A stretch of 38,160 nt of DNA from Planctomycetota bacterium (GTDB lineage Bacteria; Planctomycetota; Planctomycetia; Pirellulales; Thermoguttaceae), in NCBI GenBank assembly GCA_030612765.1, contig JAUWNG010000020.1, forward strand, positions 1 through 38,160. Direction: 5' to 3'. The notes under the pieces are model-generated. The model was given only the letters and a program-made list of their open reading frames with translations, searched no databases and had not been told where the DNA came from. This document shows, one piece after another, positions 1 to 38,160 of this stretch. The position numbers and the translations under genes were made by a program. The first letter of the stretch is position 1. Each line of letters opens with the position of its first letter.

Positions 1-104
1 GCGCGATTGCCCGACAAACCAATCCACACCGGCCGGGCCGAGTCGAACCGCGTCTGGTCAAACGCGACCGTCGAAGATACGGCTTCCTCAAAGAACCCCG
101 CCAC
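1..104 (-). CDS. Partial unrecognised CDS running off the left edge
   Basis: An open minus-strand frame runs from a possible GTG at 104 to the window edge, about 34 codons. Its composition looks protein-like, with acidic and aromatic residues (FFEEAV, then FDQTRFDSARPVWIGLSG). It is in the same frame as the TPR lipoprotein upstream and is separated from it only by that gene's TAA and a few codons. It could be the next gene of an operon or the rest of a TPR protein interrupted by a nonsense codon. No family is recognised from so short a piece, and no clear ribosome binding site is visible. Confidence 0.35.
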   Translation of the reverse strand, partial: MAGFFEEAVSSTVAFDQTRFDSARPVWIGLSGNR

Positions 105-122
105 GTCGCACGAGAAAAATGC

Positions 123-896
123 TTATCCTAGTGCCATTGCCTCTCCCAGCCGGTAATACATCTCCGGGGTCGGTTGACCGCGCATCACGGCGGCCGCCAG
201 ACTCGCCGCGCCGTCGTCGCACCGTCCCACGGCGACGTAGGCCAAGCCAGTGAGATAAAGCACCTGACCCGGCTCCTCGCCGGGCGAGTATGTTTCGGCC
301 AGTCCTTGCAGGGTTTGAAGCGCGCGGCGCGGCTGGTCCAATTGGCGATACAACTCGGCAACCGCCAAGAGAATTGCGCGGTCGTTTGGTGCATGTCCCA
401 GGGCGCGGAGGTAATCGGCCAATGCTTGGCGCGGGTGTCCGAGCGACAGCATCGTGCCGCCGCGGATGGCCCAGGCCCCCGGCAATTTCGGATCGAGATC
501 GATCGCCCGTTCGGCGCTCTCGCGGGCAAGCTCCGAGCGGCCGTCGGCCAAATACATCTCCGCCAATCGGCCCCAAAACGATGCGTCTTCTTCGGCCAGC
601 CGGACGGCCTCTTCCATCTGTGCAATTGCTTCCGGCCGTGCCCCGCGCTGCCAGATCGATTCGGCATAGTGACGTCGGGCCTCGGCATCGACCGGACAGG
701 CGGTCACGGCCTGGGCCAACATCGTTTCGGCGGTCTGCTGCTGGCCTCGCTCCAGCGCCGCCACCCCCCGCTGCGAAAGCCGCCGGCAATCGGCCAACGA
801 CTGCGGCACCGGTCCCTCCCGGCCCGGCAATCGGCAGCCGACCGATAGCAATGCCAACAGCAAAATAGGGCTTGTTCCGAGAAGGGTATGTCGCAT
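123..896 (-). CDS. TPR-repeat lipoprotein
   Basis: This 257-residue protein begins with a hydrophobic signal and a lipobox-like LLSVGC (Cys21), so it is probably exported and lipid-anchored. The rest is helical and built of about five to six tetratricopeptide units (motifs such as AEARRHYAESIWQRG, ASFWGRLAEMYLADG and KLPGAWAIRGGTMLSLG). TPRs are protein-interaction scaffolds, so no enzyme activity is implied. The ATG at 896 is preferred because it gives the complete signal peptide. The open frame that continues past the TAA at the left edge leaves open that the gene was once longer. Confidence 0.75.
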   Translation of the reverse strand: MRHTLLGTSPILLLALLSVGCRLPGREGPVPQSLADCRRLSQRGVAALERGQQQTAETMLAQAVTACPVDAEARRHYAESIWQRGARPEAIAQMEEAVRLAEEDASFWGRLAEMYLADGRSELARESAERAIDLDPKLPGAWAIRGGTMLSLGHPRQALADYLRALGHAPNDRAILLAVAELYRQLDQPRRALQTLQGLAETYSPGEEPGQVLYLTGLAYVAVGRCDDGAASLAAAVMRGQPTPEMYYRLGEAMALG

Positions 897-1106
897 GATT
901 AGGGGTCAGGCCGGGTTTTTTCGCTGCGGCCGCGGAAATCAACCCGGAAGCCTAGCAAAACGGGCGCAATGGAACCATCCCGATTTGGCCAAATGCCTCC
1001 CGGTTTTCAGCATTCGGAGCGTTTGTTACGATGGCCATAGGTTTTTGGTGGCACGCCCATTGGCCGTCGTCAATCACAAAGCCGCCATACACGCAAAAAC
1101 GTCATC

Positions 1107-1550
1107 ATGCCGGCACGATTCAACAGCCTGGGAATCTCGTTCCAGTATCCCGACAACTGGACGCTCGACGACGCCGACGCCATACTCGGCCGACACACGG
1201 TTACGGTCTATAGTCCCGGCGGGGCATTCTGGTCGGTGGCGATTCACTCCGGTTCAGCCGAGCCGGACAAACTGGTCGTCGCCGTAGTCGAGGCCATGAA
1301 ACAAGAATACGAGGGGCTGGAGGCCGAAATGGCCCGCGAAACCGTGGCCGGCCATGAATTGCTAGGCTACAACTTGGCTTTCTGCTGCTTGGACTTGACC
1401 AATACGGCCCGGATCCGCAGCCTGCAAACTGCCCAGTCCACCTATACGATCTTCTGTCAGGCCGAGGACCGGGAGTTCGAGCAAGTCGAAAGCGTATTTA
1501 GGGCCATGACAACGAGCCTGTTGAGCGAGTTGGGAACCGGGGAAGACTAA
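1107..1550 (+). CDS. Hypothetical small protein
   Basis: This is a 147-residue protein without signal peptide or membrane segment. Its opening, NSLGISFQYPDNWTLDD, followed by alternating beta-strand-like stretches (HTVTVYSP, FWSVAIHSG) and a C-terminal helix, resembles the general PsbP/DcrB-like fold, in which a YP-x-NW motif is common. That resemblance is only by eye. Two cysteines sit together in FCCLDL. No Shine-Dalgarno sequence is obvious before the ATG. It is followed, after a promoter-like region, by the DUF2582-like gene. Function unknown. Confidence 0.6.
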   Translation: MPARFNSLGISFQYPDNWTLDDADAILGRHTVTVYSPGGAFWSVAIHSGSAEPDKLVVAVVEAMKQEYEGLEAEMARETVAGHELLGYNLAFCCLDLTNTARIRSLQTAQSTYTIFCQAEDREFEQVESVFRAMTTSLLSELGTGED

Positions 1551-1625
1551 CTCGCTCGCCAAGCCCACGGAGTTTTTGGTTTCCCTATGATGTGTATACA
1601 ACCTATACTTTTCTGAAGGATTCGC

Positions 1626-1631
1626 TATAAT
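1626..1631 (+). promoter_or_regulatory. Candidate -10 element (TATAAT)
   Basis: A perfect TATAAT lies 61 bp before the start of the small winged-helix gene in an AT-richer stretch. A good -35 is not visible at 16-18 bp spacing (best TATACT at 1604-1609), so the call rests on the -10 alone. Confidence 0.35.
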
Positions 1632-1691
1632 CGCCGTAAGTTACGTTTTTGCCTGCACAACAGGCCCCCATCTTAAAATCGAGGTGGTCAG

Positions 1692-1913
1692 ATGGCAAAA
1701 AAAACCCCCGTTCCGTGTTTGACGAGCATAGGCGAGACGGCCGGCATGGTCTGGCGGACCCTCTCGAAAAACGGCCCAATGACCATGGCCAAATTGGTTA
1801 AGGGCATGGGCGAACCCCGCGACGCGGTAATGCTGGCCCTCGGCTGGCTCGCCCGAGAGAACAAAATCGACATCGAGGAAGACGGCCGCCGCCGCGTGGT
1901 GTCGCTCAACTAG
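1692..1913 (+). CDS. Small winged helix-turn-helix protein (DUF2582-like)
   Basis: This 73-residue protein fits the small winged-helix family annotated as DUF2582. It has an N-terminal helix (IGETAGMVWRTLSKNGPMT), a predicted recognition-helix region (AKLVKGMGEPRDAVMLALGWLARENKI) and a basic beta-wing ending in RRRVVSLN. GAGG at 1681-1684 is a plausible ribosome binding site and supports the ATG at 1692. Members are single-domain, presumably DNA-binding, and of unknown targets. A strong hairpin repeat follows about 50 bp after the stop. The family assignment is from motif shape, not a search. Confidence 0.65.
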   Translation: MAKKTPVPCLTSIGETAGMVWRTLSKNGPMTMAKLVKGMGEPRDAVMLALGWLARENKIDIEEDGRRRVVSLN

Positions 1914-1965
1914 GAAATTGCATGCTCGTCTGTTGAGTGTCAGAGAGTTCCAATGCAACAAAAGA

Positions 1966-2042
1966 AAACGCCCCGCGACTGCAGGCGCGGGGGTGGATGA
2001 CGGCGTTTCGCGTCCCCCCGCGACCGCAGTCGCGGGGCGTTT
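1966..2042. repeat. 27-bp inverted repeat (large hairpin)
   Basis: Arms at 1966-1992 and 2016-2042 are complementary with two mismatches and a 23-nt loop. The outer 17 bases (AAACGCCCCGCGACTGC and its complement) pair perfectly. It is in the intergenic space and has no T-tract, so it reads as a dispersed palindromic repeat rather than a classical terminator, although it could also stop transcription. Confidence 0.75.
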
Positions 2043-2064
2043 ATACGTTGCACGGAAAGTAATA

Positions 2065-2095
2065 CAACATTCTTATCGGATGGAAAAGAATGTTG
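2065..2095. repeat. Short AT-rich hairpin
   Basis: CAACATTCTT at 2065-2074 pairs perfectly with AAGAATGTTG at 2086-2095 across an 11-nt loop. It lies between the large hairpin and the 3' end of the convergent minus-strand gene and may be part of a bidirectional terminator. No T-run adjoins it. Confidence 0.5.
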
Positions 2096-2135
2096 CACTT
2101 CAAGCCGCTCACTGTATAAGCAATTATTCCGATGC

Positions 2136-2567
2136 TCAATTGCCGGCGGATTTGCCATCCGGTTTCTTAGTTTCCGGCTTTTTTTTCGCTTTTCGCTTGG
2201 CCTTTGCCTCGGCCCGAGCCTCGTCGATTTGCTGTTTCTGCTCGGGGGTCAACACGGCCTCGATTTTCTCGTCTCGCTCTTTGCGCAACGCCTTCAACTC
2301 CGTCCGCAACGCCTCGATCTTCGGCCGATACTCGTCTTGGATTTTGTAAATCTTCTCGCGTTGTTCGTCGCCGACCACGTCTCTGAAGTAGTGCGGCAAG
2401 CGATGGCGGCCCTTTTTGACTTTCGCTTGTTCCTTTTTCTTTGTTGTCGGTTTTGCGGGGGCCTTGTCCTCCGCACTTAAGACCGGTTGCGCCACGGTTG
2501 TCACGGCAAACGCCAGGCAACCCAACAATGTCCAGCAGGCCAGCCGCCGTACAATTGTCTTCGTCAT
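2136..2567 (-). CDS. Secreted Spy/CpxP-like helical protein
   Basis: The product is 143 residues. The start at 2567 is chosen because it gives a clean signal peptide (MTKTIVRRLACWTLLGCLAF, then a likely cut after VLSAE) and is preceded by AGGAG about 9 bases upstream. The frame is open further upstream but without a signal. The mature protein is strongly charged and helical. Its core, DEQREKIYKIQDEYRPKI followed by EKIEAVLTPEQKQQI, contains the LTxxQ-type motif of periplasmic Spy/CpxP-like proteins. The tail is very rich in Lys, Ala and Glu. A periplasmic chaperone or stress role is inferred only. Confidence 0.7.
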   Translation of the reverse strand: MTKTIVRRLACWTLLGCLAFAVTTVAQPVLSAEDKAPAKPTTKKKEQAKVKKGRHRLPHYFRDVVGDEQREKIYKIQDEYRPKIEALRTELKALRKERDEKIEAVLTPEQKQQIDEARAEAKAKRKAKKKPETKKPDGKSAGN

Positions 2568-2907
2568 CGTGAAGTCTCCTGTTGAGATGTGAGGTACGGG
2601 TGCAAAGTTCAATGGAGGGTATTGTACTAATGTCACGGCGAGAGGGCCACACCCCCCGCGGCAGGGACCCGGTTTTGACGGTTTCGTCGCCGTGCCGGAT
2701 GCGCGAAAGTTGCACACCGCCGCCTCACGCGCCACGACACACACGGCAGGCGTCGGCACGAGATTTTCGAGGCCAAATCGGGGGCCTTGCCCGGCGGGAC
2801 CATCGGCCGTAGGCTACACTTATGCAATCGGCCCCGCGTACGATTGCGCGGGGTATAGTCGCTTCTATTTCTCCATTTTCCATGTTGACAAAGGAACCGT
2901 CATTACC
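2568..2907. other. Divergent intergenic region, no gene seen
   Basis: These 340 bases separate the minus-strand Spy-like gene from the plus-strand TPR gene. They hold the AGGAG ribosome binding site of the former and an AAGGAA-like site (about 2891) of the latter. Open frames through the region are continuations of the flanking genes without codon-usage support. No convincing -35/-10 pair was found. Confidence 0.5.
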
Positions 2908-4290
2908 ATGATACGCACTCTACTGTTCGCCGCCGTTGCCGTCTGCGTCGCTTGCACGACGTCGGAATCGGCCGCGGAGCCAATCGCCCCCGGCAGCCTC
3001 GGAACCGCTTCCGAAACCCCGGTGCAAATGAAAGAGCTGGCCGACGCGGCGGAACTTTTTCAGAAGCGCGATTACACGGGCACGATTAAGCTGTTGAAGG
3101 AGGCCGTAAAGAAGGATCCCGATCTGCCGCCTCCCCATGTCATCATGGCCCAATTTTTCGCCCAGACCAACGTTCCGGCGGGAGTGCGGAGCGCGTTGGA
3201 GCAGGCGGTTGTCGACGCGCCCGACGATCCACAGGCATACCTTATCATGGGCGACATCGCCATGCGCGAGCGGCGCGCCGCCGAGGCCCGGCTGCTATTC
3301 GAGAAGGCCGAGAGTCTGTTGGCGCAATGGAAGGGGAGCGCCAAGCGAAAGGATGCGATGATGCCGCAGCTTTACAGCGGCCTGACGTCGATGGCCGAGG
3401 CACGCGGAGACTGGGCCGAGGCACGGAAGCAACTCGATGCCTGGTTGAAGCTGGATCCGAAAAATGCCGCGGCCTTGCTGCGGCTTGCCCAATGCCAGTT
3501 CAGGGAAAAGGACGTGCAGGGGGCCTTGGAAAGGCTCAAGGAAGCGGCCAAAATCAACACCGACATGTTGCCGCCAGAGGCCGTTTTGGCCCAATGGTCC
3601 GCTCGCTCGGGCGACCAGGAAAACGCCAAAAAATGGCTCGTTGCCGCGTTGACCGCCGCGCCGAAGAATCCCCAGGCCCGGCTGGTCGCCGCCCAGTGGG
3701 CATGGGAAACCGGCCAGCTCGAGGAGGCCGAGAAACAGGCGGCCGCCGCCTTGCAACTCGACCCGAATTACTACCAGGCCAAAATCCTCCGCGGCATAAT
3801 CGCCCTGTTCCAGAAGGATTACAAGACGGCCGAGTTGTACTTCGAGTCGGCCCATCTGCAATCGCCCAAGGACTTCGCCGCCAGCAACAACCTGGCGCTG
3901 GCGTTGGTCGAGCAAAAGGATAAAGCGAAGCGGCGCCGCGCGCTGGAATACGCCGAAAACAACGTCAAGCAATTTCCGCGACTGGGCGACGCTTATTCAA
4001 CCTACGGTTGGGTACTCTACAAGCTTGGCCGATTACAAGACGCCGAGGCTTCGCTACGGAAAGCGATCTCCGGCGGGACCTTCAGCGCCGAGACGGCTTA
4101 CTATCTGGCCCGCGTATTGGCCGACCGCGGGCGCGACGCGGACGCCATACGATTGTTGCAAAGCGCGGCGCAGAGCGCGGCGCCGTTTTCTCAGCGAGAG
4201 GAGGCCCAGTCGCTGTTGGAGCAACTTAGAAAGGCTCAGCCGCAACAGCCCCAACCGCCGCAGCCGCAACAGCCCCAACCACAAAAATAG
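2908..4290 (+). CDS. Exported TPR-repeat protein
   Basis: This 460-residue protein starts at the ATG at 2908, which follows an AAGGAA-type site and opens a signal peptide (MIRTLLFAAVAVCVACTTSE); the longer upstream frame has none. Around ten TPR-like helical pairs follow (for example ELFQKRDYTGTIKLLKEAV, YLIMGDIAMRERRAAEARL, YSTYGWVLYKLGRLQDAEA). The C-terminus is a low-complexity proline/glutamine tail (repeats of PQQPQP). The protein is presumably a periplasmic or envelope scaffold. It has no catalytic motif. The Pro/Gln tail may be a recent repeat expansion. Confidence 0.85.
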   Translation: MIRTLLFAAVAVCVACTTSESAAEPIAPGSLGTASETPVQMKELADAAELFQKRDYTGTIKLLKEAVKKDPDLPPPHVIMAQFFAQTNVPAGVRSALEQAVVDAPDDPQAYLIMGDIAMRERRAAEARLLFEKAESLLAQWKGSAKRKDAMMPQLYSGLTSMAEARGDWAEARKQLDAWLKLDPKNAAALLRLAQCQFREKDVQGALERLKEAAKINTDMLPPEAVLAQWSARSGDQENAKKWLVAALTAAPKNPQARLVAAQWAWETGQLEEAEKQAAAALQLDPNYYQAKILRGIIALFQKDYKTAELYFESAHLQSPKDFAASNNLALALVEQKDKAKRRRALEYAENNVKQFPRLGDAYSTYGWVLYKLGRLQDAEASLRKAISGGTFSAETAYYLARVLADRGRDADAIRLLQSAAQSAAPFSQREEAQSLLEQLRKAQPQQPQPPQPQQPQPQK

Positions 4291-4818
4291 AGATCACGGC
4301 AATCGATCCGTCGCTGCCACGATCTTCGTCCTGAAATGGGACTTTCGTCCGTCCCGCCCTCCCGGCGGGTCTATCGTTGTTCCATCGGCACGGCCGATCG
4401 GACTCTAAAGCAATTTTTCACTGCCGTTGGCCGCAAAGTCTACCCTGTCGGCAAACCTTATCGCCATAAAATAATTACGCCGACAATCTCTACTTCCACG
4501 GCAGTTATAACCGACACTAAGCATAGGATCGGACTGCGACCCAAGCGGCAAGGGTCGCGGTACCGTTTTTGGTTCCCGTCTCTTACCCCCCGGCCTAAGG
4601 GCCGCTTGCCCAGCATTCCCAGCAGCAGTATGATGAAGAGTCTATCGAACACGATGACGGCGCGCCAGCCTGGGCTGCGACCGTGGCCCACGGATGTTCC
4701 GTGTCCGAGTTTATTGGTCGAAGAAGCCCGCGCGGCGTTCAAGGTGAAACCACGAAGGAAAGCGACACGCAGGATATTCGGCGAGCGTCGCCCGACCACC
4801 CCTGCCGAGAAACTGCCC
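4291..4818. other. 528-bp intergenic region, no gene supported
   Basis: The frame of the ABC ATPase is open from 4336, but the translation before 4819 has no domain-like sequence and is rich in Pro, Arg and Ser, so I do not extend the gene. There is no RNA gene, no strong terminator and no clear promoter. Only small GC-rich inverted motifs are present (for example CCCGCC...GGCGGG near 4355). Confidence 0.5.
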
Positions 4819-5568
4819 ATGTACATTCTCGAAACCCGCGGCTTGAAAAAAGACTACGGCATCGAGGGTGAAGTATGCGTTCACGCCTTGCGTGGCTTGG
4901 ACCTCCAGGTCCGTAAAGGCGAACTGCTGGCAATCATGGGACCATCCGGCTCGGGCAAGAGCACCCTGCTGCATATCCTCGGCGGCGTGGAAACGCCCAG
5001 CAGCGGACAGGTGTTGCTCGAGGGCGTCGATCTGGCCACGATGAACGACGACCAGCGGACTATCATCCGCCGTGAGCGAATGGGATTCATATTCCAATCG
5101 TTCAATCTGCTGCCGGCTTTTACGGCGGAAGAGAACGTGGCCTTGCCGCTGGAATTGGGCGGGATGCCGAGCGCGGAAGCCCGCCGCAGGGCCGTCGACA
5201 CGCTCCGGCTGGTCGGCATGACGCACCGCCGCAACCACGTGCCGAGCACGATGTCGGGCGGAGAGCAGCAGCGGGTAGCCGTCGCCCGGGCCTTGGTCAT
5301 GCGGCCGGCGCTGCTGTTGGCCGACGAGCCGACCGGCAATCTCGACAGCGCCAACGGCCGCCAAGTCACGGCCTTGCTGCGAAAACTGGTCACTCGCGAG
5401 GAACAGACGATCGTGATGGTCACTCACGACGCCAACGTGGCCGCGCAGGCGGATCGGTTGATACGGTTGCGCGACGGACTGGAGGAAAGCAACGGACATC
5501 CCGACGCCGTCAACCCGCTTCCTCAAGCTCAGCCCGTGCGAAGCTGTTTGTTTAAGAAAACCGTTTAG
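4819..5568 (+). CDS. ABC transporter ATP-binding protein (MacB/LolD class)
   Basis: The 249-residue ATPase has Walker A GPSGSGKS (41-48), a Q-loop glutamine (Q93), signature SGGEQ (146-150), Walker B LLLADE (165-170), a D-loop NLD and the switch histidine in VTHD (His203). The phrase DEPTGNLDS is typical of the LolD/MacB/FtsE class that powers FtsX-like permeases. The permease gene follows 129 bp downstream on the same strand, so the two form one exporter acting at the inner membrane. The ATG at 4819 gives the standard family N-terminus (YILETRGLKKDYG). The C-terminal tail of about 25 residues is unusually long. Confidence 0.93.
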   Translation: MYILETRGLKKDYGIEGEVCVHALRGLDLQVRKGELLAIMGPSGSGKSTLLHILGGVETPSSGQVLLEGVDLATMNDDQRTIIRRERMGFIFQSFNLLPAFTAEENVALPLELGGMPSAEARRRAVDTLRLVGMTHRRNHVPSTMSGGEQQRVAVARALVMRPALLLADEPTGNLDSANGRQVTALLRKLVTREEQTIVMVTHDANVAAQADRLIRLRDGLEESNGHPDAVNPLPQAQPVRSCLFKKTV

Positions 5569-5589
5569 CCCGGCAATTTTCGGCCGGGG

Positions 5590-5690
5590 CCTCGTTTCCA
5601 CGCTCCGCGTGGGAACGCGCGGCTGGGCGCTTTGCGTTCTCCGCGATTTGTGGGCAAGAAAACGTTCCCGCGCGGAGCGCGGGAACGAGG
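5590..5690. repeat. Two facing hairpin repeats before the permease gene
   Basis: A 28-bp palindromic unit occurs twice in opposite orientation, at 5590-5617 and 5663-5690 (core CGCTCCGCGTGGGAACG and its near complement), with three mismatches between copies. Each copy folds alone, and the pair can fold into one larger hairpin. The second copy ends in ACGAGGA, which is also the only plausible ribosome binding site for the permease ATG at 5698. Confidence 0.8.
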
Positions 5691-5697
5691 AACCATT

Positions 5698-8259
5698 ATG
5701 ATCCTTTGGAAGTTCACTCTCCGCGAGATAAAGAACCGTCCCGGCCGGGCGACGCTCACACTGCTGAGCATCGTCATCGGCGTGGCGGCAATGGTGGCGG
5801 TAGACATCGGCACGACCACCACCCACCAGGCGTACCAGACCATGTACGAGGGGATGGCCGGCCGTGCGGCGTTCGAGGTGGTTGCCGAGGACGGCAGCTT
5901 CTTTCCCGATGAGATCGTCAATCGTGTCCGGCAAGTGCCGGGTGTGAAGGCGGCAATACCCAGCGTGCAAAAAGTATCGACGCTCTGGCACAAGGACGCC
6001 AGGGTTCGCTTGCTGGTTATGGGTATCGACCTGACGCAAGACGAAGCGGTGCGCGATTACGATTTGCAGGAAGGGGAGTATTTCGGCGAGAACAGCAAGA
6101 AATACGACGCCCTGCTGGAGACCGGTTTCGCCCGTGGCCTGGGCGTCAAGATTGGAGACAAAGTAAAGCTGGGCACCTCGCGCGGCGGACTAAGCGGCGG
6201 AGTAAAGAATTTCCGCATCATCGGTTTGCTCTCTCCGCAGGGCGCCGCCAATTTCAACCACGGCGGAGTCATCTTCCTCCCCCTTCAAACCGCCGAACAC
6301 TTCTTCGCCAAAAAGGGCCTCGGCCACATCAATATGGCCAGCATCGTGCTGACCGATACGGCCGACGAAAAAGCCGTGCAGGCCGATATCGCCGGCATCC
6401 TGCCCGTTGGTCTTACCGTCCGCTCGCCGATGGCCCGCGCGCACTTCGCCAGGGAAACGATGCAAGCCGCTGAAAGCGGCCTGGACGTCGCCTACGTGCT
6501 GATGATCATCCTCGGGCTGTTCACGATCTTCAATACTTACCTGATGAACGTCGGCGAGCGGCGTCGGCAACTGGCCGTGATGCGGGCAGTAGGCGCCACG
6601 CGCAAACAGATCACGCGGATGTTGCTGCTCGAAGGTTTGGCGATGGGCCTCGTGGGCACGGTCCTCGGTTCGCTGTTGGGTCTGGGCGGCGCATACCTCT
6701 TGACCGATGCGATGAGCCGCGTCTACTCGACGCCCATGCCCCCGCTGCAAATCGCCCCCGGCACGTTCATCCTGGCCGCTTTCCTCGGCCCGAGTATCTC
6801 GTTGCTGGCGATGTTCATCCCCACCTGGATCGCCAGCCGGATTTCGCCGCTGGAGAGCATGCGCTTCGTCCCTTCGTCGGGACGGAACCGTATCTCGCCG
6901 TGGTACGTCCTGTTCAGCTTGACGTTTTTCCTGCTGACCGGATCGGCACTGGCCGCCTGCGTCGTTGGTTATTTGCCGATCGGGCTTACGGTCTACGCCG
7001 GAGCGGTTTTCACCACCGCGTTCGTGCTGCTGGTGCCACTCGTGCTGACCAGGCTGACGCGGCTGGCGGCTTGGATGCTGTACCCCATTTTTCGCACGGA
7101 AGGAAAAATCGCCCAGCGGCAAGTCCTCCGCCGCATGGTGCGCACTACGTTGACCATCGGGCTGCTCTACATCGCCGTCAGCACGGCCACCAACTTGGGA
7201 ACCAACATCCTCAACAACGTGGACGACATTCGCACGTGGCAGGCCAAGACGTTTCGGGGTGATTTCATTATTCGCCGCATGAACCCCGACCTGCAATCCG
7301 GCCAGTCCCCGCCCATGCCCGAATCGCTCGGCGATCAATTCCGCGCCATCGAAGGGATCGCCAACGTCGAAAGCATCAGCACCATCAACACGTCGATAGA
7401 AACCGCCGGCCCGAACGGCGACAAGATATACGTGACGATGTTCGTGCGCGATTTCAACAACGAGGGAGAATTGCCGCTGGCCCTGAAAGATGGAAACCCG
7501 CAAGAAGTACGAGAGCGCCTGGCCAAGGGCGAAGTAGTGATCGGCACGGTGCTGGCCAACCGCACAAACACCCGCGTCGGCGACACGATTACCATCAAGA
7601 CCGGCAAAAGCCCGAAAAAACTCACCGTGGCCGCCACCGCCACCGCCTATCTGGCCGGCGGAAAGATGATCTACATGCAAGGCAAGTCCGCCCGACGCAT
7701 GATGAACATCGACGACGTGGATACCTTCATCCTCAACGCGAAACCGGGCGAAATCGACCACGTCCGCGAACAGCTTAAGCCGATCTGCGACAAGTCGGGC
7801 TTGATGCTCCACTCCTTCGCCGACCTCCGCAAGCGGCTCAACAACCTGATGACCGGCGTGATCGCCAGCCTGTGGGGGCTGCTGGCCCTGGGATTCATCG
7901 TCGGTTCGTTCGGCATCGCCAACACGCTGACGATGAACGTGCTGGAGCAGACCCGCGAGTTGGCCCTGCTGCGAGTGGTGGCCATGACCCGCTGGCAAGT
8001 CCGCAAAACGATCCTCGCCCAAGCAGTCATCATCGGATTGATCGGCTTGACCCTCGGGGTGGCCGGCGGGGTAATCGGCGCGTACGTGACAAACCTCTGC
8101 ACGGTGCCGGTGTTGGGATACTCGGTCGATTTCGCGCTGCATCCGTCGCTGATGGTGATCTGTTTCGTCACGGGCATGGCGGTAATCATCCTCGCCGCAT
8201 GGCTACCCGCCGAACGCGCCGCCCGGCTGAATCTGCTGATCGCGCTGCAATATGAGTAA
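5698..8259 (+). CDS. ABC transporter permease, FtsX-like (MacB/LolC type)
   Basis: The 853-residue permease has a duplicated layout. An N-terminal membrane helix (about 18-38) precedes a large periplasmic MacB_PCD-like domain, and the first FtsX domain with three helices lies at about 262-385. Two central membrane segments follow at about 400-460. The second periplasmic domain ends in a second FtsX domain (about 717-853) containing ETREL-type coupling residues (LEQTRELALLRVVAMTRWQ). This two-module form is that of large FtsX-family permeases that act on lipids, peptides or lipoproteins rather than a soluble solute; the substrate is not evident. It pairs with the ATPase directly upstream. The ATG at 5698 starts at the conserved WKFTLREIKNRPGR. 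Confidence 0.92.
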   Translation: MILWKFTLREIKNRPGRATLTLLSIVIGVAAMVAVDIGTTTTHQAYQTMYEGMAGRAAFEVVAEDGSFFPDEIVNRVRQVPGVKAAIPSVQKVSTLWHKDARVRLLVMGIDLTQDEAVRDYDLQEGEYFGENSKKYDALLETGFARGLGVKIGDKVKLGTSRGGLSGGVKNFRIIGLLSPQGAANFNHGGVIFLPLQTAEHFFAKKGLGHINMASIVLTDTADEKAVQADIAGILPVGLTVRSPMARAHFARETMQAAESGLDVAYVLMIILGLFTIFNTYLMNVGERRRQLAVMRAVGATRKQITRMLLLEGLAMGLVGTVLGSLLGLGGAYLLTDAMSRVYSTPMPPLQIAPGTFILAAFLGPSISLLAMFIPTWIASRISPLESMRFVPSSGRNRISPWYVLFSLTFFLLTGSALAACVVGYLPIGLTVYAGAVFTTAFVLLVPLVLTRLTRLAAWMLYPIFRTEGKIAQRQVLRRMVRTTLTIGLLYIAVSTATNLGTNILNNVDDIRTWQAKTFRGDFIIRRMNPDLQSGQSPPMPESLGDQFRAIEGIANVESISTINTSIETAGPNGDKIYVTMFVRDFNNEGELPLALKDGNPQEVRERLAKGEVVIGTVLANRTNTRVGDTITIKTGKSPKKLTVAATATAYLAGGKMIYMQGKSARRMMNIDDVDTFILNAKPGEIDHVREQLKPICDKSGLMLHSFADLRKRLNNLMTGVIASLWGLLALGFIVGSFGIANTLTMNVLEQTRELALLRVVAMTRWQVRKTILAQAVIIGLIGLTLGVAGGVIGAYVTNLCTVPVLGYSVDFALHPSLMVICFVTGMAVIILAAWLPAERAARLNLLIALQYE

Positions 8260-8376
8260 GGCAGCCACATATTGCATGACCCCGGAATGTCCGCGTGGGC
8301 ACCATCCCCCCCTGTCGCGGCGGCAAATACTCTAGCGAAGCCGTCTTTTCCCACTTCCACCGAGTGGAGATTCAAG

Positions 8377-8382
8377 TATAAT
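8377..8382 (+). promoter_or_regulatory. Candidate -10 element before rpmI
   Basis: A perfect TATAAT lies 44 bp before the rpmI start. At 17-bp spacing the -35 is weak (CTTCCA). rpmI has no upstream ribosomal gene in this window, so it would need its own promoter. Confidence 0.45.
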
Positions 8383-8426
8383 AACGAGTCTATCTACAAA
8401 TAGAACCGAATCAGTGGTAGCCAATC

Positions 8427-8630
8427 ATGCCCAAGATGAAGACCCATAAGGGGACGAAAAAACGATTCCGCCTGACCGCCTCCGGAAAGGTCAAGCACCG
8501 CTGCGCCGGGACCAGCCACTTGGCCTCCCGAATGAGCCACAAACGGAAGCGGAACCTGCGCGGCACAAAGACCGTCAACGACGTCGAGGCCGTCAAGATT
8601 CGCCGTGTCCTGGGCAAACACAGCTACTAA
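8427..8630 (+). CDS. rpmI: 50S ribosomal protein L35
   Basis: This 67-residue basic protein carries the L35 hallmark sequence MPKMKTHKGTKKRFRLTASG, followed by HLASRMSHKRKRNLR and a C-terminal tail, at the normal family length. It is part of the large ribosomal subunit. rplT follows 124 bp downstream as in most bacteria, but infC, which usually precedes rpmI, is not here: the upstream neighbour is the ABC permease. Confidence 0.98.
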   Translation: MPKMKTHKGTKKRFRLTASGKVKHRCAGTSHLASRMSHKRKRNLRGTKTVNDVEAVKIRRVLGKHSY

Positions 8631-8641
8631 GATGGCTTGTA

Positions 8642-8719
8642 GCACGGCCGCCCTCGGGCTGTGCGACATTAAATACACCAACGGGACGGGCTAAAGAACG
8701 CTGCCCTCGCATCGGGCAG
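8642..8719 (+). other. Two short hairpins in the rpmI-rplT spacer
   Basis: The spacer contains a stem at 8642-8664 (GCACGGCC with GGCTGTGC, one wobble pair) and a second at 8701-8719 (CTGCCC with GGGCAG). L20 in other bacteria represses its own operon by binding leader RNA, so a role in autoregulation is possible. They could also be ordinary dispersed repeats. Confidence 0.4.
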
Positions 8720-8754
8720 GGCCTGGTTCCCGTGTAAACCGAAAGATTCTGTCC

Positions 8755-9111
8755 ATGCGTACCACCAAGGGTCCGGCCCGAAATCGGGCCAAAAAACGCA
8801 TCTTCAAAAAAGCCAAAGGATTCGTCGGCGGCCGTCGCCGGCTGATGAGGACCGCCAAGGAAAGCCTGGTCCGTGCCGGCGTCTTCGCCTACCGCGACCG
8901 CCGCAACCGCAAACGCGATTTCCGCCGCCTGTGGATCATCCGCATCAACGCCGCCGTCCGCGAACGCGGACTCCGCTATAGCGAACTGATCGCCGGACTG
9001 AAGAAGGCCAACATCGAGTTGGACCGCAAGATGCTGGCCGAAATGGCCGTCGCCGACAGCCAAGGCTTCGACGCGGTCGTGGAATTGGTCAAACAGGCCG
9101 GTTCTGAATAA
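8755..9111 (+). CDS. rplT: 50S ribosomal protein L20
   Basis: The 118-residue protein has the L20 signature from start to end: an Arg/Lys-rich N-terminal extension ([21 protein letters not shown]), then [21 protein letters not shown] and a globular C-terminal domain ([20 protein letters not shown]). It is an early assembly protein of the large subunit. It lies between rpmI and pheS, the conserved infC-rpmI-rplT-pheS-pheT order minus infC. Its TAA is followed within 3 bases by a heptamer repeat array. Confidence 0.98.
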
Positions 9112-9113
9112 TT

Positions 9114-9187
9114 ATGAATGGTGAATGTAGAATGATGAATTGACGACGGCAAGTCATTCATCATTCATCATTCATCATTCTACATTC
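9114..9187. repeat. Facing heptamer arrays filling the rplT-pheS spacer
   Basis: Four 7-bp units (9114-9141, ATGAATG-like) face five units (9153-9187, mostly ATCATTC). An 18-bp segment pairs perfectly: GAATGTAGAATGATGAAT at 9123-9140 with its complement at 9170-9187. The array takes up nearly the whole intergenic space, so pheS has no recognisable ribosome binding site except what the repeat provides. Confidence 0.9.
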
Positions 9188-9192
9188 CACTC

Positions 9193-10317
9193 ATGGCTCT
9201 TTCCAATTTTCTGACCGAACTGGACGCCTTGCTCGACGAGGCGACGGACGCTTTCGCCGCGGCCTGCGACGCGGCCGCGTTGGAAGCCGCTCGCGTGCAA
9301 TTCGTCGGCGCCAAGAGCGGTCGATTGAAGGCCGTCCAGAAGGGGCTAGGCAAGGTGGACAAGGCCGACCGGCCCGCCGCCGGAAAGCGGTTCAACGAAG
9401 TCAAGCAAGCTATCGAGTCAGCCCACCAAGCGGTGGTCGAACGGTTGGCCTCGGCGTCGCGTCCGGCGGCCACCGCCCGATGCGTCGATCCCACGGTTCC
9501 CGGCGACTGCTGCCGGCTGGGCCGGCTGCACCCGATCACGCAGACGATCGAGGAGCTGAAGGAGATCATGGGCCGGCTGGGGTTCAGCGTGGTCGACGGG
9601 CCGGAGGTGGAAGACCAGTGGCACAATTTCGAGGCGTTGAATATCCCACCCGACCATCCCGCCTGTAACCCGTTGGAGAACTTCTATCTCGATCAAGGAT
9701 CAGCCGGCGGAGAAAGACAAGGAGACAAGGAGACAAGGAGACAAGGAGAAATCGCGGCAACAGCATCCTCCCTGTCTCCCCCTCTCCCCGTCTCCCTGTC
9801 TCCTTGTCTCCCTGTCTCCCCATCTTTTCTACTGCGGAGCCAGACGAGCACCGTGCAGATTCGGGCCATGGAACGGATGCGGCCGCCGGTACGGATAATC
9901 TCTTGCGGCCGGGTATACCGCCCCGACACCGCCGACGCCACCCACTACCCGATGTTCCATCAGATAGAGGGCCTACTGGTCGACCGCGGCGTGACGATGG
10001 CCGATCTGAAGAGCACGTTGCGGCTGTTCGCCCGCAGCGCTTTCGCCGACGACGTCCACATCCGTTTCCGGCCGTCGTTCTTCCCCTTCACCGAGCCAAG
10101 CGTCGAGGTGGACATGAGTTGGGCCGACGGGTGGATCGAGATGGGCGGGGCGGGTATGGTCGATCCAAACGTGCTTCGCGCCGTCGGCTACGACCCCGAG
10201 GAGTTCACCGGCTTCGCCTTCGGGCTGGGTATCGAACGTATCTGCGCCCGGCGGCACGGCATCGCAGATATCCGCGAGTTGTTCAAGAATGACGTGAGGT
10301 TTTTGCACCAGTTTTAG
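9193..10317 (+). CDS. pheS: Phenylalanine-tRNA ligase alpha subunit
   Basis: The 374-residue subunit contains an N-terminal coiled-coil arm (about 1-85) and the class II catalytic domain. Motif 2 (GRVYRPDTADATHYPMFHQIEG) and motif 3 (FAFGLGIERICARRHGI) are intact. With PheT it forms the alpha2beta2 enzyme that charges tRNA-Phe. Between FYLD and LLRSQTS there are about 40 extra residues (about 170-211, rich in Ser, Pro, Leu) encoded by a facing octamer array; in known PheS proteins these two motifs are separated by only a few residues. The frame is preserved, so the enzyme is probably functional with a surface loop. It is followed by pheT. Confidence 0.96.
   Translation: MALSNFLTELDALLDEATDAFAAACDAAALEAARVQFVGAKSGRLKAVQKGLGKVDKADRPAAGKRFNEVKQAIESAHQAVVERLASASRPAATARCVDPTVPGDCCRLGRLHPITQTIEELKEIMGRLGFSVVDGPEVEDQWHNFEALNIPPDHPACNPLENFYLDQGSAGGERQGDKETRRQGEIAATASSLSPPLPVSLSPCLPVSPSFLLRSQTSTVQIRAMERMRPPVRIISCGRVYRPDTADATHYPMFHQIEGLLVDRGVTMADLKSTLRLFARSAFADDVHIRFRPSFFPFTEPSVEVDMSWADGWIEMGGAGMVDPNVLRAVGYDPEEFTGFAFGLGIERICARRHGIADIRELFKNDVRFLHQF
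9715..9821. repeat. Octamer inverted arrays inside pheS
   Basis: Four exact copies of AGACAAGG (9715-9746) are followed by six full units plus a partial one of the complementary type CTCCCTGT/CTCCTTGT (9768-9821), with a 21-nt spacer. The arms can pair as a long imperfect hairpin. The period is 8 bp here, unlike the 7 bp seen elsewhere. The whole insert is translated in frame within PheS. Confidence 0.92.
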
Positions 10318-10321
10318 AAAC

Positions 10322-10410
10322 GGGGTTCGGGATTGGGGGTTCGGGACTCGGGAAGCACGGCATCCTGAACCCTCCAGCCCCGATCCCCGAATCCCCGAAC
10401 CCCCAATCCC
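10322..10410. repeat. Facing heptamer arrays in the pheS-pheT spacer
   Basis: Five units of the GGGGTTC/GGGATTG type (10322-10356) face a CCCCGAA-type array (10378-10410). GGGATTGGGGGTTCGGG at 10329-10345 pairs perfectly with 10394-10410. The same GGGATTC-type family recurs inside the FecR-LamG gene at 28156. The right arm abuts the pheT start codon and leaves no purine-rich ribosome binding site. Confidence 0.9.
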
Positions 10411-10414
10411 TCCC

Positions 10415-12595
10415 ATGCTCGTCTCCTGGAACTGGCTGAAACAATACGTGCCGCTGGATATGCCGCTGGAGGAACTTGAGCGGCGGCTGACCTTTTCTGG
10501 TCTCAACCATGAGGAGACCAAAGAGGTGGCCGACGACTTCGCCATCGACCTGGAGGTGACCAGCAATCGGCCCGATTGCCTGGGCCATATCGGCGTCGCC
10601 CGGGAAATCGCCGTGCTGTGGAATCTTAGCCTGAAGCTTCCCGCCGCTCGGCCGACGGAAGGCAAAACGCCGGTCGATAGTCTGGTTTCGGTGCGGATCG
10701 AGTGTCCCGATCTTTGCCCGCGATATACCGCTCGGGTGATCCGCGGCGTGAAGATCGGTCCCAGCCCACAATGGATGGCGAGGCGCTTGGAGACGGTCGG
10801 CATTATCCCGATCAACAACGTCGTGGATATCAGCAACTACGTGCTGATGGAGTGCGGACAGCCGTTGCACACGTTCGACTTCGGCAAGCTGCGCGGGGCG
10901 GGGAATAAAGGGGACAGGTCCAATTTGCCGCATAGCGGCCCTTCGGGTGCTCCGCACAAATTGGACCTGTCCCCTTTATTCCCCCCGGAGATCGTCGTCC
11001 GCCGCCCGCTGCCTGACGAGATCCTCGAAGCGATCGACCACAAAACCTACCAGCCTGGCCCCGAAACGTGCCTGATCTGCGACGGCGCTGTTCCCGTGGC
11101 GATCGGCGGGGTAATGGGCGGGGCGCGGACGGAGATTTCGCCGGACACACGCGACGTGTTGATCGAGGCGGCCGAGTTCGATCCGGTCTCGATCCGCAAC
11201 ACCGCCCGGCTGCTGAACCTGCACAGCGATTCGTCCTACCGTTTTGAGCGGCGGGTAGACCCCGAGGGGCTCGACTGGGCCAGCCGACGTTGCTGCGAAT
11301 TGATCCTCGACCTGGCCGGCGGCGAGTTGGCCGGCGGCATCGTGGACGTGGGCCGACCGCCGCGGAAGCGCGAGCCGATCGTGCTGCGGTTTTCGCAGTT
11401 GCAGCGGATTCTCGGCATTGAAGTGCCAGCCGAGCGGGTGCGAGAGATATTGCTGGCGCTGGGATTGGACCCGCTGGCCGCTAAAGCGGCCAGCCCTCAG
11501 TCGCTCGCCGTAACTCCGCCGAGTTGGCGGCGCGACCTGACCCGCGAGATCGACCTGATCGAGGAGGTCGGCCGAATCCACGGCTACGACGCGATACCCG
11601 AGGACGTGGGCGTGCCGATGGTCCCTTCGGCCCGACGCCGCGAGGATCGGGTGCTGGAAAAGGTCCGCCACGTGTTGACGGCCTGCGGCTTCGACGAGGC
11701 GGTCACGCTAAGCGCGGTCGATCGGCACACTTCCGAATCGCTCAGCCCCTGGACCGACGCCGAACCTTTGCGGAGTGCGATGCCGGTGGTCCGCGGCGCC
11801 GACCGGCTCCGCCGCAGTCTGTTGCCGAGTTTGCTCGTCGCGCGGGGGGCAAACGAGGCACTCGCCAACCCGATTATCGAGTTGTTCGAGATCGCCAAGG
11901 TATATCTGCCGCAAGGGGCCGAACTACCGCAAGAGCCGCTGCTGCTGGGTATCGCCGGCGGTCGGGACTATCCGGCGGTAAAAGGCGTGGTGGAAGCGAT
12001 CCTGTGCGAATTGAAGATAGCGGACCCCGTGGAAGCCGAGGGGTTAAAAGGGGACAGGTCCGATTTGTGCGAAACACCCTTCGGGCCGCTCAGCGGCAAA
12101 TCGGACCTGTCCCCTTTCGACACGGCCGCCTCGTGCCGGTTGCGGTTCCGCGGGCAGACGCTCGGCTACATGGGCCGCCTGACGGACGACGCGCTGAAAC
12201 AGTTCGATCTCAAAGGACCGGCCACGGTGGCCGAAGTCCGGCTGGCCCCGCTGATTGAAGCCGCCGATCTGATGCCGCGCTGCGTCGAGCAGTCGTCTTA
12301 CCCGGCGGTTACCCGCGACCTGAATCTGGTGGTCGCCGAAGCGGTCCGCTGGGCCGACGTGGCGGCCACCGCGCGGCGAGAGGCCGGCCCGTGCCTCGAA
12401 ACGCTCCAGTACCGAGACACGTACCGAGACGAAAAACGCTTGGGCGTCGATCGAAAAAGCCTCTTGTTCTCGATCGTGCTTCGCTCCGGCGAGTGTACGT
12501 TCACCAACCAACAGGCCGACGAAATCCGCGACCGGATCGTCGCCGCGTGCCGATCCGAACACGGGGCGGAATTGAGGAGAAAGGATGAGGGATGA
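10415..12595 (+). CDS. pheT: Phenylalanine-tRNA ligase beta subunit (compact form)
   Basis: The 726-residue subunit shows the PheT order: N-terminal SWNWLKQYVP, B3/B4 editing domain (SNRPDCLGHIGVARE, GVMGGA), B5 domain (VTPPSWRRDLTREIDLIEEVGRIHGYD), catalytic-like core and a C-terminal FDX-ACB domain (SSYPAVTRDLNLVV to FTNQQADEIRDRIV). The EMAP-like tRNA-binding OB domain normally found near residues 40-150 is absent. Two palindromic elements add about 30 residues after FGKLRG and about 27 after VEAEG, so the ancestral length was probably near 670. Its last residues, KDEG, and the TGA come from a heptamer array. Confidence 0.96.
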   Translation: MLVSWNWLKQYVPLDMPLEELERRLTFSGLNHEETKEVADDFAIDLEVTSNRPDCLGHIGVAREIAVLWNLSLKLPAARPTEGKTPVDSLVSVRIECPDLCPRYTARVIRGVKIGPSPQWMARRLETVGIIPINNVVDISNYVLMECGQPLHTFDFGKLRGAGNKGDRSNLPHSGPSGAPHKLDLSPLFPPEIVVRRPLPDEILEAIDHKTYQPGPETCLICDGAVPVAIGGVMGGARTEISPDTRDVLIEAAEFDPVSIRNTARLLNLHSDSSYRFERRVDPEGLDWASRRCCELILDLAGGELAGGIVDVGRPPRKREPIVLRFSQLQRILGIEVPAERVREILLALGLDPLAAKAASPQSLAVTPPSWRRDLTREIDLIEEVGRIHGYDAIPEDVGVPMVPSARRREDRVLEKVRHVLTACGFDEAVTLSAVDRHTSESLSPWTDAEPLRSAMPVVRGADRLRRSLLPSLLVARGANEALANPIIELFEIAKVYLPQGAELPQEPLLLGIAGGRDYPAVKGVVEAILCELKIADPVEAEGLKGDRSDLCETPFGPLSGKSDLSPFDTAASCRLRFRGQTLGYMGRLTDDALKQFDLKGPATVAEVRLAPLIEAADLMPRCVEQSSYPAVTRDLNLVVAEAVRWADVAATARREAGPCLETLQYRDTYRDEKRLGVDRKSLLFSIVLRSGECTFTNQQADEIRDRIVAACRSEHGAELRRKDEG
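10900..10984. repeat. Palindromic element, copy 1, inside pheT
   Basis: A perfect 28-bp inverted repeat (10900-10927 and 10957-10984, core AAAGGGGACAGGTCCAATTTG) encloses a 29-nt loop. It is translated in frame as about 30 residues between KLRG and EIVVRR, motifs that are nearly adjacent in ordinary PheT. GGGGACAGGTCC-type palindromes are known as dispersed REP-like repeats in many bacteria; no transposase is in this window. Confidence 0.95.
12047..12117. repeat. Palindromic element, copy 2, inside pheT
   Basis: The same element with 21-bp perfect arms (12047-12067 and 12097-12117, one transition from copy 1) and again a 29-nt loop. The loop matches the reverse complement of the copy 1 loop (both share a CACCC and CCGCT core), so the two copies lie in opposite orientation. 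It is translated in frame. Confidence 0.95.
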
Positions 12596-12690
12596 AGGAG
12601 GAGGGATGAAGGATGAGGGATGAAAGTTAGAAGGTTTGGAATATATTCTATATCCACAATTTCTCATCCTTCATCCCTCATCCTTCATCC
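12583..12690. repeat. Facing heptamer arrays overlapping the pheT and protease 3' ends
   Basis: Six units of GGATGAA/GGATGAG (12583-12624) face four complementary units (12663-12690) across an AT-rich 38-nt loop. GGATGAAGGATGAGGGATGA at 12604-12623 has its perfect complement at 12671-12690. Both convergent genes end inside the arms, each taking its stop codon from the array. The long stem could act as a bidirectional transcription terminator. Confidence 0.93.
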
Positions 12691-13999
12691 TTTTCTCCAC
12701 GTACTCGACGGCTCGTTGCCGCTGCCGATCGACGTATGGTTTCGCGTCTTTCTCGTCGCCGCCGTTACCGGGTTGTTGAAAGGTGTCGCGCCGGATACGC
12801 CACAACTGCCACTCGACATACTCCTCGTCGGTCAGCACGACCTCGTAGCCCTTGTTGGGCGTTACGCCCCATTGGTCGTTTTTCGTGGCGTCGCGCGGGC
12901 GCTGGATGTCCTTGCCGCTGGGGCGCCAATAGCTGGCCGTGGTCAGTTTCATCGCGCCGTAGCCGCGCGGCAAATCGATCAACTCTTGAACGGTCCCTTT
13001 GCCGTAGGTCCGCAAGCCGACGATCACCGCGCGATCGTGGTCCTGCAAACAGGCGGCGACGATCTCGGCGGCGCTGGCCGTTTCCTGATTGACGACCGCC
13101 GCCAGGGGGAAATCGGTGAACGGCCCTTGGCCGCCGGCGCGGTACGTCTCGCTGATTCGGCCGCCGCGGCGCCGCGTGGTGACAATAACGCCGGAGGAAA
13201 TCAATTGATTGCAGACGTCCACCGCGGCCGCGAGCCAACCGCCTGGATCGTTGCGCAAGTCGAGCACCAGACCGCGCATGCCTTGCTCAGCCAACCGGCC
13301 CAACACAAGTTCCAACTCGCCGGCCGTGGTTTCGGAGAAGCTGGTGATACGGACGTAGCCCACACGATCGCGGCCCGCGAGAAAGTAGTTCCACGAGCCG
13401 TCTTCGTTGCGGGTATCGCCCAGCACGGTGTTCACGTGGATGATTTCGCGGACGATGGTTATCTCCACCGGTTCCTTTTCGCCCACGTGCAGCACGGAGA
13501 GCGTAACCGGCTTGCCGGGCGGACCGCGGAGCAAAGCGACGGCCTCGGACATCGACATACCCTCGGTGCTCGTGCCGTCGATCTTCAGTATCCGGTCGCC
13601 GGCCAACACTCCAGCCTCGTAGGCCGGCGAACCCGCCAGCGGGCTGCGGACCGTCAGTTGATTGGTCCGCGGATCCAGCGCGACCTCCATCCCCACGCCG
13701 GCGAACTGCCGCTCGATGTCTTCCGTAAACGCGTCCAAGTCGGCCGCCGGAATGTAGATCGAGTTTTTGTCCAGTTGGCCGAGCATCCCCCGCATGGCCC
13801 CCTCGAACAATCGCAAATCGTCGATCGGTTCCAGCGAACGGCTCTCGATCGTGTTTATGGCGTTGGCCATGACGCGGAGGCACGGGTTCTTCTGCACCCG
13901 CAGGTAACAGGCCAGCGCCAGCATCGCGACGACGATCAACAACAGCAGATTACGGCGCGGCATGGGTGCATGAGGGTTCGAGGAATCGTATGATGCCAT
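12671..13999 (-). CDS. S41 family C-terminal processing protease
   Basis: The 442-residue enzyme has an N-terminal membrane anchor (about 16-33), a CtpA-type N-terminal helical region with NSIYIPAADLDAF, a PDZ domain (about 97-175) and an S41 peptidase domain (about 205-375). The catalytic Ser309 lies in NQETASAAEIVA and the Lys334 in TYGKGTVQ, the Ser-Lys dyad of tail-specific proteases. It acts in the periplasm on proteins recognised by their C-termini. It converges on pheT and diverges from dnaA. The last residues MKDEG and the stop come from the heptamer array. An alternative start at residue 13 (MPRRN) would also leave the anchor intact. Confidence 0.93.
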   Translation of the reverse strand: MASYDSSNPHAPMPRRNLLLLIVVAMLALACYLRVQKNPCLRVMANAINTIESRSLEPIDDLRLFEGAMRGMLGQLDKNSIYIPAADLDAFTEDIERQFAGVGMEVALDPRTNQLTVRSPLAGSPAYEAGVLAGDRILKIDGTSTEGMSMSEAVALLRGPPGKPVTLSVLHVGEKEPVEITIVREIIHVNTVLGDTRNEDGSWNYFLAGRDRVGYVRITSFSETTAGELELVLGRLAEQGMRGLVLDLRNDPGGWLAAAVDVCNQLISSGVIVTTRRRGGRISETYRAGGQGPFTDFPLAAVVNQETASAAEIVAACLQDHDRAVIVGLRTYGKGTVQELIDLPRGYGAMKLTTASYWRPSGKDIQRPRDATKNDQWGVTPNKGYEVVLTDEEYVEWQLWRIRRDTFQQPGNGGDEKDAKPYVDRQRQRAVEYVEKRMKDEG

Positions 14000-14171
14000 C
14001 TTTCGGGCAGAAAACCAACCAAGCTAATCATAAGCATACCTGCTTGGCCCCTCAATACGATCGCGGCGTTCTGTTATCGCATTTTTCTTGGGGGGGAGAT
14101 GTTCAACCCACCTCGTAGACTTCCCCGAAAATCGCTACAATATCGGTTTCCATAATCAAGGCGGAGCCGAC

Positions 14172-15248
14172 ATGGTTGACGGCGTCATTGACATACCTCT
14201 TCCGGGGAGACAGCTACCTGCCGCCGCTGAGCAGGACGGCAGGGTCGCCTCGGGCAATTTCCTGGCCGGGCCCGAGAACCGGCTGGTCGAGGTCGCCGTC
14301 CGATCGGTCGTCGAGGAGCGGGCCAACGGTTACAACCCACTGGTATTCCACGGCTCCAGCGGGACCGGAAAGTCACATCTGGCCGACGGCATTGCGGCGG
14401 CATGGCGCGATCGCCACCGGCGGCGGGTGGTCCGCACCACCGCGGTCGATTTTGCCCGCGAGTTGGCCGAAGCGATCGAGACCCAGGCGGTCGATGAATT
14501 TCGCGAGAAACATCGAAAAGCGGATTTGTTGATAGTCGAGGACTTGGGCAGATTGGTTACCCGACGATCCGAGAAACTGAACACCCAAGAGGAGCTTGTT
14601 TATACGCTGGATGCGTTGTTGGCCGAAGGCCGGTGGGCAGTGATCACGGCCCCAGCGGCGCCGACCGAGCTTCCCGGCCTTTTACCGGCCTTGCAAAGCC
14701 GGTTGTGCGGCGGTTTGGTGGTTCCTTTGTCGCCACCTGGTCCCGAGGCTCGCTTGGCGCTGCTCCAACATTTAGCCAAATCAAGAGACCTGGAATTGCC
14801 GGAACCAGTGGCGCGGATCCTGACTGAAGGTTTGTGCGGGACGGCGCCGGAGTTGGCGGGCGCATTGTGGGAGGTGGCGATGGCCGACCATCTTGGCGAC
14901 GGCCGACTTGACCTGGAGGCCACCCGCGAATATGTTGATCGGCGAAGCCGTACCCGGCGGCCCAGCCTGCATGAAATCGCCTTGGCCACGGCGCGGCATT
15001 TTTCAATACGGTTGTCCGACATGCGAGGCCCGGTACGGCGTCGTGCATTGGTCGCTGCCCGCGGGGTGGCCGTATACCTTGCCCGGAAAATAGGTAAAGA
15101 ACGACTCGAAGAGATCGGGCGGTATTTCGGCGGCCGAGACCATACCACTGTGTTGCATAGTTTTCGCAAAACGGAAGAATCCATCAATAGCGACCCGACG
15201 ATCCGCGAAGCGATCGATCGGCTACGAACGAAGCTGTGGAAAACTTGA
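14172..15248 (+). CDS. dnaA: Chromosomal replication initiator DnaA, short form
   Basis: The 358-residue protein starts almost directly at the AAA+ domain: NFLAGPENRL, Walker A GSSGTGKS, a Walker B-like LLIVEDLGRL, and the LQSRLCGGLVVPL box equivalent to the arginine-finger motif. Domain IV follows, with the initiator helix-turn-helix and the DnaA signature GRDHTTVLHSFRKTEE. Domains I and II (about 100 residues, normally binding helicase and DnaA partners) are absent, and only 172 bp separate it from the divergent protease, so there is no room for them. ATG 14172 is chosen because the upstream frame (to 14088) has no homology. It lies before dnaN, dciA and gyrB. Confidence 0.88.
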   Translation: MVDGVIDIPLPGRQLPAAAEQDGRVASGNFLAGPENRLVEVAVRSVVEERANGYNPLVFHGSSGTGKSHLADGIAAAWRDRHRRRVVRTTAVDFARELAEAIETQAVDEFREKHRKADLLIVEDLGRLVTRRSEKLNTQEELVYTLDALLAEGRWAVITAPAAPTELPGLLPALQSRLCGGLVVPLSPPGPEARLALLQHLAKSRDLELPEPVARILTEGLCGTAPELAGALWEVAMADHLGDGRLDLEATREYVDRRSRTRRPSLHEIALATARHFSIRLSDMRGPVRRRALVAARGVAVYLARKIGKERLEEIGRYFGGRDHTTVLHSFRKTEESINSDPTIREAIDRLRTKLWKT

Positions 15249-15533
15249 ACGTCGGCCGTCAATCGCCGTCGATAACCCAGGCGACTTCGCCACAATCACC
15301 AACACGCGAATTACGATTCACTTAAACTATTCCCTTTACCAAACTCCCGGCAACAACTTAACGACCGACATTCGACGGTTTCTTCACCGTCGCCACAAGA
15401 CTTCCCGCTGCCTTAAGTTCCAACACGGCAACGTGTTGTTCGCCATACAACCAAACCATCAACACTTGATTGCGGCAGCCTACTACTACTGCCTTTATAA
15501 AACAAAGAATTATAAGAAAGGTATGACCCCGTC
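15249..15533. other. dnaA-dnaN spacer, candidate origin region
   Basis: This 285-bp spacer is visibly richer in A/T and pyrimidines than its surroundings. It carries two perfect 7-bp hairpins: CGACGGT/ACCGTCG (15373-15392) and CAACACG/CGTGTTG (15421-15438). An A/T-rich run precedes dnaN (about 15490-15520). The dnaA-dnaN spacer is a common oriC site, but I found no consensus TTATNCACA box, so the origin call is by position only. AAAGG near 15518 may serve dnaN. Confidence 0.35.
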
Positions 15534-16649
15534 ATGAAAGCAACTTGCGAATGCGATAAACTATTACACGCCTTTCAGATGGCCGCCAGCGTGGCTCCGG
15601 CACGCAGTCCCAAGCCAATCCTGCAAAACGTTAAACTTGAAGTGACGGCCGACAAAGCACTTCTAATGGGGACTGATTTAGAGGTCGGCATCCGCGTAGA
15701 GGTGCCCGGTTTTACCGTGGAGGCGCCCGGCAGCGTGGTTTTACCCCGCGACCGCTTTGGGAAAATCCTGTCGGAAAGCTCTGACGAAAAATTAGACTTG
15801 GAAAGCGACGGCGGTAAGGTGTTGGTCCGCGGCGGGCGGAGCGAGTTTCAACTTCCCAGCGAAAACCCAGACGAGTTTCCCGACGTGGTTGCGTTCGAGG
15901 AAGAAAAATATCACGAACTACCGGCTCGGTTTTTCCGTGAGGTCATCCGGCGAACCGTCTACGCCACGGACAATGAGAGCAGCCGTTACGCCCTCGGCGG
16001 GGTGTTGGTGGAACTGACCGCCGACGGACTGACGGCCGTCGCCACGGATGGCCGTCGCCTTGCGCGACAAGAAGGCCCGGCTAAGTCGATCGGCGGTCAC
16101 GCCACCGGAGAGAATACGACGATCATCCCTACCCGCGCCATGCAGTTGATCGAACGGGCGCTGGCGGACAGCGAAGACAACATTTTAATGGCCATCCGCG
16201 AGAACGACGTGCTGATCCGCGGCGGTCGGGCAACGATCTATTCTCGATTGGTCGAGGGACGCTATCCAAAATGGCGCGACGTGTTTCCGCGGCGCGAAGG
16301 CATGTTGAAAATCGAATTGACCGCGGGTCCGTTTTACGCGGCAGTGCGTCAAGCGGCGATCGTCACCAGCGAAGAGCGCCGTGGGGTGGATTTTACCTTC
16401 GGTGGCGGCAAAATTGTATTGGCCGGACACGGGGCGGAGTATGGCGAGTCGCACGTCGAGTTGCCCATCGCTTACGACGGCTCGGAGGTCGGCATTACGC
16501 TCGACCCGCGGTATCTCGGCGAGTTCCTTAAGGTATTGGACTCCGAGCAGAGTTTCACGATGGAGTTGCGCGACGCGGAGAGCGCCGCCGTTTGCGCGAC
16601 CGACGACGGTTACGCTTACGTAATAATGCCGCTGGCCAGGGATCAATAA
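15534..16649 (+). CDS. dnaN: DNA polymerase III sliding clamp (beta)
   Basis: The 371-residue protein has normal beta-clamp length and three repeated clamp domains. Recognisable features are the N-terminal CDKLLHAFQMAASVAP with ILQNVKLEV, the middle FFREVIRRTVYATDNESSRYALGGVLVE with ATDGRRLA, and the C-terminal VEGRYPKWRDVFP and YVIMPLARDQ. The ring tethers polymerase III and other enzymes to DNA. It sits in the standard position after dnaA. Confidence 0.98.
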   Translation: MKATCECDKLLHAFQMAASVAPARSPKPILQNVKLEVTADKALLMGTDLEVGIRVEVPGFTVEAPGSVVLPRDRFGKILSESSDEKLDLESDGGKVLVRGGRSEFQLPSENPDEFPDVVAFEEEKYHELPARFFREVIRRTVYATDNESSRYALGGVLVELTADGLTAVATDGRRLARQEGPAKSIGGHATGENTTIIPTRAMQLIERALADSEDNILMAIRENDVLIRGGRATIYSRLVEGRYPKWRDVFPRREGMLKIELTAGPFYAAVRQAAIVTSEERRGVDFTFGGGKIVLAGHGAEYGESHVELPIAYDGSEVGITLDPRYLGEFLKVLDSEQSFTMELRDAESAAVCATDDGYAYVIMPLARDQ

Positions 16650-16660
16650 CGACTGATTCA

Positions 16661-16739
16661 TTTAGCCCGCCGTGAATACACGGCGGGGCGGTTGACTGCG
16701 AAAAACCGCCTGCCCCGGGTGTATTCACCCGGGGCTAAA
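16661..16739. repeat. Imperfect inverted repeat after dnaN
   Basis: The outer arms TTTAGCCC.../...GGGCTAAA enclose two similar internal hairpins (GCCGTGAATACACGGC at 16669-16684 and a CCGGGTGTATTCACCCGG form near 16717-16734) around a 10-nt centre. The whole 79-bp unit lies between dnaN and dciA, starting 11 bp after the dnaN stop. It is intergenic and looks like a mobile or dispersed repeat. Confidence 0.85.
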
Positions 16740-16776
16740 TACGGATATTGCGATCCAAATGACGGGATAACGGATT

Positions 16777-17079
16777 ATGAAGCGTGGCCCGCGTGCGATC
16801 GGCGAAGTGCTCTCCGAAGTAATGGCCCGACGGGGATATGCGCGGGTGCAATGCGCCGCGGCGTACGACGCCGCCTGGCGCGAGGCGGCCGGTCCACTGA
16901 CGGCCAGATATACCCGACCGGGATCGCTCCGCCGCGGCACGCTGGAAGTCGTGGTGGCCAATTCGACCCTCGTGCAAGAATTGGGGTTTCAGAAACATGC
17001 GTTGTTGGAATCGCTGGCGGGACTTTTGCCCGGCGAAGGAATAGAAAACATTCGCTTCCGCGTGGGAAGCATAGAATAG
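16777..17079 (+). CDS. dciA: DciA-like helicase loader (DUF721)
   Basis: The 100-residue protein matches the DUF721 layout: an N-terminal helix (PRAIGEVLSEVMARRGYARV), a central W-x-x-AAGPLTARYTRPGSLRRGTLEVVVANSTLVQELGFQK segment and a C-terminal helix with a closing beta motif (IENIRFRVGSIE). DUF721 proteins, renamed DciA, load or operate the replicative helicase DnaB in bacteria that lack DnaC. Its place between dnaN and gyrB fits this and also the usual position of recF, which is absent here. Confidence 0.87.
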   Translation: MKRGPRAIGEVLSEVMARRGYARVQCAAAYDAAWREAAGPLTARYTRPGSLRRGTLEVVVANSTLVQELGFQKHALLESLAGLLPGEGIENIRFRVGSIE

Positions 17080-17100
17080 TCCGACGCTATATAGCAAGCC

Positions 17101-17178
17101 GTTGTGGGAGGCGTCTCCAGACGCCGATTGTAATGCGAAAACATTGGGAAATCGGCGACTGGAGTCGCCTCCTACAAC
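17101..17178. repeat. Inverted repeat in the dciA-gyrB spacer
   Basis: The arms GTTGTGGGAGGCGTCTCCAG (17101-17120) and CTGGAGTCGCCTCCTACAAC (17159-17178) are complementary with few mismatches and enclose a loop containing ATGCGAAAACATT. A diverged copy in the opposite orientation is visible near 27001-27067. It ends 55 bp before gyrB and may influence its leader. Confidence 0.85.
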
Positions 17179-17212
17179 CACGACAATAGTATTTCAACGG
17201 GCTGTTGGATAA

Positions 17213-19723
<2,511 letters not shown>

Positions 19724-19780
19724 CGGCATCGTTGCGCCGGACGTTGTCTTGAAATTACCCCGTCGAACAACAACAAACGC

Positions 19781-19809
19781 TTGACAAAAACAATCGCATA
19801 ATATAGAAT
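19781..19809 (+). promoter_or_regulatory. Sigma70-type promoter of the hydrolase gene
   Basis: TTGACA at 19781-19786 and TAGAAT at 19804-19809 are separated by exactly 17 bp, a near-consensus pair. Transcription would begin near 19816, about 55 bases before the ATG at 19870. It is the clearest promoter in the window. Confidence 0.75.
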
Positions 19810-19869
19810 CACGCGCACTCTTCCTTTTCCCCTCCACAACCCCTCCAGATGGCAGGAGAAAAACAGACC

Positions 19870-20697
19870 ATGAAAAAAATGCATTATGTTTCTTTTTTTA
19901 TGTTGGCGGCGATTCTTCCGGCTTTTGCCGTTTCTTCCGCCTGGGCCCAGCAACATAATCAGCCCAAGTCGCAGGCCACTTATGAAAAGCCCGCCGCGAT
20001 GGCGGGAGTGAAGACCGTCGAACGCCGGCCGGAAGGGGGCTTGCCATATTATGTCCGCATGTCGCCGCGGGCGTCCAAGGCGAATCCTGCTAGGCTGATC
20101 GTGTGGCTGCACCCGGCGGGCGCATCGGCCAATCGCGCGCCGGAATCATTAACCAAACGATTTATCCGCAACGGCTACGCTCTGCTTATACCCAGCGAAA
20201 AATCATGGAGGGGCTGGGCTGGCGAGGACGCGAAACGCCTCTTTGAAAAATCTTTGCCCGATGCCGGTCGGATCGAGGGGATAGATTCGCGGAAACCGAT
20301 CCTTATGGGTTTTTCAGCGGGCGGTCAGTTGGCCCTTAACGCGTGGCGCGACAACGTGGAGGATTTGGGCGGTCTAATCGTGGATGCAGCCTATCCCGTC
20401 CAACGTGCGGAAGGCGGGCGTTTTACGACGTTCGATCCGCCCGATTCGCCGGCGGTGACATCCGTGCCGATTTACGCGCTAGTGGGTGGAAACGACGGCG
20501 GCCTCGGTGCTTGGCGCGAGGTCGAGCAAAAGTGGCAGAAAGCGGGCATTCCTTTAACAATCCGCGTCGTCCCGAACAAAGGTCACGAGTGGTTGATCGG
20601 ACCAAAGGAAATCGGTCCATTGGAGGCTTGGTTGAAAAAGATCAAGAGCTTCGGTCCCCAGAAGAACTCCGCCGCGGCAATTCACCCCCGTCGATGA
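19870..20697 (+). CDS. Secreted alpha/beta hydrolase
   Basis: The 275-residue enzyme has a signal peptide (MKKMHYVSFFMLAAILPAFA, cut probably after SSAWA) and an alpha/beta-hydrolase core. Strand IVWLHPAG carries the oxyanion region, the nucleophile elbow is GFSAGG (Ser149), and the likely acid and histidine are Asp209 (VGGND) and His239 (KGHEW). The family includes esterases and dienelactone-hydrolase or PHB-depolymerase-like enzymes; the substrate cannot be read. The start at 19870 is preferred over 19849 because AGGAG (19855-19859) lies just upstream of it and within the longer frame. Confidence 0.85.
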   Translation: MKKMHYVSFFMLAAILPAFAVSSAWAQQHNQPKSQATYEKPAAMAGVKTVERRPEGGLPYYVRMSPRASKANPARLIVWLHPAGASANRAPESLTKRFIRNGYALLIPSEKSWRGWAGEDAKRLFEKSLPDAGRIEGIDSRKPILMGFSAGGQLALNAWRDNVEDLGGLIVDAAYPVQRAEGGRFTTFDPPDSPAVTSVPIYALVGGNDGGLGAWREVEQKWQKAGIPLTIRVVPNKGHEWLIGPKEIGPLEAWLKKIKSFGPQKNSAAAIHPRR

Positions 20698-20736
20698 TGC
20701 CCTTTCCAAGGGAGAATCAGTCAGGATGAATTTGAA

Positions 20737-22494
20737 GTGGTGTTTATTATGCTCGCGAAGTCGATATGCGTGCGTTGGTTTTGCCGCTCGGTCCTGGCCG
20801 TGTTGATGGGCATCGCGGTCGTGGGCCCGGCGCGGGCGGCGCGGCCCCAATGGCAGGACGGCATTATTCGAGCACACATCAGAGCCGGAGAGTTCGCCCC
20901 GGCGTTGACCCTGGCTCGGCAGACTTCCGATCCGAAACAACGCGACGCGTGGCTGGGCATGATCGCACTGGCCCAAGCCGAGGCCCAGGCGCGCGACGCT
21001 TACCTCCAGTCCGCCGCGGAGATCAGCGACGACCGCATCCGAGCCGGTGTGCTGGCCTGCGCCGGGGCGCCGCCGGACGGCCGGGGCGGCGCCGCCCAGC
21101 CCGACTACGATGAGTTGATTGACTTGATCACCTCCACTGTCCGCCCCACGACCTGGGACGTCGTGGGCGGTCCAGGCGCTATTTCACCGTTTCCCACGGG
21201 CGTCTGGGTCGATCCGCAGGGTGTGCTCTGCCCGATGGCGCGACAAGATGCGACCGGGAACCTGGCGGCCTTGCGCGCCGCCAGCCGGCTGCGGGCAGGC
21301 CGGGAGGAAAACGCCCGGCGCAACTCGCCCTTGCGTATGATCTCCCTGCCGCGCTTGGAGAAATATGTGCAGTTGCGTCTGGCGGCGGGGCAACAACCGA
21401 CTGAAACCATGCAAGTGATGGCCGGGCTGTATCGCATCCGCTACGTGTTCGTCTATCCCGAATCGGGCGACGTCGTGTTGGCGGGGCCGGCCGGCGACTG
21501 GACGGCGGGGCTAGAGGGCGCCATCCTCAACGCCGAGACCGGCCGGCCGGTGGTGCGGCTGGACGATTTGGCGGTCGTCTTCCGTCGCATGATATGCGGC
21601 GGCCCGGACGCGAAGTTCGGCTGTCTGATCACGCCCCGGCCGGAGGGCCTGGCCCGCTTGCAGGCGTTTCTACAGCAATCAAACCAGCGGCCGATCCACG
21701 CCGAATCCCGCGGTAACTGGTTGAAGCAACTGCGCGCGCAAATCGGCAAGCAGGACATCGAGGTTTACGGACTGGACCCCCGCACACGGGCCGCGCGAGT
21801 CATGGTCGAGGCCGATTATCGCATGAAGCTCATCGGCATGGGCTTGGAAAAGGGCGTGCCGGGCGTGGTCGATTATTTGCACCTGATCAAACTCGCGCCG
21901 GGTGAGCCGCCGCCGCCGATGACCGTGCTCCGCTGGTGGTTCACTCTGGACTACGATGCCGTGCTGGCCTCCAGGGACCGCCTGGCGTTCGCCTTACGCG
22001 GCCAAGGCGTCAAGGTGGAAAGCGAGAACGAGCGGCTTTCCGCCGGTGGTAAGCGGGTCCATACGGGCGAGTCCGATTCGCTGAATCGCCGGTTCGCCCG
22101 CAGCTTCACCGAACACTTCGAGGAGCTGTCCCAAAAATATCCGATATACGGCGAACTGCGGAACCTTTGCGACCTGGCGCTGGCCGGGGCGTTGATCCGC
22201 GAAGAGAACGCCGCCGCGAACGCGGGCTGGCACTTGACCTGCTTCGGCGATCCGCAAGCATTCCCAGTGGAACTGGCCCAAGCGCCGAAAGAAGTGGATA
22301 CGGTCATGAATTATCGGATCATCAACCGCGTTCACATCCTAGCGGGCGTGAGCGGAGGCGTCAGCATTTGGCCCGCGACGCTCGTCAGCCGGCGGACGAT
22401 GGGCGTTGAAAACGATTCGGAGATTGAGAATCAACGATCCGCCGCCGCCGCGAACGGCCGCAATCTCGCCAACGGCGGCTGGTGGTGGGATTGA
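20737..22494 (+). CDS. Exported planctomycete protein, probable DUF1598
   Basis: This 585-residue protein begins with a signal peptide (LAKSICVRWFCRSVLAVLMG, cut near ARA). Its body shows conserved planctomycete-like blocks: FPTGVWVDPQGVL, MAGLYRIRYVFVYPESGDVVLAGPAGDW and VMVEADYRMKLIGMGLEKG. I recall such blocks from DUF1598, a planctomycete family of unknown function, but could not check this. The C-terminus is rich in Asn, Ala and Gly. GTG 20737 has a modest AGGA site; ATG 20749 is the alternative. It is followed by an intrinsic terminator. Confidence 0.72.
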   Translation: MVFIMLAKSICVRWFCRSVLAVLMGIAVVGPARAARPQWQDGIIRAHIRAGEFAPALTLARQTSDPKQRDAWLGMIALAQAEAQARDAYLQSAAEISDDRIRAGVLACAGAPPDGRGGAAQPDYDELIDLITSTVRPTTWDVVGGPGAISPFPTGVWVDPQGVLCPMARQDATGNLAALRAASRLRAGREENARRNSPLRMISLPRLEKYVQLRLAAGQQPTETMQVMAGLYRIRYVFVYPESGDVVLAGPAGDWTAGLEGAILNAETGRPVVRLDDLAVVFRRMICGGPDAKFGCLITPRPEGLARLQAFLQQSNQRPIHAESRGNWLKQLRAQIGKQDIEVYGLDPRTRAARVMVEADYRMKLIGMGLEKGVPGVVDYLHLIKLAPGEPPPPMTVLRWWFTLDYDAVLASRDRLAFALRGQGVKVESENERLSAGGKRVHTGESDSLNRRFARSFTEHFEELSQKYPIYGELRNLCDLALAGALIREENAAANAGWHLTCFGDPQAFPVELAQAPKEVDTVMNYRIINRVHILAGVSGGVSIWPATLVSRRTMGVENDSEIENQRSAAAANGRNLANGGWWWD

Positions 22495-22529
22495 GCCGGA
22501 AAACGAGTGCAACGGGCCTTCGGCGGTTT

Positions 22530-22558
22530 CCGGCGGGCGTTTCCCGCCGGCTATTTTT
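22530..22558 (+). terminator. Rho-independent terminator
   Basis: An 8-bp perfect GC stem, CCGGCGGG (22530-22537) with CCCGCCGG (22543-22550), has a 5-nt loop and is followed by CTATTTTT. It lies 36 bases after the stop of the DUF1598-like gene and should end that transcript. Confidence 0.82.
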
Positions 22559-22577
22559 CATCGGGGACACCGGAGTC

Positions 22578-23528
22578 GTGATCCACAACTTCCTTGCATT
22601 GGCGGCGTTGATGTGCCTTGCGCCCGGGCAGACCGCTCCGCCGGCCACGAACGACGAAGTCGTCGTCGCCACGGTCGGCGACGACGTGATCCGCGCGGGC
22701 GAAGTGGAGCGGCTGTTGGCCAAGTTCGCGCGGGGAAAGCGCCTGAATCCGGAAGTTGTGCCCCGTATTCGCTCGCGATTGCTCGAGGAAATCATCTCTC
22801 GCCGGCTGGTGTTGGCGTATGCCCGGCGGGTTGGCGAAGCGGCGACCGCGGCGGAATTGACCGCGGAACGGGACAAACTGACTTTGCGGCTCGCAGCCCA
22901 GAACCGTTCCCTGGCGGATTTCATGAAATCCCAGTCGATCGGCGAGACCGACCTCGAACGTCAACTTGCTTGGAACGTGGTCTGGAAAAAGTATCTGGCC
23001 CGTTACGTAACCAAAGATCGGTGCGAGGCATATTTCGCCGCCCATCGCCGCGACCTTGACGGAACGGAGATGGCCGTCGGCCACATCCTGCTGCGTCGGC
23101 CTGCTGCCGGCGGCGAGGCCGCCGCCGAACGGCCGGAGAAGCGGGCGGAAACGATTCGCCGGGAAATCGCCTCGGGCGGTTTGTCCTTTGCGGAGGCGGC
23201 GCGAAAGTATTCCGCCGGCCCAAGCGCCGAGGACGGCGGCCGGTTGGGATGGATTGGCCGGCACGGCCCGATGGACGAGTCGTTCTCCCGGGCGGCCTTA
23301 GCGTTGAACATCGGAGAGGTGAGCCGGCCGGTCAAAACCGTCTTCGGCATCCATCTGATCCGCTGCGACGAGATAAGGCCCGGAAGCAAACGGCTGTCGG
23401 ATGTTCGCCGTGAGGTGGAGGATGCCCTCGCGCGGGAACTGCTCGATAAGCTGGCGGAGACCGAGCGGCGCTACACGCCGGTAAAGTACACGGGCGCCAT
23501 ACCGCACTTCAAAAACACGGGTTTATAG
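22578..23528 (+). CDS. PpiC-type (parvulin) peptidyl-prolyl isomerase
   Basis: The 316-residue protein has a hydrophobic leader (IHNFLALAALMCLAPG), a SurA-like N-terminal helical region (VATVGDDVIRAGEVERLL, RLLEEIISRRLVLAYA) and a parvulin domain at about 165-265 (VGHILLRR, GGLSFAEAARKYSAGPSAEDGGRLGWIG, TVFGIHLIRCDEI). It probably folds exported proteins in the periplasm. The frame opens at GTG 22482, overlapping the previous gene, but an intrinsic terminator falls inside that extension and the extra residues are not conserved-looking, so GTG 22578 is used. No ribosome binding site is convincing for either. Confidence 0.82.
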   Translation: MIHNFLALAALMCLAPGQTAPPATNDEVVVATVGDDVIRAGEVERLLAKFARGKRLNPEVVPRIRSRLLEEIISRRLVLAYARRVGEAATAAELTAERDKLTLRLAAQNRSLADFMKSQSIGETDLERQLAWNVVWKKYLARYVTKDRCEAYFAAHRRDLDGTEMAVGHILLRRPAAGGEAAAERPEKRAETIRREIASGGLSFAEAARKYSAGPSAEDGGRLGWIGRHGPMDESFSRAALALNIGEVSRPVKTVFGIHLIRCDEIRPGSKRLSDVRREVEDALARELLDKLAETERRYTPVKYTGAIPHFKNTGL

Positions 23529-23532
23529 AGCC

Positions 23533-25695
23533 TCACCCCCGCACCGCCGGGCCGATGTAGATCACCGAGTCGTTCTGCAAGCGGAAGAACGAGCCGGGCG
23601 TTTGCTCCAGCAATTGGCCGAGCAGGCCGACCGTGCGCGGGATGATGAACAATGCCTTGCCCGTCTCGGGCGCGAACTTCAGGTCGCAGAGCAGCGCGCC
23701 GATCACCCCGTCGACGTTGAAGCACAACGCCGAGGATTTCTTCCTTCGCAAGACGGTTTCGATCTCGCGGGCGAGCGTGCAATAGTCGCCCGCCAGCCCC
23801 AGTTCGTCGATGATCGTAAGCAACATGGTGGCCCGGGGGTCGCGGCCGTAGAGTCCGTAGTAGCGGTGTCCGTAGCCGGGTATCCGTCCCTTTGGGTCGC
23901 CGAACGCGCCGGTGATCTTGTTGACGATGTAGCCGGCCAGTTCTTTCAGATCGGCGATCCGCACTCCGTCGGCCTCGAACACGCCGCCGTCGGCCTCGGC
24001 CTGCCGCATTTTGGCGAGGAAATCGATGAGGATTCGGGCGGTGCCCTCGCCGGCGCCGGCGTGCGCTGCTCCCATGGCGGAGATGCCGGCGGCCAGGGCG
24101 GTTTTCAGCGAGTTGCCGCCGGAATATGACGTTACCGCCGCCAGCGACGAGGGGGTGGCCGGGGTGTGGTCGACGCAGGAGACGAACACCGCCCTGAGCA
24201 GATTGGCCTCCGCCTCGGTCGGTTTTCTGTCGGCCAGCGCGGCGAAGATCGATTCCTCGATGCTTTGCTCGTTGCACCATCTGGTTTCGTGACCGAGGAT
24301 TGCGGCCACCAGGTCGACGACTTGGGGGACCAGCGCCAGGGCCTTGGTTTCGGCGGGGGTGTATCGGTCGTGCAGGCTTGCCGGGAGCGGTTTTTGGCTG
24401 GACGCGGCGCCGGTCAGCAACCCCGCGCTGATGGCGGCGTTCATCGGCGAGCCGCCTTGGAAGGAAGCCACGGCAGCCTGCCGCGAGGCTTCGTCGGTGG
24501 GATTGGTCGTGGCGCAGAGAACGAGGTCCTCGGCCAACTGTTTGGCCTTTTCGTCGTCGACGTCTTCTTTCGTCAGGGCCTCGAAGATCATCTGCGGCAC
24601 CGAGGCGGTTTTCATCAACTGGGGCAGGGGGCGCCCGCGGAAATGGGGCGTGCCCTCGATGATCTGCGTCAGTTGCGTGCGGATTTGCACCGCCCGGACT
24701 TGGCTCTTCAGCCGCTCCAATTTCTGTTTGGAGATGCTGACCAGTTCAAAGGTCTCGGAGATCGCCGATTCCAAGTCCTGGCTGCGTCGGGGGAGGGCCT
24801 TGTCTACGAGCGCGACCAGTTCGGCGGAGGTTTTTGCCACGCTGACCCCCGCCTGCTCGAAGGCCTCGACCTTGCTCTCGTAGGTGCCGAAGTTGCCTTC
24901 GCCGATGATTGCCCCGGCGTGGCCCATCCGCGAGCCGCGGGGAAAGATGTTTTGGGCGCCGATACCCGTAATCCGGGCAATGACGGGCTTCGGATAGTTG
25001 GACTCTTGGATATATTCGGCGGCCTCTTCCTCGTAGTTGCCGCCCACCTCGCCGTTGAGGATTACCAGCTTGGTCCGCTCGTCGTCGCGGATCAGTTCCA
25101 GGAGATCCTTGAAGTTGGTGCCGGAGATGCGGTCGCCGCCGATGCCGACGACGATGTTCGTGCCGTGCCCCAGGGTGTTGAATATTTCGGTGGCGATCGA
25201 CAGGCACATGCCGCCGCTTTTCGAGAAAATGGCGATATCTCCGGGATAGAATACGCCCGGATCGTTGCCGCCGATGGCGCCGATCTTTACCCGCGCGATG
25301 GGGTTTATCATTCCGACCGAGGCCGGGCCAACCACACGGACGCCGTGTTCCTTGGCCGCTTGGACGATGGCGGCCGAGTCCAATCGCGGCAGGCCCTCGG
25401 TGAGTATGTTCACCAGTCGAATTTTACCCGATTCGATGGTGGCCAGCGCGGCCTCCTTCGTCCCCTCGCGGGGCACGGAGATCAGACTGGTGTTGATGTC
25501 CGGATGTGCCCGCAGCGCCTCTTTGACGGAATTGTATACGGGCACTCCGTAAACGTCCTGGCCCCCCTTGCCGGGCGTCACTCCGGCCACCACGTGTGTT
25601 CCGTAGTCCAGCATCTCCGCCGATACCCGACGTCCCTGTTTGCCGGTAATGCCTTGAATGAGGACTCGCGTCTGATGGTCAATCAGGCTGCTCAT
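23533..25695 (-). CDS. aclA: ATP-citrate lyase-like large subunit (CoA ligase plus citryl-CoA lyase domains)
   Basis: The 720-residue protein fuses a succinyl-CoA-synthetase-alpha-like CoA-binding/ligase half (about 1-320) with a citrate-synthase-like half (about 370-715). The first half has GPASVGMINP, FSKSGGM and the phosphohistidine motif RMGHAGA (His259). The second half has VDHTPATPSS (His510), GYGHR (His610) and NVDGVIGAL. This order is that of ATP-citrate lyase, which cleaves citrate to acetyl-CoA and oxaloacetate using ATP and CoA. It is about 110 residues longer than AclA of Chlorobium (about 608). The partner subunit overlaps functionally 3 bp upstream. AGGAA precedes the ATG. Confidence 0.82.
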   Translation of the reverse strand: MSSLIDHQTRVLIQGITGKQGRRVSAEMLDYGTHVVAGVTPGKGGQDVYGVPVYNSVKEALRAHPDINTSLISVPREGTKEAALATIESGKIRLVNILTEGLPRLDSAAIVQAAKEHGVRVVGPASVGMINPIARVKIGAIGGNDPGVFYPGDIAIFSKSGGMCLSIATEIFNTLGHGTNIVVGIGGDRISGTNFKDLLELIRDDERTKLVILNGEVGGNYEEEAAEYIQESNYPKPVIARITGIGAQNIFPRGSRMGHAGAIIGEGNFGTYESKVEAFEQAGVSVAKTSAELVALVDKALPRRSQDLESAISETFELVSISKQKLERLKSQVRAVQIRTQLTQIIEGTPHFRGRPLPQLMKTASVPQMIFEALTKEDVDDEKAKQLAEDLVLCATTNPTDEASRQAAVASFQGGSPMNAAISAGLLTGAASSQKPLPASLHDRYTPAETKALALVPQVVDLVAAILGHETRWCNEQSIEESIFAALADRKPTEAEANLLRAVFVSCVDHTPATPSSLAAVTSYSGGNSLKTALAAGISAMGAAHAGAGEGTARILIDFLAKMRQAEADGGVFEADGVRIADLKELAGYIVNKITGAFGDPKGRIPGYGHRYYGLYGRDPRATMLLTIIDELGLAGDYCTLAREIETVLRRKKSSALCFNVDGVIGALLCDLKFAPETGKALFIIPRTVGLLGQLLEQTPGSFFRLQNDSVIYIGPAVRG

Positions 25696-25698
25696 GAA

Positions 25699-26937
25699 TT
25701 ATTCCTGTGTTTGCGCCGGTTGGCTTTGCTCGTGGTGTTTTTTTGCTTGGTGAATGACCATTCGGGCGGAATTGGCCACCGAGGTGGCCATGCCGCGAAG
25801 GAAGAGGCGGTAGCCCTCTTGGTGCTGAATCTTGTTCAACTGGGCGAAGGCCTCCACGTCGCGGGGGCCAGCGCGGCGGATCAGAATCGGGATCGTCTTG
25901 TCGAAGTCGGGCGTATCGCGGATGCCGCCCATGATGCCGCCGATCAGCGTCTCATAAATATCGGTGAAGTTTGCTCGGCCGCCGATCACCCAGATGGCGT
26001 TGATCGGGCCGGGATGCATCAGAGCGATCTTGGTAAGTTTTTGCACTTTCTCGGCCGTGGGGTTGCCGCTGTACTCGGTGAAGACGGCGGGCTTGCCGCC
26101 GAGGATGCAGAGGTCGTCCAGCGCCTCGACGCTGGTCCCGCCGCCGGAGGCCAGCACGATGATGTCTCCGTCCAGTTCGTAGAACATTCGGCCCGCGGCG
26201 CCGCGGGTGTCGCTGCGGTCGTTGTTCAACGCGAGTTGCTCGAGCCGGGTTGGAGTCCGCCCCGAACTGAGCCGTTCGGGCAGGTTCAACCCCGACTGCC
26301 GGAACATGGCGTCCTCGTCGATCTCCACCTTTGCATCGGCGGCGATCCACTCGCCAGAGCGGGTTCGGATCAGTGGGTTGATCTCGGCCAGCGTGACATC
26401 ACAATCGACGAACAGGCCGTAGAGCTTCAACAGCAGGTCGGTCGGCGGCGGGCCGTGGGCGTCGAGGCCCGCACGGTGGGCCAGATCGGCCGCCTGCTGG
26501 GGCTGTAATCCGCGGCGAATGTCGACCGGCTCGGTCCACACCCCCTCCTGCGACTTCTGGGCCGCCTTTTCCACGTCCATGCCGCCTTGGGTGGAGACGA
26601 TCACCACGGGCGACGCGCCCACGTAGGTCACCGCGACGTATACCTCCTGGGCAATGTCGAGCTTCTTCTCGACCAGCGCCTTCTGGATGGTCTCGCCGAA
26701 CAGTTTTCGGCCCAACAGGGCACCGAGGGTGTCGGCCAATTGTTCCTCGGTATCGCAGGCGACGACGGCGTTTTCCTTGCCTCGCCGTCCCCACAGCACT
26801 TGCGCCTTGGCCATCACGCTGCCGTACTGCCCCGTCAGCCCGCCCGCCTCTTCCGCCGAGGCGACTACCTTGCCGGGTGGGATTGGTATACCGGCGCGTT
26901 TGAATAGGTTTTTCCCCTCGTATTCATACAGTTTCAT
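25699..26937 (-). CDS. aclB: ATP-citrate lyase-like small subunit (ATP-grasp plus citrate-binding)
   Basis: The 412-residue protein has an ATP-grasp domain like the beta subunit of succinyl-CoA synthetase (MKLYEYEGKNLFKRAGIPIP, VMAKAQVLWGRRGK, EINPLI) and a C-terminal citrate-binding domain (VLASGGGTSVEALDDLCILGG, FTEYSGNPTAEKV, WVIGGRANFTD). The motifs EYSG and IGG-x-ANFT match the citrate-binding domain of ATP-citrate lyase rather than succinyl-CoA synthetase. It lies first in the two-gene operon with the large subunit, with only 3 bases between stop and start. A role as citryl-CoA synthetase subunit alone is the main alternative. Confidence 0.82.
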   Translation of the reverse strand: MKLYEYEGKNLFKRAGIPIPPGKVVASAEEAGGLTGQYGSVMAKAQVLWGRRGKENAVVACDTEEQLADTLGALLGRKLFGETIQKALVEKKLDIAQEVYVAVTYVGASPVVIVSTQGGMDVEKAAQKSQEGVWTEPVDIRRGLQPQQAADLAHRAGLDAHGPPPTDLLLKLYGLFVDCDVTLAEINPLIRTRSGEWIAADAKVEIDEDAMFRQSGLNLPERLSSGRTPTRLEQLALNNDRSDTRGAAGRMFYELDGDIIVLASGGGTSVEALDDLCILGGKPAVFTEYSGNPTAEKVQKLTKIALMHPGPINAIWVIGGRANFTDIYETLIGGIMGGIRDTPDFDKTIPILIRRAGPRDVEAFAQLNKIQHQEGYRLFLRGMATSVANSARMVIHQAKKHHEQSQPAQTQE

Positions 26938-27335
26938 GGATCATCTCGCGTGGTTCGTCTGGTAGCGATTGGCGACCGATGGGAAAAAACCCGCGATTGC
27001 AGGAGGCAACGTCAACCGCATGTTTTGCGGGTTTTCGGTGCGCAATCGGGTCTGGAGACGCCTCCAGCAGATTTTCCGCCGGCCGCCGGCCGGTCGGCTA
27101 CGCCTATAAAACTAGTGATATGGGCCGCGATATACCCTGTCAAGGGGGAAAACACAAAGAACGCGCGAACCGCGAAAAAAGGGCTTTCCCCGCGGTTTTT
27201 TCTGCATTTCGCGCTTCCGGCGCGTTTTTCGAGTGAATATCCGCCGCCGCCGTCAATTCTTAATTACCATGAGGATAGCTCCTCATCCATAGCGGTTCTC
27301 CGTTTTGCGGAAGTGCCCCATTTGGCAAGCAACCC
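26938..27335. other. Divergent spacer of aclB and the ECF sigma gene
   Basis: No gene is seen in these 398 bases. They hold a diverged inverted copy of the 17101 repeat (about 27001-27067), a GC-rich palindrome (GCCGGCCGCCGGCC near 27081), a T-tailed hairpin (27168-27201) and a perfect 7-bp hairpin ATGAGGA/TCCTCAT (27269-27286). The last lies 50 bp upstream of the sigma gene and may be an operator or leader structure. No consensus promoter pair was found. Confidence 0.5.
27168..27201 (+). terminator. Terminator-like hairpin with T-run
   Basis: AACCGCG (27168-27174) pairs with CGCGGTT (27191-27197), followed by further T residues to 27201. No plus-strand gene ends here, so it may be a dispersed repeat or may insulate the sigma gene. 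Confidence 0.35.
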
Positions 27336-27866
27336 ATGCCAGACCCAAAACAATACGATGAGTTTTGCGAACAGTTGCAGTGCGCCACGGGCCGCATCCT
27401 CGCCTACATCAACGCGCTGCTGTTGAACTGGAACGACGCGGAAGACGTCTTTCAGGAATCGTGCGTTGTCCTCTGGCGGAAATTCGATGAGTTCCAGCCG
27501 GGGACCAACTTTGTCGCTTGGGCACTCCGCATCGCGCAGAACAAGGTGATGGATTTCCAAAAGAGCTGCGCCCGGCGACAGACGTTTTTTACACCCGAGT
27601 TGCAAACCTCGTTTATGGCCGAAATCTTACGTCCCGCTACTTCGGCGGAGGACGCGGGGTTGGACGCCCTGTCGAATTGCATGAAGGAGCTTGGCGCCGC
27701 CGACCGGCAACTCGTCCAACTCTGTTACGGCGACGGCGTGCGGGTCCGCGAAATCGCGGTACAAATGGGCCGGTCGCCACAAAGCGTCCATAATTCGCTG
27801 CGACGCATACGAATGACGCTCTTTGAGTGCATCGAGCGAGTGATCGAGCGGGAGGATCGTCGATGA
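27336..27866 (+). CDS. ECF RNA polymerase sigma factor
   Basis: The 176-residue protein has the two ECF domains. Region 2 (about 10-80) shows NWNDAEDVFQESCVVLWRKFDEF and FVAWALRIAQNKVMDF. Region 4 (about 115-165) shows LGAADRQLVQLCYGDGVRVREIAVQMGRSPQSVHNSLRRIR. This type is greatly expanded in planctomycetes and verrucomicrobia. Its TGA overlaps the ATG of the FecR-LamG gene (ATGA), implying translational coupling to the probable regulator. The genes downstream, PEP-CTERM to sialidase, are candidate targets. Confidence 0.93.
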   Translation: MPDPKQYDEFCEQLQCATGRILAYINALLLNWNDAEDVFQESCVVLWRKFDEFQPGTNFVAWALRIAQNKVMDFQKSCARRQTFFTPELQTSFMAEILRPATSAEDAGLDALSNCMKELGAADRQLVQLCYGDGVRVREIAVQMGRSPQSVHNSLRRIRMTLFECIERVIEREDRR

Positions 27867-29866
27867 ACAACGCCCGGCCGATCGCCGACGAATTCTGGCC
27901 CTTGCTCGACGCCGCCTGCGCCGACGAACTAACCGACGGTCAATGGACCGAGCTGCAATCGCATCTGGAAAGCAGCCCCGCCGCCCGACGGGCGTTCGTC
28001 GAACACATCCGCCTGCGCACGAATATCCGTCAATGGTGGAAAGGCAAGCGGTCGCGCGAGGCGGGGTTGAGCAGGATCAAGACCGAGTGCGCGCGCGAGG
28101 GGCGGGTCGGTGATGGACGAGGGATGGCCGGTTCACCGGCCATTGATGGAGAGGAGGGGTTCGGGATTCGGGATTCGGGGTTCGGGGTTCGAGACTCGGA
28201 ATCTCTCTCTGCTGACACGGCGGTTGAACTGCCGTCAGGCCAATGGCCTCAAACCCCCAGTCCCGAACCCCCAATCCCGCCGATCGTCATCGATCTTTCC
28301 TCCACTAGCCATTATCCACTACCCACTAGCCACTTTTCCGTCGGCAGTTGGGCGTTCTCCTACACGGTCGCCACGGTAATCACGGGCGTGATGCTGCTGG
28401 GGTTCTGGGCGGTAGAAGTCACCCATCACCAACATATCGCCGAGGCGCCGTCGCAGTTGGTTCCGTCGGACGCCAGGCCGGAGATGGTGTTCGTCGGCCG
28501 GATCACCGGCATGGTCGATGTGAAATGGTCGGACGATCCCCGCTATCTGCCCCCGCCGGACTTCGCCCACGTTCCCTTAGACAGAAAATACATCCTCGAC
28601 TCTGGCTTGTTGGAAATCACTTACGACTCCGGCGCGAAGGTCATCCTTCAAGGGCCTTGCACCTACGAGGTCGAATCCACCGCCGGCGGCTACCTTTCGT
28701 TGGGCAAACTGACGGCGAAGGTAGAGAAGAAGAAGTCAGAGGTCAGAGGTCAGAGGTCAGATCCCTCTCCCCTCTCCCCTCTCCCCTCTCCCCTCTTCTC
28801 CGTCCGCACTCCCACCGCTCTCATCACCGACCTGGGCACCGAGTTCGGCGTCGAAGTCAGCGATGAGGGAACCACCACGTCGCACGTATTCCACGGCTCG
28901 GTGAAGGTGCTGGTGTTGGATGGCGCTGGAAATCTCCCCTCTCCTTTCGGGAGAGGGGCCGGGGGTGAGGGCAGTGTGCGCGAGGTGATTTTGGGCGAAA
29001 ACGAATCGGCGCGGGTGGAGAGGGCTGATGGCGCTGGGCATCTGTCGATCGTCCGCCACGCCGCTGAGAGTGTGCCGTCGGACTTCGTCCGCGCCATGCC
29101 GCCGCCCAAACACGTCGCCGGGAGCACGAGCTACGCCGAGTTGGTGCTGTCGCTCAATCCCGCCGTCTACTATCGCATGGAGCGACCCAAAGACGAGAAG
29201 GACCGGCTGGTGGTGTTCGATTCGGCTCCCGGCGGTCATCACGGCGTACTGTATTTGGCCGACGAGTATGGCGGCTCGCCCTATTGGTCCGGCCGCTTCG
29301 GCGACTCGCTTCGCCTTCGTGGGCAGGGGGCCGGCGACCACGCGATCGTGCCCGACTACCCAAAAGCCGCCAACGATCAACTGACCGTGTCGGCTTGGGT
29401 GATGCTCGATAGCCAGAATACGTGGTGGGCGATGATCGCCGCCAACTGGGGCAACGTTCCCATCTCGGAACGCCCCGCCCGTGGTCAATTCCACTTCGGT
29501 CTTTATCAGAGCGATGGGGACTTGTCGGTGCAGGCGACGCAACGCGACCAGAAGTTGCTCTTAGTCCGCGAGGGGAAGGACCGTCCCTTGCCGATCGGCA
29601 CGTGGCTGCACGTGGCCTTCGTGGCCGACGGCACGACCTTGCGACTGTACCGCAACGGCGTGGAAGTGGCCACCGGGCCGTGCCGGGACATCTTCCCCAG
29701 ACCGCCCATGGCCAGTCTGGGCATCGGCTGCAAGACGACGACCGCGGGCACGGAGGCGTCCACTAGAACCCCTGCCTTCTGGCGCGGACGGATCGACGAA
29801 CTGGCCGTTTTCAATCGGGCGCTGTCGCCGGCGGAGGTCCGTAAATTGGCCCAATCGTGGGAGTAA
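27863..29866 (+). CDS. FecR-LamG transmembrane protein, probable anti-sigma regulator
   Basis: The 667-residue protein starts at the ATGA overlap with the sigma gene, with GGAGG upstream. A cytoplasmic segment (about 1-95, LTDGQWTELQSHLESSPAARRAF) precedes one membrane helix (about 162-186). A FecR domain (about 205-385) has DSGAKVILQGPCTYEVES and TALITDLGTEFGVEVS. A C-terminal LamG/concanavalin domain (about 425-660) has FDSAPGGHHGVLY and WLHVAFVADGTTLRLYRNG. It probably senses an outside signal and controls the sigma factor. Four repeat insertions, all in frame, interrupt it: residues about 98-140, 147-158, 291-312 and 357-370. Confidence 0.88.
   Translation: MNNARPIADEFWPLLDAACADELTDGQWTELQSHLESSPAARRAFVEHIRLRTNIRQWWKGKRSREAGLSRIKTECAREGRVGDGRGMAGSPAIDGEEGFGIRDSGFGVRDSESLSADTAVELPSGQWPQTPSPEPPIPPIVIDLSSTSHYPLPTSHFSVGSWAFSYTVATVITGVMLLGFWAVEVTHHQHIAEAPSQLVPSDARPEMVFVGRITGMVDVKWSDDPRYLPPPDFAHVPLDRKYILDSGLLEITYDSGAKVILQGPCTYEVESTAGGYLSLGKLTAKVEKKKSEVRGQRSDPSPLSPLPSPLFSVRTPTALITDLGTEFGVEVSDEGTTTSHVFHGSVKVLVLDGAGNLPSPFGRGAGGEGSVREVILGENESARVERADGAGHLSIVRHAAESVPSDFVRAMPPPKHVAGSTSYAELVLSLNPAVYYRMERPKDEKDRLVVFDSAPGGHHGVLYLADEYGGSPYWSGRFGDSLRLRGQGAGDHAIVPDYPKAANDQLTVSAWVMLDSQNTWWAMIAANWGNVPISERPARGQFHFGLYQSDGDLSVQATQRDQKLLLVREGKDRPLPIGTWLHVAFVADGTTLRLYRNGVEVATGPCRDIFPRPPMASLGIGCKTTTAGTEASTRTPAFWRGRIDELAVFNRALSPAEVRKLAQSWE
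28156..28281. repeat. Facing heptamer arrays in the FecR-LamG gene (first)
   Basis: Six units (GGGGTTC, GGGATTC and variants, 28156-28197) face four partly complementary units (28254-28281). The 56-nt centre contains ACGGC/GCCGT. The family is the same as in the pheS-pheT spacer. It is translated in frame into the cytoplasmic segment (GFGIRDSGFGVRDSE). Confidence 0.88.
28302..28336. repeat. Heptamer array in the FecR-LamG gene (second)
   Basis: Five 7-bp units (CCACTAG, CCATTAT, CCACTAC, CCACTAG, CCACTTT) directly before the membrane helix. No facing arm is seen. It is translated as HYPLPTSH-like residues. Confidence 0.8.
28735..28797. repeat. Two abutting heptamer arrays in the FecR-LamG gene (third)
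   Basis: Four GTCAGAG units (28735-28762) are followed at once by five CCCTCTC units (28763-28797). Nine units make 63 bp, exactly 21 codons, so the frame is kept. The segment lies between KLTAKVEKK and VRTPTALITDLG inside the FecR domain. Confidence 0.93.
28933..28971 (-). repeat. 39-bp CCCTCA/GAGAGG element in the FecR-LamG gene (fourth)
   Basis: Read on the minus strand, it matches the 39-bp element in asnB (36350-36388) at 36 of 39 positions and contains the hairpin CTCTCC/GGAGAG. It is translated in frame between VLVLDG and REVILGENE. Confidence 0.9.
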
Positions 29867-30030
29867 CAGAAAAACCAAATCGCCGAAGAGCGAACTACGA
29901 AAACAACAAAGTGTGCCGAGTAACCGCTCGTTGGGGATGGAGTATCCATCCCGGCGTGGCTCGGAGTTGGGGATGGCAGGCTGTGCTCCAGCCCGCCGGC
30001 CATCCCATAATTCGCGGCCAAAGGCCGTGA

Positions 30031-30060
30031 AAGGAGGGTACGCCTATGAATGATCCGTAA
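30031..30060 (+). other. Strong Shine-Dalgarno with a four-codon frame
   Basis: AAGGAGGG (30031-30038) sits 7 bases before ATG 30046, and the frame reads Met-Asn-Asp-Pro and then TAA (30058-30060). A heptamer array starts 4 bases later. It may be a leader peptide or the stub of a gene broken by repeat insertion. Confidence 0.45.
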
Positions 30061-30063
30061 GAA

Positions 30064-30084
30064 ATGGTGAATGGTGGATGGTGG
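30064..30084. repeat. Short heptamer array
   Basis: Three 7-bp units (ATGGTGA, ATGGTGG, ATGGTGG). No facing arm is evident nearby. Confidence 0.65.
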
Positions 30085-30133
30085 ATTTCGCCCTCCCCCG
30101 TGTTCCCGCGAACAATGTGGGAACCAAAACATG

Positions 30134-30197
30134 TTTAGCAGCCGCCGGCACGGCGGCTTGCAGTAGAGCACGGGCCGACGTACCGTCGGCCGCTAAA
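30134..30197. repeat. Compound inverted repeat
   Basis: Outer TTTAGC.../...GCTAAA ends enclose two hairpins, GCCGCCGGCACGGCGGC and GCCGACG-TAC-CGTCGGC (7-bp perfect stem). The outer ends match those of the 16661 repeat (TTTAGC), so the two may be related. Confidence 0.75.
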
Positions 30198-30364
30198 CGG
30201 GTGACCCGATGGACGTTTCATCGCGTTGCTCGCAACACGTATGGTTGGTGCGGCGGTTGTACTGCCACGCCAACAAGGGATGCCGGCGCGTTGCCCGCAG
30301 CCCGCAAAGAGTTTTCTCGAAAGTTTTGTTTTTGCAACCTTTTTGTTTCGCAAGGAGAAAGAAA

Positions 30365-31060
30365 ATGTCTCGGAATTTACTTAGCATGATTGGCGTGATT
30401 CTCGTGGCGGCGGCGGTCTTGACATTCGGCGCCACCAACGCTTCCGCGGAACTGATCCTGAACGGGAGTTTTGAAACCTCGGATCTCGAGCCAGGGGACT
30501 TTCCCTATAGCGATGGATGTCGTGCAAAAATTGACCCCGGCGACACCGCTAACCTGCCCGATTGGCTTTTAGTCGCCGGTAGCCCGGACCTTACAAAGTA
30601 CTATTATTACGGGGCTGATACAGGATCCATTCCGTTGACGGACGCCCATGAAGGCGACCGCTTCTTGTTTGTGTGCGATCCATGGACTTCTGGCACCGAC
30701 CCATCTGCTAACCAGAGCTTCGCCGTTACCGCGGGGACGCAGTACGACGTCAGTTTTTGGGAGAAGTTGTGGAGGGGCTCGGGCAAAGTAAACGCCGACA
30801 TCACGTTGGACGCGGGTAGCGCCACCGGTACGACGACTGTAACCACCGGCAGCGACGCCGATTGGACCGAGTACGCCTTCAGTTTCACCCCGGACACCAA
30901 TGCCACGGCGACACTGACGTTCACTGCGGCAGTTAGTGCTGCTAACGACTCGTTCCTGGACAGCGTGTCGGTGACGGCCATTCCCGAGCCGGGCACGCTG
31001 GCGCTGCTGGCCACCGGTCTGCTCGGCCTGCTCTGCTACGCATGGAGGAAGCGGCGGTAG
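30365..31060 (+). CDS. PEP-CTERM surface protein
   Basis: The 231-residue protein begins at ATG 30365 behind AAGGAG, with a signal peptide (SRNLLSMIGVILVAAAVLTF, cut near ASA). The body, ELILNGSFETSDLEPGDFP onward to FLDSVSVTAIPE, has the beta-sandwich look of DUF642-like or carbohydrate-binding-like exported proteins. It ends with the sorting signal IPEPGTLALLATGLLGLL followed by WRKRR: the PEP motif, a membrane helix and a basic cluster. Such proteins are processed by an exosortase, not in this window, and released or anchored at the surface. Its stop codon touches a heptamer array. Confidence 0.92.
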   Translation: MSRNLLSMIGVILVAAAVLTFGATNASAELILNGSFETSDLEPGDFPYSDGCRAKIDPGDTANLPDWLLVAGSPDLTKYYYYGADTGSIPLTDAHEGDRFLFVCDPWTSGTDPSANQSFAVTAGTQYDVSFWEKLWRGSGKVNADITLDAGSATGTTTVTTGSDADWTEYAFSFTPDTNATATLTFTAAVSAANDSFLDSVSVTAIPEPGTLALLATGLLGLLCYAWRKRR

Positions 31061-31323
31061 ATTTATGATTTAGGATGTATGATTTCTGATTTGACTGGCG
31101 AAATCCGGCGTCGTCACGAAGATATTTCGTGACGACGCTCGGAGCGCCGGCCATTCTCGGAATCGCAAGAACTCACGTTAAGGCGCTGGGGCGCAAAGGA
31201 ACTTTGTTGTCTTTGCGCCTTGGCGTGAGATTTTTGGGGTGTGTTTGAGCGATTTTTCCATTCAGCCATGAGGTGAGCGATGTGCCGAAGCAACCATAAA
31301 TCAGAAATCAGAAATCAGAAATC
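31060..31323. repeat. Widely spaced facing heptamer arrays between PEP-CTERM and DUF1559 genes
   Basis: Five GATTTAT/GATTTCT-like units (31060-31094) and four complementary AGAAATC units (31296-31323) face each other across about 200 bp. The first begins in the PEP-CTERM stop codon; the second lies in the first codons of the DUF1559 frame. Between them are a 12-bp perfect hairpin (31109-31137, CGTCGTCACGAA) and a terminator. Confidence 0.88.
31172..31235 (+). terminator. Long terminator hairpin with T-run
   Basis: CTCACG (31172-31177) with CGTGAG (31224-31229), and GGCGCAAAG (31190-31198) with CTTTGCGCC (31211-31219), form a long stem followed by ATTTTT. It fits termination after the PEP-CTERM gene. 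Confidence 0.6.
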
Positions 31324-32359
31324 CACTGCCCTCACCCTAACCCTCTCCCAAAGGGAGAGGGGATTCACGCTTGTGGAACTTTTGGTCGTGATCACGATCA
31401 TCGGCATTTTGATTGCGCTGTTGCTGCCGGCGGTACAGGCGGCCCGCGAGGCGGCCAGAAGGTTGCAGTGCTGCAACAACCTCAAACAACTCAGTCTGGC
31501 CTGCCTGAACCACGAGGAGATACACGGATTCTACCCGTCCGGCGGATGGGGATGCTCTTGGACCGGCGACCCCGACCGCGGCCCCGGCAGGCGTCAACCG
31601 GGTGGTTGGGTCTACTCCATCCTCCCCTATCTCGAACAACAGGCCCTTTACGACATTGGCACGGACGGCGACCCCGGGGAACCCTTCAGCCAGATCCAAC
31701 GGAACGGCGCGGTGCAACGCGACCAAGTGCCGTTGACCATGCTCGTCTGTCCTACCCGGCGTGCGGCGATCCTCTATCCAAGGCCAAGGTGGAGGAATGG
31801 GCAGATTTGGTATTACAATGCCGCGAGTTACGGGACCGCGGACCTCGCGGGGGGCGGCGGCCTCGACTACGCGGCCAACTCCGGCGGAAACTGGTGGTGG
31901 TGTACCGGCCCCCGCAGCATCGCCGAGGCCGAATCGCCGAGCTTCGATTGGTCGCAGTGCGGCGCCCTGACCAGCACCGGCGTAATCTACTCCCATAGCG
32001 AAATCACGATGGCCGATATTATCGACGGCACGAGCAACACCTTCTTGCTGGGCGAGAAGTACCTCAATCCCGACAGTTACTACACCGGTTTGGACCACGC
32101 CGACGACGCTGCCGCTTTCGAGGGCCACGCCCACGACGTGGATCGCGGAACCTCGCGTCAAGACGTGCCGCTGCCGCCTTTGCCGGACACTCCAGGCAGC
32201 ATGGTTCTCTACAATTTCGGCAGCGCGCACGCCATCGGCTTGCACATGTCTCTCTGCGACGGCTCGGTCCAGTTCATCAACTATTCGATCGACCCGCTGG
32301 TCTTTTCCTGCCTGGGCGACCGCAAGGACGGCATGGTGATCGACGGCAAGAAGTTCTGA
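31280..32359 (+). CDS. DUF1559 protein with prepilin-type N-terminus
   Basis: The 359-residue protein is a typical planctomycete DUF1559 member. It has a prepilin cleavage site [11 protein letters not shown], then [20 protein letters not shown], a mid-region GYPLL-like block ([16 protein letters not shown]) and the C-terminal H-x9-DG motif ([19 protein letters not shown]). It is likely cleaved by a prepilin peptidase and assembled as a pseudopilin-like surface component. The leader before the glycine (from ATG 31280) is encoded entirely by repeats: an AGAAATC array and a CCCTCA/GAGAGG element that gives SQRERG. The true start is therefore uncertain. Confidence 0.9.
31329..31363 (+). repeat. 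35-bp CCCTCA/GAGAGG element, short form
   Basis: Related to the 39-bp elements at 28933 and 36350 but with a six-base period (CCCTCA, CCCTAA, CCCTCT) before the hairpin CTCTCCC/GGGAGAG. It encodes the basic leader of the DUF1559 protein. Confidence 0.85.
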
Positions 32360-32412
32360 TCGCGGCAGGGCCATTCATCCAAAATCCACTAAACTGAACA
32401 GGAAACGCTACC

Positions 32413-33984
32413 GTGAGTCAAGACGATCATCCCGTTGAACAAGAATCAATTCAAGTGCACCGGTGCGGCTGCTCCCACGGCTCCCATCCCACGCTCGACC
32501 ATGTCTCGCGGCGCGGGTTTCTTCAAGGGGTCGGATGCGGCGCCGTCGGCGTTACGCTGGGCGGATTGAGCACTACGACGGTACACGCCGCCGATGCCGC
32601 GCCGTCGCCTCCGCGCGGAGCGACGCTTCGCATCAAGCCGATTCTTACCTACGAAATCCAACGCCGGCGGGACCGGGACAGCTATCGCGCCTACGGCGCG
32701 CTGGACGACATGGACAAGGTCAACGAGGAAATCAAGCGGATCGAAGCCGAGTTGAAGCGGCTTGCCTCCCAAGCCGAGTTTCCCATCGAGATACTGCCGG
32801 TCTCCGCGGTGGATGATAATAATCAAGCCCGAAAGGCCGCCGCCGCCGACTGCGACGTCCTGCTGGTCTATCCGGCGGGCGGTTATACCATCCTCAGCAT
32901 TGCCGCATCGAAAACGCCCAAGGTGCTGTTCGTGCGGCACAAGTCGGGGCCGTACTATCAGTGGCACGAAATCGCCCATTTCCGCCTGTTGCGACGCAGC
33001 GGCGATGAGTTCGTGCCGCAGGAGGTGGACCTCGACGACATCGTCGTGGACGAATACGACGAGGTGCTCTGGCGGCTCCGTGCCCTCTATGGGCTGAAGA
33101 ACGCCAAGGGGACGAAGATGCTCGCCATCGGCGGGCTGGCGGCCTACTCCAAACCGGGGCAAGAGTCCGGCCCCCGCCATGCCAAGGAAGTATGGGATTA
33201 CCAATTCGAGATCGTCTCGGAAGAGGATTTTGGCAAGCGGCTCAAAAAAGCGCAGGCGGACCGGCGGATCGTGGAGGCCGTCCAACGGCAGACCAAGGCG
33301 CTGTTGGCCCAGCCGAACGTGACGCTGGCCACCGAGCGGAAGTTCGTGTTCAATTCCTTCATGGCCCTCTGGGTGGCGAAGCAACTGATGAAGGAGACCG
33401 GCGCGACCAATTTTGGCTTCGCTTACTGCATGAAGCGAAAGGTCATCGAGATGCTCGACACGCCGCCTTGCCTAGTTCTGGCGCTGGCCAACGACGAGGG
33501 CTACACGGCGTACTGTCACACGGACCTCACGCACACTCTGCCCGGCGTGCTGCTGCGCTGGATATCCGGAAAGCCATCGTTCCTGTGCAACTCGCATTTA
33601 CCCCATGACGGCATTTTTACCGTGGCCCATTGCGCGGCGCCGCGAAAGATGAACGGCAAGGACTACGAACCCGCGAAGATCATGACGCATTTCGAGTCCG
33701 ACTACGGCGCCGCGTCCAAGGTGGAATACACCCAGGGGCAGGTCGTCACGGTCGTCATCCCCAACCTGCGCTGCACGAAGTGGCAGGGGTTCCGGGGCAA
33801 GATCATCGCCTCGCCCTCGCTTCCGGCCTGCCGCTCACAGATGGACATTCAAGTCGACGGCGACTGGCGCAAGATACTGACCGACCAGCAAGGCTTCCAC
33901 ACGCAGGTCTGCTACGGCGACTACCTCCGCGAGATTGGCTACGCTCTGAAACGGGTCGGCATCCAGTGGGAGAACTTGGGTTAG
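32413..33984 (+). CDS. Tat-exported sugar-isomerase-like protein
   Basis: The 523-residue protein starts at GTG 32413 behind AGGAAA. A twin-arginine signal (SRRGFL at 32-37, then a hydrophobic stretch GVGCGAVGVTLGGL and a cut near VHA) points to export of a folded, possibly metal-bearing protein. The C-terminal half (PCLVLALANDEGYTAYCHTDL, SFLCNSHLPHDGIFTVAHCAAP, THFESDYGAASKVEYTQG) resembles the C-terminal domain of L-fucose/L-arabinose isomerases, with His and Glu residues suitable for metal binding. Activity and substrate are inferred only. It lies between two DUF1559 sequences. Confidence 0.75.
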   Translation: MSQDDHPVEQESIQVHRCGCSHGSHPTLDHVSRRGFLQGVGCGAVGVTLGGLSTTTVHAADAAPSPPRGATLRIKPILTYEIQRRRDRDSYRAYGALDDMDKVNEEIKRIEAELKRLASQAEFPIEILPVSAVDDNNQARKAAAADCDVLLVYPAGGYTILSIAASKTPKVLFVRHKSGPYYQWHEIAHFRLLRRSGDEFVPQEVDLDDIVVDEYDEVLWRLRALYGLKNAKGTKMLAIGGLAAYSKPGQESGPRHAKEVWDYQFEIVSEEDFGKRLKKAQADRRIVEAVQRQTKALLAQPNVTLATERKFVFNSFMALWVAKQLMKETGATNFGFAYCMKRKVIEMLDTPPCLVLALANDEGYTAYCHTDLTHTLPGVLLRWISGKPSFLCNSHLPHDGIFTVAHCAAPRKMNGKDYEPAKIMTHFESDYGAASKVEYTQGQVVTVVIPNLRCTKWQGFRGKIIASPSLPACRSQMDIQVDGDWRKILTDQQGFHTQVCYGDYLREIGYALKRVGIQWENLG

Positions 33985-34041
33985 AACCACTGGACGATAG
34001 AAAAGCGACGTGGCTGCGATAGCCGCCGGCGACAGCCGACG

Positions 34042-34188
34042 GTTTTCGGCTATGCGCACACCGTCGGATTCCAGATGGCCTTCTGCGACGGCTCGGTCCA
34101 TTTGATCAACTACACGATCGACCAGTCGGTCCATGCGCATCTGGGCAATCGCGGCGACGGCTACACGATCAACGGGAAAAAGTTCTGA
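34042..34188 (+). pseudogene. C-terminal fragment of a second DUF1559 gene
   Basis: The frame ending at TGA 34186-34188 reads VFGYAHTVGFQMAFCDGS, then VHLINYTIDQSVHAHLGN and RGDGYTINGKKF. This matches the last 45 or so residues of the intact DUF1559 protein ([16 protein letters not shown], ending DGKKF), including the H-x9-DG motif. No N-terminal part or start codon is present, so it is a remnant. A duplication followed by deletion, or replacement by the isomerase-like gene, would explain it. Confidence 0.85.
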
Positions 34189-34305
34189 TCCACAAGAAGT
34201 ACGTCGAGGGCTTGCCGATCGCCGGAAAGACGTTAACATCGATAGTGGGCTACAATGCGCATCAATACCATGAAAAAGTGCAAAAGTCGAACTAAGGAAC
34301 TTCGC

Positions 34306-36072
34306 ATGTTCGTGAAAATGTCTGCATTTGTTCAGTCCTGCATCTTGTTGGTCGCGTCCGTGTGTTTTTGTTCAGATTCCACGGCGGCGGATGACCCGCG
34401 CAACGCGCTTTTCGGCAGCGTCATTCCAGACGAAGGTTATTGCGACCAGCCATACGTCGTCGTGACCAAGGACGGCAATTGGCTTTGCACTCTGACTACC
34501 GGCGCGGGGCATGAGGGCACGAAGGGCCAGCACGTGGTCTCCACTATCAGCACCGACAAGGGCAACACGTGGTCCGGGTTGGTGGACATCGAACCGAGCA
34601 GCGGCCCCGAAGCGTCCTGGGTGACGCCGCTGATCGTGCCCGGCGGCCGCGTCTACGCCTTCTACACCTACAACGGCGATAAAATCCACGCGTTGCCCGG
34701 CGAGGAAAAAAGCTGTCGCACAGACATGCTCGGTTGGTATTGTTTCAAGTATTCCGACGACGGCGGCCAGTCGTGGTCGGCCGAGCGATATCGCCTGCCG
34801 ATGCCCGTGACTGCATGTGACTTAGCCAACGATTGGGGCGGCGAGGTGCAGATTTTCTGGGGAATCGACAAGCCCAGCGTCGTCGGAGACAGCGTGATCT
34901 TCTCCTACACCAAGCTGGGCCGTTACATGCTCGATAACGGCGAGGGATGGCTTTTCCGCTCCGACAACATCCTCGCTGAATCCGATCCGACAAAGCTGCA
35001 CTGGACCCCCTTGCCCGACGGCGATCACGGCATCCGGGCACCGGAGTTCGGTTCGGTCCAGGAAGAACACAACATCGTTCCGCTCAGAGACAACAAGCTC
35101 TATTGCGTATATCGGACGACCACCGGACACCCTTGCCAGAGCTACAGCGACGACGGCGGACACACCTGGACGAAGCCCGAACACATGACATACACACCGG
35201 GGGGACGCAAAATCAAGACCTCGCGGGCGTGTCCCAAACTATGGCAGACGGCCGACGGCCGCTACCTCTTCTGGTTCCACAATCACAGCGGCCTGGACTT
35301 CAATGGTCGCAATCCGGCCTGGGTCGTCGGCGGCGTGGAGCGAGACGGCCACATCCACTGGTCGCAGCCCGAAATACTACTCTACGATCCCGTCGTCAAC
35401 ACGAGAATGAGCTACCCCGACCTGATCGAGCAGGACGGCCGCTACTGGGTCGCCGAAACGAATAAATCCGTCGCCCGCATCCATGAAATCGACAAGACCC
35501 TCTTGGAGGGACTTTGGAACCAGGAGTCGAACAAGCAGCGCGCCGGCGGGAACCTGCTGCTGGAATGGAGGTCGGGCGAAACCGGCGGCGCGCCGGTGTT
35601 GCCGCGGGCAATCGACTTGGCGCAGTCCAGCGGAATTACCCTCGACTGTTGGGTTCGATTGGACGACCTCGCCGCCGGACAAGTGCTCGTGGACTGCCAG
35701 GGTACGGGCGGCAAACGCGTTTCCCTGACCACCATCAACGACGGCGCCGTCCGCTTGGAACTCAGCGACGGCACGACCACGGTCGCGTGGGATTGCGATC
35801 CCGGATTGCTCCAGGCGGGCAAGTTGCACCACATCGTGGCGACTGCCGACGTCGGACCCAAGATCATCACGTTTGTGGTGGATGGAGTCTTCTGCGACGG
35901 CGGCCAGCACCGCCAATACGGCTGGGGGCGATGGAATGGAAACCTGGGGACGGTTTTGAAAGCCGGTCCGCTGGCCGCTGGTCCGTCGCTGAAATCCCTG
36001 CGCGTCTATGATCGTTACCTCCGCACTTCCGAAGCAGTCGGCAACTTCCAAGCCGGCGCAAGTGAAAAGTGA
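34306..36072 (+). CDS. Secreted sialidase-like protein with LamG-type C-terminal domain
   Basis: The 588-residue protein has a signal peptide (MFVKMSAFVQSCILLVASV) and a six-bladed-propeller-type core with three Asp-box motifs, STDKGNTW (82-89), SDDGGQSW (150-157) and SDDGGHTW (281-288), as in GH33-like sialidases and BNR-repeat glycosidases. A LamG/concanavalin-like domain follows (about 415-585, ITLDCWVRLDDL, KLHHIVATAD, SLRVYDRYLR). It probably binds or cleaves sugars outside the cell. ATG 34306 is preferred for its AAGGA site (34294-34298); the frame opens at 34255. Confidence 0.85.
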   Translation: MFVKMSAFVQSCILLVASVCFCSDSTAADDPRNALFGSVIPDEGYCDQPYVVVTKDGNWLCTLTTGAGHEGTKGQHVVSTISTDKGNTWSGLVDIEPSSGPEASWVTPLIVPGGRVYAFYTYNGDKIHALPGEEKSCRTDMLGWYCFKYSDDGGQSWSAERYRLPMPVTACDLANDWGGEVQIFWGIDKPSVVGDSVIFSYTKLGRYMLDNGEGWLFRSDNILAESDPTKLHWTPLPDGDHGIRAPEFGSVQEEHNIVPLRDNKLYCVYRTTTGHPCQSYSDDGGHTWTKPEHMTYTPGGRKIKTSRACPKLWQTADGRYLFWFHNHSGLDFNGRNPAWVVGGVERDGHIHWSQPEILLYDPVVNTRMSYPDLIEQDGRYWVAETNKSVARIHEIDKTLLEGLWNQESNKQRAGGNLLLEWRSGETGGAPVLPRAIDLAQSSGITLDCWVRLDDLAAGQVLVDCQGTGGKRVSLTTINDGAVRLELSDGTTTVAWDCDPGLLQAGKLHHIVATADVGPKIITFVVDGVFCDGGQHRQYGWGRWNGNLGTVLKAGPLAAGPSLKSLRVYDRYLRTSEAVGNFQAGASEK

Positions 36073-36126
36073 TTTTTCCCCCATCCCCTTGCCGATGCAT
36101 CTTCCCGCGGTATATCATGCCTCTTA

Positions 36127-38160
36127 ATGTGTGGCATTGCCGGAGCGGTGTGGAACGATGCGAGCAAGGCCGTGGAGCGGAAGACGCTCCAGCGGATGAT
36201 CGACGTGCTGCGCCACCGCGGGCCGGACGACGAAGGGATGTTTTTTAGTGGTCAGGGGCCAGGGGCCAGTGGTCGGGGGGCAGGGAATGAGGGTTGGGCA
36301 CTTCAGCGCCCAGTTAAGTCGGCCGTGGACGGTGCGCCTGGGACAACTACCCTCATCCCCGGCCCCTCTCCCAAAGGGAGAGGGGAGATTGTCGGCGTGG
36401 CGCTGGGCCATCGAAGGCTGTCGATCATCGACATTGAAGGCGGCCGGCAGCCGATCTCGAACGAAGACGGCTCGGTATGGGTCGTCTTCAACGGCGAAAT
36501 CTACAACTTCCGCGAGCTGCGCCGCCGTCTGGAACAATCGGGCCATCGCTTCCGCACCAACAGCGACACCGAAGTGCTCGTCCATCTGTACGAGGACGAG
36601 GGACCGGAGATGCTCGGCAGCCTTCGCGGCATGTTCGCCCTGGCCGTCTGGGACGCCCGACGGCGGCGATTGCTCCTGGCCCGCGACCGCCTGGGACAAA
36701 AACCGCTGGTCTATCGCCACGAGCCGGGGCGGCTGTTGTTCGCCAGCGAATTGAAAAGCCTGCTGCAAGTACACGGTGTGCCGCGGGAGATCGACCCACG
36801 GGCGCTCGACGACTATCTGACCTATCAATACGTTCCGCATCCGCGAACGATATTTCGGGGCATCGCCAAGCTGCCGCCCGGCCACTACGCAATCTACGAA
36901 GACGACCAACTGGAAGTGCGCCCCTTTTGGCGGCCCGATTTCAACGTCGAGGAAGATCGCTCCGCCGCGGAATACGCCGACGAGCTGCGCGAACTGCTGA
37001 CCTCGGCCGTCGAGACGCGGTTGCAGAGCGAGGTGCCGCTGGGGGCGTTCCTTTCCGGCGGGATCGACTCGACGATCATCGTCGGGCTGATGTCGCAGCT
37101 TGCCCGGGAGCCGGTGCGGACCTTCTCGATCGGCTTCCCGGTCGGCGAGTTCGACGAGACGGGTTTCGCTCGGACGGCGGCCGAGCGGTTCGGCACGATC
37201 CATCGGGAGTTTCAGGTTCGTCCCGACGCGATGGAGGTCTTGCCCCGGCTGGTGTGGCACTACGACGAACCGTTTGCCGACAGCTCGGCGGTGCCGACGT
37301 GGTACGTCTCGCAGCTTACCCGTCAACAAGTGACCGTGGCCCTGAGCGGCGACGGCGGCGACGAGTTGTTCGCCGGCTATCCGCGCTATTTGGCCGTTTG
37401 GCTGTCGGGCATGTTCGATCGGATGCCGAGTGTGCTGCGTCGGATGGCAGCGGGCCGATATTGGCAAAAGCTGCCCGGCGGGGTGCGGCAGAAATCGCTC
37501 CGTCGGCGCTTCAAGCGGTTCGTCGAGATGCTCGACATGCCCCCGGCGCGGCGATATTTGGAGTGGATCGCCATTTTCGGCCAATCGCGGCGCGACGCGC
37601 TCTACAGCGACGGCTTCGCGGGCCAACTATCCGGCGACGATCCGTTGCAGTTTCTCGACGCGGCGTTGGCCCGCGCCGACCGCCGCGACGCGGTCACGGC
37701 TTTCAGTCTTGCCGATCTGGTAACGTACCTGCCCGGCGATCTGATGACCAAGACGGACATCGCTTCGATGGCCCACGGGCTGGAATGTCGCCAGCCGTTT
37801 CTCGACCATCGGGTGGCGGAGCTGGCCGCTCGGATGCCGCGTCGGCTGAAGTTCCGCCGCGGCCGGGGGAAGCTGATTTTGCGCGAGACCTTTGGCGACT
37901 TGCTGCCCGAGTCGATCCAGCGTCGGCCGAAGATGGGATTCGGCGTTCCGCTGGACCACTGGTTCCGCCACGAGCTGCGCGACTTTGCCCGCGAAATCCT
38001 GATGGACAAGAAGACGCTCGATCGCGGCTATTTTCGCCCGGAGGCCGTCTCGCAATTCTGGGACGAGCACCAGCAATGCCGCTTCAACCACGGCTACCGT
38101 CTCTGGTCGTTGTTGATCCTCGAACTTTGGCAGCGCGAGTGGTGCGACAACAACACGTAG
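36127..38160 (+). CDS. asnB: Asparagine synthase (glutamine-hydrolysing)
   Basis: The 677-residue enzyme begins MCGIAGAV, so Cys2 is the glutaminase nucleophile after Met removal. The class II glutamine amidotransferase domain (RHRGPDDEG, LGHRRLSIID, NGEIYNF) is followed by the synthetase domain with the pyrophosphate loop LSGGIDST, SGDGGDELFAGYPRY and KTDIASMAHGLECRQPFLDH. It converts aspartate, ATP and glutamine to asparagine, or acts on a related substrate in wall-sugar synthesis. About 48 extra residues (about 41-88, rich in Gly, Pro, Arg) split HRGPDDEGMF from VALGHRRLS. They are encoded by a heptamer array and a 39-bp element. No ribosome binding site is clear. The stop is the last codon of the window. 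Confidence 0.94.
   Translation: MCGIAGAVWNDASKAVERKTLQRMIDVLRHRGPDDEGMFFSGQGPGASGRGAGNEGWALQRPVKSAVDGAPGTTTLIPGPSPKGRGEIVGVALGHRRLSIIDIEGGRQPISNEDGSVWVVFNGEIYNFRELRRRLEQSGHRFRTNSDTEVLVHLYEDEGPEMLGSLRGMFALAVWDARRRRLLLARDRLGQKPLVYRHEPGRLLFASELKSLLQVHGVPREIDPRALDDYLTYQYVPHPRTIFRGIAKLPPGHYAIYEDDQLEVRPFWRPDFNVEEDRSAAEYADELRELLTSAVETRLQSEVPLGAFLSGGIDSTIIVGLMSQLAREPVRTFSIGFPVGEFDETGFARTAAERFGTIHREFQVRPDAMEVLPRLVWHYDEPFADSSAVPTWYVSQLTRQQVTVALSGDGGDELFAGYPRYLAVWLSGMFDRMPSVLRRMAAGRYWQKLPGGVRQKSLRRRFKRFVEMLDMPPARRYLEWIAIFGQSRRDALYSDGFAGQLSGDDPLQFLDAALARADRRDAVTAFSLADLVTYLPGDLMTKTDIASMAHGLECRQPFLDHRVAELAARMPRRLKFRRGRGKLILRETFGDLLPESIQRRPKMGFGVPLDHWFRHELRDFAREILMDKKTLDRGYFRPEAVSQFWDEHQQCRFNHGYRLWSLLILELWQREWCDNNT
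36250..36388. repeat. Heptamer array plus 39-bp element inside asnB
   Basis: Seven 7-bp units (GGTCAGG, GGCCAGG, GGCCAGT, GGTCGGG, GGGCAGG, GAATGAG, GGTTGGG; 36250-36298) are followed after 51 nt by a 39-bp CCCTCATCCCCGG...GAGAGG element (36350-36388). ATGAGGGT pairs with ACCCTCAT across the centre. The insert is translated in frame. Confidence 0.93.

Follow-up and report, generated by a model that had tools for sequence, protein, structure and literature searches.

Antigenic variation by recombination between paralogues, as in pilE/pilS, vlsE and the Bacteroides shufflons, keeps a conserved part of a gene and replaces a variable part from other copies in the genome. The palindromic elements of Rickettsia are tolerated in frame in protein-coding genes, even essential ones. 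The heptameric repeats of Xanthomonas and Nostoc are mostly intergenic, with a preference for four units (PMC4692102), and a few of the TAACTGA heptamer direct repeats of Beggiatoaceae and cyanobacteria lie inside reading frames (PMC4679880). ECF sigma factors of family TIGR02989 with FecR-type anti-sigma proteins occur in Planctomycetes and Verrucomicrobia, and the locus described here has the same sigma family beside a FecR membrane protein.

The window, i.e., the whole stretch of 38,160 nucleotides that was analysed, belongs to a 4-Mb metagenome-assembled genome (MAG; G000) and was compared with two MAGs of the same genus (G001 and G002); loci (paralogues) carry L numbers and contigs C numbers. 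All three genomes are fragmented, with many contigs ending within FecR modules, and G000 is the poorer assembly, with homopolymer junk at several contig ends (C174, C7, C193 and the start of C40). A k of 141 was apparently used in both assemblies, as judged from exact 141-bp end overlaps, and k-mers should therefore span most arrays. The genes and domains at the head of the locus are as follows.

27336..27866, + strand: ECF sigma factor gene (Pfam Sigma70_r2/r4_2; TIGR02989, the Rhodopirellula/Verrucomicrobium family), the fixed head of the locus
27863..29866, + strand: FecR-LamG membrane anti-sigma/sensor gene, 667 aa, open frame (Pfam FecR and Laminin_G_3)
27863..28147, + strand: N-terminal anti-sigma-like helical domain and start of the linker, which stays with the sigma gene (95.8-97.5% nucleotide identity to G002 C250)
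28349..28417, + strand: membrane helix (residues 163-185), with which the conserved TM-FecR module common to the paralogues begins
28826..28858, + strand: TDLGTEFGVEV motif; orthologous identity stops ~31-34 nt past its first base in three pairs

The sigma factor scores 145.4 bits against NCBIfam TIGR02989, above the curated cut-off of 124.55, and its orthologue in G002 is 95% identical in amino acids; a contig search with the sigma protein found a single close orthologue, L222 (G002, JAUWPQ01, isolate CSMAG_2480). The FecR-LamG gene starts at the ATG at 27863, overlapping the sigma stop codon, and the listed GTG at 27827 is a wrong start. The Pfam FecR score of 24.3 bits barely exceeds the 24-bit cut-off. 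The layout is that of a putative FecR-type membrane anti-sigma protein (i.e., an N-terminal cytoplasmic helical domain, one membrane helix and a FecR domain, adjoining an ECF sigma gene). A structure model, used for secondary structure alone because its mean pLDDT is 62, has helices at residues 11-78, a low-confidence linker (80-158), the membrane helix at 163-185, and then the FecR and LamG domains. Phage records contained no relative of this gene.

An earlier note on this DNA had claimed four in-frame repeat elements within the FecR-LamG gene, and these are indeed present, with the frame open through all four (the two facing linker arrays counting as one element).

28156..28199, + strand: site 1, heptamer array GGGATTC/GGGGTTC in the linker; high orthologous identity stops just ahead of it
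28252..28279, + strand: facing array AACCCCCAATCCCG, predicted to form a hairpin with 28156-28199
28302..28334, + strand: heptamer array CCACTAG/CCACTAC, directly ahead of the membrane helix
~28731..28796, + strand: site 2, double heptamer array AGAGGTC x4 / CCCTCTC x5, in a loop of the FecR domain (residues ~287-312)
~28933..28975, + strand: 39-bp element, a REP-like palindrome with ~91 genomic sites per strand

Period-7 self-matching in the gene reaches a run length of 27; among 2000 first-order resamples the longest run was 11, which excludes chance. None of the other periods from 4 to 12 gives a run of at least 10. Genome-wide array statistics come from a 143-kb sample and pattern searches; in the 143 kb of the same genome there are 26 period-7 runs versus 1-2 for each other period tested. 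Enriched in period 7, dispersed and heterogeneous in their units, the arrays resemble STRR-like dispersed repeats. The REP-like element has ~91 genome sites per strand versus none for a control; the palindrome, CCCTCTCC...GGAGAGGGG, is found in the window at 28937, 31341 and 36364. For CTTCATC, the sole heptamer kind counted genome-wide, ~12 of ~20 array sites are at FecR site 2, all in the same orientation. In the model, array-coded residues 80-158, 287-312 and 364-371 are of low confidence or without secondary structure, and the site 2 loop connects strand 282-286 with strand 313-315. Both kinds of element, heptamer arrays and REP-like palindrome, are dispersed genomic repeats in low-confidence, loop-like segments.

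Facing heptamer or octamer arrays fold with z values of -2.7 to -6.9, and an Rfam search gave no match. A role for the arrays in RNA structure was set aside, given that chimeric site 2 pairs (e.g., AGAGGTC with CCACTAC) speak against a required hairpin, as do the array-free loops of G001 L163, L165 and L167. Similar repeats lie elsewhere in the window. In pheS, a single-copy gene, two octamer arrays face each other in frame (9713-9749 and 9768-9825); their total length is equal in G000 and G002, and in G001 this position holds another insert, made of a palindrome plus heptamers. The pheS/pheT intergenic segment (10322-10410) has facing arrays of the GGGATTC kind known from the FecR linker, and pheT has inverted repeats inside its reading frame (10900-10988 and 12036-12132; 28 nt, perfect, GGGGAATAAAGGGGACAGGTCCAATTTG); an element similar to the latter is also found in some FecR head regions.

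A search of its own genome found ~30 FecR-LamG paralogues in G000, and G001 and G002 have about as many. Silent cassettes without heads were considered; there are ~25 TIGR02989 sigma genes, mostly beside a FecR module, and as these match the FecR heads, most loci look complete. FecR domains from outside the genus have a short loop at the array position (e.g., GKLTARVNAKGTGFTVETP or GQLVARVSPAAVGFTIRTP), which identifies the arrays as an addition in this genus. Site 2 heptamers differ among copies, with AGAGGTC, AAATCAG, AAGGTTC or GGGGAGA on the left and CCCTCTC, CTTCATC or CCACTAC on the right, and one G002 copy has octamers instead.

The earlier note had further proposed that, a 7-bp unit keeping frame only in multiples of three, changes in unit number would switch the FecR-LamG frame and could make the gene, and with it the sigma factor, phase-variable. 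This is supported in part. The near-perfect arrays differ in unit count from copy to copy and from species to species, and gain or loss of one unit can disrupt the frame. One locus, L039 (contig C189), is one CCACTAC unit short ahead of the membrane helix, with its sigma gene intact, and in L024 and L025 the shift falls at site 2, with an open frame again behind the array. Off-frame states are rare, however. The site 2 frame is kept in 81 of 84 copies (31/31 in G001, 26/26 in G002 and 24/27 in G000), against an in-frame share of 1/3 expected without constraint (P ~6e-35), and the linker frame is intact in all G001 and G002 copies read. Site 2 lengths fall into groups of 87, 108, 129 and 150 nt, with further groups at 126/147 and 123/144, i.e., in 21-nt steps of three units; among orthologues, L022/L112 shows a direct three-unit change, 21 nt in a CCACTAC array. 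Array lengths were also compared outside FecR, where few pairs had orthologous flanks. The remaining broken copy, L021 (contig C148), is shifted in both linker and site 2, and as its sigma gene is frameshifted as well, this locus has probably decayed. All frame breaks are in G000, where they may be natural off-states or assembly errors. The arrays in pheS, where switching off would harm, are of the same kind and unchanged in length between G000 and G002. With the frame kept in 57 of 57 sister copies and every break in the poorer genome, general phase variation is not supported, and we consider a sigma regulon made phase-variable by slipped-strand changes in unit number unlikely. The best explanation is that selection keeps the arrays in frame, and that their kind and length change mostly by module swap and sometimes by slippage in unit steps. 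On this reading the arrays are not a general on/off switch; what mainly changes at these loci is the sensor operon, which is replaced as a whole.

This replacement was apparent when the sequence behind the FecR-LamG gene was compared with that of G002.

30209..31060, + strand: PEP-CTERM exported protein (TIGR02595 above cut-off), part of the exchanged block
31280..32359, + strand: DUF1559 pseudopilin-like protein (Pfam SBP_bac_10 and N_methyl), part of the exchanged block
32413..33984, + strand: 523-aa protein of the exchanged block, without Pfam or NCBIfam match and with no near match in G002
34044..34190, + strand: stub of the resident DUF1559 3' end (74% to 32215-32361, 90% to G002 C208), right edge of the block
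34191..37889, + strand: right flank, over which the window is again syntenic with G002 C208 (93%)

Identity between the window and G002 is 97.5-95.8% up to 28147 and 80% over 28301-28914, after which only short conserved pieces are found until 34191; the head matches C250, and right-flank synteny resumes on a separate G002 contig, C208. The pair C212/C282, by contrast, consists of contigs that are continuous in both genomes. These are 92-95% identical through the sigma gene and FecR module to ~31 nt past the start of TDLGTEFGVEV; the following 6.1 and 6.6 kb, respectively, are unrelated save for short conserved pieces, and 94-96% synteny then extends over ~10 kb. As the MAGs are fragmented and contigs end in FecR modules, C212/C282 is the sole case in which continuous contigs have an unrelated body with conserved sequence on either side. 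DUF1559 3' stubs mark the right edge in both the window and C212. In C155/C157, likewise on continuous contigs, both flanks and most of the body are conserved, and in C121/C334 the right flank does not return, the C334 right flank lying behind another head (C148) in G000; the latter pattern may reflect either a genuine crossover or contig chimerism.

Identity profiles covered 14 head-orthologous pairs between G000 and G002, which share 95-99% nucleotide identity from upstream through the N-terminal domain. In 12 of the 14, at or close to the linker/TM boundary, identity drops to that seen among paralogues, L027/L129 and L013/L115 being exceptions with higher identity. When 29 paralogues are ranked by similarity, the FecR module at the orthologous locus comes about halfway down the list in most pairs and is no closer than a typical paralogue. 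Upstream flanks have one clear orthologue per locus (~93-98%), and the downstream flanks of the same pairs are mostly without a match. The operon (cassette) behind the orthologous head is unrelated in 8 of 11 testable pairs, weakly related in 1 and kept in 2. One cassette family, 84-90% identical, stands behind the L109 head in G002 and the L039 head in G000 and is absent from the partner loci. From one species to the other, heads remain where they are on the chromosome, and the bodies behind them give way to unrelated or recirculating ones; a body is replaced between conserved flanks both in C212/C282 and in the window (with C250 and C208), and the cassette family of L039 and L109 shows one body recurring behind more than one head.

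Chimeric contigs joined within similar FecR modules could mimic both cassette swaps and frame breaks, and the many contig ends in these modules, some with exact 141-mers in common, and the homopolymer junk in G000 would fit such an artefact. The modules, however, are ~85% identical rather than identical, the identity drop is marked by the same gene region in most pairs, and a chance misjoin would not regain synteny after the block, as the continuous contigs C212 and C282 do. We thus regard an assembly artefact as very improbable. A different source for the bodies would be horizontal transfer into fixed heads, without reassortment among the loci of the genus. The other genome holds no close match to the cassettes of the window, L010, L022, L025, L027 and L103; that of the window has none elsewhere in G002, so import from outside is possible for some cassettes. 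As a general account, import seems rather unlikely, since cassettes other than these turn up again (84-93%) behind different heads, both inside one genome and from genome to genome, and the FecR modules all come from one paralogue group.

The arrays themselves might be the recombination sites, with joining in the linker. High-identity heads stop at or beside linker arrays in the window and C40, and dispersed arrays would supply short homologies, but the L018/L103 linker has no heptamer array and its cassette was nevertheless replaced, and alignments in L018/L103, C187 and C121 are continuous as far as the FecR motif. Array-mediated exchange is therefore doubtful. Since the arrays are needed neither for exchange (L018/L103) nor for the protein (L163, L165 and L167), we see them as tolerated repeats at flexible joints.

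From these sequence comparisons, we consider it likely that the loci form a modular sigma/anti-sigma family, in which sensor/effector bodies are recombined between paralogous loci behind fixed heads and arrays are tolerated at the joints. The head would comprise the ECF sigma factor together with the FecR protein's N-terminal anti-sigma domain; the exchangeable body would take in the membrane helix, the FecR and lectin-like sensor domains, and the PEP-CTERM protein, pseudopilin and enzymes. Bodies may be replaced when paralogous loci undergo homologous recombination or gene conversion; the putative left arm would be the conserved linker-TM-FecR module and the putative right arm the DUF1559 3' ends, and the resident sigma factor would thereby gain a new sensor and new targets. 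More tentatively, the system may be combinatorial and still active within populations, heads being continually re-joined through repeat-filled linkers to other operons of sensor plus surface proteins, such that lineages of cells would differ in the signals and surface proteins tied to each sigma factor. If the modular reading is right, sigma/anti-sigma specificity would stay constant while the sensed signal and the surface proteins that follow are swapped, and signalling would be rewired by a route other than on/off phase variation or surface-antigen shuffling, which would help to explain the dozens of such sigma factors in planctomycetes. The locus would also be a clear example of heptamer arrays in frame within conserved proteins, and pheS offers the same for octamer arrays.

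A search of open papers found no description of FecR/LamG/PEP-CTERM bodies reassorting behind fixed heads, and neither an invertase nor a silent-only store was identified at these loci. With regard to the repeats, the STRR of cyanobacteria and the GGGAATC/GGGGAYT arrays of Xanthomonas and Nostoc (PMC4692102) are also dispersed heptamers with heterogeneous units, often ~four, and inverted pairs; unlike these, many arrays here occupy, in frame, the same position throughout a family of paralogous genes and are of several heptamer kinds. TAACTGA repeats (PMC4679880) have one sequence, lie mostly upstream of start codons and, where coding, mostly at protein ends, whereas the arrays here occupy a conserved internal loop. 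The 39-bp element is, like REP elements (PMC3733652), a short, high-copy palindrome, here in frame inside a gene, and is called REP-like by these general features. The likeness to the Rickettsia elements is one of placement; the repeats here are tandem heptamers or octamers. Finally, compared with pilE/pilS, vlsE and the Bacteroides shufflons, the variable part at these loci is a sensor domain together with the downstream operon, behind a sigma/anti-sigma head.
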